Notes under the pieces: generated by a model
Database searches by the model: none
Seen by the model: only the letters and a program-made list of their open reading frames with translations
Told to the model about the DNA's origin: nothing
Shown here: positions 1 to 64,000 of the stretch, in pieces
Layout of the letters: every line of letters begins with the position of its first letter
How positions within the stretch are numbered: the stretch's first letter is position 1
Origin: Gracilimonas sp.
GTDB lineage: Bacteria > Bacteroidota > Rhodothermia > Balneolales > Balneolaceae
Reading direction: 5' to 3'
Length of the DNA: 64,000 nucleotides
Assembly: GCF_017641085.1 (NCBI RefSeq)
Contig: NZ_JAEPPI010000001.1
Span: forward strand, 682,001 to 746,000
Position numbers and translations under genes: made by a program

Positions 1-1452
1 TTCAGGAGCATACCCCATTAATGTTTCAGAAGCTGGAGAGACATACAAATAAGTGCCATCCGGTGCATGTCTGGATATCATATCGGTTGAGTTTTTGGAA
101 ATCAGCCGATATCGTTCTTTTTCAGATTCAAGCAACTCTAAATTGTGCTTTCGCTCCAGCAAAAGGCTCATTTGATTACTCACATCTATCAGTACATCTT
201 CAATCACCTTACATTGCTCTTCTTCTGTGCGAGAGTAAAACTCTAATACAATTTCGGTTCGCCCGTTTAGAGTGATGGGCAGCAAAAGTCCGGTTTTAAT
301 CCCGGCATTCAGAGCTTCATCTTTTCTCAGGTAGTTCTGTGTTATATTTTCATTCTGTAACCAAAGTGGTTCTTTTTGTGCTGCAACTTGCCCTACATAT
401 CCTTGCTTTTTCTTGAATACCAGGTTTTTAGTTTTGTGCAGAAAATTTTGAATGGACTTGCCCCGTACCGACTTAGATATTAAAGTGGATGACTTAAACA
501 GAACAGATTCTTCATTCACATCTTTAACATAAATGTGGCCGATATCCCATCCCAGGTAGTCATTAATTCTTTCCAGGCAATCATTAAGTGATTGTTGATA
601 AGAGGTATTATTATTTAAAATTTGGGCAATATCATTCTTCAGTTGCTCCACTTTCTGTTGATCTTGTAATTTGCGTTGGGCAGCTTTTCTTTCTCGGATG
701 TCTCTTATAATACTATAGGATAATAATTGACCATCCGCTGTTTCAACGATCCTTGATGTGGTTTCTACCGGTATCTCAGATCCATCTTTATGTTTCATTA
801 CCATTTCACCTTTAAACTGGTAATTCTTCTGCCGGATTTGAAGTATTTCCTTTGTATTTATTTTATTCTCAAACAGGATATCGGAGCGTTTTAATTTTAG
901 AAACTCTTTTTTTGAATACCCAAGCAGTTCACAAATAGAGGGGTTTACATCCAGAATTTCTCCCTCAGAATTGGGCAAGCCGATAATGATTCCGTCCAGG
1001 CTGGTTTCATATAATAAGCTATACCGTTCCTCTGATTTGCTTAACTTCAGCTCAGCTGTTCTTCTCTTATGGATTTCATGGGCTTCCATAAGAGCACGTT
1101 TGCATACCTGCACCAACCTTTCCTTAATATTGTTTTTTATAAGGAAATCAACAGCTCCTCTTTTAATAAGTTCCGCAGCTTTCTCATCACCTACAGTAGC
1201 TGAAACGATGATAAGAGGGGTATCCGGATGAAATTCATTCTTAAGGTCAATGGCATCAATGCCGGTTATATCAGGCAGGCGAAAATCGGAAATAATAAGA
1301 TCCGGTTCATGTTCAGCAAGAGCATCTATATAGGTTTTACTGTTTTTTGTGAGAATGATTTCTTCGAAATGCTCTTTCGAACGTTCCAGGTACCGCTTCA
1401 TTAAAGAAGCATCTGCCTTATTATCTTCAAGAATTAAAATGGTGTAACCCAT
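1..1452 (-). CDS. Receiver-PAS-GAF-PAS signalling protein, C-terminus beyond window
   Basis: The gene starts at ATG 1450-1452 and stays open to the left edge, so at least 484 residues are present and the C-terminus is missing. Residues 1-120 form a response-regulator receiver with an acidic pair (E9, D10), a phospho-acceptor D56 in the motif ISDFRLPD, and a conserved lysine in LIKNN. A PAS domain follows at about 145-260, a GAF-like domain at about 285-430, and the start of a second PAS near 445. It is the third gene of a minus-strand set, 29 bp after the response regulator. A histidine kinase or a diguanylate cyclase/EAL module could lie in the unseen part, so the output is unknown. The domain calls rest on motif recognition. 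Confidence 0.85.
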   Translation of the reverse strand, partial: MGYTILILEDNKADASLMKRYLERSKEHFEEIILTKNSKTYIDALAEHEPDLIISDFRLPDITGIDAIDLKNEFHPDTPLIIVSATVGDEKAAELIKRGAVDFLIKNNIKERLVQVCKRALMEAHEIHKRRTAELKLSKSEERYSLLYETSLDGIIIGLPNSEGEILDVNPSICELLGYSKKEFLKLKRSDILFENKINTKEILQIRQKNYQFKGEMVMKHKDGSEIPVETTSRIVETADGQLLSYSIIRDIRERKAAQRKLQDQQKVEQLKNDIAQILNNNTSYQQSLNDCLERINDYLGWDIGHIYVKDVNEESVLFKSSTLISKSVRGKSIQNFLHKTKNLVFKKKQGYVGQVAAQKEPLWLQNENITQNYLRKDEALNAGIKTGLLLPITLNGRTEIVLEFYSRTEEEQCKVIEDVLIDVSNQMSLLLERKHNLELLESEKERYRLISKNSTDMISRHAPDGTYLYVSPASETLMGYAPE

Positions 1453-1481
1453 GATACTGTTTTAGGGGTTTTGTTTGGTAA

Positions 1482-1925
1482 TTAGTCGTTGGTTGGCTGA
1501 TTGAGCAGAAGCCAGTACAGGCCAACCTCAGCTACGGAATCCATAAACTTACTGAAGTCTACCGGCTTCACGATGTAACTGTTCACTCCATATTCATAGC
1601 TTTGAACAATATCCTGTTCTTCTTTGGAAGAGGTCATGATTACCACCGGCAGCTTCTTAGTTACGGGGTTACTTCGAATCTCTTTGAGAACCTCAAGCCC
1701 ATCTACCTTAGGCATTTTAAGATCCAGTAATACGACTTTAGGTTTATCGTTGATTGAGCGATCCGCGTATCTTCCTTTAGCAAACAGATATTCGAGGGCT
1801 TCTTCACCGTCTTTGACCCAAACAACTTTGTTGCTGAGCTTTTTTTTCTTGAGTGCTCTGAGGGTTAAGTCTGCATCTCGTTTATTATCTTCTACTAACA
1901 ATATTTCTACTGATCGTTCTGTCAT
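1482..1925 (-). CDS. Single-domain response regulator (Rcp1/CheY-like)
   Basis: A stand-alone receiver of 147 residues with no output domain. The acidic pocket is E12/D13, the phospho-acceptor is D68 in [10 protein letters not shown], and the C-terminal lysine is in YIVKPVDF. The long insert before strand 3 ([14 protein letters not shown]...) is typical of Rcp1-type regulators that pair with phytochrome-like or multi-PAS kinases. It starts 14 bp after the stop of the multi-PAS kinase at 1940-4369, so it is most likely that kinase's phosphorylation target. What it acts on downstream is not shown by the sequence. Confidence 0.9.
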
Positions 1926-1939
1926 TATCCGTTGTATTT

Positions 1940-4369
1940 TTAATTAATGTCTGCCGGAAGTGAAAAGTATATGGTGGTGCCTTCTCCGGGGGTGCTATCG
2001 GCCCAGGTCTTCCCATTGTGCCGATTGATAATTCTGCAGACCAAAGCCAGTCCAATTCCTGTTCCTTCAAATTCGTCATCACTATGAAGGCGTTGAAAAA
2101 CACCAAATAATTTATCGGCGTACTTCATGTCAAATCCTACTCCCTTGTCTTCTATGCTAAAAATGTAAACTTGATTTTCTTTGTCATGTTCCGAACGGAT
2201 GTGAATTTCCGGGTCTTTGCCGGGCTCACAATACTTCAGGGCATTGTTCAACAGGTTTAACCATACTTGTTTTATCAGTCTGGAGTCAGCTTCAACTTCG
2301 GGTAAATCTTCAACCTCAATTACCGGGTCAGTATCCGGAAATACAGCCTTAGCTTCTTTAACGCATTCGTTTACCAAATATTTCATGGAAAACCTTGCGG
2401 CGCTTTTGCTTAGCCGGCTCATTCGTGAGAAGGAAAGAAGGTCGTCAATCAGTTCTCCCATTCGTTTGGACTCATCATTCAGAATGCTCAAAAACTCCTT
2501 TCCATCTTCATCCAATTTGTCATAATAATCTTCAAGCAGGAGGGAAGAGTAGCCATCAATAGCCCGCAGGGGTGCACGTAAATCATGAGAAACGCTGTAA
2601 CTGAATGATTCCAGCTCCTTGTTTGCTTTTTCGAGCATTTCGGTGCGTTCTTCTACTTTCTTCTCCAACGTTTCGTTTAACTTCGATAGCTCTTCATTTA
2701 CCAGCAAGTGATCGGTGGCAAGAGCGATTTTATAGGCAAGTTCATCTAACAGGATAGAGGCATCTTCTACCCACTCGGTTTGTTCACCTGATAAGAGAAG
2801 GGTCATGGTTCCAATTTCCCTGTCTTGTACCAATAGGGGTTTTATGAGAACGGATTCAATTTCCAGGGCTTCAACCTGGTCGGCCAGCTCAGGTTGTGTG
2901 AGATACTCATCGATAAGTTGATCACTGATTTCGGGAATGAACACCTGTTTCTTTGAAGAGAGTACTTCAGAAAGGAAAGAAGAGGAATAAAACATATCAG
3001 GATTTGTCTCATGGAGTCTTTGGGCAATTTCTTCCTTCTTTTTATCCCTGTGCCGGGTAACCACACGCTGAAGTTGGTCGTCAATCAGTAAGTCGAATGA
3101 ACATAAGTCTGCAATCTCTTCTACCATTACGGCAGCTACCTTTTCGAGTGTTTCCGCCGCCGTATTACCGGCCTCCAAAAAAATGGTGTTAATCCTGGAT
3201 AAAAATTGCAGCCGTGAATTTATTAGCTGAAGCTGTTCTCTTTCCCTTTTTTCTTTTTCGTAAAGCTCTTCAAGTTTACCTTCAGCTTCTTTTAACTCCG
3301 TGATATCGGTAGCAATTCCGCAAATGCTGTTCTCATATCCCGGTATATCTAAAAGAGGATACTTTACTGTATAATAAGTTTTGGAGCCATCTACGGTTGG
3401 AATGATTTCTTCAAACCGCTTTGCAGTTCTACTTTCTAAAACTTGTGTATCATCTTCAATTAGCTGTTTGGCCAATTCCGGCTCAAATAGATTTCGGTCG
3501 GTTTTACCGATTACTTGCTGCCCGGTAAACCCAAGGTCTTGTTTAAATTTTTCATTTACCAGTTTATACGGGCCGTCCACATCTTTCACAAAAATAATGG
3601 ATTCGGACTGTTGCGTAATGGCATCAAGCAACATCTTTTGTTGCAATAACTGTTCTTGTGCCTTATGCTGTTTGGATATATCAATTCCAAGCCCAATCAG
3701 GTAAGGTTCACCATATAGCGTTGATGTGCTCGCACTGAAGTAAAACGGGATACGATCGCCGTTTTTGGTGATCAGATTGGTTTTTAGTTCTGCTTTCCCG
3801 GTTTTAAAACCTTCAGCAATGGCCTTTTTTATTTTGGGATGATCTTTAGGATCGAAATACCTGAATGCGGAACTTTTAGCAATTTCCTGAGAGGAATATC
3901 CGGTTATCGTTTCCAGGTTTTTATTCCACCGTAGAGTTTTACCCTCTTGGTTGATCACATAAAAAGTGCCGGGCAGGTTTTGGGTAACCGCAGTAAGTAG
4001 TTCTTTCTCATTCTCAAGCCGCTCTTTGGCATCTACATATTCTGTTACATTTTGGGCTAATACCAATCTTAAGTTTGAATCACCGTTTTTAACAGGGGAA
4101 CTAAGTATTCTGACATGAACGGGAGTCCCGTCTTTTCTGAGGTGACTTACTATCCCGGCATCATTAAATCCCTTCTCATGCTTATCCAGCTCTTGTTCTA
4201 ATTTTTCAATTTCTGATTCAGGTCGAAGGTCTCTGATTGTCAGTTTCAGAAACTCTTCTTTAGTATAACCATATAGCTTAAGGGCAGACGGATTTATATC
4301 CACAATGCTTAAATCATCCCGGTCATAAATAAGCATTGGGTTGGGATTTTCTAAAAAAAGTAGTTCCAT
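1940..4369 (-). CDS. Multi-PAS/GAF sensor histidine kinase
   Basis: An 809-residue protein without obvious membrane segments, so probably cytoplasmic. Three PAS domains lie in series (about 5-115, 130-240, 250-365), followed by a GAF-like domain (about 395-555) and a coiled linker. The HisKA domain has H595 in the motif [18 protein letters not shown]. The HATPase_c domain has an N box (LNNALKYC) and a G2-type motif (GTGIGLALV) near the C-terminus. This H-box type is common in Cph1/bacteriophytochrome-like kinases that phosphorylate Rcp1-like regulators, and one is encoded directly downstream. No chromophore-binding motif is evident, so the signal is unknown. It is first in its operon and there is no clear link to the flagellar genes. 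Confidence 0.9.
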
Positions 4370-4499
4370 GTAATAGTATGCTGAATCCTAAGGCATTTCT
4401 AATATTAACATATTTTAATAAAACTGCAATTTTTTGATGCCCAGTCATTTATGCATATAAAACGATGATCTGAAAACTTTTACAAATAAAATCAGAACG

Positions 4500-4533
4500 A
4501 AAAAAAAGAGGAACTCGGTTAAAGTTCCTCTTT
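4500..4533 (-). terminator. Rho-independent terminator after the Aer-like gene
   Basis: A perfect 10-bp stem (AAAGAGGAAC at 4505-4514 pairing with 4524-4533) has a 9-nt loop. On the minus strand it is followed by a run of eight T residues (4507-4500). It lies about 40 bp past the stop codon of the gene at 4573-5967, in the right orientation for it. Confidence 0.85.
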
Positions 4534-4572
4534 CGTTTTGGGGGTTACCCTAACAGTATTGGCCGAGGCTGC

Positions 4573-5967
4573 TTATCTGCGGTCAATATTTGCAATAAGG
4601 TTTGTAAGGCGTTCCTGGTAGGCGGTGTACATCAGTCCGCTGTCTTTGTTATCGCTTACCACTTCATTTAGTTCCCGAAGGTGGGAGTCGGCCGTTTCAA
4701 TTTCATTCACAAGGTCCTGAAAAGTAGTTGAAAATGAGTTGGCATCGTCGTTCATACGGGCTACTTCCACCTTTCCGGTAATATGAATAAACCGAAGTAC
4801 CAGTAAGAATCGCTCAATGTCTTTCACTCCGTTCATCAGGTCGCGAAGATAAGCCGGCACTTTTCCAATTCCCTTACTGATGACATCTAACCGAGGCATA
4901 AAGGCATCATACAACAAATTTATAACTTCATCAGATTTAATCAGGGATATCTCTTTCTCAAATTTGCGTTTTTCCAGCTCTTTGAAGAAATCAATGGTCA
5001 TCTCAACTTGTATCTTAGAAGAAATAATTTCGAAATTCATTTCCGCAATCAGGTCGCTTAAATGATGGATATTTTCCTTCATATTGATGAGCCGCTTTTC
5101 CCCATCCACCGACTGCTCACCCATTTTTTCGGCTACAACCGATAGCGACATATCGTCCTGATCCAGCTTTGAAGAACTGATCTGTGCATTCAGGGAAAGC
5201 AACAGTATAGAACGAGCCAGTTTCAGGATGTAATCGGAGTGCCCGATCAGGGCGTTATGAATGTTTTGCAGGTTCTCCAGGCCCAGCACCAGTTCACTGA
5301 GTATCGTTTCAACTTTTACCAGAACAGGGGGCACGATGTGTTTTTCGGTCTTTTTCTTCTCCTCCGACATACCTTGGCTAAGGATGCTTTCGCGGTAGCT
5401 CATTTCTTTCTGAAGCGCATTCCACATGAACTCCCGGTAGTCTGCAAAGCCTTCTTTCTTGAGCAGGTTCAACAGGAAAGCCCGGGATTCTTCCATGGCT
5501 TTTTTCTTATCTCCCAGCTGCTGTTCTTTTCGCTTCTCAAATTGCAGGGTTTTGGCATAGCATTCTTTAACGGTATTAAAAAGCTCGCTCCCCGGTTTTA
5601 AACGAATGGATAAGTACCCGCCTTTGCATGGGAAAGCCAGTGCCAGCACCCAATAATAAGAGCCATCTTTTGCCATGTTTTTAACATAGGCAGCAACCGG
5701 TTTGCTGGCATTCAGATGATCCCAAAAGATGTTGAAGACCGACCGGGGCATATCCGGGTGGCGAATTAATTTATGCAGCTGCCCGATTACTTCTTCCTTT
5801 TCATATTTACTTATTCGTACAAAAACTTCGTTGGCATAAGTAATATTCGATTTTGGATCGGTAACAGAGAAGAACAGTTCCTCAAAAGTAAACGGACTTT
5901 CCTGGTTAACGGGAACCGGTTTTTTGAGGTCTTTAATCTTTTCAGTCGTCAATTCTTCAGTTAACAT
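4573..5967 (-). CDS. Aer-like PAS sensor with degenerate chemoreceptor tip
   Basis: A 464-residue protein. Residues 30-125 closely resemble the FAD-binding PAS domain of the aerotaxis receptor Aer, including the RHPDMP motif (R69-P74) and a downstream FW pair (F81, W82). There is no convincing membrane segment, whereas classical Aer is membrane-anchored. The rest is helical. Residues about 255-286 (LLLSLNAQISSSK ... SLSVVAEKMGEQS) align with the hairpin tip of methyl-accepting receptors (LLALNAAIEAAR ... FAVVADEVRKLAEQS). However, the Glu that contacts CheA/CheW is replaced by Ser and the Arg by Lys. A sigma-28-type promoter lies just upstream and a terminator just downstream, so it is a single-gene unit probably controlled by FliA. 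A redox or oxygen sensor acting on motility is likely. Coupling to CheA is uncertain. Confidence 0.8.
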   Translation of the reverse strand: MLTEELTTEKIKDLKKPVPVNQESPFTFEELFFSVTDPKSNITYANEVFVRISKYEKEEVIGQLHKLIRHPDMPRSVFNIFWDHLNASKPVAAYVKNMAKDGSYYWVLALAFPCKGGYLSIRLKPGSELFNTVKECYAKTLQFEKRKEQQLGDKKKAMEESRAFLLNLLKKEGFADYREFMWNALQKEMSYRESILSQGMSEEKKKTEKHIVPPVLVKVETILSELVLGLENLQNIHNALIGHSDYILKLARSILLLSLNAQISSSKLDQDDMSLSVVAEKMGEQSVDGEKRLINMKENIHHLSDLIAEMNFEIISSKIQVEMTIDFFKELEKRKFEKEISLIKSDEVINLLYDAFMPRLDVISKGIGKVPAYLRDLMNGVKDIERFLLVLRFIHITGKVEVARMNDDANSFSTTFQDLVNEIETADSHLRELNEVVSDNKDSGLMYTAYQERLTNLIANIDRR

Positions 5968-6027
5968 ATGGATGGCTTCCTTTGTTGAATGTATTCGGAT
6001 CAGTATCGTAATACTTACCCATTTGTT

Positions 6028-6054
6028 TTATCGGTTGAATTCGAGAAAACATTA
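6028..6054 (-). promoter_or_regulatory. Sigma-28 (FliA) type promoter of the Aer-like gene
   Basis: Read on the minus strand, TAATGTTT (6054-6047), an 11-nt spacer and ACCGATAA (6035-6028) match the enterobacterial FliA consensus (TAAAGTTT, 11 nt, GCCGATAA) at 14 of 16 positions. The expected start of transcription is near 6020, leaving a leader of about 50 nt before the ATG at 5967. The cognate sigma factor FliA is encoded in this window at 26984-27754. Confidence 0.7.
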
Positions 6055-6143
6055 ATTTTCAGAAGCTATGAGAAATAAAAAGTGCGAACTACGGTAATTC
6101 GGAACTCAGCTGAGCGATTCATCTTCCGCACACGAATGCTCAG

Positions 6144-7220
6144 CTATTCAGGCAGGCACAAACTAAAGGTGATCTTCTCATCATCATTAGTAGATAAGAA
6201 AATAGTTCCACTAAGCTGACGGGCGTAGAGCAAGGCCAGAGTCAATCCAATACCAAGTCCGTTTGCTTTATCAGTCACAAACGGGCTAAATATATTGTCA
6301 GCGATATCTTTGGGAATAGCCGGGCCGGGATTTGAAATCTGGATCAGTCTTTCGGAAGGTACGGAAACAGTAACAGTGTTATCCGCTCCATGCTGAAGGC
6401 CATTTTGAATTAAAAGCTCAAGGATGTTTTTGAGGCTGGAAGGATTTCCCTTGAACTCAAAGTCCGGATCTATAGCTTGTACATTGATGCGTTTCTGAAC
6501 GTCTGCGGGGTAGTCAAGCAAGATGCTTTCGACTAATTTCTCAGCTTTCAGGGAGGTGGATTCCTCGTCATCTTCCATCGCATTTGGGTCGATGGTGTAA
6601 AGGATTTCCAGCTCATCCATCATATCATACAGGCGGTTGATGCCCTTATCAATCAGGTCGAAATATTTTTCTTGCTGTTCATTCTCGTTGTACTCATTCA
6701 GTAAATCAACATAGCCGGTTATACCGGTAAGGGGAGAACGGAACCGGTGGAGCATAACGGCAATCATATTTCTCCATGAGGCTAAGGTTTCCTCATCCGG
6801 AACTTCATTCCGTTGTTTAAAAACGATGAGAGTGTATTCTTCATCTCTCCATGTAAATGCCCGTTCATCAAAGCTCAGCCATTGATTTTGAAGGCAGGCA
6901 ACCGGTTCCTTAGAGATATTCTCATCAACTATAGTAACGGCTTGCTCAAAACTCTGACCTAACAGTTCATCAACACTGGAAGAAGGATGAGTGGCAAAAC
7001 AGATTTCCCGGTTATTACGATGTAAAACCAAAAGGGGTGCTGAATACCCGTTAAATAGGTCTTTTATGATCTGCATTAATGTATGCTCCGAAGTTGTGTA
7101 ATGGTAACCATCAATCTGCTTAAATGCATTAAGGGGTTCAACTGCCAAATCTGGTGTACAAATTTCTTGCCGTAAAGTCATCATTGTAGCTTTGCTTTGA
7201 TTCTGTTCTTGTTGTTTCAC
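6144..7220 (-). CDS. PAS histidine kinase, candidate flagellar (FleS/FlgS-like) kinase
   Basis: A soluble sensor kinase of 358 residues. A PAS-like N-terminal segment (about 45-135) leads to a HisKA-type dimerisation domain with H158 in MLHRFRSPLTGITGY, then an HATPase_c domain with an N-box-like QNGLQHG and a clear G motif (NGLGIGLTLAL). No receiver gene is adjacent. It sits divergently from flgB, with the sigma-54 promoter of the flagellar operon between them. The only NtrC-type regulator in view is at 59936-61351. By analogy with FleS-FleR and FlgS-FlgR, this kinase is a reasonable candidate to phosphorylate it. That pairing is an inference from position and the shared sigma-54 theme. Confidence 0.8.
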   Translation of the reverse strand: MKQQEQNQSKATMMTLRQEICTPDLAVEPLNAFKQIDGYHYTTSEHTLMQIIKDLFNGYSAPLLVLHRNNREICFATHPSSSVDELLGQSFEQAVTIVDENISKEPVACLQNQWLSFDERAFTWRDEEYTLIVFKQRNEVPDEETLASWRNMIAVMLHRFRSPLTGITGYVDLLNEYNENEQQEKYFDLIDKGINRLYDMMDELEILYTIDPNAMEDDEESTSLKAEKLVESILLDYPADVQKRINVQAIDPDFEFKGNPSSLKNILELLIQNGLQHGADNTVTVSVPSERLIQISNPGPAIPKDIADNIFSPFVTDKANGLGIGLTLALLYARQLSGTIFLSTNDDEKITFSLCLPE

Positions 7221-7364
7221 CGGTTATCAGCGATCCCCTTTGCACCTTAAATGAATTCGGAAAGACGGAAAAATTTGCCATGAAGCGGTCAATTCTACTC
7301 CTGTATTTTCCGATTGTTCCTGAAAAAAATGGATATCAGGTATTTGAGAGAGATTTAGGTGAGC

Positions 7365-7380
7365 TGGCACAGCAATTGCA
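7365..7380 (+). promoter_or_regulatory. Sigma-54 promoter of the flgB operon
   Basis: TGGCAC, AGCAA, TTGCA at 7365-7380 is a full match to the -24/-12 consensus, with GG and GC exactly ten bases apart. The start of transcription would be about 7391, 30 nt before the flgB ATG at 7421. Its position argues against any longer flgB reading from upstream starts such as 7280, which would lie before the promoter. Confidence 0.9.
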
Positions 7381-7420
7381 ATTATCCGTGCGAGTGACTC
7401 ACAACCAAAGCAAAATTTCA

Positions 7421-7765
7421 ATGAACTTTATCGATAGTAATCATAGTCAAATGCTGGCCCGGGCGATGGATACCTATTCACTTCGCCAAAAAGTGACGGC
7501 TTCTAACATTGCCAATGCCGACACGCCTAATTATAAAAGGCATGAAGTGCTTTTTGAAGAAGAACTTCAGCAGGCCCAGCTGGATGAAGGCATCAGCGGC
7601 ATGAAAGCCGTAACACCATCAATTGTACAAACAGATGAAAGCGTGACATTGGAAGATGAGATGATTGAAATGGCCGATACGCAAATTCGGGTACAAATGG
7701 TTACCCGTTCGCTTCGCCATCACTTCAGTCTTCTTAAATCCGGAATTACAGGCATTAACCGATAA
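7421..7765 (+). CDS. flgB: Flagellar basal-body proximal rod protein FlgB
   Basis: A 114-residue rod protein exported by the flagellar type III system; it forms the proximal rod with FlgC, FlgF and FliE. The N-terminal signature of axial proteins is clear (LRQKVTASNIANADTPNYKRHEV at about 24-46). The C-terminal heptad region (MADTQIRVQMVTRSLRHHFSLLKSGI) supports the family. I chose the ATG at 7421 because the conserved sequence begins there and the sigma-54 promoter ends 40 bp upstream; the frame is open further 5', but that part would not be transcribed. It is the first gene of an ~18-kb flagellar operon and is followed by flgC after 11 bp. Confidence 0.95.
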   Translation: MNFIDSNHSQMLARAMDTYSLRQKVTASNIANADTPNYKRHEVLFEEELQQAQLDEGISGMKAVTPSIVQTDESVTLEDEMIEMADTQIRVQMVTRSLRHHFSLLKSGITGINR

Positions 7766-7776
7766 AACCCATTCAG

Positions 7777-8277
7777 ATGCTCCCAGATAGATTATCATCA
7801 ACATTTCAAACCGCCGCTCAGGGCCTGGCCTTACAACGCGAGCGGATTTCCGTGGCATCGCAAAATATTGCTAATGCTCAAACTTCGGCACCCGCAGGCT
7901 CCGAGAATGTTTATCGGCCAAAACGGGTACAATCTTTAGCTCCGGACCAACAAAAATTTCTACAGGTCCTTTCCGAGAGCGTTTCTTCACTTACAAGAAC
8001 CAACCCAAAGCACATGGCTACCGGTGTTGGAAATAGTCCTAATGGTGAGAAAGCAACCGGGCTGGGTCCGGAGTTTCATGTAAGCGAACAGAACAAATTC
8101 CGCTACGAGTATGATCCCAACCACCCCGATGCCGATGAAAACGGGATGGTAAAATATCCGGACATCGACATGGTGCGCGAAATGACGGAAATGGTAAGTG
8201 CCAATCGTCTGTATGAAGCCAATTTGAGTAGCATCGAAGCTGAAAAAGAAATTATTAAACGATCACTGGAGATCTGA
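7777..8277 (+). CDS. flgC: Flagellar basal-body rod protein FlgC
   Basis: A 166-residue rod protein. The N-terminus has the family motif (RERISVASQNIANAQTS), and the C-terminus carries the FlgC signature YPDIDMVREMTEMVSANRLYEANLSSIEAEKEII. It is exported and packs into the proximal rod. Length is slightly above the usual ~135-150, owing to a loop at about 50-90. It lies between flgB and a small unknown gene, as in many flgB-flgC-fliE clusters. Confidence 0.95.
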   Translation: MLPDRLSSTFQTAAQGLALQRERISVASQNIANAQTSAPAGSENVYRPKRVQSLAPDQQKFLQVLSESVSSLTRTNPKHMATGVGNSPNGEKATGLGPEFHVSEQNKFRYEYDPNHPDADENGMVKYPDIDMVREMTEMVSANRLYEANLSSIEAEKEIIKRSLEI

Positions 8278-8281
8278 TACC

Positions 8282-8515
8282 ATGAACAGTATTAATTCTA
8301 TCTATACCCAACAAGCAGGACAAGTAAGCCGAAACACAGCCTTGAGAAGTGCAGCCGGCTCGCAAGATTTACCCAAGTTAACCCAGGATGAATCTTCTCT
8401 GATCAACCAAGAATTTACCGCTGAGAAAAAAGCCGCGATGAACATTTATTCGGTCGATGGAAAAGTGAATCAGCATGAGTTGTCGCGCGGAAGAAATATA
8501 GACACCCGAATTTAA
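8282..8515 (+). CDS. Small unknown protein between flgC and fliE
   Basis: A 77-residue protein that I do not recognise. It is Ser/Thr/Gln-rich and polar, with no signal peptide or membrane segment. It starts 4 bp after flgC and ends 26 bp before fliE, so it is co-transcribed with the rod genes. The C-terminal part (AEKKAAMNIYSVDGKVNQHELSRGRNIDTRI) looks folded, and its composition matches neighbouring genes, which favours a real gene. The place between flgC and fliE suggests a rod or export accessory role. No function can be assigned from sequence. Confidence 0.65.
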   Translation: MNSINSIYTQQAGQVSRNTALRSAAGSQDLPKLTQDESSLINQEFTAEKKAAMNIYSVDGKVNQHELSRGRNIDTRI

Positions 8516-8541
8516 AAGAAGGAAACAGGTAAGAAAAAGCC

Positions 8542-8856
8542 ATGCAGAGCCCAGTACAATTAAACGGATTACAGTTACCCAAGGATATTGAAATTACCCC
8601 GAAGCATTATGAGATCGCGGTAGATGATATTGAAAAAGATTCCTTTGCTGATATGCTTTCCAACGCGATCAACGGGGTAGATACAACGATGAAAACTTCT
8701 GAATCAAAGATGCAGGATTACGTGGCCGGTAAAACCGACAACGTTGCGGACGTGATGATCTCAATGCAGCGTGCTCAGCTGAGCTTCCAGATGATGGTTG
8801 AAGTGCGCAACAAAGCCATTGAGACCTACAATGAAATAAGCAGAATGCAAATATAA
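8542..8856 (+). CDS. fliE: Flagellar hook-basal body protein FliE
   Basis: A 104-residue protein that links the MS ring to the rod and is the first rod-export substrate. The family C-terminus is present (VADVMISMQRAQLSFQMMVEVRNKAIETYNEISRMQ), preceded by the FADMLSNAINGVD segment. Length is normal for FliE. fliF follows after 12 bp. Confidence 0.95.
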   Translation: MQSPVQLNGLQLPKDIEITPKHYEIAVDDIEKDSFADMLSNAINGVDTTMKTSESKMQDYVAGKTDNVADVMISMQRAQLSFQMMVEVRNKAIETYNEISRMQI

Positions 8857-8868
8857 GGACAGCCCTAA

Positions 8869-10509
8869 ATGAATAAGTATGTAGAAAGTTTTCAGGAGTT
8901 TTTTGGTCCGCTGAGTAATGCCCAGCGTGCCATGTTTGTGGTGCTGATGCTGGTGGTGCTCACCATCATCGGGGGCGTGTTTTACTGGTCGCAACAGGAG
9001 GAGAACGTGCTCCTGTTTGGATCTCTTCAGCCTGAGGTAGCCCAGGAAATTGTAACCGAACTGAATAATCGGGGAATCAACTACGAGCTGCAGGAAAGCG
9101 GCCGCGCTATTTATGTAGCCAGCGATAAGGTTCACGAACTGCGGCTGGAGCTGGCCCCGATGGGCGGTAGTTTCTCGGACGTAAAAGGCTACGAGCTTTT
9201 TGATACCAATGCGCTTGGTATGACCGACTTTATGCAACAGGTAAATAAAAAGCGGGCTCTTGAAGGGGAGTTGGCCCGGTCTATCAACAGCCTGGAGCAG
9301 GTTGAGTTTTCCCGCATCCATTTGGTGCTGCCCGAGCGTTCTCCTTTTGAAGATGTCTCCGTGGAGGCCTCGGCATCGGTAATCCTGAACCTGAAAAAGG
9401 GACAAGCTCTCAAAAAAGAACAAATTGAAGGGATAACCTCTCTGATTGCCGGTAGTGTGGAAGGACTGGAATCGGCCAACGTAACTGTACTCGATCAGGC
9501 CGGAAACAGGCTGACCGATGAAATTGATTATGAATCAGAACTCGCTTTCGGATCATCCCAAATGCAGCTTCGCCAAAAAACGGAAGCTTACCTGACTGAA
9601 CGGGGACAGTCGATGCTGGATCGGGTTCTGGGAGCCGGCAACAGTATTCTCCGGGTTTCGGTTGAACATGATTTTGACCGAGTTGTGCGGGAGTCTGATT
9701 TAATTGACCCCGACAGCCGAACCGTTATTTCAGAAGAGAAAAGGGAACAAACCAATAACGATGAGGTCATGGAGCCGGTTGCCGGGAATGTGACAAACAA
9801 CAACCAGACCGGTTCGGTGGTGGTTGCCAGCAATAACAACGGGTCAACGGTTCAAACCAGAAATTACGAGGTAAACCGAACCCGGGAAGTTTTTGAGAAA
9901 ACTCAGGGTGAGTTAAAGATGGTGTCGGCTTCGGTGCTGCTGAACTACAAACAGCGGTTTGAAGAAGGCGAAGAGGGAGAGCAAACGCTGGTAAGTGAGC
10001 CATACTCTGAGCAGGAAGTGGAAGAATTTAAGGAAGTTGTGAAGGTAGCCCTGGGTATTCAGGACAGCCGAGGAGATCAGCTCACGGTAAAACAGGTTGA
10101 GTTCTTTGATAAGCATCCGATTGACAGCGGCGACTTTTTTACCGGCCAGCCTACCTTCACCAATAACATTTTACGATGGTCTCTCATCGGGATCACCTTC
10201 GTGGTCGTGATTCTGCTGATTAACAGCCTGAAGAAGAAATCCGGAATAGATGAACTCAGAACGATGAGTAATTTTGAAGCAGGCGATCAGCTTGAGGGTG
10301 GTGAAAAGCAAGGTTCACTTCCGGGAGAAAGTTCTGCGGCAAATCAGCTTGAAGGGGCTGAAGGCAACCCGGGCACAGAGGGTGAAGAACAAGCTAAGCA
10401 GCTTCCGGAGAAGAAATACAACAAAGACGAAATTGTGAATTTTGTTGAATTGAAACCGGCTGAAGCCGCTCAGGTTATGAGAGCAATGATAGCATCAGAA
10501 GAAAATTAA
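8869..10509 (+). CDS. fliF: Flagellar MS-ring protein FliF
   Basis: A 546-residue inner-membrane protein that forms the MS ring on which the rotor and export gate assemble. The first transmembrane helix is at about 21-40, the second at about 433-453. Between them lie the ring-building YscJ-like domains (LLFGSLQPEVAQEIVTELNNRGI ...). The cytoplasmic tail ends in an acidic segment containing DEIVNFVELKPAEAAQVMRAM, the part that binds FliG. All family landmarks are intact. Confidence 0.97.
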   Translation: MNKYVESFQEFFGPLSNAQRAMFVVLMLVVLTIIGGVFYWSQQEENVLLFGSLQPEVAQEIVTELNNRGINYELQESGRAIYVASDKVHELRLELAPMGGSFSDVKGYELFDTNALGMTDFMQQVNKKRALEGELARSINSLEQVEFSRIHLVLPERSPFEDVSVEASASVILNLKKGQALKKEQIEGITSLIAGSVEGLESANVTVLDQAGNRLTDEIDYESELAFGSSQMQLRQKTEAYLTERGQSMLDRVLGAGNSILRVSVEHDFDRVVRESDLIDPDSRTVISEEKREQTNNDEVMEPVAGNVTNNNQTGSVVVASNNNGSTVQTRNYEVNRTREVFEKTQGELKMVSASVLLNYKQRFEEGEEGEQTLVSEPYSEQEVEEFKEVVKVALGIQDSRGDQLTVKQVEFFDKHPIDSGDFFTGQPTFTNNILRWSLIGITFVVVILLINSLKKKSGIDELRTMSNFEAGDQLEGGEKQGSLPGESSAANQLEGAEGNPGTEGEEQAKQLPEKKYNKDEIVNFVELKPAEAAQVMRAMIASEEN

Positions 10510-10518
10510 CAGAGAAAA

Positions 10519-11562
10519 ATGGCAACTACTACAAAAAGTAAACCCGGTGTTTTTAATGATATTTCGGACTTAAGCGGTCCTCAAAAGGCAGCTGTGTTTA
10601 TCATGAGTATTGGTACTCGCACCGCAGCAACCATGATGAAATCACTGAGTGAAACCGAAATCGAGAAAATCACTCTCGAGATTGCAAAGATCAAAGATGT
10701 AAAAGCGGAAGTCGTGGATGCCGTTCTACAGGAGTATTATGCCCTGATGGAAGTGAAGCAATACATGCTGAATGGTGGTGTAGATGCCGCCGAAGATCTG
10801 CTTGCTCAATTGGGAGACAGCGCTAACTCCGAAAAAATGCTGAAGCGACTTAAAGCACAGTCGGGCAGTACGGTTTTTGATGAATTTCAGCAGACTAAAA
10901 TCACACAAATTGCCTCCTTTATTCAGAATGAACATCCGCAGGTGGCAGCGCTGATTTTTTCTCAGCTGAATGTTGAGAAGTCGGCCGAAATACTTGGGTA
11001 TCTCGACAAAGAACTGCAGGCAGATATTGTGTACCGCCTGGCCAGTATGGATAAAATTTCCAGTGAGGTAATCGAAGAAATTGAGGAAGTGATCAAAGAA
11101 CATATGGGCGGTATGGATACCCTTGGAGACCGCGTGAAAAGCGGAACCAACATTGTGGCCCAAATTCTTAACGGTTCTGATATTACCGTTGAGCGCCATG
11201 TGCTGGAGACTATCGGAGAAAGAGACGAGCAAATGGCCAGCGACATCAAGGAGCAAATGTTCTTGTTCGAGGATATTCTGCACTTCGACGACCGTACCGT
11301 TCAGCTTATCATCAACGAGATGGAAAAAGCCGATATGGTTATGGGACTTAAAGGGGTGGATGAAGCCCTGGCAAATAAATTCCTCAAAAACATGTCGAAC
11401 CGTGCGGCCGATATGTTACGTGAAGATATGGATGCCCTTGGTCCGGTTGCCTTGAAAGATGTGAAAGAAGCGCAACAGCGTATCATCAAGAAGATAAAAG
11501 AACTGGAAGAAGACGGCCAGATTTCTACCCGTAAGATGGATGAAGAAGAGATAGTTGAGTAA
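10519..11562 (+). CDS. fliG: Flagellar motor switch protein FliG
   Basis: A 347-residue rotor protein that binds FliF and transmits torque from the stator. The middle domain has the EHPQ motif (QNEHPQVAALIFSQL, near residues 137-151). The C-terminal torque domain has the charged ridge (FDDRTVQLIINEMEKADMVMGLKGV) and the KNMSNRAADMLREDMDALGPV motif. It follows fliF by 9 bp. Length and motifs are normal. Confidence 0.97.
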   Translation: MATTTKSKPGVFNDISDLSGPQKAAVFIMSIGTRTAATMMKSLSETEIEKITLEIAKIKDVKAEVVDAVLQEYYALMEVKQYMLNGGVDAAEDLLAQLGDSANSEKMLKRLKAQSGSTVFDEFQQTKITQIASFIQNEHPQVAALIFSQLNVEKSAEILGYLDKELQADIVYRLASMDKISSEVIEEIEEVIKEHMGGMDTLGDRVKSGTNIVAQILNGSDITVERHVLETIGERDEQMASDIKEQMFLFEDILHFDDRTVQLIINEMEKADMVMGLKGVDEALANKFLKNMSNRAADMLREDMDALGPVALKDVKEAQQRIIKKIKELEEDGQISTRKMDEEEIVE

Positions 11563-11567
11563 GCAGA

Positions 11568-12254
11568 ATGAGAACTCAGAAGGTCTTACAAAATAATCAA
11601 ATAAGCTGGTTTAATGAGGGCAGCAAGCGCCTGAATTACCAGATGATTTTCAACGAAAGTGAGGTTAAAAACGAAGAAGATGAATACACGGAAGAAACGA
11701 CAGATATTAATGAGCTACTTGATGAAAGAGATGCCCGTTGGAAAAGAAAGCTTGAACAGGTTCGCAATGAAGCTTACGCTGAAGGATTTGATGCAGGCCA
11801 GGCTGAAGGCATAGAAGCGGCCCGGGCTGAGATCGATGAAAAGCTTTCAGTGGTCAGGGAGGCTTTGGAGCAAGCTCATGAGGAGTGGAAAAGCCGCCAA
11901 CAGATATTGGAGCCAGGCTTGTTGGATATGGTTTTCGAGATTAGTGAATCTATTCTCGGTATCCCGGTTGAAAATCCCTCAATAAGAGAATCCCTTGAGG
12001 AAAAATTAGCTCCGCTGCTGCAAAAGATTAACGAGCAGTCGAAGCCCATTCTTTGGGTTTGCGAAGATGACCTGGAATTTGTGCAGGCACTGAAAGACGA
12101 TTTTTCCAAAAGCATGGTACTGAACATGCAGGTCTCAGAAGAATGCAATCCCGGCGAGTTCCGGCTGGAAACCCAGGAAGAAACAGTGGTTCACAATTTC
12201 AGGGAAATGCTCGATGAATTTAAAAAGACATTGGCCCTGCCATCATGGAAATAG
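11568..12254 (+). CDS. fliH: Flagellar export regulator FliH
   Basis: A 228-residue stator-like protein of the export ATPase complex, which binds FliI and docks it near the C ring. It has a long charged coiled coil with a glycine-repeat segment (YAEGFDAGQAEGIEAA, near 64-79) and a C-terminal V-type ATPase E-subunit-like domain ending VVHNFREMLDEFKKTL. Sequence conservation in this family is low, and the assignment rests on the repeat plus position between fliG and fliI. Its 3' end overlaps fliI by 10 bp, which suggests coupled translation. Confidence 0.88.
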   Translation: MRTQKVLQNNQISWFNEGSKRLNYQMIFNESEVKNEEDEYTEETTDINELLDERDARWKRKLEQVRNEAYAEGFDAGQAEGIEAARAEIDEKLSVVREALEQAHEEWKSRQQILEPGLLDMVFEISESILGIPVENPSIRESLEEKLAPLLQKINEQSKPILWVCEDDLEFVQALKDDFSKSMVLNMQVSEECNPGEFRLETQEETVVHNFREMLDEFKKTLALPSWK

Positions 12255-13579
12255 CTGACATGCCCTCCTTACAAAAGCACTTCGATACCATTCGTGGAAA
12301 AATCAGCGGTGAGCTGAACCAGGTAAAGAGGTTTGGTAAAGTATCTTCCATCATCGGTACTATCATTGAATGTACCGGACTGGAAGCCTCGGTTGGGGAA
12401 GTGTATGGCATCCATACCGTTATGGATACCATTGTGCCCGCCGAAGTAGTGGGGTTGAAGGAAGGGAAAACTCTGCTTATGCCTTACGACCGCGTAGTAG
12501 GTATGAAAGCCGGCTGCAAAGTGGAAAGTATGGGGCAATCGCTGAACGTGCCGGTTGGTTTTGAGATGCTGGGCCGTGTAGTGGATACCAACGCCGAGCC
12601 CATAGACGGGAAAGGACAAATTCGTGTAACCGGGCAAATGCCGGTACATAACGACCCACCCGCTCCGCTTGACCGTGCCCCCATCAACGACATTATGTTT
12701 ACAGGCATCCGGGCATTGGATGCTTTAAATACGGTGGGAACCGGGCAGCGAATCGGACTTTTTGCCGGCTCCGGTGTGGGTAAATCCGTTTTAATGGGGA
12801 TGATAGCCAAGCATTCCTCGGCCGATATCAATGTGATTGCTCTGATTGGTGAGCGTGGCCGTGAGGTTCAGGAATTTATCCAAGATACCCTGGGCGAAGA
12901 AGGGCTGGCGCGGTCGGTTGTGGTGGCGGCAACCTCAGATAGCGCGGCCATGAGTCGGGTAAAAGGAGCATTCACGGCAACGGCTATTGCGGAATATTTC
13001 CGCGACCAAGGAAAAAATGTCCTCTTGATGATGGATTCTGTGACCCGGGTTGCCATGGCACAACGAGAAATTGGACTGGCTTCAGGGGAGCCCCCAACCA
13101 CCAAAGGATACACTCCAAGTGTGTTCACCATACTCCCGAAATTGCTCGAACGACCGGGTAAAACACACAAGGGAAGCATCACCGGATTGTACACCGTATT
13201 GGTTGATAATGACGATATGAACGAGCCCATTGCTGATGCTGTACGTTCCATTTTAGACGGCCATATCGTGCTTTCCCGACGTTTAGCGCATAAAAATCAT
13301 TATCCGGCCATTGATATCCTCGAAAGTATTTCGCGGGTTATGACCAAGATTGTAACACCCGAACAACGACAAATTGCGATGAAAGCACGGGAGCTGTTGG
13401 CTACCTACCGAGAGGCCGAAGACCTGATCAATATTGGTGCTTATGTGAAAGGTTCAAACCCAAAAATTGATGAATCCATAAAAAAACATCCGGGTTTGGA
13501 ATCATTTTTGATACAAGACTTAAACGAAACAGATTTCAGCGATGATCTCTGGGATACGCTAAAGAAAATTATTGAATAA
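12245..13579 (+). CDS. fliI: Flagellum-specific ATPase FliI
   Basis: A 444-residue ATPase of the flagellar type III export apparatus, related to the F1 beta subunit. Walker A is at 174-181 (GSGVGKS), the catalytic region includes LIGERGREVQEFI, and Walker B is in VLLMMDSVTRVAMAQREIGLASGEPPTTKGY. The N-terminal beta-barrel and C-terminal helical domain are both complete. It overlaps fliH and precedes fliJ by 18 bp. Confidence 0.97.
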   Translation: MEIADMPSLQKHFDTIRGKISGELNQVKRFGKVSSIIGTIIECTGLEASVGEVYGIHTVMDTIVPAEVVGLKEGKTLLMPYDRVVGMKAGCKVESMGQSLNVPVGFEMLGRVVDTNAEPIDGKGQIRVTGQMPVHNDPPAPLDRAPINDIMFTGIRALDALNTVGTGQRIGLFAGSGVGKSVLMGMIAKHSSADINVIALIGERGREVQEFIQDTLGEEGLARSVVVAATSDSAAMSRVKGAFTATAIAEYFRDQGKNVLLMMDSVTRVAMAQREIGLASGEPPTTKGYTPSVFTILPKLLERPGKTHKGSITGLYTVLVDNDDMNEPIADAVRSILDGHIVLSRRLAHKNHYPAIDILESISRVMTKIVTPEQRQIAMKARELLATYREAEDLINIGAYVKGSNPKIDESIKKHPGLESFLIQDLNETDFSDDLWDTLKKIIE

Positions 13580-13597
13580 AAATCACGAGCAACAGAC

Positions 13598-14026
13598 ATG
13601 AAATTCAAATTCTCTCTTGCACCGGTTCTCAAAGTTCGGAAACACCAGGAAAAGCTTCAGAAGCAAAAGCTGGCTGAGCAGGTTTCCAAAAAGCAGAAGA
13701 TCAGCGATGTACGCGATGATGTACAGGGGAAATTGAAAACCTTTCTTCAAAACTCAGAAGATAACTCAGCGGAGAATATTCATATGATCCGAAGACGATC
13801 GGCTCACCTGCAACAGGTGCATCAGAAAATGGATAAGCTGAGCCGGGATCTGGACAAAGCTGAAGTTGAGGTTTCCAAAGAGAGAGAGAAGCTGGCCACG
13901 GCCTATAAGAACCTTCACATCCTGGAGAAAGTGAAAGAATTTGAGAAGGGGCTTTTCTCGGAACGTATGGCCAAAGATGAACAGAAATTTATGGACGAAA
14001 TTGCAACTCAATCATTTAGCCGATAA
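13598..14026 (+). CDS. fliJ: Flagellar export protein FliJ
   Basis: A 142-residue, highly charged, all-helical coiled-coil protein beginning MKFKFSLAPVLKVRKHQE, the usual FliJ N-terminus. FliJ is the stalk-like subunit inside the FliI hexamer and connects to FlhA. Identity rests on this N-terminal motif, size and position after fliI. Confidence 0.92.
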   Translation: MKFKFSLAPVLKVRKHQEKLQKQKLAEQVSKKQKISDVRDDVQGKLKTFLQNSEDNSAENIHMIRRRSAHLQQVHQKMDKLSRDLDKAEVEVSKEREKLATAYKNLHILEKVKEFEKGLFSERMAKDEQKFMDEIATQSFSR

Positions 14027-14029
14027 GCG

Positions 14030-14608
14030 ATGAACAAAGCAGTAATACTTAAAATTGCGGGTTTGATAACTGTGCCACTGTTGGTGATGATTGTAGCCAT
14101 GTACTTCCTGTACCCCTATATCAATAAAGAGGAGTATCAGGAATTGGTGCAGGCGCAGGAAGAAAAGCTGGATGCTGAATTTGAAGCACTGGGCTTGCCT
14201 GCTCAGGAAGATTCGGTGGTTGCCGTTCTTTCTGATGCAACCATGGTAATGGATTCTGTAGCCGTTGACACCTTGGTTACCGATGAGCTTCAGCTGGCAC
14301 TGGAAGAAAATACCCTTTTGCATAAAAGAGTCGATTCTTTGATTGCTGAGATCGAAGTGCTAAAAGCAAATCAGCCGGAAGAAACCGATGCTGAAGATAT
14401 TCAGGAGCTCAGCAAAGAAGAGTTTGCGCAACGAATTAAAAGTTTATTGAACCTGGAAGAGGACGACCTGGGGCCTATTCTTGAGAAAATGACCAACGAG
14501 CAATTGGTGAGGCTGTACAATGGAGGAGGGACCATTCAGCGGGAGAAGATTCTGCGGTCGCTTAATTCTGATAAAGCAGCCAAACTTATGACGGAGATTA
14601 TGTTATGA
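14030..14608 (+). CDS. MotE-like protein (MgtE N-terminal-like domain)
   Basis: A 192-residue protein with one N-terminal membrane helix (about 7-30), then a coiled-coil stretch on the far side. The C-terminal MgtE_N-like repeat (LNLEEDDLGPILEKMTNEQLVRLYNGGGTIQREKILRSLNSDKAAKLM) is at about 140-190. Proteins of this type (MotE, FlbB-like) are regularly encoded between fliJ and fliK and are thought to act as periplasmic helpers of the motor or the stator. The gene begins 4 bp after fliJ and overlaps fliK by 4 bp. The family is clear, but the exact role here is inferred. Confidence 0.8.
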   Translation: MNKAVILKIAGLITVPLLVMIVAMYFLYPYINKEEYQELVQAQEEKLDAEFEALGLPAQEDSVVAVLSDATMVMDSVAVDTLVTDELQLALEENTLLHKRVDSLIAEIEVLKANQPEETDAEDIQELSKEEFAQRIKSLLNLEEDDLGPILEKMTNEQLVRLYNGGGTIQREKILRSLNSDKAAKLMTEIML

Positions 14609-16443
14609 TAAAGCAGTTATTATCATCGGCCGGAAGTAGTAAAGAAGCCGGGCTGGCAACAAATATCACCAAAACGAACGGTACCAACAGCGATCAGGCT
14701 TCACCGGGACTATTCGGCTCTATACTGAAAACCGTACAGGGTCTTGGCCAACAAACAGAATCTGGCAGCACTTCTTCAGAACAGGAGGAAGCTCAGCCGG
14801 AAGAAGCAGCTCTTGCCAATGAAGCACCCACTGCTGAAGCTGAAGAAAAAGCAGTGATACAAGAGCAAGAAAAAAATGAAGAAGCGCAGGAAGTAACCGG
14901 AGCAGAAAGTGAAGTTAAGATCTCTGAGTCGAAATCGGCTGAATCTGAAAACAGTCCTCAGGTTGTGAAAGGGGATACGGTGTTAAACGGTGCCGGCGAA
15001 AAGATATCTTCTACTGCTGAGCCTGAAACTGAGGCAACTGCAAAGAACATAGAAACGGCCGAGCCAGCTGTTGAAACTGAAAAGGAATCAGACATATCAA
15101 CAAGTTCAAAACCGGCCGAAGCTGTAAGTACATCAATGAATTCCGAAGGGGAGGCTGAAGTAACAAGCACCACGGAATCTTCTGAAGCAAAGAATACCGA
15201 TCGGGTAGTAAAACCGGCTGCTGAACAGGTATCAGGGGCCGGGGAAGCTAAGGCTGTTGAACCGGGAGCATCTCAAATGGAGTCTTCGGTTAAGAGTGGC
15301 TCTGAAGTTTCTGAAATTACTGAAGGTGAAAATGCCACGAAAACCACTGTTTCGGTAAAAGAAATGGTGTCTGAATCAGAAATTGAACTTCAGCAGGCTG
15401 AAGGAGATTCAACAAAAACTTCTTCAGCTAACAATCTGCAGAACCCGGCTTCTGCCTCACCTTTGGTGAATGAAGGAGCTAATCCACTGCAAAAGAATCA
15501 AAAAGTAGTTGAGCAGGTATCTTCAACCATCCAAAAACAGCAGGTTGAGGAAAGCTCTGAGACCAATGAAACGCAGCCTGAAGCAGAGGCGGAGGTAACA
15601 AAACAGGCTATGCGGGCAGCTACCGGGCAAACCGCCACAAGTGCCCCTGAATTAAATCAGGGCATGCAAAGCCAAAAGGCTGAAGAAGTAAGAGAAAAGA
15701 GATTTCGTGAAAACTATGCTTTTTCGGGCCGGCAGGAACTGACCTCCGAGCGGCTTGACGTTATTACACAGGGCAGAGACACAAAAGCTCCGGTTTCCTT
15801 TTTGTCGCAACTTGATGTTCCGGTTCAGGCTGTTCAGAACCAGATGAGTGCCGGTCAAAATTCTACCATGACAACCGAGCAGGAGCTGATGCTGAAAGAA
15901 TATCTAAAAGAATCGGTTGAGATGACCGAGCAGAAGGATACTTCCAGCGCTTTGTTTGCCAGAATGGGAGAAATGCCCGTATCAAATATGCTGGTTCGCA
16001 GAACCGTAATGCCATCGCTTACCCAGGCCGTTCAGAAAACGATTTCAGCCGGTAAAGCTAGCCCGGAAACCTGGCAAAAGCACAGTTTTGAACTGGAAGA
16101 TGGAAACAGCATTCAGCTTTCTACCCGACAGGTAGATGGCGTGTTGCAGGTGAAGCTGGCAACCACAAGTGTGGAATTAAGTCGCCTGATGCAGCAGTAC
16201 GAACAGGAAATTAAACAGCACCTGGAGCAGGAATGTCAACTGGATGTAAACCTTCAGTTTGATGGCGGTGAACAGGGGCAGGAGATGGCAGGCTTCTTTG
16301 GGAACTCGTCTTCCTCCAGGCAAAAAGCACCGATGATAAAATCAGGTGTGGGAAATGAACAGGCATCAGCCCGGAAAACCGAACAGAACTTACAACAAAC
16401 CGTCCGTCGATTTGGCTACAACCAAATGGAATGGACCGCTTAA
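14605..16443 (+). CDS. fliK: Flagellar hook-length control protein FliK
   Basis: A 612-residue protein. The first ~380 residues are low-complexity, rich in Glu, Ala, Ser and Thr, and probably disordered, as expected of a molecular ruler. The conserved hook-length (Flg_hook) domain is at about 490-580 (HSFELEDGNSIQLSTRQ ... VELSRLMQQYEQEIKQHLEQ), which switches export specificity through FlhB. It is longer than the ~400 residues of enterobacterial FliK, which may mean a longer hook. It lies directly before flgD and flgE. Confidence 0.9.
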   Translation: MIKQLLSSAGSSKEAGLATNITKTNGTNSDQASPGLFGSILKTVQGLGQQTESGSTSSEQEEAQPEEAALANEAPTAEAEEKAVIQEQEKNEEAQEVTGAESEVKISESKSAESENSPQVVKGDTVLNGAGEKISSTAEPETEATAKNIETAEPAVETEKESDISTSSKPAEAVSTSMNSEGEAEVTSTTESSEAKNTDRVVKPAAEQVSGAGEAKAVEPGASQMESSVKSGSEVSEITEGENATKTTVSVKEMVSESEIELQQAEGDSTKTSSANNLQNPASASPLVNEGANPLQKNQKVVEQVSSTIQKQQVEESSETNETQPEAEAEVTKQAMRAATGQTATSAPELNQGMQSQKAEEVREKRFRENYAFSGRQELTSERLDVITQGRDTKAPVSFLSQLDVPVQAVQNQMSAGQNSTMTTEQELMLKEYLKESVEMTEQKDTSSALFARMGEMPVSNMLVRRTVMPSLTQAVQKTISAGKASPETWQKHSFELEDGNSIQLSTRQVDGVLQVKLATTSVELSRLMQQYEQEIKQHLEQECQLDVNLQFDGGEQGQEMAGFFGNSSSSRQKAPMIKSGVGNEQASARKTEQNLQQTVRRFGYNQMEWTA

Positions 16444-16455
16444 AGGAACCGAACC

Positions 16456-17136
16456 ATGGATGTAAATAGTATAACTTCACAAGCCTCAGGAGCATTTGCT
16501 CAACAAGGGCAGACTAAGAAAAGTCAGCTCGGGCAACAGGAATTCTTACACCTGTTGGTGGCTCAAATGCGTAATCAGGATCCCATCAACCCAATGGATG
16601 GAGCCGAATTTGCCTCCCAGCTTGCTCAGTTTAACTCAGTGGAGCAGCTGATCAGCGTGAATAACGGTCTGAAAACCCTGCAAGGCAGCCAGGATATGAT
16701 GAGCGCCAGCTTAACCAACTCCATGGCAGCATCACTTACAGGAAAACAGGTGAAGGCATTGAGCAATGAGGTTCACCTTGGAGCTGAAGGCAATTCCGAT
16801 ATTCAGTTTGAACTAAATAACTCAGCCGATTCGGTTGAGATTATCATCCGCGATGCGAGTGGATCAGAAATACGCCGCGAAACAATGAACGGGTTGTCAT
16901 CGGGCGACCACGACTGGACATGGGACGGGCTGAATAATGCCGGTGACCGCATGGGAGAAGGAGATTATACCATTGAAGTGAAGGCAGCGAACGGGGATAA
17001 TCCGGTAGGCTCGCTGGTATTTATTGAGGGTATAGCCGACAGAGTACGTTATACATCGGAAGGGGTATTCCTCTCGGTGAATGATGTAGAGATACCTATT
17101 GGTGATGTTGAAGAAGTAGGTACTGGAATTTTCTAA
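16456..17136 (+). CDS. flgD: Flagellar hook capping protein FlgD
   Basis: A 226-residue scaffold that caps the growing hook. The N-terminal family motif is present (QEFLHLLVAQMRNQDPINPMDGAEFASQLAQFNSVEQL, residues about 28-64), followed by an FlgD Ig-like/tudor region (NSADSVEIIIRDASGSEIRRETM ... DWTWDGLNNAGDRMGEGDYT). It is 12 bp after fliK. The stop is followed by a 91-bp gap before flgE. Confidence 0.95.
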   Translation: MDVNSITSQASGAFAQQGQTKKSQLGQQEFLHLLVAQMRNQDPINPMDGAEFASQLAQFNSVEQLISVNNGLKTLQGSQDMMSASLTNSMAASLTGKQVKALSNEVHLGAEGNSDIQFELNNSADSVEIIIRDASGSEIRRETMNGLSSGDHDWTWDGLNNAGDRMGEGDYTIEVKAANGDNPVGSLVFIEGIADRVRYTSEGVFLSVNDVEIPIGDVEEVGTGIF

Positions 17137-17227
17137 ACGTAATTAATCAAAAAAACAAAAAGGGCATCGCGTAGCATCGCCCGGCAGTACTAAAGGCTGC
17201 AATTTTCAAAAAGACAGGAGATAACTT

Positions 17228-18850
17228 ATGTCATTAGTCAAATCTTTAAATTCAGGTGTTAGCGGTTTGAGAGCATTTCAAACCAAAATGGATGTTATAG
17301 GTAATAACATCGCAAACGTAGAAACGGCGGGCTACAAATCATCATCGGTTACTTTTGCTGAGATGATGAGTGAGCGTTTAGGCCGTGCAGGCGGAGGCGG
17401 AGATTCCTCCCCACAGCTGAGCAACCAGGTTGGGTTGGGAGTGCGTGTATCTTCCATCAGTCGCGATTTTAGCCAGGGCGCGATGCAAAGCACAGGCCGA
17501 TCCACCGATTTAGCCATAGAAGGCGAAGGATACTTTATGGTATCAGACGGAGGTGAAAACCTGATGACCCGAGCCGGTAACTTTGTGTTTAACAAAGATG
17601 GTATGCTGGTTGATCAGGCCGGACGTTCGGTTCAGGGATACATCGCTGACAGTGCCGGAAACATTTTAGGCGGCGGTACTGCTGAAGATGTTCGTATCGA
17701 TTTTGAAAACGTACTTCCTCCAAAGAAAACAGATAACGTAACGCTTGCCGGTAACCTGAATGCAGGAACCAGCGTTAGCAAAGTACTGCAAGCTCAAAGT
17801 GGATTTACCACCGCAACCGGGGACAATGCAACAGCATCAACTCCTATAAACGATCTCAGCCAAACACTGACGGATCTATCTGCCGGTGATGTAATTTCGT
17901 TCGACGTTACATTAAACGACGGAACGACTGCAACTATCTCTCATACCTATTCTGCCGGTGACACAGTTGGAGATATGATTAACAGCTTCAACAGCGGATT
18001 AACATCGGCTGAAGGCCAGCTTTCGCTGATTGACGGAATGATGAACCTGCGCTCTGCTACCATGGGCGACAGTGAGCTCGATATTTCTAATGTATCGGTA
18101 ACCGGAGCGGGAGACATCAACTTCCCGGGACTGCAAACCATTCAGGAAGGCCAAACCAACACACAAACCATGAGTACCACGGTGTATGATGATCTTGGTC
18201 AGGCTCACTCACTGATGCTTGAGTTCACACAGGTTGGAACCAACGAATGGCAATACGACGCCCGTTTCCTTGATGGCGAAACCATCACAAGCGGAGCTTC
18301 CGGAACCGTTACGTTTGATGAACTCGGCCAGCTTTCTTCCGATGATATGCTGAACATGACTTTTGACCCGGGTAGAGGAGCGAGCACATCCAGCTTCTCC
18401 GTAAACCTCGGTGATTCCCAAACAGGAACCCGGTTCACACAATATGCAGGATCCAATTCTGCTAAGGTGATTAGCCAGGACGGTTACACTCAGGGTCAGC
18501 TGATTGATGTTGCCATTGATGGAGCCGGACAGGTTCAGGGAATTTATGACAACGGAAACAGCACCGTTTTGGCGCAGCTTGCTCTTGCGCAGGTTCAAAA
18601 CCAGAATGGACTTGAAATGGTAGGAAGCGGATTGTTCCGTGCTACCTCAGCTGCCGGCGAAATGTTTGTAAACACAGCCGATAGCTTTGCCGGAACAGCT
18701 ATTAACTCCGGTTCTTTGGAAGGATCAAATGTTGACCTGGCTAAAGAATTCACAAATATGATTACCTCACAGCGAGCCTATCAGTCAAACGCTCGGGTAA
18801 TCACAACTTCTGACGAAATGTTGACAGAAGCAGTAAATCTGAAAAGGTAA
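17228..18850 (+). CDS. flgE: Flagellar hook protein FlgE
   Basis: A 540-residue hook subunit. The N-terminal axial motif (KSLNSGVSGLRAFQTKMDVIGNNIANVETAGYKSS) and C-terminal motif (NVDLAKEFTNMITSQRAYQSNARVITTSDEMLTEAVNLKR) are both complete, with the variable hook domains between. An AGGAG ribosome-binding site 7 bp before the ATG is one of the strongest in the window, suiting a high-copy structural protein. A terminator-like hairpin follows. Confidence 0.97.
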   Translation: MSLVKSLNSGVSGLRAFQTKMDVIGNNIANVETAGYKSSSVTFAEMMSERLGRAGGGGDSSPQLSNQVGLGVRVSSISRDFSQGAMQSTGRSTDLAIEGEGYFMVSDGGENLMTRAGNFVFNKDGMLVDQAGRSVQGYIADSAGNILGGGTAEDVRIDFENVLPPKKTDNVTLAGNLNAGTSVSKVLQAQSGFTTATGDNATASTPINDLSQTLTDLSAGDVISFDVTLNDGTTATISHTYSAGDTVGDMINSFNSGLTSAEGQLSLIDGMMNLRSATMGDSELDISNVSVTGAGDINFPGLQTIQEGQTNTQTMSTTVYDDLGQAHSLMLEFTQVGTNEWQYDARFLDGETITSGASGTVTFDELGQLSSDDMLNMTFDPGRGASTSSFSVNLGDSQTGTRFTQYAGSNSAKVISQDGYTQGQLIDVAIDGAGQVQGIYDNGNSTVLAQLALAQVQNQNGLEMVGSGLFRATSAAGEMFVNTADSFAGTAINSGSLEGSNVDLAKEFTNMITSQRAYQSNARVITTSDEMLTEAVNLKR

Positions 18851-18892
18851 TTAGCCAAACGATAACGTAGCTAATTTTTCATAGTTAAGGTT

Positions 18893-18949
18893 AAAGCTCT
18901 GCTCACAGAAATTGGTCTGTAGATCAATTATGGGGGTGGAGCTTTTTTT
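18893..18949 (+). terminator. Probable terminator after flgE
   Basis: AAAGCTC (18893-18899) pairs with GAGCTTT (18939-18945), followed by more T residues. Inside the 39-nt loop is a second short stem (ACAGA/TCTGT). This is a weaker structure than a classical terminator because of the large loop, but it lies 43 bp after flgE and marks a break before motA. Confidence 0.55.
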
Positions 18950-18952
18950 GCT
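18937..18952 (+). promoter_or_regulatory. Weak sigma-54-like site upstream of motA
   Basis: TGGAGC, five bases, TTGCT keeps the GG and GC of the -24/-12 elements at the right distance but departs at two -24 positions, and it overlaps the terminator-like hairpin after flgE. It may be chance. If real, the motA leader would be about 110 nt. Confidence 0.25.
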
Positions 18953-19041
18953 TATGAACTTTTAAAAAATGCCGATACCAATCCTATATCGCATTACAGA
19001 TGAGTTCCTGTACACTTTTAGAAAAACAGGGGGATATCCTC

Positions 19042-19068
19042 TTAAGATTTTTACCCATATACCGATAA
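19042..19068 (+). promoter_or_regulatory. Sigma-28-like motif abutting motA
   Basis: TTAAGATT (19042-19049), 11 nt, ACCGATAA (19061-19068) matches the FliA consensus at 13 of 16 positions with exact spacing. The -10 ends only 7 bp before the ATG at 19076, so a transcript from it would be essentially leaderless, without the AAGGA that otherwise serves as ribosome-binding site. motAB is a common FliA target, which supports it; the geometry is against it. Confidence 0.4.
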
Positions 19069-19075
19069 AGGAAAT

Positions 19076-19954
19076 ATGTTAGATCGTTCAACAATCATAG
19101 GTTTAGTTATTGGGTTCACCCTGATCATCGGTTCCATCATGATGGAAGGCAGTATTCTCATATTCTTGAGTTTGTCTTCTCTTTTTATTGTGGTTGGTGG
19201 GGCGATGGCTTCAACCATGATCAGCTTCAGCATTGATGACATCAAAACGAGTTTTAAAACTTTCATGGGATTAATGAAAGTGACCTCTATCGACCTCCGA
19301 ACCGACATGGAGCTGCTCAGTATGTTTGCCCGGCGTGTTAGAACCGGTGGATTGTTGATTCTGGATAACGACATCAAACACTTAAAAGATGACTATCTGA
19401 AGAACGGTCTTCAGCTGGCGGTTGACGGTTTCAAAGAGGAAAGCCTGGATAGCATTCTTGCCGATGAAATTAAAGGAGCAGAGCGGGATTTAGAACTTGC
19501 AGCCGGTGTTATGAATTCACTGGCTACCTACGGACCAGCCTTCGGAATGATTGGGACCATTGTAGGGCTGGTATTGATGCTTCAGAATATTTCGGATCCG
19601 GAAGCGCTTGGGGCCGGTATGGCAGTGGCCCTTTTGACTACACTATATGGAAGTATGTTCGCCAATATGATCGTGGGTCCGTTGGCAGCTAAATTAGAGT
19701 ATTTGAGTGAAATTGATTTGAACCGAAAGCGGATGTTCCGGGTGGGCATTTTGTCTATCGTTGCCGGTGAAAATCCCCGCATCATGGAAAAGAAAATGCT
19801 GATCCATATTGATCCGCACAGCCGGGCCGAGTATGTGAAACACCATGAAGAATTAAAGATCATCAAACAACGAGACGAGAAGTTTTACAAACTTTGGATC
19901 GAACAACAGGATAAAGAATGGGAAAATCTGAAGGAGATTCTCAAGGCTGGTTAG
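19076..19954 (+). CDS. motA: Flagellar motor stator protein MotA
   Basis: A 292-residue inner-membrane protein that with MotB forms the ion-driven stator. Four membrane segments are visible: about 6-25, 30-50, then after the cytoplasmic domain GPAFGMIGTIVGLVLML (about 160-180) and GAGMAVALLTTLYGSMFANMI (about 183-205). The proline-bearing helix 3 motif is intact. It is preceded by a 225-bp gap with promoter-like motifs, so it may be transcribed separately from flgBC-flgE. Its 3' end overlaps motB by 37 bp. Confidence 0.95.
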   Translation: MLDRSTIIGLVIGFTLIIGSIMMEGSILIFLSLSSLFIVVGGAMASTMISFSIDDIKTSFKTFMGLMKVTSIDLRTDMELLSMFARRVRTGGLLILDNDIKHLKDDYLKNGLQLAVDGFKEESLDSILADEIKGAERDLELAAGVMNSLATYGPAFGMIGTIVGLVLMLQNISDPEALGAGMAVALLTTLYGSMFANMIVGPLAAKLEYLSEIDLNRKRMFRVGILSIVAGENPRIMEKKMLIHIDPHSRAEYVKHHEELKIIKQRDEKFYKLWIEQQDKEWENLKEILKAG

Positions 19955-20673
19955 TGACCTATAGTGACCTTGTGACGTTGATTCTCACGTTCTTTGTGTT
20001 GCTATATACCATGACTTCCGGTGTTGAGAAAACATCGTTTAACAGTTTTATACAATACTTCCAGAAGAATGCGGGCTTCCTGCCGGAATCTCAGGCGGCC
20101 GTAGAAAGTATTGAGAATAAAATAGAACCCGAGCAGCTCGAGCAAATGATGGAAGAGCAAATGGAGCGATGGGAAGCCTTTGCCGATTTTTTGCATGAGC
20201 AGGATGTAGCCTCCGAAGTGGATATTCAGCTACTGCAGGACGGAGTTAAAATCACCCTGAGTGATTCGCTGACATTTGAAAGTGGTTCTTCCGAATTATT
20301 GCCGGAGGCTAAGATCGTATTGGAGCAGGTTGCTGAAGTTCTGGGAGAGCGTGAAATTGATATTGAGGTACAGGGGCATACCGATAATGTGCCTATCAGT
20401 AACATGTTGTTCCAATCAAACTGGCATTTGGGAGCAGCCCGGTCGGTTTCAGTGGTTCAATATCTTCAGGCTCAGGCGGATATTAACCCACAGTATTTCA
20501 AGGCAAGCAGTTTTGGCGAATACCGCCCCGTATCGGAAAATGAAACAACGGATGGAAGAAGAAAAAACCGGCGCGTTGAAATTTACCTGAAAGACCTGAT
20601 TGCCAGAGGAGCTCTTGAGGCCGTGCTGCCATTTGATGAGCCTATTCCGGTTTACAATCCATCAACAAATTAA
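19918..20673 (+). CDS. motB: Flagellar motor stator protein MotB
   Basis: A 251-residue protein with one N-terminal membrane helix bearing the ion-carrying aspartate (D17 in GWLVTYSDLVTLILTFFVLLY). After a linker with coiled-coil character comes an OmpA-like peptidoglycan-binding domain (IEVQGHTDNVPISN ... NWHLGAARSVSVVQYL ... GRRKNRRVEIYL). The cytoplasmic N-terminus is only about 10 residues, encoded inside the 3' end of motA. Ion type (proton or sodium) cannot be told safely from sequence. Confidence 0.95.
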   Translation: MGKSEGDSQGWLVTYSDLVTLILTFFVLLYTMTSGVEKTSFNSFIQYFQKNAGFLPESQAAVESIENKIEPEQLEQMMEEQMERWEAFADFLHEQDVASEVDIQLLQDGVKITLSDSLTFESGSSELLPEAKIVLEQVAEVLGEREIDIEVQGHTDNVPISNMLFQSNWHLGAARSVSVVQYLQAQADINPQYFKASSFGEYRPVSENETTDGRRKNRRVEIYLKDLIARGALEAVLPFDEPIPVYNPSTN

Positions 20674-20684
20674 CAGTTACCATC

Positions 20685-21188
20685 ATGGCTACAGAAAATA
20701 AAAACGACCAAAAGGACAAAAAGGATATAAAAGCCAAGAAGCGTAAAGGCGGGCCAAATTTTCTTAAGCTCGGAAAATATTTCCTGCTTGTTCTCATTCT
20801 GGTGGGGCAGGGATTTCTGGCGTACGCCATTGTGGATAAATATTATCCAACCGTTTTTGCTAAAATGAGTGAGAAAAGTCCGTCCGATTACGGCACCTAT
20901 CAAATGGAAGAGATGGTGGTGAATCCTGCCAATACCTATGGGAAAAGATACCTGATGGTGGAAATAAGCCTTGAATTGGACGATAAAGACCATGTTTCGC
21001 TTCTCGACGAGAATATGATGAAGCTGAAGCAAGAAATTATTGACGCGCTTTCGTCACGTAATGTTGACCAACTTACCCGGGTAGCGGGGCGCGAAGAATT
21101 AAGGAGAGAACTTTCAGGATTAATTAATTCCTCTATCGGAGTACGTTCGGTACGCAATTTGTATTTCACTAAATATGTAATGCAATGA
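20685..21188 (+). CDS. fliL: Flagellar basal body-associated protein FliL
   Basis: A 167-residue single-pass protein with a lysine-rich cytoplasmic N-terminus (about 1-25), a membrane helix (about 30-52) and a periplasmic stomatin-like FliL domain (TYQMEEMVVNPANTYGKRYLMVEISLEL ...) ending VRSVRNLYFTKYVMQ. FliL rings surround the stator and support torque under load. It lies 11 bp after motB and 25 bp before fliM. Confidence 0.92.
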   Translation: MATENKNDQKDKKDIKAKKRKGGPNFLKLGKYFLLVLILVGQGFLAYAIVDKYYPTVFAKMSEKSPSDYGTYQMEEMVVNPANTYGKRYLMVEISLELDDKDHVSLLDENMMKLKQEIIDALSSRNVDQLTRVAGREELRRELSGLINSSIGVRSVRNLYFTKYVMQ

Positions 21189-21213
21189 TCGTAAACCAAG
21201 AACGGAAACTCTT

Positions 21214-22149
21214 ATGGAATCGAAGCTGCCCAGGCGTACATTGGGAAATGTTAAATATGTAGAATCCTACGATTTCAAACATCCTAAGCTGTTTAGTAAG
21301 GAAATCATGAGGACGCTGCAGGCTATTCATGAAGTATTTTCCCGAAACCTCAGCCGTATTCTCAGCTCTTCACTTCGCTATAAAGTAGATGTATATCTGC
21401 AAAAGGTAGATCAGCTTTCCTCATCAGAATTTGCTCACGAAATTAAAAGCCCGAGTACGATTTATCTGCTCGAGGTTAACGAGTTGGGCGGTGAAGTGGT
21501 AGTAGTGCTTCCTCCTGAATTTTGCATTCACCTGATTGAACGGCAAAGCGGAGGGGCTGAAAAGCAGCTGAGCGAGCGCAGGATCCTTACGGTAATCGAA
21601 GAAAAAATCATGTCGCGAATCATGGGGAGCATCAGCAATGAAGTGGTGCTGGCCTGGGAGCCGTACATGGATTTTAAGGTGGATGGAATAAAGTACGAGA
21701 GCAAGCCAGAGAATCTGAACCTGGCTGCAGTGGACCCTAACATTGTGGTGAAGTTTGAAGTAGATCTCGGCGGGCAAAAAATTCAGATCGGCATTTCCTA
21801 TTCCTACAGCCTGCTCAAAAAGGCGATGAACGATACGATCATGAAAAAGGGGGTGAACTCTCGCAAAGAACGGCTTTCGGAAGAAGAAATGGAGTCCTAT
21901 AAGCGAACCCTGGAGAAAGCCAATATCCGCATTCAGTCGCTGCTGGGAACTACCCGGCTCACCCTGGATGAAATCATGAATCTAAAAGAAGGCGATACCA
22001 TCCCGCTGCGGCAAAAATCGGACAAGCCGCTGGAAATACGCGTGAATGGCGTAAAGAAAATGACCGCATATCCCGGAGTTATACAGGGACACAGAGCGGT
22101 CAAAATTTTTGAACTCCTCGAAGAAATTAACGAACAGGAACTGGTATAA
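21214..22149 (+). CDS. fliM: Flagellar motor switch protein FliM, without N-terminal CheY-binding peptide
   Basis: A 311-residue C-ring protein. The middle domain (residues about 20-210; VFSRNLSRILSSSLRYKVDVYL ... LPPEFCIHLIERQSGG) and the C-terminal SpoA domain (ANIRIQSLLGTTRLTLDEIMNLKEGDTIPL ...) are intact. FliM usually begins with a short peptide of type LSQ-EIDALL plus a flexible linker that captures phospho-CheY. Here the protein begins MESKLPRRTLGNVKYVESYDF and goes straight into the middle domain. No upstream in-frame start would restore the peptide, since the 25 bp before it are the gap after fliL. Confidence 0.93.
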   Translation: MESKLPRRTLGNVKYVESYDFKHPKLFSKEIMRTLQAIHEVFSRNLSRILSSSLRYKVDVYLQKVDQLSSSEFAHEIKSPSTIYLLEVNELGGEVVVVLPPEFCIHLIERQSGGAEKQLSERRILTVIEEKIMSRIMGSISNEVVLAWEPYMDFKVDGIKYESKPENLNLAAVDPNIVVKFEVDLGGQKIQIGISYSYSLLKKAMNDTIMKKGVNSRKERLSEEEMESYKRTLEKANIRIQSLLGTTRLTLDEIMNLKEGDTIPLRQKSDKPLEIRVNGVKKMTAYPGVIQGHRAVKIFELLEEINEQELV

Positions 22150-22151
22150 CT

Positions 22152-23090
22152 ATGAATTACTATCAAGAACAACTGCAAAACAACCTTCCCGAAATAGAGA
22201 AGTATTTAACTTCTGTACTGCTGGAGGAAACGAATATTGAGATTACCTCTTTTGAAGCCATTTCAACAGAAGATTTTCTGAAGAAAATGGTTAAGGAAGA
22301 TATTTTCATTCTTACAAGAGATGAAAACACCGAGACCGACCTTATCTGTATTCTGGATAAAGACTGGTTTGCCATTCTTTCCAGTATCATGTTGGGTGTG
22401 GATGAAAGCTCCTTCAATGAAGTGACTAAAGACTTACTGATGAAGTTTTCGTCCGAACTTTCCACAACGCTGTCCAAGAAATTGAAAGAAGACGGGCAGG
22501 AATTTGATCTTCGCGAGCTGGAAGTATTAGCGCTTAAGCAGCTGGAAGACAAATTAGGACATACCGAATATTTCTTTGGTATGATGGAAGTGGAAGGCCT
22601 GGCTGACGACAAAATTAAAGCAGCCGCAGTATTCGGGAATCCGGAAGCGCAGGTTGAAGTAGAAGAAGAACCTGAAGAGGAAGTTCAGGAAGAACCGACA
22701 GAAAATGAGTTTACCCCATCCGGTTCCGAAGAACTCGAAAAAGCCGGGGCTCAGGAAGAGGTGATATCCGGCCGCTATATTGAGTTCGAAGATTTTGAGC
22801 AAACCACACCGGCCATTAAAAACGGTGACGGAAACAGCATGGAGCTGCTCAAAGATGTGGAAATGGATGTGTCGGTGGAACTTGGCCGCATCGAATTACC
22901 GCTTGGTAAAGTACTTCAGCTTGCAAAAGGTTCTGTAATAGAATTAGAGAAGCTGGCCGGTGAGCCAGTTGATATCCTCGTAAACGGGCAGCGTATTGCC
23001 CACGGCGAAGTTGTAGTTGTAGACGAACACTTTGGGGTTCGGATCTCAAACCTGATTACTACCCGCCAACGATTAGCCAAGCTCTCGTAA
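22152..23090 (+). CDS. fliN: Flagellar motor switch protein FliN with long FliY-like N-terminal part
   Basis: A 312-residue C-ring protein. The C-terminal ~75 residues are a standard FliN SpoA domain (MDVSVELGRIELPLGKVLQLAKGSVIELEKLAGEPVDILVNGQRIAHGEVVVVDEHFGVRI). Typical FliN is ~100-140 residues; here some 150 further N-terminal residues form a domain resembling the CheC-like part of FliY (FNEVTKDLLMKFSSELSTTL), joined by an acidic Glu-rich linker (about 175-205). The CheC phosphatase residues are not evident. It starts 2 bp after fliM and overlaps fliO by one base. Confidence 0.88.
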   Translation: MNYYQEQLQNNLPEIEKYLTSVLLEETNIEITSFEAISTEDFLKKMVKEDIFILTRDENTETDLICILDKDWFAILSSIMLGVDESSFNEVTKDLLMKFSSELSTTLSKKLKEDGQEFDLRELEVLALKQLEDKLGHTEYFFGMMEVEGLADDKIKAAAVFGNPEAQVEVEEEPEEEVQEEPTENEFTPSGSEELEKAGAQEEVISGRYIEFEDFEQTTPAIKNGDGNSMELLKDVEMDVSVELGRIELPLGKVLQLAKGSVIELEKLAGEPVDILVNGQRIAHGEVVVVDEHFGVRISNLITTRQRLAKLS

Positions 23091-23671
23091 TGGACTTCAC
23101 CAAAATCCTTTCACAGTCAAAAAAGAAGCCACAGAACGTACTCAAAATCGTGCTTGCGTTTGCAGTGGCCCTGTTGGTTATCTGGATGTTTCTGGTATCA
23201 CGAATGGAGTTCTCAGCCACTGAAACGGCTGCATCCAATCCCGAAGCAATAGAGCGCACCCAGGGTTTGAAAACAAGCCTGGGGCAGAAAACCGCTGAAG
23301 TTGAAGTATCAGCTGCAGAGCCGGAAAATGCCGGGGAAGACACCGTTTTTCAAAATGCATTTACCACCTTCCTGGTTATGATGGGGATGCTGGGACTGGT
23401 TTGGTTTTGGGCAAGAAAAAAGTCCGGTTCAACCCAGCAAAAACAAGATGGGCGGGACTTGGGAGAACATATTCTGGGGCAAGGAGCACAGCTGAAGTTT
23501 GTAGAAATTAATAATGAGGTGTGGGTGATGGGAATGACCGCAGGATCGCTGAATTTACTGCATCGCATCCCTAAATCAGAGTGGAATGAAAACGAAGGCT
23601 TGGAAGAAATAGCAGAGATCAAAAACGGTTCCGCTGATTTTAAATCACTCTATAAAATGTTCAAGAACTAA
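23090..23671 (+). CDS. fliO: Flagellar export protein FliO
   Basis: A 193-residue membrane protein with two hydrophobic segments (about 19-38 and 86-106), the second followed by a cytoplasmic FliO domain (LGQGAQLKFVEINNEVWVMGMTAGSLNLLHRI). FliO is a chaperone-like factor for assembly of FliP into the export gate. The extra N-terminal helix, possibly an uncleaved anchor, makes it longer than many FliO proteins. Position between fliN and fliP supports the assignment. Confidence 0.85.
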   Translation: MDFTKILSQSKKKPQNVLKIVLAFAVALLVIWMFLVSRMEFSATETAASNPEAIERTQGLKTSLGQKTAEVEVSAAEPENAGEDTVFQNAFTTFLVMMGMLGLVWFWARKKSGSTQQKQDGRDLGEHILGQGAQLKFVEINNEVWVMGMTAGSLNLLHRIPKSEWNENEGLEEIAEIKNGSADFKSLYKMFKN

Positions 23672-23672
23672 G

Positions 23673-24497
23673 ATGATGTCGAAGTTGAAACTTAAAAGTT
23701 CGTTGTTTGCGAAGGTTTTTATGGTAATGGCCGCCCTGTTTGTTGCCATGCCGTCGTCTTCTGAGGCAGCGCCGCTTAACCTGGCTTCGGTAACAAGCCC
23801 TATGTTTATTCAAGCCATTCCGCAAATCGATCTATCGATTGGAAACACCGGCGCAACGGCCCAGGACGAAGATTTTACCTTGCCGATTCAGGCACTGATT
23901 TTAATCACAGTACTTTCATTCGGATCGGCTTTCATCACCATGATGACCAGCTTTACCAGGATTATCGTGGTGTTTTTCTTTTTGCGGATGGGGTTGGGTA
24001 CACAGCAATCTCCGCCCAACCAGGTGTTGGTAGGGCTGGCATTATTCCTCACTATTTTCATTATGAAGCCCACATTTGACCGGATGAACGAGGAAGCCAT
24101 TCAGCCGTATATCAACGAAGAAATGACGCAAATGGAAGCACTGGGGGCAGCTGCGGTTCCGCTCAAGGAGTTTATGGTTCGGCAGACATCAGATCAGGAC
24201 CTGCTGTATTTTATGGACATGGCGGAAATTCAAAGCGTGGATGATATTGAAACCCTGCCACTTTATGTAGCCGTACCGGCCTATGTGCTAAGCGAGCTTA
24301 GGGTAGCCTTCCAGATTGGCTTTATGATTTACCTGCCCTTTATGGTCATAGACCTTGTGGTAGCTTCTATCTTGCTGGCAATGGGTATTATGTTCCTTCC
24401 GCCGGTGATGGTTTCGCTGCCTTTTAAAATCCTTGTTTTTGTACTTACCGATGGCTGGTACCTGCTGGTACAGTCGCTGGTTGAAAGTTTTAATTAG
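23673..24497 (+). CDS. fliP: Flagellar export gate protein FliP
   Basis: A 274-residue core subunit of the export gate. An N-terminal cleavable signal peptide (about 1-32, ending SSSEAA) is followed by the FliP domain, with motifs SFGSAFITMMTSFTRIIVVFFFLRMGLGTQQSPPNQVLVGLALFLTIFIM and YVLSELRVAFQIGFMIYLPFMVIDLVVASILLAMGIMFLPP. A second ATG three bases downstream is an equal start choice. Confidence 0.96.
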   Translation: MMSKLKLKSSLFAKVFMVMAALFVAMPSSSEAAPLNLASVTSPMFIQAIPQIDLSIGNTGATAQDEDFTLPIQALILITVLSFGSAFITMMTSFTRIIVVFFFLRMGLGTQQSPPNQVLVGLALFLTIFIMKPTFDRMNEEAIQPYINEEMTQMEALGAAAVPLKEFMVRQTSDQDLLYFMDMAEIQSVDDIETLPLYVAVPAYVLSELRVAFQIGFMIYLPFMVIDLVVASILLAMGIMFLPPVMVSLPFKILVFVLTDGWYLLVQSLVESFN

Positions 24498-24503
24498 AGA
24501 AGA

Positions 24504-24773
24504 ATGAATATAGATACAGCACTTTTTTGGTTACAGGAAATGCTCACAGCCGTAGTTGTTTTATGTTCTCCGGCTATGGTTGGAGCGCTTGCCGTAGGTT
24601 TAGCTGTCGCCATTTTCCAGGCGGCTACCTCTATTCAGGAAATGACCCTGAGTTATATCCCTAAGATGGTAGTGGTAGTAGTAGTACTGTTTTTCGCTTT
24701 TGGCTTCATGTTGCAGTTTGCGGTTGATTTCACCCAGCGTGTGTTCGACTTCATACCGCAGATTACCCAATAA
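24504..24773 (+). CDS. fliQ: Flagellar export gate protein FliQ
   Basis: An 89-residue protein with two membrane helices (about 15-40 and 53-75). The family motif PAMVGALAVGLAVAIFQAATSIQEMTLSYIPKM is present. FliQ packs around the FliP5R1 core. It starts 6 bp after fliP. Confidence 0.95.
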   Translation: MNIDTALFWLQEMLTAVVVLCSPAMVGALAVGLAVAIFQAATSIQEMTLSYIPKMVVVVVVLFFAFGFMLQFAVDFTQRVFDFIPQITQ

Positions 24774-24819
24774 CCGCAGGCTTTCGTGCTCACCGAAACA
24801 GCAACCCGGAGGTAGGTAA

Positions 24820-25608
24820 ATGGAATCGCTTACTGTAGATATGATTTTATCGGTGTTCCTTGTTTTTACCCGGGTAGCTGCGCTTATCATGACCGGACCT
24901 TTTTTCAGTTCGGCGGCTTTTCCCAAGCAGATTAAGCTGTTTTTTGCAATGGCGACTACCATTCTGCTTTTCTTTGCCATCCCGGCCGATGGGGCATTCG
25001 TTTCTGCCAGTGACGGCACGCTATTTATTTTCCAGGCCATTATTCTCGAAGTATTAGTGGGAATGGCTCTTGGGCTGGTAGGCCAGCTTGTGTTTGCAGG
25101 ATTGGAAATGGCAGGGATGCTTATAAGTTTAAATACCGGACTCAGCTTTGCCAATATGATCGACAGTTCAACCCAGCAACAAAGTGCTGTACTCAGTAAC
25201 CTTTTTAGTATGATAGCTGTGTTGGTTTTTCTTTCGATTGACGGAGACAAGGTCTATATCAGTGCGCTGGCAAAAAGCTTTGAGGTTATACCCGTTAATG
25301 AAGCCCAAATTCACTTGGCCGGTCCGTATATGCTTGAGATAGCGACCTACCTTTTTACGATCGGGGTTCAGATTGCCTCTCCGTTTATCATTGTGCTGTT
25401 TCTGTTGGATGTATCGCTGGCTATTTTTGCCCGGATCATGCCTCAGGCCAACATGATGTTTATCGCCCTTCCCATTAAGTTCGGTGTAGGGATCGCCCTG
25501 CTGATGCTCGCCATCCCGTACCTGCCAGCCGCCTTCGATTTAATGTTCCAGCACCTGTACGACTTCCTGGTGGAAGTGATGGGTGTCATTTCTCCGCTGG
25601 AATTTTAA
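24820..25608 (+). CDS. fliR: Flagellar export gate protein FliR
   Basis: A 262-residue polytopic membrane protein with six or so helices and family motifs FTRVAALIMTGPFFSSAAFPKQIKLFFAMA and ALGLVGQLVFAGLEMAGMLISLNTGLSFANMIDSSTQQQSAVLSN. It completes the FliPQR gate. No fused FlhB domain is present; FlhB is encoded separately at 32481-33557. It is the last gene of the plus-strand operon and is followed by a hairpin. Confidence 0.95.
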   Translation: MESLTVDMILSVFLVFTRVAALIMTGPFFSSAAFPKQIKLFFAMATTILLFFAIPADGAFVSASDGTLFIFQAIILEVLVGMALGLVGQLVFAGLEMAGMLISLNTGLSFANMIDSSTQQQSAVLSNLFSMIAVLVFLSIDGDKVYISALAKSFEVIPVNEAQIHLAGPYMLEIATYLFTIGVQIASPFIIVLFLLDVSLAIFARIMPQANMMFIALPIKFGVGIALLMLAIPYLPAAFDLMFQHLYDFLVEVMGVISPLEF

Positions 25609-25675
25609 GGCAAAGGTACATCGTCCCGATTACGAGAGCTTTAAATGAAAATCACGGTAATCCCGAAATCAAGCC

Positions 25676-25707
25676 AATCAAGGTTCCTTTGTTTTTGAAC
25701 CTTGATT
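25676..25707. terminator. Hairpin after fliR, probable operon terminator
   Basis: A perfect 11-bp stem (AATCAAGGTTC at 25676-25686 with 25697-25707) has a 10-nt loop, 68 bp after the fliR stop. The T tract downstream is poor, so it may act with Rho or simply protect the 3' end. Its symmetry would allow it to work from either side. Confidence 0.6.
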
Positions 25708-25865
25708 TATTGGATTGTAGGATTGCTTTGATAAAACTAATCATGACATTCACCATTCAATCCTTATCACGAAACTATGAATGGCTTCGCTGGTGTACCG
25801 GAATAGATATGGGCTGTTATGAATTTTTGACCTGAACTTAGTAACAGGAATTCTACAGGTAAAAA

Positions 25866-26123
25866 TTATGCCTGTAGGTCGATGTGTCCGCCGATGGTTT
25901 CGTCTTTAGTTTTCGGTTTTTGGGGCTCTTTTTTATGAGTTTGTACTTTGAACTCAGACAGGTCCTGGGAATGAATGGCTACTTCGTCTTCCATAACAAA
26001 AGGAGGGCGTTCTTTATCCTTTCGGTCTTGCCGGCCTTTCTTCTGCTTTTCTTCGGCTTCCTGCTTGTGTTTCAGGAGCTCCGGCAGTTTTGTAAAGCGT
26101 GTTATTTTTGGTACGAGTGACAT
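25866..26123 (-). CDS. Small charged protein, possible flagellar-operon tail gene
   Basis: An 85-residue protein of unknown function, very rich in Lys, Glu, Asp and Gln, with no hydrophobic segment. It ends in GGHIDLQA. Small charged proteins with a similar ending are known to me near fliA in some other flagellated bacteria, but this is recollection and not proof. It points the same way as fliA and would be the next gene after it, were the GIY-YIG/repeat segment not in between. No good ribosome-binding site is visible. It may be real but non-essential, or a chance frame. Confidence 0.5.
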   Translation of the reverse strand: MSLVPKITRFTKLPELLKHKQEAEEKQKKGRQDRKDKERPPFVMEDEVAIHSQDLSEFKVQTHKKEPQKPKTKDETIGGHIDLQA

Positions 26124-26223
26124 GTTATGGTAACGAAAAGGTTGTTCGTTAATCCTTTATCGGACAGAAATGATTAGATATTAAATTAGAATTGTCGGAG
26201 CCTAAATTGAACGACGAAGTAGA

Positions 26224-26339
26224 GTCATCCTGAGCTAAAGAGGGAAGAATGGGGCCGGATGTTTATCGCGAAGGATCTGAGCCAGAAAAAGCTTGGTAAG
26301 TATTTCGTGGCTAAGGTTCATCGCTCCGCTCTGAATGAC
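26224..26339 (+). repeat. Dispersed ~116-bp repeat, copy 1
   Basis: It begins GTCATCCTGAGC and ends GCTCTGAATGAC; these ends are imperfect inverted repeats of each other (10 of 12). The inner conserved blocks are CGCGAAGGATCTGAGCCAG, AGCTTGGTAAG and GTGGCTAAGGTTCATCGCTC. The same blocks, in the same order and orientation, recur at 26694, 26845 and 42538. It ends 28 bp before the start of the GIY-YIG gene. Confidence 0.85.
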
Positions 26340-26367
26340 TTTTGGGGAGAATTTATTATAATCAACC

Positions 26368-26703
26368 ATGGGGCACTATACCTATATCGTTACTAACCCT
26401 AAGAAAACAACACTTTATACCGGGGTCACCTATGATGTTCGCAAACGAATCATTGAACATTATCTAAACAGAGGAGAGAGTAACACCTTTGCCGGTAAAT
26501 ACCACTGCTATTGTCTGATTTGGTATGAGGCATTTCCAACAATGAGAGAAGCTATTGAGGCAGAGAAAAGAATTAAGGGGAGGAGCAGAAAATGGAAGGA
26601 AGCTTTAATCAATGAGGAAAATCCGGGATGGAATTGCCTTAATAAAGTAGTGTTAGGAGAATGGCCTCCGAAACATACGCTACCAGATAGAAAGTCATCC
26701 TGA
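26368..26703 (+). CDS. GIY-YIG family endonuclease-like protein, embedded in repeats
   Basis: A 111-residue protein of the small stand-alone GIY-YIG group (UPF0213/YhbQ-like). The core is at about 4-80: YTYIVTN and TLYTGVTYDVRKRIIEH carry the Tyr and Arg catalytic positions, and EAIEAEKRIKGRSRKWKEALI carries the Glu and the basic helix. The molecular role of this group is not settled; nuclease folds of this size have been linked to DNA cleavage and repair. The gene lies between repeat copies 1 and 2, and its last codons and its TGA stop are supplied by copy 2, so the C-terminus was rewritten by the repeat. It is on the opposite strand to fliA and the small gene on either side. Confidence 0.85.
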   Translation: MGHYTYIVTNPKKTTLYTGVTYDVRKRIIEHYLNRGESNTFAGKYHCYCLIWYEAFPTMREAIEAEKRIKGRSRKWKEALINEENPGWNCLNKVVLGEWPPKHTLPDRKSS

Positions 26704-26810
26704 GCAAAAAAAAGTAAAATTAGGGCTGTGTGTTATCTGCGAAGGATCTGCTCCAGATCAAGCTTGGCAATCGTTTCATGGCTAAGGTTCATCGCTCCGC
26801 TCTGAATGAC
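26694..26810 (+). repeat. Dispersed ~116-bp repeat, copy 2
   Basis: Same family as copy 1 (GTCATCCTGAGC ... GCGAAGGATCTG ... GGCTAAGGTTCATCGCTC ... CTGAATGAC). Its first 10 bases encode the last residues and the stop codon of the GIY-YIG gene. Confidence 0.85.
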
Positions 26811-26844
26811 ATTTGGGAGGTTGTTGAAAAAAGTCCAACTAGGG

Positions 26845-26960
26845 GTCATCCTGAGCGCAAGTAAGTAGAATAGGGCTGGGTATTAACCGCGAAGGATCTG
26901 AGCCAGTGCAAGCTTGGTAAGCATTTCGTGGCTAAGGTTCATCGCTCCGCTCTGAATGAC
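26845..26960 (+). repeat. Dispersed ~116-bp repeat, copy 3
   Basis: Same family and orientation, 34 bp after copy 2 and 23 bp before the 3' end of fliA on the other strand. It could contribute a folded 3' end to the fliA transcript. Confidence 0.85.
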
Positions 26961-26983
26961 TGCAGAGCTATAGCTAATACTCA

Positions 26984-27754
26984 TCAACTGGCTGCGTACG
27001 CCATTTGCTCTTGTCCGAGGTCGCCCTTGAGTTGAATGAGCAACTTACCCACGATTTGAGAAATACGGGCTTCGGTAAGTTCCAGCAGCAAGGCGATTTC
27101 ACTCATTGTCATATCTTCATAATAATAGAGCATCAAAATCAGACGGTCTCTTTCCTTTAGCTGTCCGATTTTCTTCTGCAGAGCTTCGGTGCGCTCTTTC
27201 TTCTCCAAATTGGTATCCGGTGTTTCTGAATTTGGATCCTCATGGAAGTCATAGAAGGAACCGGAGTTTTCATCATAAGCAGGAGTATCTAATGAGAGTA
27301 CATTTCGCTGCTGTACATTGGAAAGAAGTTTGTAGTAATCATCCATTTCCATTTCCAGCTCATTGGCGATTTCTTCATCAGAAGGCTCGCGGCCAAGTAC
27401 CTGGCTCATTCGCTGGATAACTTCCTGCACCTGTCCGTAGTTTTTGCGCTGTTTTCTTGGCAGCTGATCGATACTTCTCAGGTAATCAACAATACTGCCA
27501 CGGATTCGGTAATAAGCGAAGGTGTTAAACTGAATATTTCGTTCGCAATCGTAAGAATCCAAAGCCTGGAGCAGCCCGATGATTCCTGCACTTTCCAGAT
27601 CTTCACGGTGTGCCAATGGCTGATCAGGTCGATTGATCTTGCCAATAATGCTGCGAATAAGTGGAGTGGATTTACTGATGATAGAATTTCGAATCCCGTC
27701 CACAGGGTTCTTGCAATAAATTTCAACCAGTTCTTGTAGTGACTTATTTCCCAT
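26984..27754 (-). CDS. fliA: RNA polymerase sigma factor FliA (sigma-28)
   Basis: A 256-residue sigma factor for late flagellar genes. Regions 2 (EDLESAGIIGLLQALDSYDCERNIQFNTFAYYRIRGSIVDYLRS), 3 (LPRKQRKNYGQVQEVIQRMSQVLGREPSDEEIANELEM) and 4 (LKERDRLILMLYYYEDMTMSEIALLLELTEARISQIVGKLLIQLK) are all present, as in FliA/WhiG proteins. It is the last gene of the flhBAFG operon. Motifs matching its consensus precede the Aer-like gene and motA. A candidate anti-sigma partner is at 61484-61840. Confidence 0.95.
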   Translation of the reverse strand: MGNKSLQELVEIYCKNPVDGIRNSIISKSTPLIRSIIGKINRPDQPLAHREDLESAGIIGLLQALDSYDCERNIQFNTFAYYRIRGSIVDYLRSIDQLPRKQRKNYGQVQEVIQRMSQVLGREPSDEEIANELEMEMDDYYKLLSNVQQRNVLSLDTPAYDENSGSFYDFHEDPNSETPDTNLEKKERTEALQKKIGQLKERDRLILMLYYYEDMTMSEIALLLELTEARISQIVGKLLIQLKGDLGQEQMAYAAS

Positions 27755-27756
27755 GA

Positions 27757-27987
27757 TTACCCTTCTCCGTTAGCATTAGAAGTACTCCCGCCGTTTGGCA
27801 TAGACACGCCATCTGAATTCTGGTCTTCACGAAGCACATTCAGCAGAAAAATGGAGATATAAACCACGGCGAACAGGATCATGAATGTGAGCATACTGCG
27901 GTATAGGGCAACTTCAATGTTCACTCCGGATATCATCAGAAGCATAAAAAGAATCAGTGAAATTACAGTAATTAATCGTATTAGCAT
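27757..27987 (-). CDS. Small two-helix membrane protein between flhG and fliA
   Basis: A 76-residue protein that I do not recognise. Two hydrophobic helices (about 4-22 and 30-51) are followed by a polar tail with SMPNGGSTSNANGEG. It lies 2 bp before fliA and 15 bp after flhG, so it is clearly part of the operon. Likely an inner-membrane protein made together with the flagellar placement factors. No function can be assigned. Confidence 0.7.
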   Translation of the reverse strand: MLIRLITVISLILFMLLMISGVNIEVALYRSMLTFMILFAVVYISIFLLNVLREDQNSDGVSMPNGGSTSNANGEG

Positions 27988-28002
27988 GGTTTTCTCCTTC
28001 CG

Positions 28003-28800
28003 TTAGTTTACGGTCTTTAAAAGTGTTTTTTCTTCGTTATTTGCATAAGCAAGCACGTTTTCTGCAATAAACTCGAATTCCGTGAGTATGTCTGTATCGG
28101 CGCCCATGTCCAGCAGCGGTTTTTGTTTTTGAACCGATTCCCGGATTTGCTCGCTTGCCGGAATAAACCCAAAGTATTGAGTCTGCTTGTTTAGAAAATA
28201 ATTCAGGATGGTATTGAACCGCTGATAGGTGCTTTGGGCGGTGTCTTCGCTTTCAGCATAATTCACGATGCTTGCGAATTTATACCCGGGGTCGATATTG
28301 AATACGTACTTGCATAAGCGGTACACATCGGAAATAGCGGTGGGTTCATCAACCAGAACCAAAACCCCAATCTGTGAGATATCCAGCGCCCACAAAGACA
28401 TTTCACCGGCACCAGCAGGGGTATCAATAATGATAAAATCATGGTTTTGCTTAAGAAAGGCAGTCACCTGATCGAGGGCATCCATAAAAAGATCGGGCTT
28501 AAACTTGTTCTCGCCGGGGGCATTTGCTCCCGTTACCAGTGTTATTCCGGAGGTAACGCAAGGCAAGTCTTCAATTCCGCATTTGCCTTCCATCCAGCTG
28601 CTCACCGTTGCACTCACGGGTTCGTTTAACAGGGTGGCGCAATTTGCCAGGCCCAAATCAGCATCCAGCAAGGCAACTTTGTATCCCAGCTTGCTCAGCA
28701 TAGTCGCTGTGTTAACGCTGGCCATGCTTTTACCTACGCCGCCTTTTCCACTGATCACAGTGAATACAAATGGTTGTTCTAATTCAATTGGCTGTTTCAT
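28003..28800 (-). CDS. flhG: Flagellar number regulator FlhG (FleN/YlxH, MinD-like ATPase)
   Basis: A 265-residue ParA/MinD-type ATPase that limits flagellar number and works with FlhF. The deviant Walker A is GKGGVGKS (near residues 17-24), followed by LLDADLGLANCATLL and the switch region IIIDTPAGAGEMSLWAL. I chose the ATG at 28800 (MKQPIELEQPF), 4 bp past the flhF stop; an upstream in-frame ATG at 28854 would overlap flhF by 50 bp and adds residues that do not look like the family. Confidence 0.93.
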   Translation of the reverse strand: MKQPIELEQPFVFTVISGKGGVGKSMASVNTATMLSKLGYKVALLDADLGLANCATLLNEPVSATVSSWMEGKCGIEDLPCVTSGITLVTGANAPGENKFKPDLFMDALDQVTAFLKQNHDFIIIDTPAGAGEMSLWALDISQIGVLVLVDEPTAISDVYRLCKYVFNIDPGYKFASIVNYAESEDTAQSTYQRFNTILNYFLNKQTQYFGFIPASEQIRESVQKQKPLLDMGADTDILTEFEFIAENVLAYANNEEKTLLKTVN

Positions 28801-28804
28801 AATT

Positions 28805-30328
28805 CTAATTTTCCTGTAATACCTTTTGAGCAAACCATTGTGGGTTAAACTCATTCAAGTTATTCAACTTGTTGCCGGTGCTGATGTACCGGGCGCTGCA
28901 TCCCATTTTTTGAAGGAATGGAATAACCGGTCCCCATTGGGCCACTTCATCAAGATGAGTGATTGCCACGTAATCGGGCTGAAGGGGATGGTGAGTAGCT
29001 GACGAATTCTGGAAGTAAAACCGGTTCAAAGCTGCATTCACCACATAATGCACCTCTAAAGGAGCAAGAGGAGAGAGCAGTTGTTTGATTTTCCAAAACT
29101 CACGGAACGAGTTATCCTGTTCGATGCTTAAAGAAGGTGTGTCGATAAACACATGGTCAAATTCGGCTAAGTCTTCAACAATCTTTGAGACATCCAGTCC
29201 GCTCTGTACTTCGAAATAAGGAATTTCATGCTGAGCACAGAATGGTTCCAGAATGGTATAATATGGTGCTGCATTTTCTGCCTGCGGATAGACTGAAACT
29301 ACGGCTAATTTCTTGTCGATCATGAAGTCAGGGTGTTGAGTCAGCTTCATAATCAGCTGTGTTTTCCCTGCTCCGGATGGTCCGGCAAAGAGCATGAATT
29401 TCTGAGCTTCCTCTTCAGATGGCTTACCCAATGCTTTACGGATGATTTCCGCCAGCTTCGACATAAAAAGCTCGCCTTGGTCATAAGGGTCGATGCCTTC
29501 TTTAATAATGTCACTGAACCAACCCGCAATTACGCTGGTGTTTATTCCGGTATGCACCAACTGCTGGAAAGCAGGGTGGGAGGCGTAGTCGAGGTTAGCC
29601 GAAATAAGGGCTGAGTCGAGCAAAGCTTCCAGTTTGTCAAATCGTTTGTGCAGGGCTTTTATCTCGCGCTCATTATGCCGCGTTGATACCACTTCCCGAA
29701 CTTCAGGGGCTTTGTTAGCCTGTGGCTTCGATGGTTTGAAATGGGTAATGAAGCCGTTGCTTTTGGCTTTTCCTGAAGGGGCCTCTTTCTGTTCTTCTTT
29801 TGGGTTTTCAGACGGTGAAACCGGCTCTTCAACTTTATTTTCTTTTTTCTTTTCAGGAGTCGGTTTTACAGGGCGAATGAAGGAACGACTGTACAACATA
29901 TCGGAATTTTTTTCCGGCTCAGGTTCATTTGCTTCCTCTAAAGTTGTCGTTCCATTTTGATAGCCGTTCAGTTCGGCACCCATCTGTTGCTCGGCAAACT
30001 TACGCAGAGAACCCAATGTATCTTTACGGGATTGGGCATTACTGTGCCCGTTTTTAGGTGGAACCGGCGCTTCACCGGATCGCTCAAACATGACGCCTTG
30101 TTCAGGCTCAGGTTTAGACTGCTTAGGTGCTGCAGTACGGGTATGCCCATTTTGGCGGCCGTTGGTTTGGCCTTCCTTCTTGCCATCAGAAAAGATCGTG
30201 ATACGGGCTTTACCATCGGCTCCATCACCTTCAAAGGACTCAATGACCAGGAAATCATCCCCATACATCTGCTGGGCACTTTTCTTAGCCGCCTCTATTG
30301 TTTTCCCAAAAATATTCTTCAATATCAT
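28805..30328 (-). CDS. flhF: Flagellar placement GTPase FlhF, divergent G domain
   Basis: A 507-residue SRP-type GTPase that sets the flagellar site. The N-terminus (MILKNIFGKTIEAAKKSAQQMYGDDFLVIESFEGD) is typical. A long, charged, low-complexity linker (about 50-215) precedes the NG domain. The P-loop is FAGPSGAGKTQLI, G3 is FIDTPSLS where the family has DTAGR, and G4 is ITHLDE where the family has TKLDE. These changes may weaken GTP hydrolysis. It overlaps flhA by 4 bp and precedes flhG. Confidence 0.9.
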   Translation of the reverse strand: MILKNIFGKTIEAAKKSAQQMYGDDFLVIESFEGDGADGKARITIFSDGKKEGQTNGRQNGHTRTAAPKQSKPEPEQGVMFERSGEAPVPPKNGHSNAQSRKDTLGSLRKFAEQQMGAELNGYQNGTTTLEEANEPEPEKNSDMLYSRSFIRPVKPTPEKKKENKVEEPVSPSENPKEEQKEAPSGKAKSNGFITHFKPSKPQANKAPEVREVVSTRHNEREIKALHKRFDKLEALLDSALISANLDYASHPAFQQLVHTGINTSVIAGWFSDIIKEGIDPYDQGELFMSKLAEIIRKALGKPSEEEAQKFMLFAGPSGAGKTQLIMKLTQHPDFMIDKKLAVVSVYPQAENAAPYYTILEPFCAQHEIPYFEVQSGLDVSKIVEDLAEFDHVFIDTPSLSIEQDNSFREFWKIKQLLSPLAPLEVHYVVNAALNRFYFQNSSATHHPLQPDYVAITHLDEVAQWGPVIPFLQKMGCSARYISTGNKLNNLNEFNPQWFAQKVLQEN

Positions 30329-32475
30329 GCCAGTACGTGTTCTTCAGGTTGTTGCGCTGGTTGTTCTGTGTTAGCCGCCGGTTGATTCATCTTTACAGGG
30401 TCTTCAATCTTCAGTCGGCCGAATGTTTTAAACTGTACGTCTTGACTGATGTCATTGTACGACAGCACATTTATATCTGGCAAAATTGGTGCCAAAAACT
30501 CAAAAAGGGTAAAGCGAAGAACCGGCGAGGTTAGTAAAATCGGCTCAAATCCCTGACGGATCATACTGTCAAAAGTAGCTGAGGAATTCTTGTACAATTT
30601 CTCAACCGTTTCAGGGGTTAGCCCAAGTGTGTTGCTGTTTAACGTACCCTGCTGTGCCTGAGCAATCAGGTGCGATTCAAGGTTAGAGTCCATCATTACC
30701 ACCGTTACTTCGTTCTCGTTGTTTGCATACTGCCGGGTGATGGTCTCCGATAAAGCAGCACGGCAGTACTCGGTGAGTACATCGGTGTTGTTGGTTTGAT
30801 GGCAATAATCGGCCAGGGTCTCCAAAATGGTAACCAGGTCTTTCACCGGTACCCGTTCGCGAAGCAGTCGCTTTAATACTTTCTGTATTTCTCCCACCTT
30901 CATACCATCGGGAATAAGTTCTTCCACCAGGGCCGAGTGCTGTTCTTTGATGTTATCAATAAGCTTCTTCACCATTTGACGGTCAACCAGCTTATGGGCA
31001 TTTTTCTTGAGCACTTCCATCAGGTGAGTAGTAATCACAGCTCCGGATTCAATCACGGAAAGCCCATATTTTTCCGCTTGAGACTTATTCTTTCCGCTCA
31101 CCCAAATGGCATCCATACCAAAGGTCGGGTCTTTGGTTTCAATGCCCTGGATATCCGGTTTAAAATCAGCCGGAAGCAAAGTGAGGTGATAGCCGGGGAG
31201 GATTTCACCATCGCCCTGCATAATTCCTCTCATCTTTATGGTATAGTGGTTGGCGTCAAGCTGAACATTATCCCGTATTCGAATTGAAGGGATGATGATA
31301 CCGAGCTCGGAAGCAAGTTGTTTTCGGAGTGAAGTCATTCGATCCAGTAAGTCACCTCCTTGGTTGGCTTCTACCATGGGAATAAGGCTGTAGCCAATTT
31401 CGAGCTCCAGGGTATCCATCAGTAAGTAATTCTCAACCGGATCTTCGGCTTTGCCGGACAGTTCTTTTGTTTCTGCCGCTTCTTCTTCAAGCCTTTCATC
31501 TTCTTCACGCTGAAAGTTCTTCACTCCCATAAACAGGAAGAAACCGGCAATACTCCAGAAGGGGATGACGGGAAGTCCGGGCAACATCCCCATAAAAAAT
31601 ACAAATACAGCACCGATGATGACGGTCTTGGGATTCCCCAACAGCTGAAACTTAAGTTCGTTACCCAGGTTACCCTCCGAAGCAGCACGCGAAACCATGA
31701 TACCTGCAGCCGTCGAGATCAACAGCCCGGGAATTTGAGAAACCAGACCGTCACCGATAGTCATCAGCGTATATTTAGCAGCTGCAGCTCCAATCGGCAT
31801 CCCAAGCTGTACGGTTCCGATGATGAGACCGCCTATAATATTTATAAAGGTAATGAGAAGTCCGGCGATTACGTCACCGCGAACAAACTTACTGGCACCA
31901 TCCATGGCTCCGTAGAAATCAGCTTCGCGGGCAATTTCCTCTCGTTTCTTTTTGGCTTCTTCGTCGGTGAGTAATCCTGCGGCGAGGTCGGCATCAATCG
32001 ACATCTGTTTACCGGGCATGGCATCCAGGGTAAATCGGGCGGCAACTTCAGCAATACGGGTAGCACCTTTGGTAATAACCACAAAGTTGATAATTATCAA
32101 AACCGCGAAAATGATAATCCCGATTACAAAGTTGCCCTGTACAATAAATCCCCCAAACGATTCAATGATGGAACCGGCATAGCCTTCACTTAAAATGAGC
32201 CGGGTTGTACCCACGTTCAGCGAAAGCCGGAAGAGGGTGAGAATCAAAAGCATACCGGGGAAAACGGCAAACTGTAAAGGCTTCAAAGCATAGAAGGCCA
32301 CCAGCATCACGATGAGGGAAAGGGAGATGTTCAACGCCAGGAAGAAATCCATCAACTGTGTGGGGAACGGTATAATCATAATCAACAGGATCATGATGAT
32401 ACTGGAGGAAATTAAGACATCCGTCTGGAAAAATGTTCCTTTTAACTTTTCGGTTGTGATTCCGCCAAAGGCCAT
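30325..32475 (-). CDS. flhA: Flagellar export protein FlhA
   Basis: A 716-residue export-gate protein. The N-terminal half holds about eight membrane helices and the FHIPEP region (ARFTLDAMPGKQMSIDADLAAGLLTDEEAKKKREEIAREADFYGAMDGASKFVRGD). The C-terminal half is the cytoplasmic ring that docks chaperone-substrate pairs. Both parts are complete and of normal length. It lies 5 bp after flhB and overlaps flhF by 4 bp. Confidence 0.97.
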   Translation of the reverse strand: MAFGGITTEKLKGTFFQTDVLISSSIIMILLIMIIPFPTQLMDFFLALNISLSLIVMLVAFYALKPLQFAVFPGMLLILTLFRLSLNVGTTRLILSEGYAGSIIESFGGFIVQGNFVIGIIIFAVLIIINFVVITKGATRIAEVAARFTLDAMPGKQMSIDADLAAGLLTDEEAKKKREEIAREADFYGAMDGASKFVRGDVIAGLLITFINIIGGLIIGTVQLGMPIGAAAAKYTLMTIGDGLVSQIPGLLISTAAGIMVSRAASEGNLGNELKFQLLGNPKTVIIGAVFVFFMGMLPGLPVIPFWSIAGFFLFMGVKNFQREEDERLEEEAAETKELSGKAEDPVENYLLMDTLELEIGYSLIPMVEANQGGDLLDRMTSLRKQLASELGIIIPSIRIRDNVQLDANHYTIKMRGIMQGDGEILPGYHLTLLPADFKPDIQGIETKDPTFGMDAIWVSGKNKSQAEKYGLSVIESGAVITTHLMEVLKKNAHKLVDRQMVKKLIDNIKEQHSALVEELIPDGMKVGEIQKVLKRLLRERVPVKDLVTILETLADYCHQTNNTDVLTEYCRAALSETITRQYANNENEVTVVMMDSNLESHLIAQAQQGTLNSNTLGLTPETVEKLYKNSSATFDSMIRQGFEPILLTSPVLRFTLFEFLAPILPDINVLSYNDISQDVQFKTFGRLKIEDPVKMNQPAANTEQPAQQPEEHVLA

Positions 32476-32480
32476 GTGAA

Positions 32481-33557
32481 TTATACTTTGTGTTTGTTTT
32501 TCAGTTTATAAACGTACGCCAGGATCTCTGCTACGGCACGATAGAGGTCTGCAGGAATGAATTCGTCTTCCTCAGCCGTCGCATAAAGAGCCCGGGCTAC
32601 AGGTACATTCTCTACAATAGGTATGCCATACTGCTTGGCCAGCTCTTTTATTCTTAAAGCACGCAGCCGTTTTCCCTTCACCATTACTATAGGTGCATTA
32701 CTTTTTTCGGGATCGTATTTCAGGGCAACAGCGTAGTGAGTCGGGTTGGTGACGACTACATCGGAAGCAAGAACCGCATGATCCATTCTTTTTTGCTGGC
32801 GGAGTTTCATTCCGAATTTTCTACGCTGACCTTTTACATGAGGGTCACCTTCCATCTGCTTGTATTCGTCTTTTACTTCCTGCTTGGTCATTCGCAGGTC
32901 TTTTTTATGTTGAAACTGCTGGTACACGGCATCAGCAATGGAAAGGACCAACAGTGCCGCCATAATCCGGGTTACAAATAAAAGGATGAACGAACCGGAT
33001 TGGCTCATGCTGTAATCCAAAGGGGAGATGATGAATGAAACGAAATGATTTATATCGCTCCGCATGGTGAAGTAAGCGACAGTTAGGATGATGAACAGTT
33101 TCAGCAAACCTTTTACCAGCTCCACCAGTCCTTTGGTTGAAAAAATGTTCTTCAATCCTTTTAGCGGATTCATTTTGCTGCCTTTAAATTTCAGGGCATC
33201 AAAAGAAAAGACTCCACCTGTTTGCACCACATTCACGAGAACAGCCATTACAAGTAAGCTGATCATGGTTGGGGTTAGCATTTCCATACCGGCCCATAAT
33301 GCATCCTGCAGGTAGCGTGTAGCTTCCTCCTGATCAGCGAAACCTCCACCCGCGTTCGAAAAGAAAGACTCGAACAGCTTGGTAAGCCGGTCACCGATTA
33401 TACCACTCATCGCTACAAACGATATAATCGCTGTAACCATAAGGGCTACCGAGGAGACTTCCTTGCTGACGCTGACATTCCCTTCCTTCCTCGCATCATC
33501 GAGGCGTTTCTGGGAGGGTTCCTCCGTTTTTTCCTGATCTGATTTATTATCTGCCAT
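32481..33557 (-). CDS. flhB: Flagellar export switch protein FlhB
   Basis: A 358-residue protein that switches substrate specificity when the hook is complete. The N-terminus is typical (QEKTEEPSQKRLDDARKEGNVSVSKEV). There are four membrane helices and the autocleavage motif NPTH at N271-H274 (VVVTNPTHYAVALKYDP). It is the first gene of the minus-strand flh operon, and its promoter should lie in the divergent gap at 33558-33867. Confidence 0.96.
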   Translation of the reverse strand: MADNKSDQEKTEEPSQKRLDDARKEGNVSVSKEVSSVALMVTAIISFVAMSGIIGDRLTKLFESFFSNAGGGFADQEEATRYLQDALWAGMEMLTPTMISLLVMAVLVNVVQTGGVFSFDALKFKGSKMNPLKGLKNIFSTKGLVELVKGLLKLFIILTVAYFTMRSDINHFVSFIISPLDYSMSQSGSFILLFVTRIMAALLVLSIADAVYQQFQHKKDLRMTKQEVKDEYKQMEGDPHVKGQRRKFGMKLRQQKRMDHAVLASDVVVTNPTHYAVALKYDPEKSNAPIVMVKGKRLRALRIKELAKQYGIPIVENVPVARALYATAEEDEFIPADLYRAVAEILAYVYKLKNKHKV

Positions 33558-33917
33558 GTCCCATAGGTATCAAAAACAGTACCACGGCTGCAGGCTTCAT
33601 AATTCGGCTGATTTAACGGGGTTGGCAGGAAAGAGGAAGGACAAAAAATCCAGCTAACGGAAAACATTTCCCTAAAAGAGGAAGGGGTGGTAAGGGTACA
33701 ACTTTTCCCGGTTCAGGAAATTCTTTCTATGGTATATGGTTGATACCTGAAGCAGCATTAATAGCCGATTCAGTACTCTAATAAGTGATTTAATGCTTCT
33801 TAAAACATCTCTAACGGCTGTTTCAGAAGCCTGCCTAGCGCCGAATTCAAGCACCTTTTCAACCGACTGGCACAGATTTTGTAATTCAACCCGTGAGAAT
33901 CGCAGGAAATGTTCTCC
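33558..33917. other. Divergent intergenic region between flhB and flgF
   Basis: 360 bp without a convincing gene; a short minus-strand frame at 33672-33854 has no start site or family features. The right end holds the sigma-54-like site for flgF. On the flhB side I see no clear sigma-54 or sigma-28 motif. Enhancer sites for a FleR-type activator would be expected here but cannot be recognised without a known motif. Confidence 0.6.
33868..33883 (+). promoter_or_regulatory. Sigma-54-type promoter of the flgF operon
   Basis: TGGCAC, AGATT, TTGTA: the -24 element is perfect, the spacing is exact, and the -12 has GT in place of GC. The start of transcription would be near 33894, before all possible flgF starts. 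The same type of site precedes flgB. Confidence 0.7.
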
Positions 33918-34712
33918 ATGGTTCTCGGCGGATTTTTGAAATCCTTAAATGATGATCTCAAACAGTTACAAATGATTGACAGATTATATACCCAAATGCA
34001 GGCGATGCAGGTTTTGAACCGGTCTCAGGAAATGACCGCGGACAACCTGTCGAATATTAATACGCCGGGCTTTAAAGGGACCAAAGTGTTTTACCGGATG
34101 TTTCAGGAGAACGTGAATGGGAAAACCATTTCAAAAAGTGTGCCCATGCAGCAGGTAAACCTGGAGCAGGGCGTTTTGGAGCCAACCGGTAATGAATTTG
34201 ATATGGGCATTAACGGCGACGGCTTTTTTGTAGTGGAAGACAATGGTGAACAGTTTTTAACCCGCGACGGCCGGTTTCACCTTGATCCCGATGGATACCT
34301 GGTAAACAGTTCCGGTGCTAAAGTGATGGGAGATTCCGGCCCGGTTCAGCTTGCAGAATATATGCAGTCGAATGGAGAAACAGGCGGGAATGCCATGCTG
34401 GAAGTATCCAAAGATGGAACCATCCGGCTGAATAATAAAGCACAAGACCGTCTGCGCATAGTAAATGTGGAAGACCCGGCCATGCTTAACCGAAAAGGGA
34501 GTGCCTACTTCTCGGTGATGGACGAAAGCATGCTTTCGGAAGATAGCACCGGGACGGTGATGCAGGGATATTATGAAAAAGGAAATGTACAGCCCCTGAC
34601 GGAGATGGTGGATATGATGAGAAACATGCAGGCTTTTGAAAGCCAGCAGCGGGCATTGAAAACAACCGATGAAATGCTTTCTCAGGTAACCACCCGACTG
34701 GGCAGATTTTAA
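33918..34712 (+). CDS. flgF: Flagellar basal-body rod protein FlgF
   Basis: A 264-residue proximal rod protein. The axial motif is at LYTQMQAMQVLNRSQEMTADNLSNINTPGFKGTKVFY, with the hook-basal-body middle region GNEFDMGINGDGFFVVEDNGEQFLTRDGRF and a C-terminal motif VDMMRNMQAFESQQRALKTTDEML. Start choice: ATG 33918 has an AGGA about 10 bp upstream. ATG 33909 is too close to that site. ATG 33972 begins where most FlgF proteins begin (MIDRLYTQM) but has no ribosome-binding site. It is first in the flgF-flgL operon. Confidence 0.9.
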   Translation: MVLGGFLKSLNDDLKQLQMIDRLYTQMQAMQVLNRSQEMTADNLSNINTPGFKGTKVFYRMFQENVNGKTISKSVPMQQVNLEQGVLEPTGNEFDMGINGDGFFVVEDNGEQFLTRDGRFHLDPDGYLVNSSGAKVMGDSGPVQLAEYMQSNGETGGNAMLEVSKDGTIRLNNKAQDRLRIVNVEDPAMLNRKGSAYFSVMDESMLSEDSTGTVMQGYYEKGNVQPLTEMVDMMRNMQAFESQQRALKTTDEMLSQVTTRLGRF

Positions 34713-34742
34713 TTATCAAACAACAGAATAAACAACAGCATT

Positions 34743-35534
34743 ATGTTTAGAGCATTAAGTACAGCCGCACTTGGAATGAGTGCTCAACAGCGATCGGTAG
34801 ATAACATAGCCAACAACCTGGCTAACGTTGGAACCACCGGTTTTAAAAGAAGCACCATTGCTTTTCAGGATCTATTCTATGAAAACATCGCTTCTTCCAA
34901 GCTGGGCAACTCAGGAAACCAAAACTCAAGTGGCCCTTCGCTGCAAATAGGTCACGGTTCCCGTGCCGTTGCCACGATTCGAAACTTTATGCAGGGTTCG
35001 GTAGCTGAAACAGGCAATGCCCTGGATTTAGCCGTCAGCGGAGCCGGTTTCTTCCAGGTAGAACTGCCGGATGGTAACATCGGCTATACCCGCGACGGTA
35101 ACTTCAGTCGCGATGCCACCGGGATGCTCGTAAACAACTCAGGTTTGCCCCTGGCCAGCCAGATTGAAATCCCAACCGACGCGGTGGCTATTGAAGTCTC
35201 CCAAAACGGAACGGTAACCGCCCTGATGGCCGGCGATAACACCCAGGTTGAATTGGGACAGATTGAACTGGCCAAGTTTTCCAATCCGGGCGGACTTGAA
35301 GCGCTCGGTGACAACCTGTTTGCAGAAACAGAATCGTCAGGCATGCCTTTTTTCGGTGAGCCGGGATCGGAAGGATTTGGGGTGGTTCGCCAGGGATACC
35401 TGGAACAGTCGAACGTAGATATTGTAACGGAAATGGTACGGCTTATTGAAGCACAACGTGCGTATGAGACCAATTCAAAAATGGTTCAAACCGCTGAAGA
35501 CATGATGTCGGTAACTAACTCCATCAAACGATAA
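34743..35534 (+). CDS. flgG: Flagellar distal rod protein FlgG
   Basis: A 263-residue distal rod protein. It has LSTAALGMSAQQRSVDNIANNLANVGTTGFKRSTIAFQDLFYE at the N-terminus, the middle motif GNALDLAVSGAGFFQVELPDGNIGYTRDGNFSRD, and the C-terminus YLEQSNVDIVTEMVRLIEAQRAYETNSKMVQTAEDMM. The FQDLFYE segment after the axial motif is the FlgG-specific feature that separates it from FlgF and FlgE. Confidence 0.97.
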   Translation: MFRALSTAALGMSAQQRSVDNIANNLANVGTTGFKRSTIAFQDLFYENIASSKLGNSGNQNSSGPSLQIGHGSRAVATIRNFMQGSVAETGNALDLAVSGAGFFQVELPDGNIGYTRDGNFSRDATGMLVNNSGLPLASQIEIPTDAVAIEVSQNGTVTALMAGDNTQVELGQIELAKFSNPGGLEALGDNLFAETESSGMPFFGEPGSEGFGVVRQGYLEQSNVDIVTEMVRLIEAQRAYETNSKMVQTAEDMMSVTNSIKR

Positions 35535-35558
35535 GACCCATAAGCAATCTATAGCATC

Positions 35559-36263
35559 GTGATACCGATACTCCTCATAATTTTTTCGTGCACCTCTGTG
35601 GTAGCGGGGCCGGCGTACCCCACTGCAACTGATGAAACCAGGCAGGTTATCATAGAGAAAGCACAGGAATCAATAGAGTCAACATTTGACCCTGAGGAGT
35701 ATCGGTTCACTCTTTCTGCTCGGTGGATTCCCGGCAGTTTGTTAAAAGCCCAACCCGAACATGTACGCTCTGTTAAGCTGCAGGGTACGGTTGAACAATA
35801 CACCAATTTCGAAGTGCTGTACCTGAATGGGAATACGATTGAACAAGTTCAGATACAGCTGAAAGTAGAAGCGGAACAAAAGCTTCCGGTCCCCAACCGA
35901 AGAATGATGAGCGGGCAAACCATTAAGCCGGGCGATTTAAGCTGGCGTTGGGTACCTGTAAGGATGGGAAGGGAGAAGCCGGTTCGGAATATGGAAGAGC
36001 TAGAGGGAAAGACATTGAGGAGAACTGTGAATCCGGGACAGCCGATTCATCATTCAGAGATAAGTACCCCTTTCCTGGTAGAAGCAGGAGAGGATGTTGA
36101 CCTGATATTCACAGAGTTTGGAATACAGATTATCCTGACTTGTGAGGCTCGCCAAAACGGAGCCATCGACGAAGAAATTCAAATTTATTGCAAAGAAACA
36201 CGAAACAAATACCTGGGCACAGTGAAAGGTCCGGGAGAAGCACTATGGCAAAAAACACATTAG
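35559..36263 (+). CDS. flgA: P-ring assembly chaperone FlgA
   Basis: A 234-residue periplasmic chaperone for FlgI. It starts at GTG 35559 with a short hydrophobic signal (MIPILLIIFSCTSVVAG). The C-terminal SAF-type domain is clear (VPNRRMMSGQTIKPGDLSWRWVPV ... LEGKTLRRTVNPGQPIHHSEISTPFLVEAGEDVDLIF). It lies 24 bp after flgG and overlaps flgH by 19 bp. Confidence 0.9.
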   Translation: MIPILLIIFSCTSVVAGPAYPTATDETRQVIIEKAQESIESTFDPEEYRFTLSARWIPGSLLKAQPEHVRSVKLQGTVEQYTNFEVLYLNGNTIEQVQIQLKVEAEQKLPVPNRRMMSGQTIKPGDLSWRWVPVRMGREKPVRNMEELEGKTLRRTVNPGQPIHHSEISTPFLVEAGEDVDLIFTEFGIQIILTCEARQNGAIDEEIQIYCKETRNKYLGTVKGPGEALWQKTH

Positions 36264-36874
36264 TAAATCGAATCGTACCTGTTGTTCTTTTTCTCACGCT
36301 GCTGTTCTCCGGAACGGGCTATGCACAGAGTTCCCTGTACCGGGATGTGAAAGCAAATCAGGTGGGAGATATCATAACAGTGATACTGAAGGAAAGCACT
36401 TCCGGAAGTTCTACCTCCGATTCCAAACTTTCTACCAGCTCGGATGGATCAGCCAATGGGGCCATAAGCGGAAATTTTCTGCCATTTGAACCGACTTTTG
36501 GCTCAGGCGTGAATGTGAACTACGGTTCGGATCAGAAAAACCTTTCCAGTCAGCGCCAGTTACTCGAAGGCTATATAAGTGTTCAGATTGTTGAGGTGAC
36601 CGATCGGGGAGACCTGATTGTAGAGGGTAACCGGATGACCGAGGTAAACGGTGAAGTTCACAAAATGTCGATTACCGGGACTGTTCGGCAGAATGATGTG
36701 GACAGTCGAAACCAGGTGCTTTCTTATCGCATTGCCAATGCCAATATCAGCTACCAGAAAATGGGCGGTATCAAAAAGAAAAAACAACACAAAGGCCTCC
36801 TGAAGAAAGTGGTGTTCACCGGCGTCACTCTCGGGATGGGAGCTGCCATGATACTGCGCGAACTACAACGATGA
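36245..36874 (+). CDS. flgH: Flagellar L-ring protein FlgH, without lipobox
   Basis: A 209-residue L-ring protein. The start at 36245 gives a clean signal peptide (NRIVPVVLFLTLLFSGTGYAQS). Family motifs are AYRDVKANQVGDIITVILKES-like (SLYRDVKANQVGDIITVILKE), YISVQIVEVTDRGDLIVEGNR and VHKMSITGTVRQNDVDSRNQVLSYRIANANISY. FlgH is normally a lipoprotein anchored by an N-terminal Cys, but this protein contains no Cys at all. The C-terminus ends in a basic plus hydrophobic stretch (GLLKKVVFTGVTLGMGAAMIL) that could serve as an alternative anchor. Confidence 0.92.
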   Translation: MAKNTLVNRIVPVVLFLTLLFSGTGYAQSSLYRDVKANQVGDIITVILKESTSGSSTSDSKLSTSSDGSANGAISGNFLPFEPTFGSGVNVNYGSDQKNLSSQRQLLEGYISVQIVEVTDRGDLIVEGNRMTEVNGEVHKMSITGTVRQNDVDSRNQVLSYRIANANISYQKMGGIKKKKQHKGLLKKVVFTGVTLGMGAAMILRELQR

Positions 36875-36897
36875 ACAAGATTACAGAAGCAATCAAC

Positions 36898-38025
36898 ATG
36901 AAAAAGAATATACTCGCCCACATTATTGCAGCTGCTTTGGTATTCGGTTTATCCGTTCCGTTACAGGCGCAATCTAAGCTGGCTGACCTGGTAGAAATCC
37001 AAAATGCAGAACGCTCGGAACTGATCGGCTATGGGCTGGTTACCGGGCTGGACCGTACGGGTGACCGTTCATCCAGCAGCAGGGGATCGGTATTTACCGT
37101 ACAGTCGATTGCCAACATGCTGGAGAACTTCGGGATTACCGTTGACGCTGAACGCCTCCGAACCCGAAATGTAGCCGCTGTGATGGTTACAGCTACCATT
37201 ACTCCGTACCATGCTCCCGGTAGTGAAATTGATATCACCGTTTCCTCTTTGGGAGATGCAAGTAGTTTACAGGGTGGCGTCTTGCTTCAAACTCCGCTTT
37301 TTGATCCGGATAACGATGCCGTTTTTGCCAAAGCTCAGGGTCCGCTAATTGTAGGGGGAATAACGGCTGAAATTCCCGGCGCCCGCCTCAGCCAAAACCA
37401 AACATTGACGGCAACCATCCCAAGCGGGGGTACCGTAGAGCGAAACGAAGAATTCAATTTAAGTACCGAAGAACCTTTGGGGCTGGTCCTGAGAGAACCA
37501 AACTATGCCAATGCCCGGAATATGGTTGAAATCATCAACGAGACGTTTGATGAAGAGCTGGCTTCCATGCACCATCCGGGTTTGGTAAAAGTGAATTGGC
37601 CGGAAGCCTTCAGAGACCGCGGTACCATGAACGTTTTCACCAGCATTATTCTGGAGCAGGAAATTCAGGTTCAGTCTCCGGCTAAAGTAGTTATTAACGA
37701 GCGAACCGGAACCATTGTGGCCGGCGGTGAAGTGGTTATTGACGATGTAATGATTTCGCACGGAAATATTCAGGTGCGAACCCAGGTAACACCGTATGTG
37801 AGTCAACCACCGGCATTCAGCGGAGGGGAAACCCAGGTGTTGAATGTGCCGGAAGCGGGTATTAGTGAACAGGCGGCCCAAACCATTGTGCTGGAACCTG
37901 AGACGAATGTACAGCAACTGGCCGGTTCGCTGAACGCGCTGGGCTTAAGCCCGAGAGATATCATCTCGATTTTTCAGGCACTGGACAGAGCCGGTGTATT
38001 GCGTGGCAAACTCATTGTGATGTAG
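36898..38025 (+). CDS. flgI: Flagellar P-ring protein FlgI
   Basis: A 375-residue periplasmic ring protein with a signal peptide MKKNILAHIIAAALVFGLSVPLQAQ. Family motifs ERSELIGYGLVTGLDRTGDRSSSS, FTVQSIANMLENFGI and RNVAAVMVTATITPYHAPGSEIDITVSSLGDASSLQGGVLLQTPL are all present. I prefer the ATG at 36898; an in-frame ATG at 36871, overlapping the flgH stop, would add nine residues before the signal peptide. flgJ follows after 21 bp. Confidence 0.96.
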   Translation: MKKNILAHIIAAALVFGLSVPLQAQSKLADLVEIQNAERSELIGYGLVTGLDRTGDRSSSSRGSVFTVQSIANMLENFGITVDAERLRTRNVAAVMVTATITPYHAPGSEIDITVSSLGDASSLQGGVLLQTPLFDPDNDAVFAKAQGPLIVGGITAEIPGARLSQNQTLTATIPSGGTVERNEEFNLSTEEPLGLVLREPNYANARNMVEIINETFDEELASMHHPGLVKVNWPEAFRDRGTMNVFTSIILEQEIQVQSPAKVVINERTGTIVAGGEVVIDDVMISHGNIQVRTQVTPYVSQPPAFSGGETQVLNVPEAGISEQAAQTIVLEPETNVQQLAGSLNALGLSPRDIISIFQALDRAGVLRGKLIVM

Positions 38026-38046
38026 AAGAAAGACAAAAGGAAAAAC

Positions 38047-38355
38047 ATGAAAGTTGACGACTCTTTTTTAAACATAGCCCGAAATCAGGTTGATAAGAAC
38101 AGAAGCCAGGATCTTCAAAAAGAGAAGGCGGCTACTGATTTCGAAGAGATTTTTGCAAAGCATTTGGTGAATGAGCTCACTAAAGATTCATTTAAGATGT
38201 CCGATAACGGCGGTATGATGGGACAATCGAATAATATGTACAGAAGCTTTATCACCGATGCTCTGGCGAGTGAACTCGCGGCTCAAAGAAAATTAGGAAT
38301 GGCAGATTTGGTTTCCAGATACTGGGATCATTCTTCCGCATCCACCAAAAAGTAA
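38047..38355 (+). CDS. flgJ: Rod-binding protein FlgJ, rod-cap domain only
   Basis: A 102-residue protein that matches the N-terminal rod-binding domain of FlgJ (DFEEIFAKHLVNELTKDSFKMSDNGGMMGQSNNMYRSFITDALASELAAQRKLGMADLVSRY). The C-terminal peptidoglycan hydrolase domain of enterobacterial FlgJ is absent, as in many other phyla, so a separate enzyme must open the cell wall. Position after flgI fits. Confidence 0.92.
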   Translation: MKVDDSFLNIARNQVDKNRSQDLQKEKAATDFEEIFAKHLVNELTKDSFKMSDNGGMMGQSNNMYRSFITDALASELAAQRKLGMADLVSRYWDHSSASTKK

Positions 38356-38378
38356 TTCAATAATTAAGAAACAAAGCA

Positions 38379-38888
38379 ATGTATAACATATCCGATACCA
38401 CTTCATTAGAACAGATAGCAGAATCGGTTGACCTGCTTCATAATTGCTCCAAACAGATTATAAAGGTGATGGAGGACCAAATTGATGCTATCATCGCTTC
38501 AAATGCGCTGAGAATTGAAGAGCTTTCCGAAGTGCATGGTAATCTGTCTAAACGATTTAAAATTCACGAGCAGGAATTCATCAGCGAACTATCCGCACTA
38601 TTAGCTACTTCAGGAAGTACAGCACCGGTGCGGTTGGTGAGTCTTAAAGAGGTGTTTCCGGAGTCTGTATCTGATATAGAAAATTGGCACAAAACCCTCA
38701 CCGCTGATACCAAAGAACTACAGCGTAAGCATAATCAGATTCTACAGCTGCTTGAGTTTGCGATGAGCCAAAATGCCCGCATGATGCAGTCTATGTATAG
38801 TGTTCATAATTCCAAAAACACACATTATGCACCTACGGGGCAACAAAAGGGAATTACAACAGGTGTAGCACTCAACCAGGAGATCTGA
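38379..38888 (+). CDS. flgN: FlgN-like export chaperone for hook-filament junction proteins
   Basis: A 169-residue all-helical protein with repeated heptads (LLHNCSKQIIKVMEDQIDAIIASNALRIEELSEVHGNLSKRF). Size, fold and position directly before flgK and flgL point to FlgN, the cytoplasmic chaperone of those two proteins. Sequence similarity in this family is low, so context carries most of the weight. It ends 2 bp before flgK. Confidence 0.78.
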   Translation: MYNISDTTSLEQIAESVDLLHNCSKQIIKVMEDQIDAIIASNALRIEELSEVHGNLSKRFKIHEQEFISELSALLATSGSTAPVRLVSLKEVFPESVSDIENWHKTLTADTKELQRKHNQILQLLEFAMSQNARMMQSMYSVHNSKNTHYAPTGQQKGITTGVALNQEI

Positions 38889-38890
38889 TT

Positions 38891-40249
38891 ATGCGCTCTC
38901 TATTTGAAATTTCTAAAAGTGGATTACGAAGTGCCGAACGTTCTCTTTCGGTTACCTCAAATAACATTGTAAATGCCGACACGAAGGGATATTCCCGCCA
39001 GCGGATCGACAAAACTCCGAACGGTATGAAGATGACCGGCTATAATACCGGGCTCGGGGTGAATATCTCGAATGTAACCCGTCTCCGAAACGAGATGAAC
39101 GATGTGATGCTGAACGAAAAGCGGCAAAACATGTCGTTCATGCAGAGTAAAGCCCGGGTTTTTGAACAGCTTGAGGCCAGTATGGCTTCCGATTCAGGCA
39201 GCGATCTGGACCTGAGTATCAGCAATTTGCTGGATACTTTTTCTGAGCTGTCCACCGACCCGCAGGATATAAGCGTTAGAAACAGCCTGATCAGTGATGC
39301 CCGGCAATTGACGACTAAATTTAAGGATGTAAGCAGGAATATAGATCGCACCAGCGACCTTATTTTGGAGTCATCCAACAGCACTATTAATGCAATTAAC
39401 GGCTTGCTGGGAGAGATTCATTCTCTGAATCAGACCATCGCTCAGGCCGATGCTGCCGGAGCTCCCGATAATACAAGTCTGGATCTCAGGGTGCGCAAGC
39501 TGGAGGAGTTGTCTGAGCTTACCGACTACGAAATAAGCGCCAACGATTCCAATGCCGTTGAATTACGCATTGGTGGGGTGAAGGTGCTGGATGCAGAAAA
39601 AGCAGATCACCTGAAAGCTGAAATCAACGATGTAGATAAAACCTACCAGATTCGGCTTGAGAGCGGGAAAACAGTGGAGCCTCAGGGCGGTCAGCTTGGA
39701 GCTGAGCTTGAGATGTATCAAACCGAAATACCCGCATTGAAAGACCGGCTGGATGAACTTGCATCAACCATAGTAACAGAGTTTAATGCCATTCACTCCG
39801 GCGGTTATGGGCTGAATGACAGCATAAGCCGAAATTTCTTCAACCCAACCAACACCACAGCTGATACCATCAGCCTGAACCAGGTTTTGGTGGATGACCC
39901 GACAAATATTGCGGCTTCTGATACCGCCGGTGAAGCCGGGAATGGTGAAACGGCACTTCAGATCGCAGAACTTCGCAGCCAGCAACTGATTGGCGGAAGA
40001 AAGCTGATTGATTATTCCGTGGATTTGATTACATCGGCCGGGAATAGCCTGAGCAGCCTTAACTCTCAGATAGAAGCCCGGGATTCCGAAATTCAGATGC
40101 TGACCACCCAGCAGGAGAGAGAATCGGGTGTGAATATTGATGAAGAGCTAAGCCTGATGATTCAATATCAAAATGCTTATCAGGGAGCGGCTAAAGTAAT
40201 GTCGGCCGCACAGAATATGTACGACACACTCATCGGAATTTTGAGGTAA
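38891..40249 (+). CDS. flgK: Hook-filament junction protein FlgK
   Basis: A 452-residue junction protein. The N-terminal motif ISKSGLRSAERSLSVTSNNIVNADTKGYSRQRI and C-terminal motif VNIDEELSLMIQYQNAYQGAAKVMSAAQNMYDTLIGILR are diagnostic. It is about 100 residues shorter than enterobacterial FlgK, which fits the loss of an exposed outer domain. It lies 3 bp before flgL. Confidence 0.95.
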   Translation: MRSLFEISKSGLRSAERSLSVTSNNIVNADTKGYSRQRIDKTPNGMKMTGYNTGLGVNISNVTRLRNEMNDVMLNEKRQNMSFMQSKARVFEQLEASMASDSGSDLDLSISNLLDTFSELSTDPQDISVRNSLISDARQLTTKFKDVSRNIDRTSDLILESSNSTINAINGLLGEIHSLNQTIAQADAAGAPDNTSLDLRVRKLEELSELTDYEISANDSNAVELRIGGVKVLDAEKADHLKAEINDVDKTYQIRLESGKTVEPQGGQLGAELEMYQTEIPALKDRLDELASTIVTEFNAIHSGGYGLNDSISRNFFNPTNTTADTISLNQVLVDDPTNIAASDTAGEAGNGETALQIAELRSQQLIGGRKLIDYSVDLITSAGNSLSSLNSQIEARDSEIQMLTTQQERESGVNIDEELSLMIQYQNAYQGAAKVMSAAQNMYDTLIGILR

Positions 40250-40252
40250 ATC

Positions 40253-41146
40253 ATGAGAATTACACAGAAAACTATTTTTGGAAACTTCATGCGCGATATC
40301 AATAAGAATCGCGGTGAAATGGCTAAGATTCAGTCAGACCTTTCCAGTGGAAAAGCAGTCAGGGTGCCATCACAAGACCCGGTTTCTTTTCAGAGAAGTC
40401 GGATTCTGACCGAAGACATCCGCAAGGAAGAGCAATTTCAGAGCAATATCGAAAGTGGCCTTCGGCAAAGCCGGTTGGCCCAGGATGCTCTTGATGAAAC
40501 CATCGACCGGCTGATTGAGATTAAGGAAAAGGTTGTACAGGGAGCATCCAGCTCGTTGGGAGAAAGCAACCGGGCCAGTATGGCCGATTCCATTTCAGGC
40601 ATCAGAGATAGCCTGATCAGTACATTGAACCTAAGCTACGGCGATCGTTATTTATTTGCCGGTACCAACAGCGGTGAAAAGCCTTTTGAACTGGACGGTA
40701 CGGCCGTGGGTGGAGTTTCAAATGGAAGTAACAACAAATCGCCTAAAGTACAGGCCGGAGATGGTGTCAATATCGACATCAGTGTAACCGGTTCGGAAAT
40801 CAGAAATACACCGGCGGGTGATCTTTTTGAGGTGATTGGAAATATTGAACAGGCTTTGCGAGATAACGACGTAACTGCTTTGAATAACCTGCTGCCTGAT
40901 GTGGATGAGTCCATTGAACATGTGACGGATGTGACCTCAAGATTGGGGAATAATATCAACCGGATGGACTTTATGTTTGAACAATATGAAGCCACCCGAA
41001 TTACGAAAGAAGCGGATATCAGTCGCTTGGTAGATACGGATTATGCCGAGGCGTTCTCGGATTTACAGCGGATTGAAGTAGCGTATGAGTCGGCAATGGC
41101 GGTTCATACCACTATGTTCAAAAATACCCTGCTGGATTATCTCTAA
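40253..41146 (+). CDS. flgL: Hook-filament junction protein FlgL
   Basis: A 297-residue junction protein of the flagellin family. It starts MRITQKTIFGNFMRDINKNRGEMAKIQSDLSSGKAVRVPSQDPVSFQRS and ends in the helical SRLVDTDYAEAFSDLQRIEVAYESAMAVHTTMFKNTLLDYL. The length is typical. No flagellin gene is in the window. Confidence 0.95.
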   Translation: MRITQKTIFGNFMRDINKNRGEMAKIQSDLSSGKAVRVPSQDPVSFQRSRILTEDIRKEEQFQSNIESGLRQSRLAQDALDETIDRLIEIKEKVVQGASSSLGESNRASMADSISGIRDSLISTLNLSYGDRYLFAGTNSGEKPFELDGTAVGGVSNGSNNKSPKVQAGDGVNIDISVTGSEIRNTPAGDLFEVIGNIEQALRDNDVTALNNLLPDVDESIEHVTDVTSRLGNNINRMDFMFEQYEATRITKEADISRLVDTDYAEAFSDLQRIEVAYESAMAVHTTMFKNTLLDYL

Positions 41147-41182
41147 GCCTGAACCTTGAAAATAGAATCGGAATCAATAGCC

Positions 41183-42505
41183 ATGAAAGAAGAAACTAAA
41201 TACAAAGAGTGGATTGATTTGGTCGTTTACCTGACCGACATCAAATACCTGAATTCAAACAAGATTGCTGAATGGGATTCTATTTTCAACAGCATCAGGG
41301 TTGTTTGTCCCGACGAACGTCCGGATGAATTGGATGAACACATCGGATGGCGAATTTCTGAGAAAGAAGAACAGCGATCCGACATTTGGAATGAGATGCT
41401 GGCACAATCTGACAAAGAGTGGACCCTTTTTGTGGAAGATGATGAAGTCATTCAATTCAATGATTTTCCTAATGAGGCGGAGGTCCATGAAAAGAAATGG
41501 GCTCCGGCGCTGATTGTTCATACTCAGAATGAAAAGCTGTATCAGCATTATCAAATTCGCCTGGTTCAGAAAGGAAAAACCCAGGTATTTGATGGCAAGA
41601 ATCTTCCGGATTGTACACGGTTCATTACCCAGAATGAAATTGGGTTGGCTTCCATGCCGATTATGATTGAAAGGAAAACAAATCCGGTACAGGAAGTAAA
41701 CCCTTCGGATGAATTAACGCTTCAATCCTACTCTCCACAGTTATACCTGGTTCAGGGAGATCAGTATTTTAAAGAAGGGAAATATGTACATGCCGCGGCC
41801 CAATACCGTCAGTTACTTAAGAAAAACCGGTTGTTATCCTTTGATCGTTTAGGAGCGGTTAATGGATTGGCAAGCTGTATGGCCGAACAGTATAAATGGC
41901 CTCAGGCTTTGGCACTGACGGAGAAATCGCTGGAGGCAGAGCCACTGCAAAGTCTTCCTTACCTGATTCAGTTTAAAATCTTTCAGCTGCAAAAGAAATG
42001 GAAGCAAGCCTATCAGTCGCTGAATAGTTATTACGAACGACTTGAGCTTTATTCACTCGCCAACTTTGATGTGAAAATATCTGAAGAAGAGACCTTGATT
42101 AACCTGGCTGATCTTGCATTGAAATCCGGTTTAAGGGAAGAAGCCTCCAAACTGCTGAACGAACTTTTTGCTGTTAAAAACGGAGAGGTGGACCGCACTT
42201 TTCTGCGTCAGCTTTTAGTGCTGTCGATTGAACTTACAGACTTCGAAAAGTCGGAATTTTTCTTCAACAAAATGTTTGAAGATGAGGTAGGATCCGGGAC
42301 CATGGACGATGAAATCAGGGAAGAGCTCAACGATTACATGACCATGTTTATGCAAAATGAGTGGCATGAGTTTGTGTATGAGTTGTATTGGGAACTCTAC
42401 AATTCAAACCCGCAAATCGATGAATACCGGCGCAGACTGATTGTGGCATCCGTTAAGACCAACCGAGTAGAACAAGCCCAGAAGTTAGTAGCAAAAGTAG
42501 CCTGA
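41183..42505 (+). CDS. Glycosyltransferase-2-like plus TPR protein, degenerate, in the flgKL operon
   Basis: A 440-residue cytoplasmic-looking protein. Residues 1-170 follow the layout of family-2 glycosyltransferases with C-terminal TPRs: a first strand (IDLVVYLTD), an acidic strand end (VVCPDE), then a helix and DKEWTLFVEDDEVI where active enzymes have W-L-DADE. The usual N-terminal VKNE motif is absent and the metal site is rewritten as EDDE. Residues about 190-430 are TPR-like helices (YLVQGDQYFKEGKYVHAAAQYRQLLKKN ...). It begins 36 bp after flgL. A role in flagellin glycosylation or as a TPR scaffold is possible; enzymatic activity is doubtful. The start is ATG 41183; a TTG at 41156 is less likely. 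Confidence 0.7.
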   Translation: MKEETKYKEWIDLVVYLTDIKYLNSNKIAEWDSIFNSIRVVCPDERPDELDEHIGWRISEKEEQRSDIWNEMLAQSDKEWTLFVEDDEVIQFNDFPNEAEVHEKKWAPALIVHTQNEKLYQHYQIRLVQKGKTQVFDGKNLPDCTRFITQNEIGLASMPIMIERKTNPVQEVNPSDELTLQSYSPQLYLVQGDQYFKEGKYVHAAAQYRQLLKKNRLLSFDRLGAVNGLASCMAEQYKWPQALALTEKSLEAEPLQSLPYLIQFKIFQLQKKWKQAYQSLNSYYERLELYSLANFDVKISEEETLINLADLALKSGLREEASKLLNELFAVKNGEVDRTFLRQLLVLSIELTDFEKSEFFFNKMFEDEVGSGTMDDEIREELNDYMTMFMQNEWHEFVYELYWELYNSNPQIDEYRRRLIVASVKTNRVEQAQKLVAKVA

Positions 42506-42537
42506 TTGCTTGCTTGTTACCCGGTTACATAAAACGG

Positions 42538-42645
42538 GTCATCCTGAGCGCAAGAATGCTGAAATAGGGCCGGGATAGTAATCGCGAAGGATCTTTGCCG
42601 CGAAATACTTGGTAAGTAGTTCTTCATTGCTCAGCTTTGAACGAC
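42538..42645 (+). repeat. Dispersed repeat, diverged copy 4
   Basis: A shorter, more diverged copy of the family at 26224-26960. It shares the GTCATCCTGAGC start, the inner ATCGCGAAGGATCT and CTTGGTAAGTA blocks, and the TTGAACGAC end. It lies 32 bp after the last flagellar gene of the flgF operon, at the border with the metal island. Confidence 0.75.
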
Positions 42646-42749
42646 ATTCATGGTAACCCTGATACCAACCCACTTACAGAATTCCATCTAAAGTGTGTAT
42701 AATTTTGATATCGCTTTTAGCTCTCAGTTAGAATCGTTAATATTATCAC

Positions 42750-43205
42750 GTGAAAATTTCTGCAACATATCGCTTCATTGCATCTTTGCTAAGCCTGAGC
42801 ATATTCATTGGTGTTTCACTTCCGTCCGGCTTGCACGCCAAAGACTTGGAAGAATGTGATGCCATGGAAACCATGCATGCTGATCATCAAATGCCTATGA
42901 CCATGATGGCGGGACACGATGACTGCCCCATGGAGCATCAGCACAAAAATGAGGAGGCAAATCCTGCCATATCAATGGTAGGAATGCACGATTACGGTTT
43001 TGCCTGTGCCTGCAGTATCGAAGAAGCACCGGTTAAAACCGAAGCGCCTGTTTTCCAAAAAGTGAAAGCAAAGGTTTTAGCTGTTGTTCAGGTTATTGCG
43101 GAAGATCATACCACTAAAACTGAATCCGACAACCACGCTATTCAAACTTCGGATTCCTATTCACCACCACCCATCTTTTTAGCCAACGAGACTTTTTTGA
43201 TTTAG
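42750..43205 (+). CDS. His/Met-rich secreted metal-binding protein
   Basis: A 151-residue protein starting at GTG with a signal peptide (about 1-30, ending SGLHAKD). The mature part has a His/Met/Asp-rich segment (ETMHADHQMPMTMMAGHDDCPMEHQHKNEE) suited to bind copper or other soft metals. It ends SPPPIFLANETFLI, as do small proteins encoded before CusA/CzcA in many Bacteroidota. It is probably a periplasmic metal chaperone or sensor-like accessory for the cusA operon that follows. The exact metal is not determinable. Confidence 0.75.
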   Translation: MKISATYRFIASLLSLSIFIGVSLPSGLHAKDLEECDAMETMHADHQMPMTMMAGHDDCPMEHQHKNEEANPAISMVGMHDYGFACACSIEEAPVKTEAPVFQKVKAKVLAVVQVIAEDHTTKTESDNHAIQTSDSYSPPPIFLANETFLI

Positions 43206-43370
43206 GGATCGGTACATCTTTTCTACCCTAAAGTCATGATTGTGAGGGTAAGGATCATAATTCATTTACCAACTTTTTGTGGATAAATGGACAGCATGAT
43301 TTTGATAAAGCCTTAATGACTTTTCTCTTAACAATCCCTTTTAAAACTACCGATTCAATAAAAAGAACTC

Positions 43371-46300
43371 ATACTAAACAAAACCATCCGGTTTTTCCTG
43401 GAAAATAAACTGATAGCTGTATTGCTGGTACTACTGCTGGCGGGATGGGGACTAATTACCTCACCGTTTGATTGGAATCTGGATGCCCTCCCGAAAGATC
43501 CGGTTCCGGTAGATGCCATTCCAAACCTGGGGGAGAACCAACAAATTGTATATACCGAATGGGCCGGGCAGTCTCCCCAGGATATTGAAGATCAGGTAAC
43601 CTATCCTCTCACAACGCAGTTACTTACTGTTCCCGGAGTGAAAACCGTTCGAAGCACTTCCATGACCGGGCTTTCCAGCATCTATGTGATTTTTGAAGAA
43701 GATGTGGAGTTCTACTGGAGTCGTTCCCGCATTCTGGAAAAGCTGAATTCATTACCCGCGGGCACTTTGCCGGAAGAAGTGCAGCCGGCATTGGGGCCCG
43801 ATGCAACCGCGCTTGGGCAGGTTTTTTGGTACACCCTGGAAGGACGTGATGAAAACGGCAATCCGGCCGGAGGCTGGGATCCACAGGAATTGCGATCACT
43901 TCAGGATTTCTATGTAGGATATGCCCTATCCGGTGCGGAAGGAGTGGCTGAAGTGTCTGCTATTGGGGGGTATGTGAAGGAATACCAGGTAGATGTGGAC
44001 CCAAACAAAATGAAGGTTTATGGGGTCACTCTTTCGGATGTATTTGAGGCTGTTCGAAACAGTAATGTGGAAACCGGAGCGCGAACACTGGAGTTGAATA
44101 ATGCCGAATACCTGGTAAGGGGATTGGGATACATCAAAAGCCTGGACGACCTTGAGTCGGCTGTGGTAAAAGTGGTGGATAACACTCCTATTCGAATTCA
44201 GGACGTGGCTTTTGTAACGATGGGTCCGGCACAGAGACGAGGAGCTTTGGATAAAGCCGGAGCAGAAGCCGTTGGAGGTGTGGTCGTGGCAAGGCAAGGA
44301 GCCAACCCACAGCAGGTGATCGATAATGTAAAGGCAAAGATTGAAGAACTTTCAACAGGCCTTCCCTCAAAAACACTCGAAGACGGATCCACGTCAAAAG
44401 TTACGGTAGTTCCTTTTTATGATCGTTCTGAACTGATTTCAGAAACACTGGGCACACTGGAGGAAGCACTGACCCTGGAAATACTGATTACCATCATCGT
44501 AATCGTAATAATGGTAATGAACCTTCGCACTTCGGTGTTGATCTCAGGTATGCTTCCGCTTTCTGTTTTGATGTGTTTTATCGCAATGAAATATTTTGGG
44601 GTGGATGCCAATATTGTCGCGCTTTCCGGTATTGCCATTGCCATTGGTACGATTGTAGATATGGGGGTGATCCTTTCTGAGAATATGCTTCGCCATATGG
44701 AAGAAATGGATGAAGGGGAGTCGCTTCTGGAAGTGATTTATACCGCTACGGTTGAAGTAGCGTCAGCGGTAATTACGGCGGTTACAACAACTATTGTAAG
44801 TTTCCTGCCGGTATTTACGATGATTGCAGCGGAAGGTAAACTATTTAAGCCTTTAGCTTATACAAAAACGTTCGCGCTAATTGCCTCCATCATTATTGCA
44901 ATTACTCTTATCCCGCCTTTTGCACACTGGGTCTTTGGCTTAAAAATCCGAAACAAAAACATCAAGCTGGGCTGGAACGGATTATTGGTAGTTAGCGGAT
45001 TAGTTATCCTATTTACGGTATCAGGGTGGGCCGGATTGTTAATTCTCGGGTTTGGACTGATTAACGGAGCCGGCTATTTCCTTGGAGAGAAATATCAGCA
45101 GCGCATTCCTTTATTAAATAATGCACTTTCTGTTACAGTAGTCACATGGTTGCTGACCGAGTATTGGTTGCCATTTGGTCCTTCCGTTTCATTTGCAGGC
45201 AACCTGACTTTCATTATTCTACTGATTGGTATGATTCTTGTCAGTTTCTGGCTGATTATCAAATACTATAACCAGCTTATAGGATGGTGTCTCGATCATA
45301 AAAAGACCTTTCTTGCTATACCTTCTACTTTGGTTTTGGTTGGAGTGATGATATGGCTGGGTTTTGCAACGGTTTTTGGATTTGTAGCCAAAGGCTTTGA
45401 TTCGTTGGGGGTGAATATCCGTACCACTTCGGTGTGGACGGCAGCCAGCCATACCTTTCCGGGATTGGGAGAGGAATTTATGCCCGCTCTGGATGAAGGC
45501 GCATTTTTGCTAATGCCCACCACAATGCCTCACGCCGGTATAGAGGAGGCCAAAGACGTGATGCAGAAGATTGATATGTCTGTGGCATCTATCCCTGAGG
45601 TTGAAACGGTAGTTGGAAAGATGGGGCGGACTGAGTCAGCTCTGGATCCGGCACCTATTTCCATGTTTGAAAACGTAATTCTCTACAAGTCAGAATACAA
45701 AACCGATGAAAGCGGTCGCCGGATTCGATTCAAAGTAAACGAAGACGGAAGCTACGCACGGGATGAAAATGGGCAGCTTATTCCAGATTCTGACGGCGAA
45801 TATTTCCGCCAGTGGAGGGATGAAATTCAATCACCGGATGATATCTGGAATGAAATTGTCGAAGCCTCCCGGCTTCCGGGGAACTACTTCTGCCCCTAAA
45901 CTTCAACCTATTCAAACACGGCTGGTGATGTTACAATCCGGTATGCGTGCACCTATGGGGGTGAAAGTAAAGGGAGACAATCTTCGTGAAATTGAGAGTT
46001 TTGGATTGAAACTGGAGGACGTACTTCGGAGAGTTCCCGGGGTGAAGGCGTCATCGGTTTTTGCCGAACGAATTGTCGGTAAGCCCTATATCGAAATTGA
46101 ATGGAACCGGCAAGCGCTGGCTCGTTATGGACTCTCGATGCAGGAGGTTCAGCATTTTGTTACCGCCGGTATTGGCGGAATGCCCGTATCCAGGTCGGTA
46201 GAGGGAAGAGAGAGATACGATATCCGTGTCCGTTTTGCACGAGAATTAAGAGGCGATCCGGAATCACTTTCAGAACTGCTGGTGCCAACCAAAACCGGAA

Positions 46301-47139
46301 CCCAGATTCCTCTGGGGCAGCTGGCTGAAATTCAATACCGACAAGGGCCTCAGGCAATCAAAAGCGAAGATACTTTTCTTGTGGGCTATGTGATTTTTGA
46401 CAAAGTAGATGGTTTTGCCGAAGTGGAAGTAGTTGAAAATGCCCGGCTGGTTATTCAGGATCGTATTGACTCAGGAGAACTGACGATACCGGCTGGTATT
46501 AACTTCGAATTTGCCGGTAATTATGAGAATCAGGTTCGGGCTGAACGAAGACTGAGTATCATCTTACCGATTGCTCTGGTCTTGATCTTTCTGATTATGT
46601 ATTTCCAATTTAAATCGGTGGCTACCACAGGAATGATCTTTACCAGCATTTTTGTGGCCTGGGCGGGCGGGTTTCTACTGGTCTGGTTATACGGTCAGGG
46701 CTGGTTTCTGAATTTTGAAATATTCGGACAAAATCTCCGCAACGTGTTCCAGATGGGTACTGTAAATCTGAGTGTGGCTGTCTGGGTGGGCTTCATTGCA
46801 CTTTTTGGAATTGCAGCAGATGGCGGAGTGGTAATGGCTACCTACCTTGACCAACTGTATGATCGCAGGAAGCCAGCAACCATAGGCGAACTTAAAGAGG
46901 CGGTTGTTGAAGCAAGCTCTCGTCGGATTCGTCCTACGCTAATGACTACCGCTACCACAATTCTGGCACTGCTTCCGGTACTCACCTCAACAGGACGAGG
47001 AGCTGATATCATGGTTCCAATGGCCATCCCAAGTGTGGGGGGAATGTTACTTCAGATTATCACCCTGTTTGTTGTGCCGGTACTGTACTTCATATGGAAG
47101 GAATTCAAAATCAAAAGAATATCGAACATTGAATCATAA
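43371..47139 (+). pseudogene. cusA: CusA-like heavy-metal RND pump, frameshifted and without standard start codon
   Basis: Together the two frames encode a ~1,255-residue HME-type RND inner-membrane pump of Cu/Ag class: N-terminal VPVDAIPNLGENQQIVYTEW, TM4 GIAIAIGTIVDMGVILSEN, and in the second frame APKLQPIQTRLVMLQSGMRAPMGVKVKG. An extra membrane segment near residues 500-660 is typical of Bacteroidota CusA. The first frame (43371-45899) breaks inside LPGTTSAPKL at a GGGG run (45878-45881). Removing one G restores the family sequence, which continues to 47139. The expected start (LNKTIRFFLENK) is preceded by ATA at 43371 where ATG is expected; the first usable start would be TTG 43422, inside the first membrane helix. 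It is either a decayed gene or one with sequence errors. Confidence 0.85.
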
Positions 47140-47143
47140 AACT

Positions 47144-48508
47144 ATGAAATCAGAACTTTTAAATAGAATAGCGCTAGCGACGCGCTTGTGCGGTGTTTTA
47201 ATTACATCTCTTAGCTTCAAGCGAGACGCTTGGAGCAGACTGGTAGGGCCTGCGAATTATTTGCGGCTTCTGTCATTAGCGTTACTGATCCCGGTGTCGG
47301 TAACTGCCCAAAGTATTGAAGACTACCAACAAATGGCTGCCGAGAATAACCCGGAAGTCCGCGCTGCATTTCAGCAATATCTTTCCAGCATGGAGGTAGA
47401 ATCCCAAGTGGGGGCATTACCTGATCCGGAAGTGGCTTTTGCTTATTTCATTAGCCCGATTGAAACCAGATTGGGGCCACAGCAAGCGCGCATCTCACTA
47501 ACCCAGATGTTTCCGTGGTTTGGAAGCCTCTCTGACCACCGATCAGTATCGGAAGTGCGGGCAAAAGAACAGTACGAAGTGTTTCGGGAAACCCGGAACC
47601 GATTGTTTTTTCAAACTGAAAAATCGCTGCTCGAACTTTATGAACTCGAACAAAGCTTATCGATTGCTAAAGAGAATCTGGACATCCTGAATTCACTGGT
47701 GGAGATCAGTTTACGACGATATGAAACTGATCAGGCTTCCCAGGTAGATGTGTTAAGGGCTCAAATCGAACAGGAAGACTTGAAAACGCAAATTGCTCTG
47801 CTTGAAGACAACCGGGAAGTGTTGATCAGGAAAGTGAATGAGCTTTTAAATGCTAAGGTAGAGCAGGAAGTCACCCTGCCGGATACGTTAATTCCCCAAA
47901 CGGATATAGAAAGTGAGTCGGAACTGAAGAATCAATTGATACAGCAAAATCCGGCCTTAAACCGGCTTCGGTACCAGGAAGATTCAGCGCGCGAGATGAA
48001 AGCACTGGCTGCAAAAGATGGAAAGCCATCTTTCGGGATAGGAGTGGATTACATTTTTACCGGTGAGCGATCCGGTGTTACCAATCTTACCGATAATGGC
48101 AAGGATGCTATCATGGCCCGTGCCAGTTTCAAAATCCCCCTATTCCGAAATAAATATAACGCTAAAGTGAACCAGGCGGAGCTGAATATACAAGCGGTAC
48201 AGTCCCGGATTATCGATAAAGAGAACAAGCTGGAAACCGATCTGACCTCTTCGTTAAGAGATTTTTACGATGCCCAACGCCGATATGAATTGTACGACCA
48301 GAAACAGATTCAGCGGGTAAATCAGGCACTGAACATTATGACTCAGAAATATGCTACAGACAGTTCCAATTTTGAAGAAATTCTTCGCATGCAACGCAAG
48401 CTTCTTGACTACCAACTCAGCCGTATTCAGGCTTTGGTGGATATGCAGGTTTCATCGGCGTATATCGATTATTTGACCGGAAAAAATAACATCAATCTTA
48501 ATAAATAG
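47144..48508 (+). CDS. TolC-type outer-membrane efflux protein of the Cu/Ag system (CusC-like)
   Basis: A 454-residue outer-membrane channel. The mature part has the two TolC-type helical repeats (YQQMAAENNPEVRAAFQQYLSS ... and ALNRLRYQEDSAREMKALAAKDGKPSFGIGVDYIF ...). It forms the exit duct of the CusCBA complex with the genes on either side. The signal region is odd: MKSELLNRI and NYLRLLSLALLIPVSVTAQ, which would make one ordinary signal peptide, are separated by about 28 residues encoded by a hairpin-rich segment (47170-47252). It starts 4 bp after cusA and is followed by a palindromic gap before cusB. Confidence 0.88.
   Translation: MKSELLNRIALATRLCGVLITSLSFKRDAWSRLVGPANYLRLLSLALLIPVSVTAQSIEDYQQMAAENNPEVRAAFQQYLSSMEVESQVGALPDPEVAFAYFISPIETRLGPQQARISLTQMFPWFGSLSDHRSVSEVRAKEQYEVFRETRNRLFFQTEKSLLELYELEQSLSIAKENLDILNSLVEISLRRYETDQASQVDVLRAQIEQEDLKTQIALLEDNREVLIRKVNELLNAKVEQEVTLPDTLIPQTDIESESELKNQLIQQNPALNRLRYQEDSAREMKALAAKDGKPSFGIGVDYIFTGERSGVTNLTDNGKDAIMARASFKIPLFRNKYNAKVNQAELNIQAVQSRIIDKENKLETDLTSSLRDFYDAQRRYELYDQKQIQRVNQALNIMTQKYATDSSNFEEILRMQRKLLDYQLSRIQALVDMQVSSAYIDYLTGKNNINLNK
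47170..47252 (+). repeat. Hairpin-rich segment inserted in-frame in the cusC signal region
   Basis: It contains a 10-bp stem GCTTCAAGCG/CGCTTGGAGC with an AGA loop (47214-47236, one G-U pair) and a smaller stem AGCGC/GCGCT (47170-47174 with 47182-47186). It is GC-richer than its surroundings. The length of the extra piece keeps the reading frame. The exact borders are uncertain. Confidence 0.55.
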
Positions 48509-48563
48509 ATGTAAGATGTGAGATTTGAGTATCAAGATAAAAACTTCTCAAATCTTACATCTA
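48506..48563 (+). repeat. Imperfect palindrome between cusC and cusB
   Basis: TAGATGTAAGAT (48506-48517) plus TTGAG (48525-48529) pairs with CTCAA plus ATCTTACATCTA (48547-48563), with a 7-nt bulge GTGAGAT. The left arm begins with the cusC stop codon. On RNA it would form a long stem ending about 20 nt before the cusB start, and could affect mRNA stability or translation of cusB. Confidence 0.65.
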
Positions 48564-48583
48564 ATATCTTAGATCTCACTACT

Positions 48584-50404
48584 ATGAAAACTAAAAACAT
48601 ACTTATTTACTCTGCACTTATACTTGGAGGGCTCTTACTTGGCTACCTCTTTTTTGGAGGAAGTTCAGAACCACAGACACTTGAAGAGCATATTTCAGAA
48701 ACTCATACCAATGAAGAGGGGGAAATAGTGTACACCTGCAGCATGCACCCTCAAATCAGAGAGAATGAACCTGGCAATTGCCCCATTTGTGGGATGGAGC
48801 TCATACCGGCCGGTGATTCTGAAAGCGGAGCCTTGGAAAATGAGTACACCCTTACCATGACCAATGCGGCCGTAAAGCTGGCTGAGATCCAGACCTCTTT
48901 GGTTGAGTATGGAGATGCAGTTCACACCTTTACACTTCCGGGGAAAGTAGTTGAGAATCAGAATAATGTATCGAGCGTGACGGCGCATTTTCCCGGACGA
49001 ATTCGTGATTTATATGTGGATTATGAAGGGACTTTTGTGCAAGAAGGCCAAAAAATGGCATCGGTTTACTCACCCCAGCTTATTGCAGCACAGCAAGAAC
49101 TACTTGAAACCGTAAAATACAAGGAGCAGAACCCTCGATTATATGAGGCAGCGAAGCAAAAACTGAGACTTTGGGAGTTTCCGGAAAGCACAATCAACGC
49201 AATTGAGAGAAGCGGAGAGATTATGACCGAACTGGATTTCTTCTCTCCGGTAAGTGGTTACGTTTCCGAAGTTGCTATTTCGAGAGAAGAGCACGTTATG
49301 GAAGGCGGATTGATGTATCGGGTTGTAAACCTGTCTTCGGTTTGGGTGGATTTCCAGGCCTTTGAATCTAACGTGGCCAATATTGAGGAAGGAGATAACG
49401 TACAGTTTTCGGTTGAAGCTTTTCCGGGACAGCAGTTTGAGGCTGAAGTAATTTACGTGGATCCTTTTCTAAATAACGATTCCCGATCAGTAACGATCCG
49501 AACCCGAATTGAGAATCCCCGTTCTATGCTAAAGCCCGGAATGCTTGCAAGGGCTAATATTCGATCCGAAGTCTCTGAAGGTGAGGCCCTATTGGTGCCC
49601 CGCTCAGCAGTAATGTGGACCGGAAAACGTTCCATCGTTTATGTTCAGGTACGGGGGACTGATACACCAACCTTTGAAGCCCGCGAAGTGGAAATCGGGC
49701 AGCGTGCCGGGGAATATTATGTGGTAGAATCAGGATTGCAGCAAGGTGAGTTAGTTGTTACCAACGGCACCTTCAAAATTGACAGTGCCGCCCAGCTTAA
49801 TGATAAACTCAGTATGATGAACCGAGAGCCCGGAGCCGGTGCCAATCGTTCTGCACATGATCATGGAGGTATGGAAATGGACATTAGTGGTGATTCAGAA
49901 GATATGGATCATACCGAGCATCAAACAATGCAGTTGATGTCAGCGGATTCAGATACCACCCATAAATCAGTTCATCAACATAGCACCCATTTGGATAAGC
50001 TGGTTGAAAATTATTTGAAAATGAAAACTGCGCTAACTCAAGACAATCTTGATCAGGCTCTAATCCATTTTCAGGCGTTTGCTAAGGAGGTAAGAACCAG
50101 TTCCGAAATGAACAAGCACGAGGAGCATGCTCAGAAACATGCCGTGCATCACCATGCGATGCTGGAAGCTGTAAGTAAGGCCGAAAAGGCCTCTGATATC
50201 AAATCCTTTCGTTCAGCTTTTAAAAAAATATCTGCTGAGCTAATAACGGCTTTAGAAAATCAGGGCTATGAAGGAAGCTTATTTAAGCAATACTGCCCAA
50301 TGTATGAGGTAGGAAGTTCATGGATTAGCGACAGCGAGGAGATCAAAAATCCATTTTATGGAAGCCGGATGCACAACTGTGGAGAAACGGTTGAGCAACT
50401 TTAG
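48584..50404 (+). CDS. cusB: CusB-like periplasmic adaptor with metal-binding and DUF3347 domains
   Basis: A 606-residue membrane-fusion protein. An N-terminal anchor (about 7-24) is followed by a heavy-metal-binding domain (YTCSMHPQIRENEPGNCPICGMELIPAG, residues about 50-77, with C52, M54, H55, C66, C69). Then come the barrel-sandwich/hairpin core and a His/Met-rich linker (about 420-470). The C-terminal DUF3347 domain ends QYCPMYEVGSSWISDSEEIKNPFYGSRMHNCG. This layout is typical of Cu(I)/Ag(I) adaptors in Bacteroidota. I chose ATG 48584; an in-frame start at 48518 lies within the palindrome and adds no family sequence. Confidence 0.9.
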   Translation: MKTKNILIYSALILGGLLLGYLFFGGSSEPQTLEEHISETHTNEEGEIVYTCSMHPQIRENEPGNCPICGMELIPAGDSESGALENEYTLTMTNAAVKLAEIQTSLVEYGDAVHTFTLPGKVVENQNNVSSVTAHFPGRIRDLYVDYEGTFVQEGQKMASVYSPQLIAAQQELLETVKYKEQNPRLYEAAKQKLRLWEFPESTINAIERSGEIMTELDFFSPVSGYVSEVAISREEHVMEGGLMYRVVNLSSVWVDFQAFESNVANIEEGDNVQFSVEAFPGQQFEAEVIYVDPFLNNDSRSVTIRTRIENPRSMLKPGMLARANIRSEVSEGEALLVPRSAVMWTGKRSIVYVQVRGTDTPTFEAREVEIGQRAGEYYVVESGLQQGELVVTNGTFKIDSAAQLNDKLSMMNREPGAGANRSAHDHGGMEMDISGDSEDMDHTEHQTMQLMSADSDTTHKSVHQHSTHLDKLVENYLKMKTALTQDNLDQALIHFQAFAKEVRTSSEMNKHEEHAQKHAVHHHAMLEAVSKAEKASDIKSFRSAFKKISAELITALENQGYEGSLFKQYCPMYEVGSSWISDSEEIKNPFYGSRMHNCGETVEQL

Positions 50405-50461
50405 AGTAATACTTACAATTTTGAACTTAAAATTTTATTAATCTAAACAAAGGAGCTGAAA

Positions 50462-51523
50462 ATGATACCTGAGTGGTTACCTAATATTCACCCGCTTGTA
50501 GTGCATTTCCCCATTGCTTTACTTGCAGGGGCTGTGGTTGCAAATTTTATCACCTTCTTTATTTCAGAAAAATGGTGGGATGAAACAAAGAGTACCATCC
50601 TTTATGTAGCAGGCACGCTGTTCGCCGGGATCACCTACTATAGTGGTACATTAGCTGCAGATAGCGTCTTTTTACCTACAGAAGCACAATCTGTATTAAG
50701 CGAGCACGCCGACTGGGCAGAGTACCTACTTTGGTTCTTTGTTATATACACTCTATTGAGAATCGCCTTTCACTGGTTTGATCTTTTTGAAAAGAAGAGC
50801 TTTAAGATCATTGCATTAATTACAGCGCTTCCGGGATTATTTATGGTGTTTGAAACCGCGGAGTACGGTGGTAAAATGGTATATGGCTATAGAGTCGGAA
50901 CCGGTCAATTATTGCAACAAGAAGAAGCAGCCCTATCTGAAGTCACCGACAGTACTACAACGGTTCCATCCTCTTTTATCACTAAAGAAAATGGAGGCTG
51001 GACCTGGGAGATCAACTCAAATTCAGTCAGTGATCTAATCACTAACTTTCACTGGGTGGAAGGTTCTTTACAGGCATTAAAGCCAACTATAACTTCAAGC
51101 GGTAATCCGTTATTACAGCTTCAGGCTTCCGGGCAAGCAAATCTATTTGTAACCCATCAATCATACCAAAACATACAAGTTGATTACTACCTCAATCTGG
51201 ATGATTTAGATGGAGAAATAGAACTCATTCATCACCTGCAGGATGCAGATAACTATGATTTTGTTTCACTGAATTCGGATGGGATTATTCGTCAGGGCAG
51301 AATCCAGAACGGTGAAAGAACCATTTTCGAAGAAGGCACCTATGAAACCGATGGGCTGTTATTTCTACGGGTAGTGGCAGATGAGACTCACTTTCGCGGA
51401 TACATTAACAGAGAAATGAAAGTGCACGGCCACGGAGATGCCCCCGAAAGTGGGGCAGTGGGTATCAAATTTGTTGGCAGTGGATCTCTTCTCATATCTA
51501 AAATTGAAATGACAAAGCTATAA
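50462..51523 (+). CDS. DUF2231-type membrane protein with C-terminal lectin-like domain
   Basis: A 353-residue protein. The N-terminal half (about 1-150) has four membrane helices and the DUF2231 signature (IHPLVVHFPIALLAGAVVANFI ... MVYGYRVGTGQL), with conserved His that could bind heme or metal. The C-terminal half (about 175-353) is soluble and beta-rich, similar to DUF1080/concanavalin-like folds (NYDFVSLNSDGIIRQGRI ... GYINREMKVHGHGDAPESGAVGIKF). An AAGGAG site stands 6 bp before the ATG. It follows cusB by 57 bp. It is found next to metal-efflux genes, but its role is unknown. Confidence 0.78.
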   Translation: MIPEWLPNIHPLVVHFPIALLAGAVVANFITFFISEKWWDETKSTILYVAGTLFAGITYYSGTLAADSVFLPTEAQSVLSEHADWAEYLLWFFVIYTLLRIAFHWFDLFEKKSFKIIALITALPGLFMVFETAEYGGKMVYGYRVGTGQLLQQEEAALSEVTDSTTTVPSSFITKENGGWTWEINSNSVSDLITNFHWVEGSLQALKPTITSSGNPLLQLQASGQANLFVTHQSYQNIQVDYYLNLDDLDGEIELIHHLQDADNYDFVSLNSDGIIRQGRIQNGERTIFEEGTYETDGLLFLRVVADETHFRGYINREMKVHGHGDAPESGAVGIKFVGSGSLLISKIEMTKL

Positions 51524-51541
51524 AAATAAATCGGACTTACG

Positions 51542-52750
51542 ATGAATGAATTCATACAACTCTACGGCGAATCAACAAAAACAGCACTTGGGTTTTTCTG
51601 GAAATCGGGCTGGGCTTTTGTACTTGGCTATTTTGTATCAGGAATGATTCAGGCTTTTGTGCCCAAGGGTAAACTAACCAAATATATGGGAGGCGGAGAT
51701 TTTAAAAGTATCTCTCTATCTACCTTTTTTGGGGCTGCCTCATCTTCCTGTTCCTTTGCCGCATTGGCCGCCGCCCGGGCTCTCATCAAGAAAGGGGCAC
51801 ATTTTATAGCCGGTGTGGCCTTTATGTTTGCTTCCACGAACCTGGTTATAGAGCTGGGAATACTCATCCTTATTTTTCTGGGCTGGCAATACCTGGCCGC
51901 AGAAATAATTGGCGGATTAATTCTGATAGCCATCAGTACCGTGCTTATCAAACTTACGTATCCGGAAAAGTGGATGGAAGCAGCACGGAAGAAAGTGGAG
52001 GATGAAGGCGAAGAGATAGAAGAAGAATTTGACTGGAAGAAGCGCATCAAAAGTAAAGAAGGATGGCAGCTGGTAGGGCATAAATTCGTAAATGACTGGA
52101 AGATGGCTTGGGAAGATATCCTTATAGGATTTACCATTGCCGGCTTTGTAGCTGTTTTAGTGCCGGAAATGTTCTGGAGTTCATTGTTCTTGGTAGATGC
52201 TACCGGGATACCGGAATGGGTAGTAGCTGTTGAAAATGCCCTGATTGCTCCGTTTGTGGCCGCTTCTACTTTTATCGGTTCTATGGGTAATATCCCTCTT
52301 GCAACCGTTTTAAGCGAAAACGGAGTGCTGTTTGCAGGTATCATGGGATTTATCTATTCCGACCTTATGGTGCCGCCTCTCGTTCACATTAATGCTAAAT
52401 ACTACGGTTGGAGAGTGGCGCTGTATATAGCCGGCATCATGTTCATCAGTATTGTACTGACGGCATTAATCCTTAATGGACTTTTCAGCTATCTGAACAT
52501 CATCCCTGAAAGTCAGCGGGTGGTTTCTGAAATCACGCAGTTTAAAATTGACTATACCTTTTGGATGAATCTGGTGTTTGTCTGGATTGCCGGTTGGTTG
52601 GTGTATCAGAATAAGGCTTATCTGAAAGATCATTCCATGAAAATGATGAAGATGGAAGGCGGGGGTAAGATTAAATCTTTCATGGTTGGTTTATTTATTC
52701 TGATAAACCTGATCGGGCTCACAGCATTCATTTTTAACTCATTGATATAA
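51542..52750 (+). CDS. SO_0444/YraQ-type permease, probable Cu/Zn efflux
   Basis: A 402-residue polytopic membrane protein of the permease family once called DUF318/UPF0718, with about eight helices. Motifs include the paired SSCSFAALAAARALIKKGAHFIAGVAFMFASTNLVIELG and ENALIAPFVAASTFIGSMGNIPLATVLSENGVLFAGIMGFIYSDLMVPP. Members near metal genes are described as SO_0444-family Cu/Zn efflux transporters. The Cys-containing SSCSFA segment may be part of the substrate path. It lies 2 bp before the GDCCVxC gene, so they are co-expressed. Confidence 0.85.
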   Translation: MNEFIQLYGESTKTALGFFWKSGWAFVLGYFVSGMIQAFVPKGKLTKYMGGGDFKSISLSTFFGAASSSCSFAALAAARALIKKGAHFIAGVAFMFASTNLVIELGILILIFLGWQYLAAEIIGGLILIAISTVLIKLTYPEKWMEAARKKVEDEGEEIEEEFDWKKRIKSKEGWQLVGHKFVNDWKMAWEDILIGFTIAGFVAVLVPEMFWSSLFLVDATGIPEWVVAVENALIAPFVAASTFIGSMGNIPLATVLSENGVLFAGIMGFIYSDLMVPPLVHINAKYYGWRVALYIAGIMFISIVLTALILNGLFSYLNIIPESQRVVSEITQFKIDYTFWMNLVFVWIAGWLVYQNKAYLKDHSMKMMKMEGGGKIKSFMVGLFILINLIGLTAFIFNSLI

Positions 52751-52751
52751 A

Positions 52752-52961
52752 ATGGCTGAAACCAAACTTCATTCTAAGATTACTTGTCCCAACTGCGGTT
52801 TTTCCTTGAAACAGAAAATGCCAACAACTTCCTGCCAGTTCTTTTGGGAATGCCCGGAATGTAAAAGCATCATCAAGCCTAAGGATGGAGACTGTTGTGT
52901 GTTCTGTTCTTACGGGGATACGCCTTGTCCTTCTATTCAGCAAGAGAAATTCTGTTGTTGA
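52752..52961 (+). CDS. GDCCVxC-type cysteine-rich small protein
   Basis: A 69-residue cytoplasmic protein with a zinc-ribbon-like CPNCG/CPECK pair, the signature GDCCVFCSYGDTPCPSIQ, and a terminal CC pair. Proteins of this type occur next to mercury or copper transport genes and are thought to bind thiophilic metals. It begins 2 bp after the permease gene, which suggests that it hands metal to the permease. Confidence 0.85.
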   Translation: MAETKLHSKITCPNCGFSLKQKMPTTSCQFFWECPECKSIIKPKDGDCCVFCSYGDTPCPSIQQEKFCC

Positions 52962-53049
52962 ATGAAAACTTTATTTATTGACATCTCGTTTTATCATTTC
53001 TTAACCATACTTTCTTTGGATTTTAAAGTTGAGGGCCTATTTTCTATAA

Positions 53050-53490
53050 GTGGAAAAACTGAATAACCATATACTGTTTAAATCTGCTGCAAACTTAGTT
53101 ATTGTAGCCAGTATTCTATGTGTAATCTTTGGAAATGGATTGCATGTTCACGCCCTTTTTGATCATATCTTCGATCACGGTGATGTACATGCTTTTGTAC
53201 ACATCCATTCAAATGAGCAGGATCAAAATCATAGTCACGCCAAAGAATTTGATGATAAGGATGCCCACCAGCATCCAACGGCTACCGTTGACCTAACGGG
53301 AACACTAACTCAGAAGACTACCAATAAAGTATCCACTAACACACAGCTTTTTTCTTCTCCAGCCGTTTTAAGCAGCCAAAGAACTTTACAATCTCCGATC
53401 CTGCTTTATTTAGATCTGCCTCCGCCGGATCATCTTTACCAATCCATCCCATTTTCTTCTTACTCTCTTCGCGGCCCACCCCTGGGATAA
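53050..53490 (+). CDS. His-rich secreted protein at the head of the second RND operon
   Basis: A 146-residue protein starting at GTG. A signal/anchor helix (about 12-32) precedes a His/Asp-rich segment (HVHALFDHIFDHGDVHAFVHIHSNEQDQNHSHAKEFDDKDAHQH) that is likely to bind zinc or similar ions. The C-terminus is rich in Ser and Pro (DLPPPDHLYQSIPFSSYSLRGPPLG). Its place before a TolC gene mirrors the His/Met-rich protein before cusA. Function is inferred from composition and context. Confidence 0.68.
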   Translation: MEKLNNHILFKSAANLVIVASILCVIFGNGLHVHALFDHIFDHGDVHAFVHIHSNEQDQNHSHAKEFDDKDAHQHPTATVDLTGTLTQKTTNKVSTNTQLFSSPAVLSSQRTLQSPILLYLDLPPPDHLYQSIPFSSYSLRGPPLG

Positions 53491-53565
53491 ATCTATCCCT
53501 TTGCCAGATAGCATCTCTAATCCGCTATCTCAATAGCATTCCATAACCATTAATACATCCTATTT

Positions 53566-54819
53566 ATGAATTCATCCAAGTGGTGGATCTTGTTTTTGGT
53601 ATTCCTGTGGATACCATTTCAGGTTCACGCCCAAACTCAGACTCTTTCCTTAGAGGACGTTGTTGAGCGATTTAAACAACACAGCCTCCAGCAAGAGCTG
53701 GCAGAGCTTGATAAGCTTCGAAAACAGGGAGCGGCTCAACAGTATAAATCGTACATGAATCCCGAGGTGAGCATCTTCAGCGAGCAGCTCAATGCCGGCA
53801 CGCTCGATTATGATGAAACCACCTATCAGATTTCGCAGCCGATTGAACTGCTGGGGCAACCCTTCCTTCGAAATAAAAGCGCGACCAAAAGTAGTGAGGC
53901 TGCAGAATTAAGCTATGAGTATGACCGCTCAGTGCTCATCCAGCAGGTAAAGAGCCTGTATGCTGAATATTGGTTTTTACAGCATAAACTGAAGGTTTAC
54001 GACCAAGCACTTGATGTTATTCACGAAGTGTTGGCATCAGCCATAGCCCGACAAACAGAAGGCACAGAGTCAGGTCTTCAGGTGCAGCGTTTTACGGTGG
54101 AAAAGAATCGGTACTGGCGTATGCGCAATGAAGTTGAGCTGGAAATGATGCAAACAGGGAAGCAACTGGCTTCTATGATCACTTCTTCGGAAGAAACCGG
54201 CTTTGACTTCCAGGTGGAAGCTGATTTGCCGGTGGAGCCGATCATGGAGGATTCGGAAACGCTGAAACAGTACGCTCTGGAACACCGGGTCGATTTACAA
54301 GCTATTGAGCTTGAAGCAGAAGCTCTCGGACTAAAATACAAAGTGGAAAAACGAGAACGCCTGCCGGACTTAAAGGTAAATTTCGGCTATAAAAATCAGT
54401 CGGACGGCTCGGAAGGTTTTGTAATTGGCGGAGGCATACAGCTGCCCATTTTCAACCGAAACAGTGGAAGCATCACCATGGCAGAAGCCGAACATCGCAG
54501 CGTGGAAACATCGTTGCAGCTCCAAAGGCGAACCATTCGTAATCAGGTGGATGTAGCGTACCATCGTGTTCAAAATTTGTATGCGCAGTGGCAAGAAATG
54601 CAACAAAATCCACTTTCTGCGGAAATGTTGGAAACATCACGGTCAGCTTATCAGGAAGGACGTTATTCGCTGATCGAACTGCTGGATGCCACCAAGGCTT
54701 ACGTAGATGGTAGTAGCCTTCTGCATCGAATGACTGCAGATTACCAACAAGCCCTTTTTACACTCGATACCATCACTTCAGGAAAAATATTCTCAACTCA
54801 AAACACTTCAGAACAATGA
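53566..54819 (+). CDS. TolC-type outer-membrane efflux protein (CzcC-like)
   Basis: A 417-residue outer-membrane factor with signal peptide (about 1-23, ending QVHAQ) and the two TolC repeats (LEDVVERFKQHSLQQELAELDKLRKQG ... and LKQYALEHRVDLQAIELEAEALGLKYKVEKRERLPDLKVNFGYK). It is the outer channel for the RND pump encoded at 56823-59903. Its stop overlaps the start of the next gene by 4 bp. Confidence 0.9.
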   Translation: MNSSKWWILFLVFLWIPFQVHAQTQTLSLEDVVERFKQHSLQQELAELDKLRKQGAAQQYKSYMNPEVSIFSEQLNAGTLDYDETTYQISQPIELLGQPFLRNKSATKSSEAAELSYEYDRSVLIQQVKSLYAEYWFLQHKLKVYDQALDVIHEVLASAIARQTEGTESGLQVQRFTVEKNRYWRMRNEVELEMMQTGKQLASMITSSEETGFDFQVEADLPVEPIMEDSETLKQYALEHRVDLQAIELEAEALGLKYKVEKRERLPDLKVNFGYKNQSDGSEGFVIGGGIQLPIFNRNSGSITMAEAEHRSVETSLQLQRRTIRNQVDVAYHRVQNLYAQWQEMQQNPLSAEMLETSRSAYQEGRYSLIELLDATKAYVDGSSLLHRMTADYQQALFTLDTITSGKIFSTQNTSEQ

Positions 54820-55109
54820 AAAATCTATTCACAGTACTCTTTGTAAGCCTTGCATTTATTATCGCCGGTTGCGGCTCAGAAAAGGAAACACACAGTCATG
54901 GCGAAGACGGGGATCACACCCATGAAACTCCGGCTCAACCATCCATGACAGATGACAGCGATGCTGTCCGTATTGGAGGCGGTGACCATTCATCAGAAGG
55001 CGATTCTACTCATGCCCATGACGATGAAGAGGATCACAGTCACGATGAGGAAGAACATAGCCATGATGATTCAACGCATTCTCATGGGGATGAAGAGCAC
55101 AGTCACTAA
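54816..55109 (+). CDS. Small His-rich lipoprotein
   Basis: A 97-residue lipoprotein with a lipobox around C19 (IIAGCGSEKE). Most of the mature part is His/Asp/Glu repeats (SHGEDGDHTHE ... HAHDDEEDHSHDEEEHSHDD), a flexible metal buffer. Its first 35 residues resemble those of the next gene, the RND adaptor, which also has C19 and the same SHGEDGDHTHE stretch. It is likely to bind zinc, cobalt or nickel in the periplasm and feed the pump. Confidence 0.78.
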   Translation: MKNLFTVLFVSLAFIIAGCGSEKETHSHGEDGDHTHETPAQPSMTDDSDAVRIGGGDHSSEGDSTHAHDDEEDHSHDEEEHSHDDSTHSHGDEEHSH

Positions 55110-55150
55110 TTCCATGAACAAACCACTTATCACGAATAAATTTTAAAGCA

Positions 55151-56800
55151 ATGAAACAGCTTATACTAACCATAATTTTAGGGACCTCTCTGGCGATGAT
55201 GGGGTGCGGCGGAAGCGGTGATGAAAGCCACAGTCATGGTGAAGATGGAGACCATACACACGAGCAAACTGCTCAGCAAGCACAGGAAAATGATAGCCAT
55301 TCCCATGATGGAGAAGACGCCCATAGTCATGGGGAGGATGCCCAACTGGAAGGAGCCGGGGTAATTACTCAATGGACAGATAAAACCGAACTGTTCATGG
55401 AGTATCCGGAACTTATTGTAAGTCAGGAAGCCACCTTCGCCGTTCATCTGACTCGACTTTCAGATTTCCAGCCTATTTCTGAATCAGAAGTGCAGTTCGT
55501 GTTTAGTTCTGAGCGAGGCAACGAAGGTTCCCTTACCGAAACGGAAGTGCAAATTCCGGGCATCTACGGACCTGATGTTGTTTTTGAGCGAGCAGGACGA
55601 TATGACTTAACTATTATCATCCAGGGAATGGTTGATGATACCCTTCAGGTAAATGGTATTCCCGTTTATGCATCCGCAGGAGACGTTCCGGCTACTCACG
55701 ATGAAGAAGACCCAAATCTGATTTCCTTTCTGAAAGAACAGCAGTGGAAGATCCCTTTTGCCACTCAAAAAGTCGGCCGACACACACTGTCAGAAAGGGT
55801 GGACGCGCATGGCGAACTACAACCTGTACAAAGTAGGGAAGTGGTTGTCTCAGCACCTTTCTCAGGGATCATCCTGAGCAGCACCAATCAGAGTCTGCCG
55901 GTTGAAGGTCAGAACATTCGGAAAGGCACATCGCTGGTTCAGCTGAATCCAGCTATTCAATCCGCCGATGGAGAGAACTATGCTCAGCAGTTTATCAATG
56001 CACAATCACAATTGTCTTTGGCCAAAAAGAACCTGGAACGGTCAAAGCGATTATATGAAAAAGAAGCGATCCCGGAAGTGGAACTGGAAAGAGCACGAAT
56101 CGAATACCGTCAGGCACTCACGCAATTTCAGACAATCAACGAGATCGCTCAAATTGATACTGCAACGGTAGATACTTATGGCGACTCAGAATCCTCTTAT
56201 CGCTTTGAAATGAAAGCACCGATATCCGGAACCGTAGTGGAATCCTATGTGCAACCCGGAAAGCAGGTGAAAGCCGGAGAGCCCCTCTTAAAAATCGTCG
56301 ATATGAGCAAAATGTGGTTGAGTGTTCACGTTCCCGCAGCTAAGCGAATAGCCATTCAAAATCCCGGCGCGGCTGTTTTTTACGTGCAGGGTAATGAGAG
56401 AATGTACGAAATGAACGAAGTGAACGGACGCCTGCTGAGTGCCGGAAAACAGGTAGATCCTGAAACACGAACACTTTCGCTGATCTATGAAATTGATAAT
56501 CCAGAAGGTTTGCACAGCGGACTCTTTGTGACCGCAGAGATCGACACCGATCAAAAAGAAAACGTGATCGCCATTCCTGAATCAGCCCTTATTGAAGAGG
56601 AAGGTAATTTTGTGGTGTATGTGCATGTGGCCGGAGAATCCTTCGAAAAAAGAGCGATAACCACGGGCATTAGAAACCGCGGCTGGGTGGAAGTGACTTC
56701 CGGCCTGGAAGAAGGCGAGCATGTGGTTATGACCAATGCGTACCAGGTAAAATTAGCTTCGTTGTCATCTGAAGCACCTTCGCACGGACACTCTCATTAA
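55151..56800 (+). CDS. RND periplasmic adaptor with His-rich N-terminus (CzcB-like)
   Basis: A 549-residue membrane-fusion lipoprotein. The lipobox is around C19 (LAMMGCGG), followed by a His-rich stretch (about 27-63) and an extra beta domain (about 75-180) before the adaptor core. The core shows the lipoyl half-motifs (REVVVSAPFSGIILS ... FEMKAPISGTVVESYVQPGKQVKAGEPLLKIVDMSKMWLSVHV) around a coiled-coil hairpin (YAQQFINAQSQLSLAKKNLERSKRLYEKEAI). It ends APSHGHSH. The His clusters favour a Zn/Co/Ni substrate over Cu(I), but this is not decisive. Confidence 0.9.
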   Translation: MKQLILTIILGTSLAMMGCGGSGDESHSHGEDGDHTHEQTAQQAQENDSHSHDGEDAHSHGEDAQLEGAGVITQWTDKTELFMEYPELIVSQEATFAVHLTRLSDFQPISESEVQFVFSSERGNEGSLTETEVQIPGIYGPDVVFERAGRYDLTIIIQGMVDDTLQVNGIPVYASAGDVPATHDEEDPNLISFLKEQQWKIPFATQKVGRHTLSERVDAHGELQPVQSREVVVSAPFSGIILSSTNQSLPVEGQNIRKGTSLVQLNPAIQSADGENYAQQFINAQSQLSLAKKNLERSKRLYEKEAIPEVELERARIEYRQALTQFQTINEIAQIDTATVDTYGDSESSYRFEMKAPISGTVVESYVQPGKQVKAGEPLLKIVDMSKMWLSVHVPAAKRIAIQNPGAAVFYVQGNERMYEMNEVNGRLLSAGKQVDPETRTLSLIYEIDNPEGLHSGLFVTAEIDTDQKENVIAIPESALIEEEGNFVVYVHVAGESFEKRAITTGIRNRGWVEVTSGLEEGEHVVMTNAYQVKLASLSSEAPSHGHSH

Positions 56801-56822
56801 TCATCAGGAAAGGAAATAAATT

Positions 56823-59800
56823 ATGTTAGATGCAATAATCAGAGGATCGTTAAGGTACCGGCTGGTCGTGTTGGTGAGTTCGGTGGTCATATTGGCGGCC
56901 GGAATTTATATCGTGGACCGCATGCCTGTGGATGTATTCCCCGATCTCACGGCACCCACCGTAACGGTAATGACCGAAGCGCACGGGATGGCACCTGAAG
57001 AGGTAGAACGACTGGTAACCATTCCGGTCGAGACCTCCGTAAATGGAGCGACGGGAGTGCGACGGGTTCGCTCGTCCACTTCAAAAGGCATATCCATTGT
57101 ATGGGTGGAATTCGACTGGGGCACCGATATTTTCAGGGCTCGGCAAATTGTGAATGAGAAATTACAGCTGGTAGCGACCGGCCTGCCCGAAGAAGTCCCG
57201 CCGCCCATTATGGCGCCGATCTCATCCATCATGGGAGAGATCATGCTGGTGAGTGTGAACAGCGATGAACATTCCGAACTCGAAGTACGAACAGCCGCCG
57301 ACTGGGAAATTCGGCGACGCTTGTTGGCTATCCCCGGAGTCGCCCAAGTTATTCCCATTGGAGGTGGCCAGAAACAATATCAGGTACGGGTTAGCCCTGA
57401 TAAGCTGAAGCAGTATAATATCACCCTGCATCAGGTTTTACAGGCTGCCGAACAGGCTAATGAAAACTTCTCCGGCGGTTTCTTTAGGGAATACAGTCAG
57501 GAGTATACCATTCGTGGTATAGGCCGGGCGTACTCGGTAGAAGATCTGGAGCAGTCCGTGATCACCCAGCGAAATAATATTCCAATCACGATAGGAGATG
57601 TGGCTAATGTCGAGATCGCAGCTGCTCAAAAGATCGGGGATGCCTCAGTGGATGCCGAACCGGCGGTAATTATCTCCATCCAAAAACAACCCGGTGCTAA
57701 TACACTGGAACTAACATCCCGCGTAGATGAAACGCTGGCCCAGATTGAATCCAGTCTCCCCGACGGCTTTGAGATCAATACACACCTGTTTAGGCAGGCC
57801 GAGTTTATTGAACTGGCTATCGATAACGTCATCGAAGCCCTGCGGGATGGGGCCTTTCTGGTAATCGTGATCTTGTTTCTATTTCTGGGGAATTTCCGTA
57901 CGACACTGATCTCGCTAACCGCCATTCCGTTAGCGCTGATCTTTTCGATCTTCGTACTGGAATTCTTTGATATCACCATCAACACAATGACCTTGGGGGG
58001 GATGGCTATTGCCATTGGTGTGATCGTAGATGATGCCATTATTGATGTGGAGAATGTATTCAGGCGACTCAGGGAAAACTCAAAACTTCCGGAAACCAAG
58101 CAGAAATCGGACATCGATGTAGTATTTGAAGGCTCAAAGGAGATCCGTTCTTCTATTATCAATGCCACACTGATCATTATGATCGTATTCATTCCTTTGT
58201 TTTTCTTGAGTGGGATCGAAGGGCGCATGTTACAACCGCTGGGACTAGCCTATATCATATCCATCGGAGCGTCATTAGTAATTGCCATGACCGTTACACC
58301 GGCCATGTGTTACTATTTGCTTCCCAGTCAGGCCTCCAAAGGAAAACTGGAAGAAAGCTGGTTCACCAACAAGTTAAAATCAGGCTATGAACATGTGTTG
58401 AATGTAGTCCTTCGCATCAAGAAGACTGTTCTGGTTGGAACCTTGGTGCTGTTTCTTGGAACGTTAGTGGTGTTGCCATTTCTAGGAAGGTCATTCCTTC
58501 CAGAGTTTAATGAAGGCACGCTGGTGATCAGTGCAGTAACTATTCCGGGAACCTCATTGACTGAATCTAATGCTATCGGAAAGCGAATCGAGGAGATCCT
58601 GCTGGAACATCCGGCCATTGAATCAACCTCTCGACGTACCGGACGGGCTGAACTGGATGAGCATGCTCAAGGCGTGAATGCTTCCGAGATAGATGCCGAA
58701 CTCGACATCCCGGACGGAACGAGCAAAGAACAAGTGTTGGCTGAGATTCGGGAAGACCTGAGTGTAGTTTCAGGAACCAACATCACTATTGGTCAGCCTA
58801 TTGGACACCGGATTGATCACATGCTGTCCGGTACACGAGCCAACATTGCCGTGAAGATCTTTGGTACGGATCTGTTCAGGCTTCGGGCTTTGGCAGAAGA
58901 AGTACGCGGACAAATGGAAACGGTAAAAGGCGTGGTGGATCTTTCAGTAGAACAGCAGCAAAATGTCCCGCAGATCCAAATTCGTCCCGATCGAAGGGCA
59001 CTGGCTCGCTATGGAATTACCATTCAGCAACTTGCTGAAATGGTGGATGTGGCATTTGCCGGTGAAGTAGTCTCTCAAGTTCTGGAAGGCGATAAAATGT
59101 TCGATCTACTGGTTCGCTTTGATGAGGACCACCGTGGCAGCATCGAAGCGGTTCAAAAAGCGACCTTCAATTTAGAAGACGGAAGCATTGTGCCACTGGC
59201 AGAACTGGCTTCGGTGACATCCCGAAGTGGCCCTAATACCATCAGTCGTGAAAACGTGCAGCGGAAGATCGTGGTTTCAGCAAATGTAGCCGGCCGTGAT
59301 CTGCGTGGAACTGTAGATGAGATCCGGGCCAATGTATCTCAGAACGTCAGCTTCCCGCAAAGCTACTTTGTGGAATACGGCGGACAGTTTGAAAGCGAAG
59401 CACAGGCCACACGCACCATTTCGTTGCTTAGCATCATTGCCATTGCGGCGATTTATCTGCTATTGTACCTGGAATTCGGTTCTCTCAAAACCGCCTTGCT
59501 GGTCATGGTAAATCTTCCTTTTGCCCTCATCGGAGGTATTTACACGGTGCTGTTTACCAGCGGGATCATTTCTATTGCCTCATTGGTAGGCTTTATCACC
59601 TTATTTGGTATTGCCACAAGAAACGGTATTCTGATGGTCTCACACTATCAGCAGCTACGGAAAGAAGGAAAGGAATTCATCCAAGCTATCCGGCAGGGAG
59701 CGATGGAACGTCTTAATCCGATCCTGATGACCGCACTAACTGCAGGGTTGGCACTTATTCCTTTGGCACTTGCTGCCGGTGAACCGGGGAACGAGATACA

Positions 59801-59903
59801 GTCTCCGATGGCTCAGGTTATTCTGGGTGGACTCTTGAGTTCTACCTTACTTAATATGGTAGTTATTCCAGCCTTACTGGCGCAGTTTGAAACGCAAAAA
59901 TAA
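56823..59903 (+). CDS. Heavy-metal RND efflux pump, inner-membrane subunit (CzcA/CusA family)
   Basis: A 1,026-residue RND protein with 12 membrane helices. The N-terminal VDVFPDLTAPTVTVMTEAHGMAPEEVERLVTIPVE and the TM4 segment GGMAIAIGVIVDDAIIDVENVFRRL, with its proton-relay Asp residues, place it in the heavy-metal (HME) group. Unlike the cusA-like gene at 43371-47139 it is intact, so it may be the only working pump of the island. It follows the adaptor by 22 bp. The gap to the convergent fleR-like gene is just 32 bp, with no obvious terminator. Confidence 0.93.
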   Translation: MLDAIIRGSLRYRLVVLVSSVVILAAGIYIVDRMPVDVFPDLTAPTVTVMTEAHGMAPEEVERLVTIPVETSVNGATGVRRVRSSTSKGISIVWVEFDWGTDIFRARQIVNEKLQLVATGLPEEVPPPIMAPISSIMGEIMLVSVNSDEHSELEVRTAADWEIRRRLLAIPGVAQVIPIGGGQKQYQVRVSPDKLKQYNITLHQVLQAAEQANENFSGGFFREYSQEYTIRGIGRAYSVEDLEQSVITQRNNIPITIGDVANVEIAAAQKIGDASVDAEPAVIISIQKQPGANTLELTSRVDETLAQIESSLPDGFEINTHLFRQAEFIELAIDNVIEALRDGAFLVIVILFLFLGNFRTTLISLTAIPLALIFSIFVLEFFDITINTMTLGGMAIAIGVIVDDAIIDVENVFRRLRENSKLPETKQKSDIDVVFEGSKEIRSSIINATLIIMIVFIPLFFLSGIEGRMLQPLGLAYIISIGASLVIAMTVTPAMCYYLLPSQASKGKLEESWFTNKLKSGYEHVLNVVLRIKKTVLVGTLVLFLGTLVVLPFLGRSFLPEFNEGTLVISAVTIPGTSLTESNAIGKRIEEILLEHPAIESTSRRTGRAELDEHAQGVNASEIDAELDIPDGTSKEQVLAEIREDLSVVSGTNITIGQPIGHRIDHMLSGTRANIAVKIFGTDLFRLRALAEEVRGQMETVKGVVDLSVEQQQNVPQIQIRPDRRALARYGITIQQLAEMVDVAFAGEVVSQVLEGDKMFDLLVRFDEDHRGSIEAVQKATFNLEDGSIVPLAELASVTSRSGPNTISRENVQRKIVVSANVAGRDLRGTVDEIRANVSQNVSFPQSYFVEYGGQFESEAQATRTISLLSIIAIAAIYLLLYLEFGSLKTALLVMVNLPFALIGGIYTVLFTSGIISIASLVGFITLFGIATRNGILMVSHYQQLRKEGKEFIQAIRQGAMERLNPILMTALTAGLALIPLALAAGEPGNEIQSPMAQVILGGLLSSTLLNMVVIPALLAQFETQK

Positions 59904-59935
59904 TTTCTAAACAGGAGGGGGACGATGATTGGCTT

Positions 59936-61351
59936 TTAATCCTCGTCTTCTTCCAGGTTTTTAAGCTTGTTTCGGATGGTGCGGTCAGAAATGCCCAATA
60001 ATTTTGCAGCTTTCTTCTGGTTTCCCTGCGTATGTTCGAGGGCTTTCTGGATCAGCTGCAGCTCCATGTCTTCAATCGACATTAGTGGGAGGTCGGTGGC
60101 AAGAACTTCTTTATTCAGGTTATCATCCACGCTGGAGAACATTTCATGATTGATATGCTCCATGGTGATTTTATCACTGTCTTGGGCTAAGATAATGCCG
60201 CGGTGAATTTTATTATTCAATTCTCTCACGTTTCCGCGCCATTCTTGCTGAACAAGATGATTTAGGAGCTCTTCCGAAAGTTCTTTTTTCTCCAGCCCGT
60301 ATTTCGTTGAATAGTGTTCTACAAAATAATTGGCCAAAACCGGGATGTCGGTTTTACGATCCCTGAGCGGCGGAATTTCAACAGGAAATACATTCAAACG
60401 GTAGTACAAGTCTTCCCGGAATTGCTTCTCTGAAATAGCTTCCGCAATGTTTCGGTTTGATGTGGCCAGGATACGCACATCTGCTTTAACCGGCTCCTGA
60501 CTTCCCACCCGGTAAAATTCATTCTCCTGCAAAACACGAAGCAGTTTAGCCTGAACGTTTAGTTTAATTTCTGTGATCTCATCCAGCAAAAGGGTGCCGC
60601 CTTCAGCAGCATCAAAAGCTCCCTGCCGGTCTGAGGTTGCCCCGGTGAAAGAGCCTTCGAGGTGTCCGAATAATGTGCTTTCAACCAGCTCGGAGGGGAG
60701 GTTCGCACAATTAATTTTGATATACGGTCCCTGCGCGCGGTTACTGTTAACATGAATCTGATGGGCGAATACTTCTTTCCCGGTTCCGCTTTCTCCCTGA
60801 ATTAATACAGGAGCAGTATTCCGGGCAATTTGAGGAATGATCCGCATCAGCTTTTTAATCTGTGGATCGTTTCCGATAAACTTATTTTCCGTTTCGTCGG
60901 AATTGTCAACCGGGCTTACCAGGTCGCCTTTTTTGTCTTCCCGGGGAGAGTGAGCCACTGATTTGGGCTTTTTGTCTCGTTCTTCCGGATCCGCATTAAA
61001 ATAACGGTTAACGCGATATAGAATCTCTTTGGCTTTAAAGGGCTTGGTCATGTAATCAAATGCCCCTTTGTGGAGAGCTCGTACGGCGTGGTTGATGTTC
61101 CCAAAGCCGGTAATCATAATAACACCGGTATCCGGGTAATTCTTCTTCACGTTGGCAAGCACTTCATCACCGGTCATTTCATTCATTTTAACATCGGTGA
61201 TGACCAGATCTACACTATTTTTTTCGAGATATTCAGTGGCTTTTACAGGCGATTCAAAAGCGTGAACCTTAAATCCTTCTTTTGTTAATATCTCCTCCAT
61301 AAAACCGAGCAGGAGTTCGTCATCATCAACAACAAGAATGGAGTGTTTCAT
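59936..61351 (-). CDS. NtrC-family sigma-54 activator (FleR/FlgR-like)
   Basis: A 471-residue response regulator. The receiver (1-115) has D9-D11 and phospho-acceptor D53. The AAA+ domain has Walker A GESGTGKE (186-193), the sigma-54-contacting loop GSFTGA (233-238, a variant of GAFTGA) and Walker B GGTLLLDEI (251-259). A Fis-type helix-turn-helix closes the protein (GNQKKAAKLLGISDRTIRNKL). With consensus sigma-54 sites before flgB and flgF, and flagellar genes next to it on the same strand, it is most likely the flagellar master activator. Its kinase may be the protein encoded at 6144-7220. Confidence 0.9.
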   Translation of the reverse strand: MKHSILVVDDDELLLGFMEEILTKEGFKVHAFESPVKATEYLEKNSVDLVITDVKMNEMTGDEVLANVKKNYPDTGVIMITGFGNINHAVRALHKGAFDYMTKPFKAKEILYRVNRYFNADPEERDKKPKSVAHSPREDKKGDLVSPVDNSDETENKFIGNDPQIKKLMRIIPQIARNTAPVLIQGESGTGKEVFAHQIHVNSNRAQGPYIKINCANLPSELVESTLFGHLEGSFTGATSDRQGAFDAAEGGTLLLDEITEIKLNVQAKLLRVLQENEFYRVGSQEPVKADVRILATSNRNIAEAISEKQFREDLYYRLNVFPVEIPPLRDRKTDIPVLANYFVEHYSTKYGLEKKELSEELLNHLVQQEWRGNVRELNNKIHRGIILAQDSDKITMEHINHEMFSSVDDNLNKEVLATDLPLMSIEDMELQLIQKALEHTQGNQKKAAKLLGISDRTIRNKLKNLEEDED

Positions 61352-61416
61352 AGGTTTTTAGCGGATTAATTTTTTAATAGCGCCAACTTGATGAAAGAAG
61401 TTACGGGATTCTCAGA

Positions 61417-61443
61417 CAAAAAAAGAGAGCATTAATGCTCTCT
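61417..61443 (-). terminator. Rho-independent terminator of the fliS-fliD operon
   Basis: A perfect 20-bp palindrome (AGAGAGCAT, TTAA loop region, mirror half; 61424-61443) is followed on the minus strand by a T run (61424-61418). It lies 40 bp past the stop of the gene at 61484 and before the fleR-like gene, which therefore has its own promoter in the 61352-61416 gap. Confidence 0.85.
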
Positions 61444-61483
61444 AACTATTTATTAAGATGAAATTAAGAAAGATAAGTCCGCA

Positions 61484-61840
61484 CTATTTGTCAACTATAT
61501 TCTGTGCTATTTTTGACCATACTTCCGGGTCGTTCAACATCTTACCAATTTCGGTGTTTTTAGCTGCCTCAGGCGACTCTTTCTTGGCGGCTTCATACGC
61601 CTGAAGTTTGGCTTTATAATCTTTCAGCTTACCGAAAGAAGCCTGATTCTGCTTTTCAAGTTCAATTTTAGCAAACAGCTCTTCGCTTTTCTTGGCGCTG
61701 AAATTTTCCAGAGATACCTTGTCGGTTAACTCCGGGGATTTTTCGGCACGAGAAACTTTAGAAGCTTGCTGACTATTCTCGGAAGCGTCAGTGCTTTTTA
61801 TTTGGCCGTTAACGTGATTTGTTAGCTTATTAATTTCCAT
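61484..61840 (-). CDS. Possible FlgM-like anti-sigma-28 factor
   Basis: A 118-residue, charged, probably partly disordered protein. It begins MEINKLTNHVNG, has a DKVSLENFSAKK segment similar to the KVSLS-box of FlgM, and ends in an amphipathic helix (DPEVWSKIAQNIVDK) where FlgM binds sigma-28. The match is weak and another role, for example a filament accessory protein, is possible. The ATG at 61840 has a GAGGG site 8 bp upstream; an in-frame ATG at 61864 has none. It is the last gene after fliS, fliD and the FliT-like gene. Confidence 0.55.
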   Translation of the reverse strand: MEINKLTNHVNGQIKSTDASENSQQASKVSRAEKSPELTDKVSLENFSAKKSEELFAKIELEKQNQASFGKLKDYKAKLQAYEAAKKESPEAAKNTEIGKMLNDPEVWSKIAQNIVDK

Positions 61841-61866
61841 GGTATTATCCCTCTTATTCATCAAGA

Positions 61867-62241
61867 TTAAAAGTACGAAATGTCAGGATTCTTTAAAACA
61901 CGGTAGCTCTTTTCCACCTTGCGCTGGTTTACAGCTGTGCCTAATTTTTCCTTATGACTGTTTAATATGTTTTGAAGGTTGTTTTGAATGCCATCATTCA
62001 GTTCCACAAACGTTTCAAAGAGAAAGCGCAGGGAGATACGTTCCTCTTCCGAAAGTGAGTCTTTGGGGTTTGCTTCGGTTAAGATGCCCAGCTTTTTCAC
62101 CAGCTCTTCGCGTTGCCCCAGCTGAGACTTGATGGCGTCAAATGAAGGTTCATTCTCATCTATTTCACGGAGAATCGCTTCGCTTCTGTCATTCAGTTGT
62201 CCCAATATGTTGTGTAAAGGGGTCATAGTTTGGGTTTCCAT
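61867..62241 (-). CDS. FliT-like export chaperone
   Basis: A 124-residue helical protein (LHNILGQLNDRSEAILREIDENEPSFDAIKSQLGQREELVKKLGIL ... FLFETFVELNDGIQNNLQNIL). Size, helical pattern and position directly after fliD are those of FliT, the cytoplasmic chaperone of the filament cap. Family sequences are very diverse, so the call relies on context. It starts 11 bp after fliD. Confidence 0.7.
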   Translation of the reverse strand: METQTMTPLHNILGQLNDRSEAILREIDENEPSFDAIKSQLGQREELVKKLGILTEANPKDSLSEEERISLRFLFETFVELNDGIQNNLQNILNSHKEKLGTAVNQRKVEKSYRVLKNPDISYF

Positions 62242-62252
62242 CTCATAAATTA

Positions 62253-63650
62253 TTAATAACCGGACATGAAGTTATAAACCGCATCGAACTGAGCTTGTCC
62301 TTCTTCGAGAATCAGGTCCAGCTCATTAAATATTCGGCGCTGCTCGGCTTCATATTCTTCCAGGTATTTCCGTTCACTGGCTATACGCCGGTCTAAACGG
62401 TCAATTTTTTGATCCAGTCCGCTTTCAATCGCAGAGAGGATTCCATCTGCTTCTGTGTATGATTCGGCCCGTGCCTTCATCATGGCCACCGGAGAGTTCT
62501 CGTTGGTAAAGAAATTGGCAATCTGCTCGGGGTTCTGGTTCAGGATGTCATCCAGTTTAGAGGAATCATCGATAACCATCTTTCCGTTATTCTCGAACGT
62601 GATGCCCATGTCGGCAAAACTGGCGACCTCACCTTCAGCAACACCGCCTAACGACAGAATAGCTGTTTGCCGTAAGTTAATAGTCAGATTTCGGACCGAT
62701 CTCACTCCCTGAAGGGGGCCTTTATTTCCGGTTTCAGGATTAATGAATGTACGCTCCCGAATGGTCTCGTTCATTTCATTATAGGCATTGATGAAGTCCT
62801 GCAGGTTAGATTTTGCAGCTTCAGTATCACGCTCAACCGTCATTTGTTCCGCTACTCCGGTGGCTTTCTTCATAGTGAAGGAGAGTCCTTCGATAGCATC
62901 GTCAACGATATTTTCGGCGCGGTTAAAAGTCACTCCATCAATAATAAACTGAGCATCTAACTCGGCTTGGGGAGTGAGGTGAGTCATGTTCCCGGTAACG
63001 CCTGCTAATACACCGGTGGCTCCGCTAAATTGAATACGGTTGTCGTAGCCGGTTTCAAGACTTTTAAGGGAGAACTGAATATTTTCGCCATCCAGGTTAA
63101 AAACGCTGGCACTGGCTTCATCACCAAAGAGACTTTCAATTTCAGTTTCAAACGATTCCAGGATTTCCTGGTTGGTTTTATTTACCGTGCCGCCGCTGCC
63201 ATCGTCTTTGGTGGTTACAACATTTATAGTCTCAGTCTTGTCACCAATGGTCAGTGTCACGGAGCCATCTCCCTGTGCGGCGAGTTCATAGCCGGCACCG
63301 GTCATCGTTTCGGAGAGTGCGGTGTCGTTTTTAGCGAGCCTTTCTACGGTGATATTGAAAGCTGATTCATTATCTAAACCGGAAGCGGAGTTTACCTGCA
63401 CAACCGAATCATCACTGGAAGTAGTTTTAAACGGTTCAAAAGACCGGTTGCTTGGGGTTTCAAGCTCCTTAATGATATTCTCAAAATCAGAGATCGCCTT
63501 ACTCACGGTTCCAACGGCAGACTTTGATTCTTTCTCATCCCGAACCTGCACTTCCATCCGAAGCATTTTCTGGCTTTCAATATTAACAAGCTGCGTTACG
63601 AACGACTCGTACGAACTTGTTTGACTCATAAGGCTGGAAATAGATGCCAT
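62253..63650 (-). CDS. fliD: Filament cap protein FliD
   Basis: A 465-residue cap protein (HAP2). The N-terminal FliD domain (SYESFVTQLVNIESQKMLRMEVQVRDEKESKSAVGTVSKAISDFENIIKEL) and the C-terminal one (NLQDFINAYNEMNETIRERTFINPETGNKGPLQG ... GLDQKIDRLDRRIASERKYLEEYEAEQRRIFNELD) are both clear. It lies 29 bp after fliS. Confidence 0.95.
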   Translation of the reverse strand: MASISSLMSQTSSYESFVTQLVNIESQKMLRMEVQVRDEKESKSAVGTVSKAISDFENIIKELETPSNRSFEPFKTTSSDDSVVQVNSASGLDNESAFNITVERLAKNDTALSETMTGAGYELAAQGDGSVTLTIGDKTETINVVTTKDDGSGGTVNKTNQEILESFETEIESLFGDEASASVFNLDGENIQFSLKSLETGYDNRIQFSGATGVLAGVTGNMTHLTPQAELDAQFIIDGVTFNRAENIVDDAIEGLSFTMKKATGVAEQMTVERDTEAAKSNLQDFINAYNEMNETIRERTFINPETGNKGPLQGVRSVRNLTINLRQTAILSLGGVAEGEVASFADMGITFENNGKMVIDDSSKLDDILNQNPEQIANFFTNENSPVAMMKARAESYTEADGILSAIESGLDQKIDRLDRRIASERKYLEEYEAEQRRIFNELDLILEEGQAQFDAVYNFMSGY

Positions 63651-63679
63651 AGTTAGAGGTATTGACGGTTACTGTTTAT

Positions 63680-64000
63680 TTATTGCTGAACTACAGAGGG
63701 GGAAGGTTGTTTTTGATTGGCAACTTCTTCCCAGGTTTCTCTTAAAGGCTCCAGGATTTCACGGATTTCTTCAAACCGCTGCTTCCGGGCCAGGTCCTGG
63801 CAATACCGGTAAAGCTCAAAAAGCTGACCGGCGGGTTCATAATCAAAATTCAATCCTTGTATCAATTCAGATAGAATGGCTTTTACTTTTCCCTGATCTT
63901 CGCGGTAGGAGGCCTGTATAACCAGGTCATACATCTTCACTACCAGCTTCAGCGGGGAAGCATTCATCACAGATTGTTTTTGATAGACTAATTGTGGATC
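63680..64000 (-). CDS. fliS: Flagellin export chaperone FliS, N-terminus beyond window
   Basis: The frame is open through the right edge. The visible part reads DPQLVYQKQSVMNASPLKLVVKMYDLVIQAS at its start, matching the FliS N-terminal region (YKQ-SV-TASPEELVLMLYD), so the true start is outside the window and the GTG/ATG near 63970 are internal. FliS binds flagellin before export. At least 106 residues are present. Confidence 0.92.
   Translation of the reverse strand, partial: DPQLVYQKQSVMNASPLKLVVKMYDLVIQASYREDQGKVKAILSELIQGLNFDYEPAGQLFELYRYCQDLARKQRFEEIREILEPLRETWEEVANQKQPSPSVVQQ

Follow-up and report, generated by a model that had tools for sequence, protein, structure and literature searches.

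The window, by which we mean the whole 64,000-nucleotide stretch of Gracilimonas sp. DNA analysed here, carries between fliA and a small gene of the flagellar region a block consisting of a short GIY-YIG nuclease gene and three copies of a repeat (Table 1). An earlier note made from the sequence alone had described a trio of repeats in one orientation around a GIY-YIG gene, and reading of the sequence confirmed this arrangement: R1, R2 and R3 share one orientation (GTCATCCTGAGC...GCTCTGAATGAC), the GIY-YIG open reading frame starts 28 bp past the end of R1, and its TGA stop codon lies inside R2. The same note had placed the block on the strand opposite to that of both neighbouring genes and had reported a diverged fourth copy elsewhere in the window, and it was correct on both counts. 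The encoded protein matches PF01541 with an E-value of 1e-14.

Table 1. Features of the GIY-YIG block and its surroundings in the window
Feature	Positions	Strand	Remarks
Small flagellar-region gene	25866..26123	-	One insertion border; adjacency to fliA conserved in relatives
Repeat copy R1	26224..26339	+	Two GTCAT hairpin units, heads outward (REPIN-like)
Solo GIY-YIG nuclease gene	26368..26703	+	111 aa; all superfamily catalytic positions present
Repeat copy R2	26694..26810	+	Contains the nuclease gene's stop codon
Repeat copy R3	26845..26960	+	Tandem to R2, period ~150 bp
fliA (flagellar sigma factor)	26984..27754	-	Other insertion border
Fourth repeat copy	~42538..42645	+	Diverged, solo, without nuclease gene

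That the repeats are real beyond chance is borne out by their identity (70% over 117 nt between R1 and R2, 86% between R1 and R3) and by the rarity of the unit at their right end, which occurs six times in the 3.49 Mb genome at up to two mismatches, three of these occurrences being in the window block; the reversed pattern yielded no match in the same 3.49 Mb. In genome G003, the only two copies of this unit both flank the relative of the window gene. The description of the repeat ends as imperfect inverted repeats stands in a refined form, as each end constitutes a hairpin unit of its own with its GTCAT head pointing outward (GTCATCCTGAGC...GCGAAGGATCT at one end and GTCATTCAGAGCGGAGCGATGAACCTT at the other), so that every repeat is a head-out dimer of hairpins of the form GTC-AT-stem-loop-stem-AT-CT. 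In the window copies, A or G precedes the GTC and the tails read CT.

The genome to which the window belongs contains eleven PF01541 matches, and all nine of its small GIY-YIG genes are bracketed by direct repeats, each by a kind of its own, while UvrC and a 285-aa Cho-like gene lack bracketing direct repeats. At six of the nine the repeats are intergenic, most of them GTCAT-type and no two loci alike in sequence, and the remaining three genes lie directly behind tRNA-Leu, tRNA-Met and tRNA-Gly genes. These comparisons were based on family searches and on 20-kb stretches, eight of which were spread away from the GIY-YIG loci. Two loci of this genome contain runs of N, probably assembly gaps or withheld bases: at L016 they fall within a tandem duplication of GIY-YIG sequence, and at L015 they separate direct repeats that precede a GIY-YIG gene.

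To place these findings in a wider frame, flanks were compared in 80 regions around GIY-YIG genes of relatives in the family together with the own-genome regions, giving 99 small GIY-YIG genes and, from the same regions, 325 small open reading frames as controls. Direct flank repeats were found at 54 of the 99 nuclease genes and at 21 of the 325 controls (p = 5e-24), and when inverted repeats were also admitted the figures became 64 and 21, respectively (p = 5e-32), so that repeats adjoin small GIY-YIG genes much more often than other small open reading frames of these regions. At loci L108, L107, L124 and L059 the GIY-YIG cassette occurs in tandem (repeat-gene-repeat-gene-repeat).

The protein tree of the small GIY-YIG genes separates a clade of 52 rows linked to GTCAT hairpins, several tRNA-linked clades, and a clade of 15 rows, likewise solo GIY-YIG genes, which is almost free of repeats (flanking repeats in 1/15). 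Hairpin density is 3.5 per kb beside the REP-type clade, 0.67 per kb beside the 15-row sister clade and 0 beside the tRNA-type genes, compared with 0.07 per kb in 160 kb of the own genome. In several members the gene stands between two single hairpins in inverted orientation (e.g. GTCATCCTGAACTTGTTTCAGGATCT), a layout resembling that of a RAYT gene between REPs. A leader dyad, TGTAAGGA-N-TCTTAC, was observed upstream of the start codon, often immediately before it (e.g. L125, L097 and L070), in 24 of the 52 hairpin-type genes as compared with 2/325 controls and 0/47 other GIY-YIG genes; the window gene does not carry this dyad.

Hairpin units were gathered by their GTCAT head and ATCT or ATCC tail, with no pairing required in between, and on this basis 56 of the 85 distinct units were found to pair at three or more further positions, representing twelve different stems. 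Random re-pairing of the 5′ and 3′ halves in 1000 trials gave a mean of 6.4 and a maximum of 15. Since pairing thus lies far above the re-pairing level and extends across twelve stems, it has been kept while the sequence changed.

The hairpin sequence also tracks the relatedness of the nucleases between genomes, each nuclease clade having a hairpin of its own. The evidence for this matching consists of label-free Mantel and paired tests, a hand-made assignment of families to the tree, drawn up with the tree in view, having been set aside. Similarity of the nucleases and similarity of the units were correlated between genomes (Mantel rho 0.29, p = 5e-4), and unit identity was 0.75 for the nearest nuclease in another genome as against 0.46 for the other nucleases of that genome, with 35 wins and 7 losses in the paired test (p = 1.7e-7). 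Of two earlier suggestions, that of a nuclease-repeat pair holds up, given the repeated flanks, the clade matching and the clade-dependent copy number described below, while clade-specific matching is difficult to reconcile with the idea that such genes attract the repeats.

The association is also seen in other phyla. When named genomes were searched with a five-row alignment, 80 loci from 23 named phyla were obtained; having been picked by similarity to the hairpin-type clade, they do not represent solo GIY-YIG genes at large. At 63 of these 80 loci a unit lies within 400 bp of the nuclease gene, and at 46 there are units on both sides; the other 17 have no GTCAT unit within 400 bp, some of them having repeats of other sequence. 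Unit density within 200 bp of the nuclease is 14.7 times that beyond 600 bp at the same 80 loci, the reversed-sequence control gave 14 units versus 217, and the heads point outward in 34 of 44 cases. In one Sinorhizobium pair the nuclease gene is under strong purifying selection (dN/dS 0.03). The full CGTC head is present at loci in Azospirillum, Rhizobium, Neisseria and Aeromonas, most of the proteobacterial loci that were read have a C before the GTC and a CC(A) tail, and in an N. gonorrhoeae record the nuclease gene sits within a dRS3-type cluster.

Small genes and dispersed repeats both gather in intergenic space, and their proximity could in principle be coincidental, the more so as the repeats are frequent and intergenic and some control open reading frames also have repeated flanks. 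The ten-fold excess over these controls, the clade-specific matching between genomes, the predominantly outward heads and the lack of such units beside tRNA-type nucleases of the same genomes nevertheless all argue against chance co-location, which is refuted by the control open reading frames and the reversed-sequence controls and to which we assign the smallest likelihood of all the explanations considered.

The dependence of the repeats on the nuclease was assessed by counting the F1 unit GTCATSCTGAACTTGWTTCAGSATCT at up to two mismatches in 57 genomes and seeking a nuclease of the cognate clade in the same genomes. With nuclease-positive status set by E-value, identity and tree, whereby the border between close clades is a matter of judgement, the median stands at 32 copies in the 18 positive genomes and at 0 in the 39 negative ones, and the relationship persists in a within-genus permutation (p = 3.5e-4); the reversed F1 pattern gave 0 copies. 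The prediction that genomes without the matching nuclease would mostly lack the matching repeat was thereby upheld, 28 of the 39 negatives standing at zero. Counting against the pairing, between 6 and 18 copies without a close cognate nuclease were encountered in G000, G002, G028, G044 and G052, although in G028 a diverged nuclease adjoins one F1 copy, and most repeat copies lie away from the nuclease genes. The copies are dispersed, intergenic, numerous and often dimeric, as is characteristic of CGTC-tagged REPs.

A conceivable source of mobility in trans would be the Y1/RAYT tyrosine transposases, the GIY-YIG genes then being mere passengers. Y1_Tnp genes are present in 39 of the 57 genomes and their number correlates weakly with F1 copies (rho 0.32), yet they are absent from G006, G042 and G056 despite 24, 42 and 13 F1 copies, respectively, while G054 has 17 Y1_Tnp genes and no F1 copy. 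Furthermore, the 2013 survey of CGTC-tagged REPs (Di Nocera, PMC3733652) encountered no CGTC repeats on either side of a tyrosine transposase gene. The hairpin-rich genomes devoid of Y1_Tnp largely refute RAYT as the mobiliser, and we consider this explanation very improbable.

Presence and absence of the cassettes between relatives demonstrate that they are mobile. A comparison with relatives for an empty junction of fliA and the small gene had been proposed, and the block is indeed missing there: the junction measures only ~90–130 bp in G046 and G051 and contains no nuclease gene in G057 and G040. In G022 it harbours other repeat units and no nuclease gene. In Azospirillum lipoferum 4B, plasmid AZO_p3 carries a dimer-gene-dimer cassette between sufB and sufC; the junction is intact and free of the cassette in A. 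oryzae, A. ramasamyi and strain B510 (~94% identical around the site) and in A. thermophilum. A search for a target-site duplication, as expected of a transposon or MITE with a DDE transposase, did not define one, since alignment of the empty fliA and Azospirillum junctions stops short of the ends of the insertion.

A sister branch of solo GIY-YIG genes is located just behind tRNA genes, with one clade per tRNA type (L129, L132 and L135 in the own genome; L049, L059, L062, L122, L124 and others elsewhere). A tRNA gene lies immediately upstream on the same strand in 19 of the 99 small GIY-YIG genes compared with 0/325 controls, and 13 of these 19 have direct flank repeats. The tRNA 3′ end recurs behind the gene, together with the terminator, at the three own-genome loci and in the tRNA-Met elements of the genus. 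Mapped onto the tree, tRNA type requires six changes, the fewest possible, as against a mean of 11.9 and a minimum of 8 after shuffling. At the tRNA-Met site an element is present in G000, G003, G032, G051 and G059, and the site is empty in G022, G040, G046 and G057. Neither a tyrosine nor a serine integrase was found in the three own-genome tRNA elements or in the occupied tRNA-Met elements, the GIY-YIG gene being the only gene inside. In tRNA-Met members the downstream copy is a pseudo-tRNA, altered alike in several species, and at L009, L012 and L019 the duplicated tRNA ends, as well as some repeats, are broken up by short palindromes of the CCTGCCTGCCGGC..GGCAGG type that look like insertions.

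Free-standing GIY-YIG homing endonucleases of the I-TevI and Seg type are well known, and they resemble the present genes in that a GIY-YIG gene moves with target sequence on both sides. Homing therefore supplies the main rival reading, in which such an enzyme would target pre-existing repeats or tRNA genes, a cut made in a repeat would be repaired from a repeat-gene-repeat donor with copying of the gene, and the repeats would spread by other means. A gene between direct repeats is the expected product of homing into a repeat, the tRNA branch retains an intact tRNA plus a duplicated tRNA end, and presence and absence between relatives occur in both branches. Homing, however, predicts that repeats should be common in genomes without a cognate nuclease, which is at odds with the 28 nuclease-negative genomes that have none; single inverted hairpins around a gene resemble the ends of an element more than a split target, and the insertion site is free of repeats in the three Azospirillum relatives of ~94% identity. 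The nucleases described here differ from the I-TevI and Seg type in having no DNA-binding domain beyond the core and in being associated with dispersed hairpins or tRNA genes, not with one allelic site. On balance, homing appears unlikely, though it is the explanation to be taken most seriously after the preferred one.

The active-site positions of the GIY-YIG superfamily are invariant in the alignments. The predicted structure is a bare GIY-YIG core (pLDDT 92.5) in which no additional DNA-binding domain was recognised, and specificity would thus have to reside in the core, as in a structure-specific nuclease. The closest solved structure is that of UPF0213 (1zg2, E-value 1e-4), followed at weak E-values by 1ywl and Slx1-Slx4; NCBIfam offered no family for six of these proteins, and one query of a phage collection was without match. 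In fold and size the proteins are like the UPF0213/YhbQ-like solo GIY-YIG proteins (1zg2, 1ywl) and the prokaryotic Slx1-like group of a 2006 survey (PMC1564403), from which they differ in that the portions of that survey consulted mention no link to repeats; the survey does describe prokaryotic GIY-YIG domains that stand alone, among them one that had recently become inserted in an HsdR gene. As Slx1, which follows UPF0213 among the solved folds, is a branched-DNA nuclease, one might envisage a host-tamed enzyme that resolves or trims repeat hairpins or cruciforms, its proximity to the repeats serving co-inheritance. Gain and loss of cassettes between close relatives and their tandem multiplication are not the pattern of a housekeeping gene, and this role seems improbable to us.

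The repeats share with CGTC-tagged REPs, a class defined by its head, first stem pairs and tail (PMC3733652), the GTC head, A-T as the first two stem pairs and a short CT/CC(A) tail, as well as occurrence in dimers, intergenic position and high copy number. That survey equated Neisseria dRS3 and Rickettsia RPE-4 and RPE-6 with CGTC-tagged REPs, reported CGTC repeats in A. lipoferum and N. gonorrhoeae taxa, where in our records the same class adjoins a nuclease gene, and found the class to be apparently without a dedicated transposase, whereas here a solo GIY-YIG gene is linked to it. The Balneolaceae units depart from the class as published in often having a base other than C before the GTC, a CT tail and longer dimers. 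The proposed parallel with REP sequences and their RAYT transposases has accordingly proved close. As in REPtrons (RAYT/TnpA_REP with GTAG-tagged REPs and REPINs; PMC3116915, PMC8266576), a small gene lies between its cognate hairpins, the pairing follows clades, hairpin dimers without the gene are dispersed, and the enzyme gene has few copies; the present system differs from REPtrons in its GIY-YIG domain (PF01541 only) in place of an HUH tyrosine transposase (Y1_Tnp) and in its GTC-AT rather than GTAG head. REPtrons are a working parallel and not the family that contains this system. A search of the open-access literature, which leaves aside all preprints and the bulk of subscription papers, brought up no publication that connects GIY-YIG genes with these repeats.

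Taking these lines of evidence together, we favour, with a probability of roughly 0.6, the reading that the block is a GIY-YIG analogue of the RAYT/REP system whose nuclease spreads the hairpins. The block is on this reading a small mobile cassette, a solo GIY-YIG gene bracketed by hairpin repeats that its nuclease would recognise. The repeats are of the CGTC-tagged REP class, with an unpaired GTC head, A-T pairs at the start of the stem and a CT/CC tail, and occur singly or as head-out dimers. The nuclease may bind the folded hairpin, either in single strands at replication or as a cruciform, and cut at its foot, whereupon the hairpin dimer, with or without the gene, would be copied to new sites. 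The result would be a REPtron-like system in which a GIY-YIG nuclease replaces the HUH tyrosine transposase, and a sister branch has adopted tRNA genes as its anchor. GIY-YIG nucleases are known to hydrolyse DNA and are not known to join strands, and integration would consequently need host repair.

We regard the GIY-YIG nuclease as a strong candidate for the enzyme, hitherto missing, by which CGTC-tagged REPs are spread. We rate at about even odds the broader proposition that solo GIY-YIG proteins mobilise these REPs, including dRS3 and the RPEs, in most phyla as a second and unrelated RAYT/REP-like invention, with the tRNA sister branch constituting mobile elements of ~380 bp. CGTC-tagged REPs are distributed over many phyla and the 2013 survey left their mover open; with an enzyme now named, open to testing and provided with clade-specific hairpin partners, the matter can be addressed directly. 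If the proposition is correct, a large group of small GIY-YIG genes annotated by domain alone would acquire a function, the REP/RAYT strategy would have arisen also with an unrelated nuclease fold, and the tRNA branch would represent an unusually small kind of integrating element. At L240, on plasmid p1 of Planktothrix agardhii, a GIY-YIG gene and hairpins are situated between a gene for an MmeI-type restriction enzyme and drmA, which belongs to a DISARM defence system.
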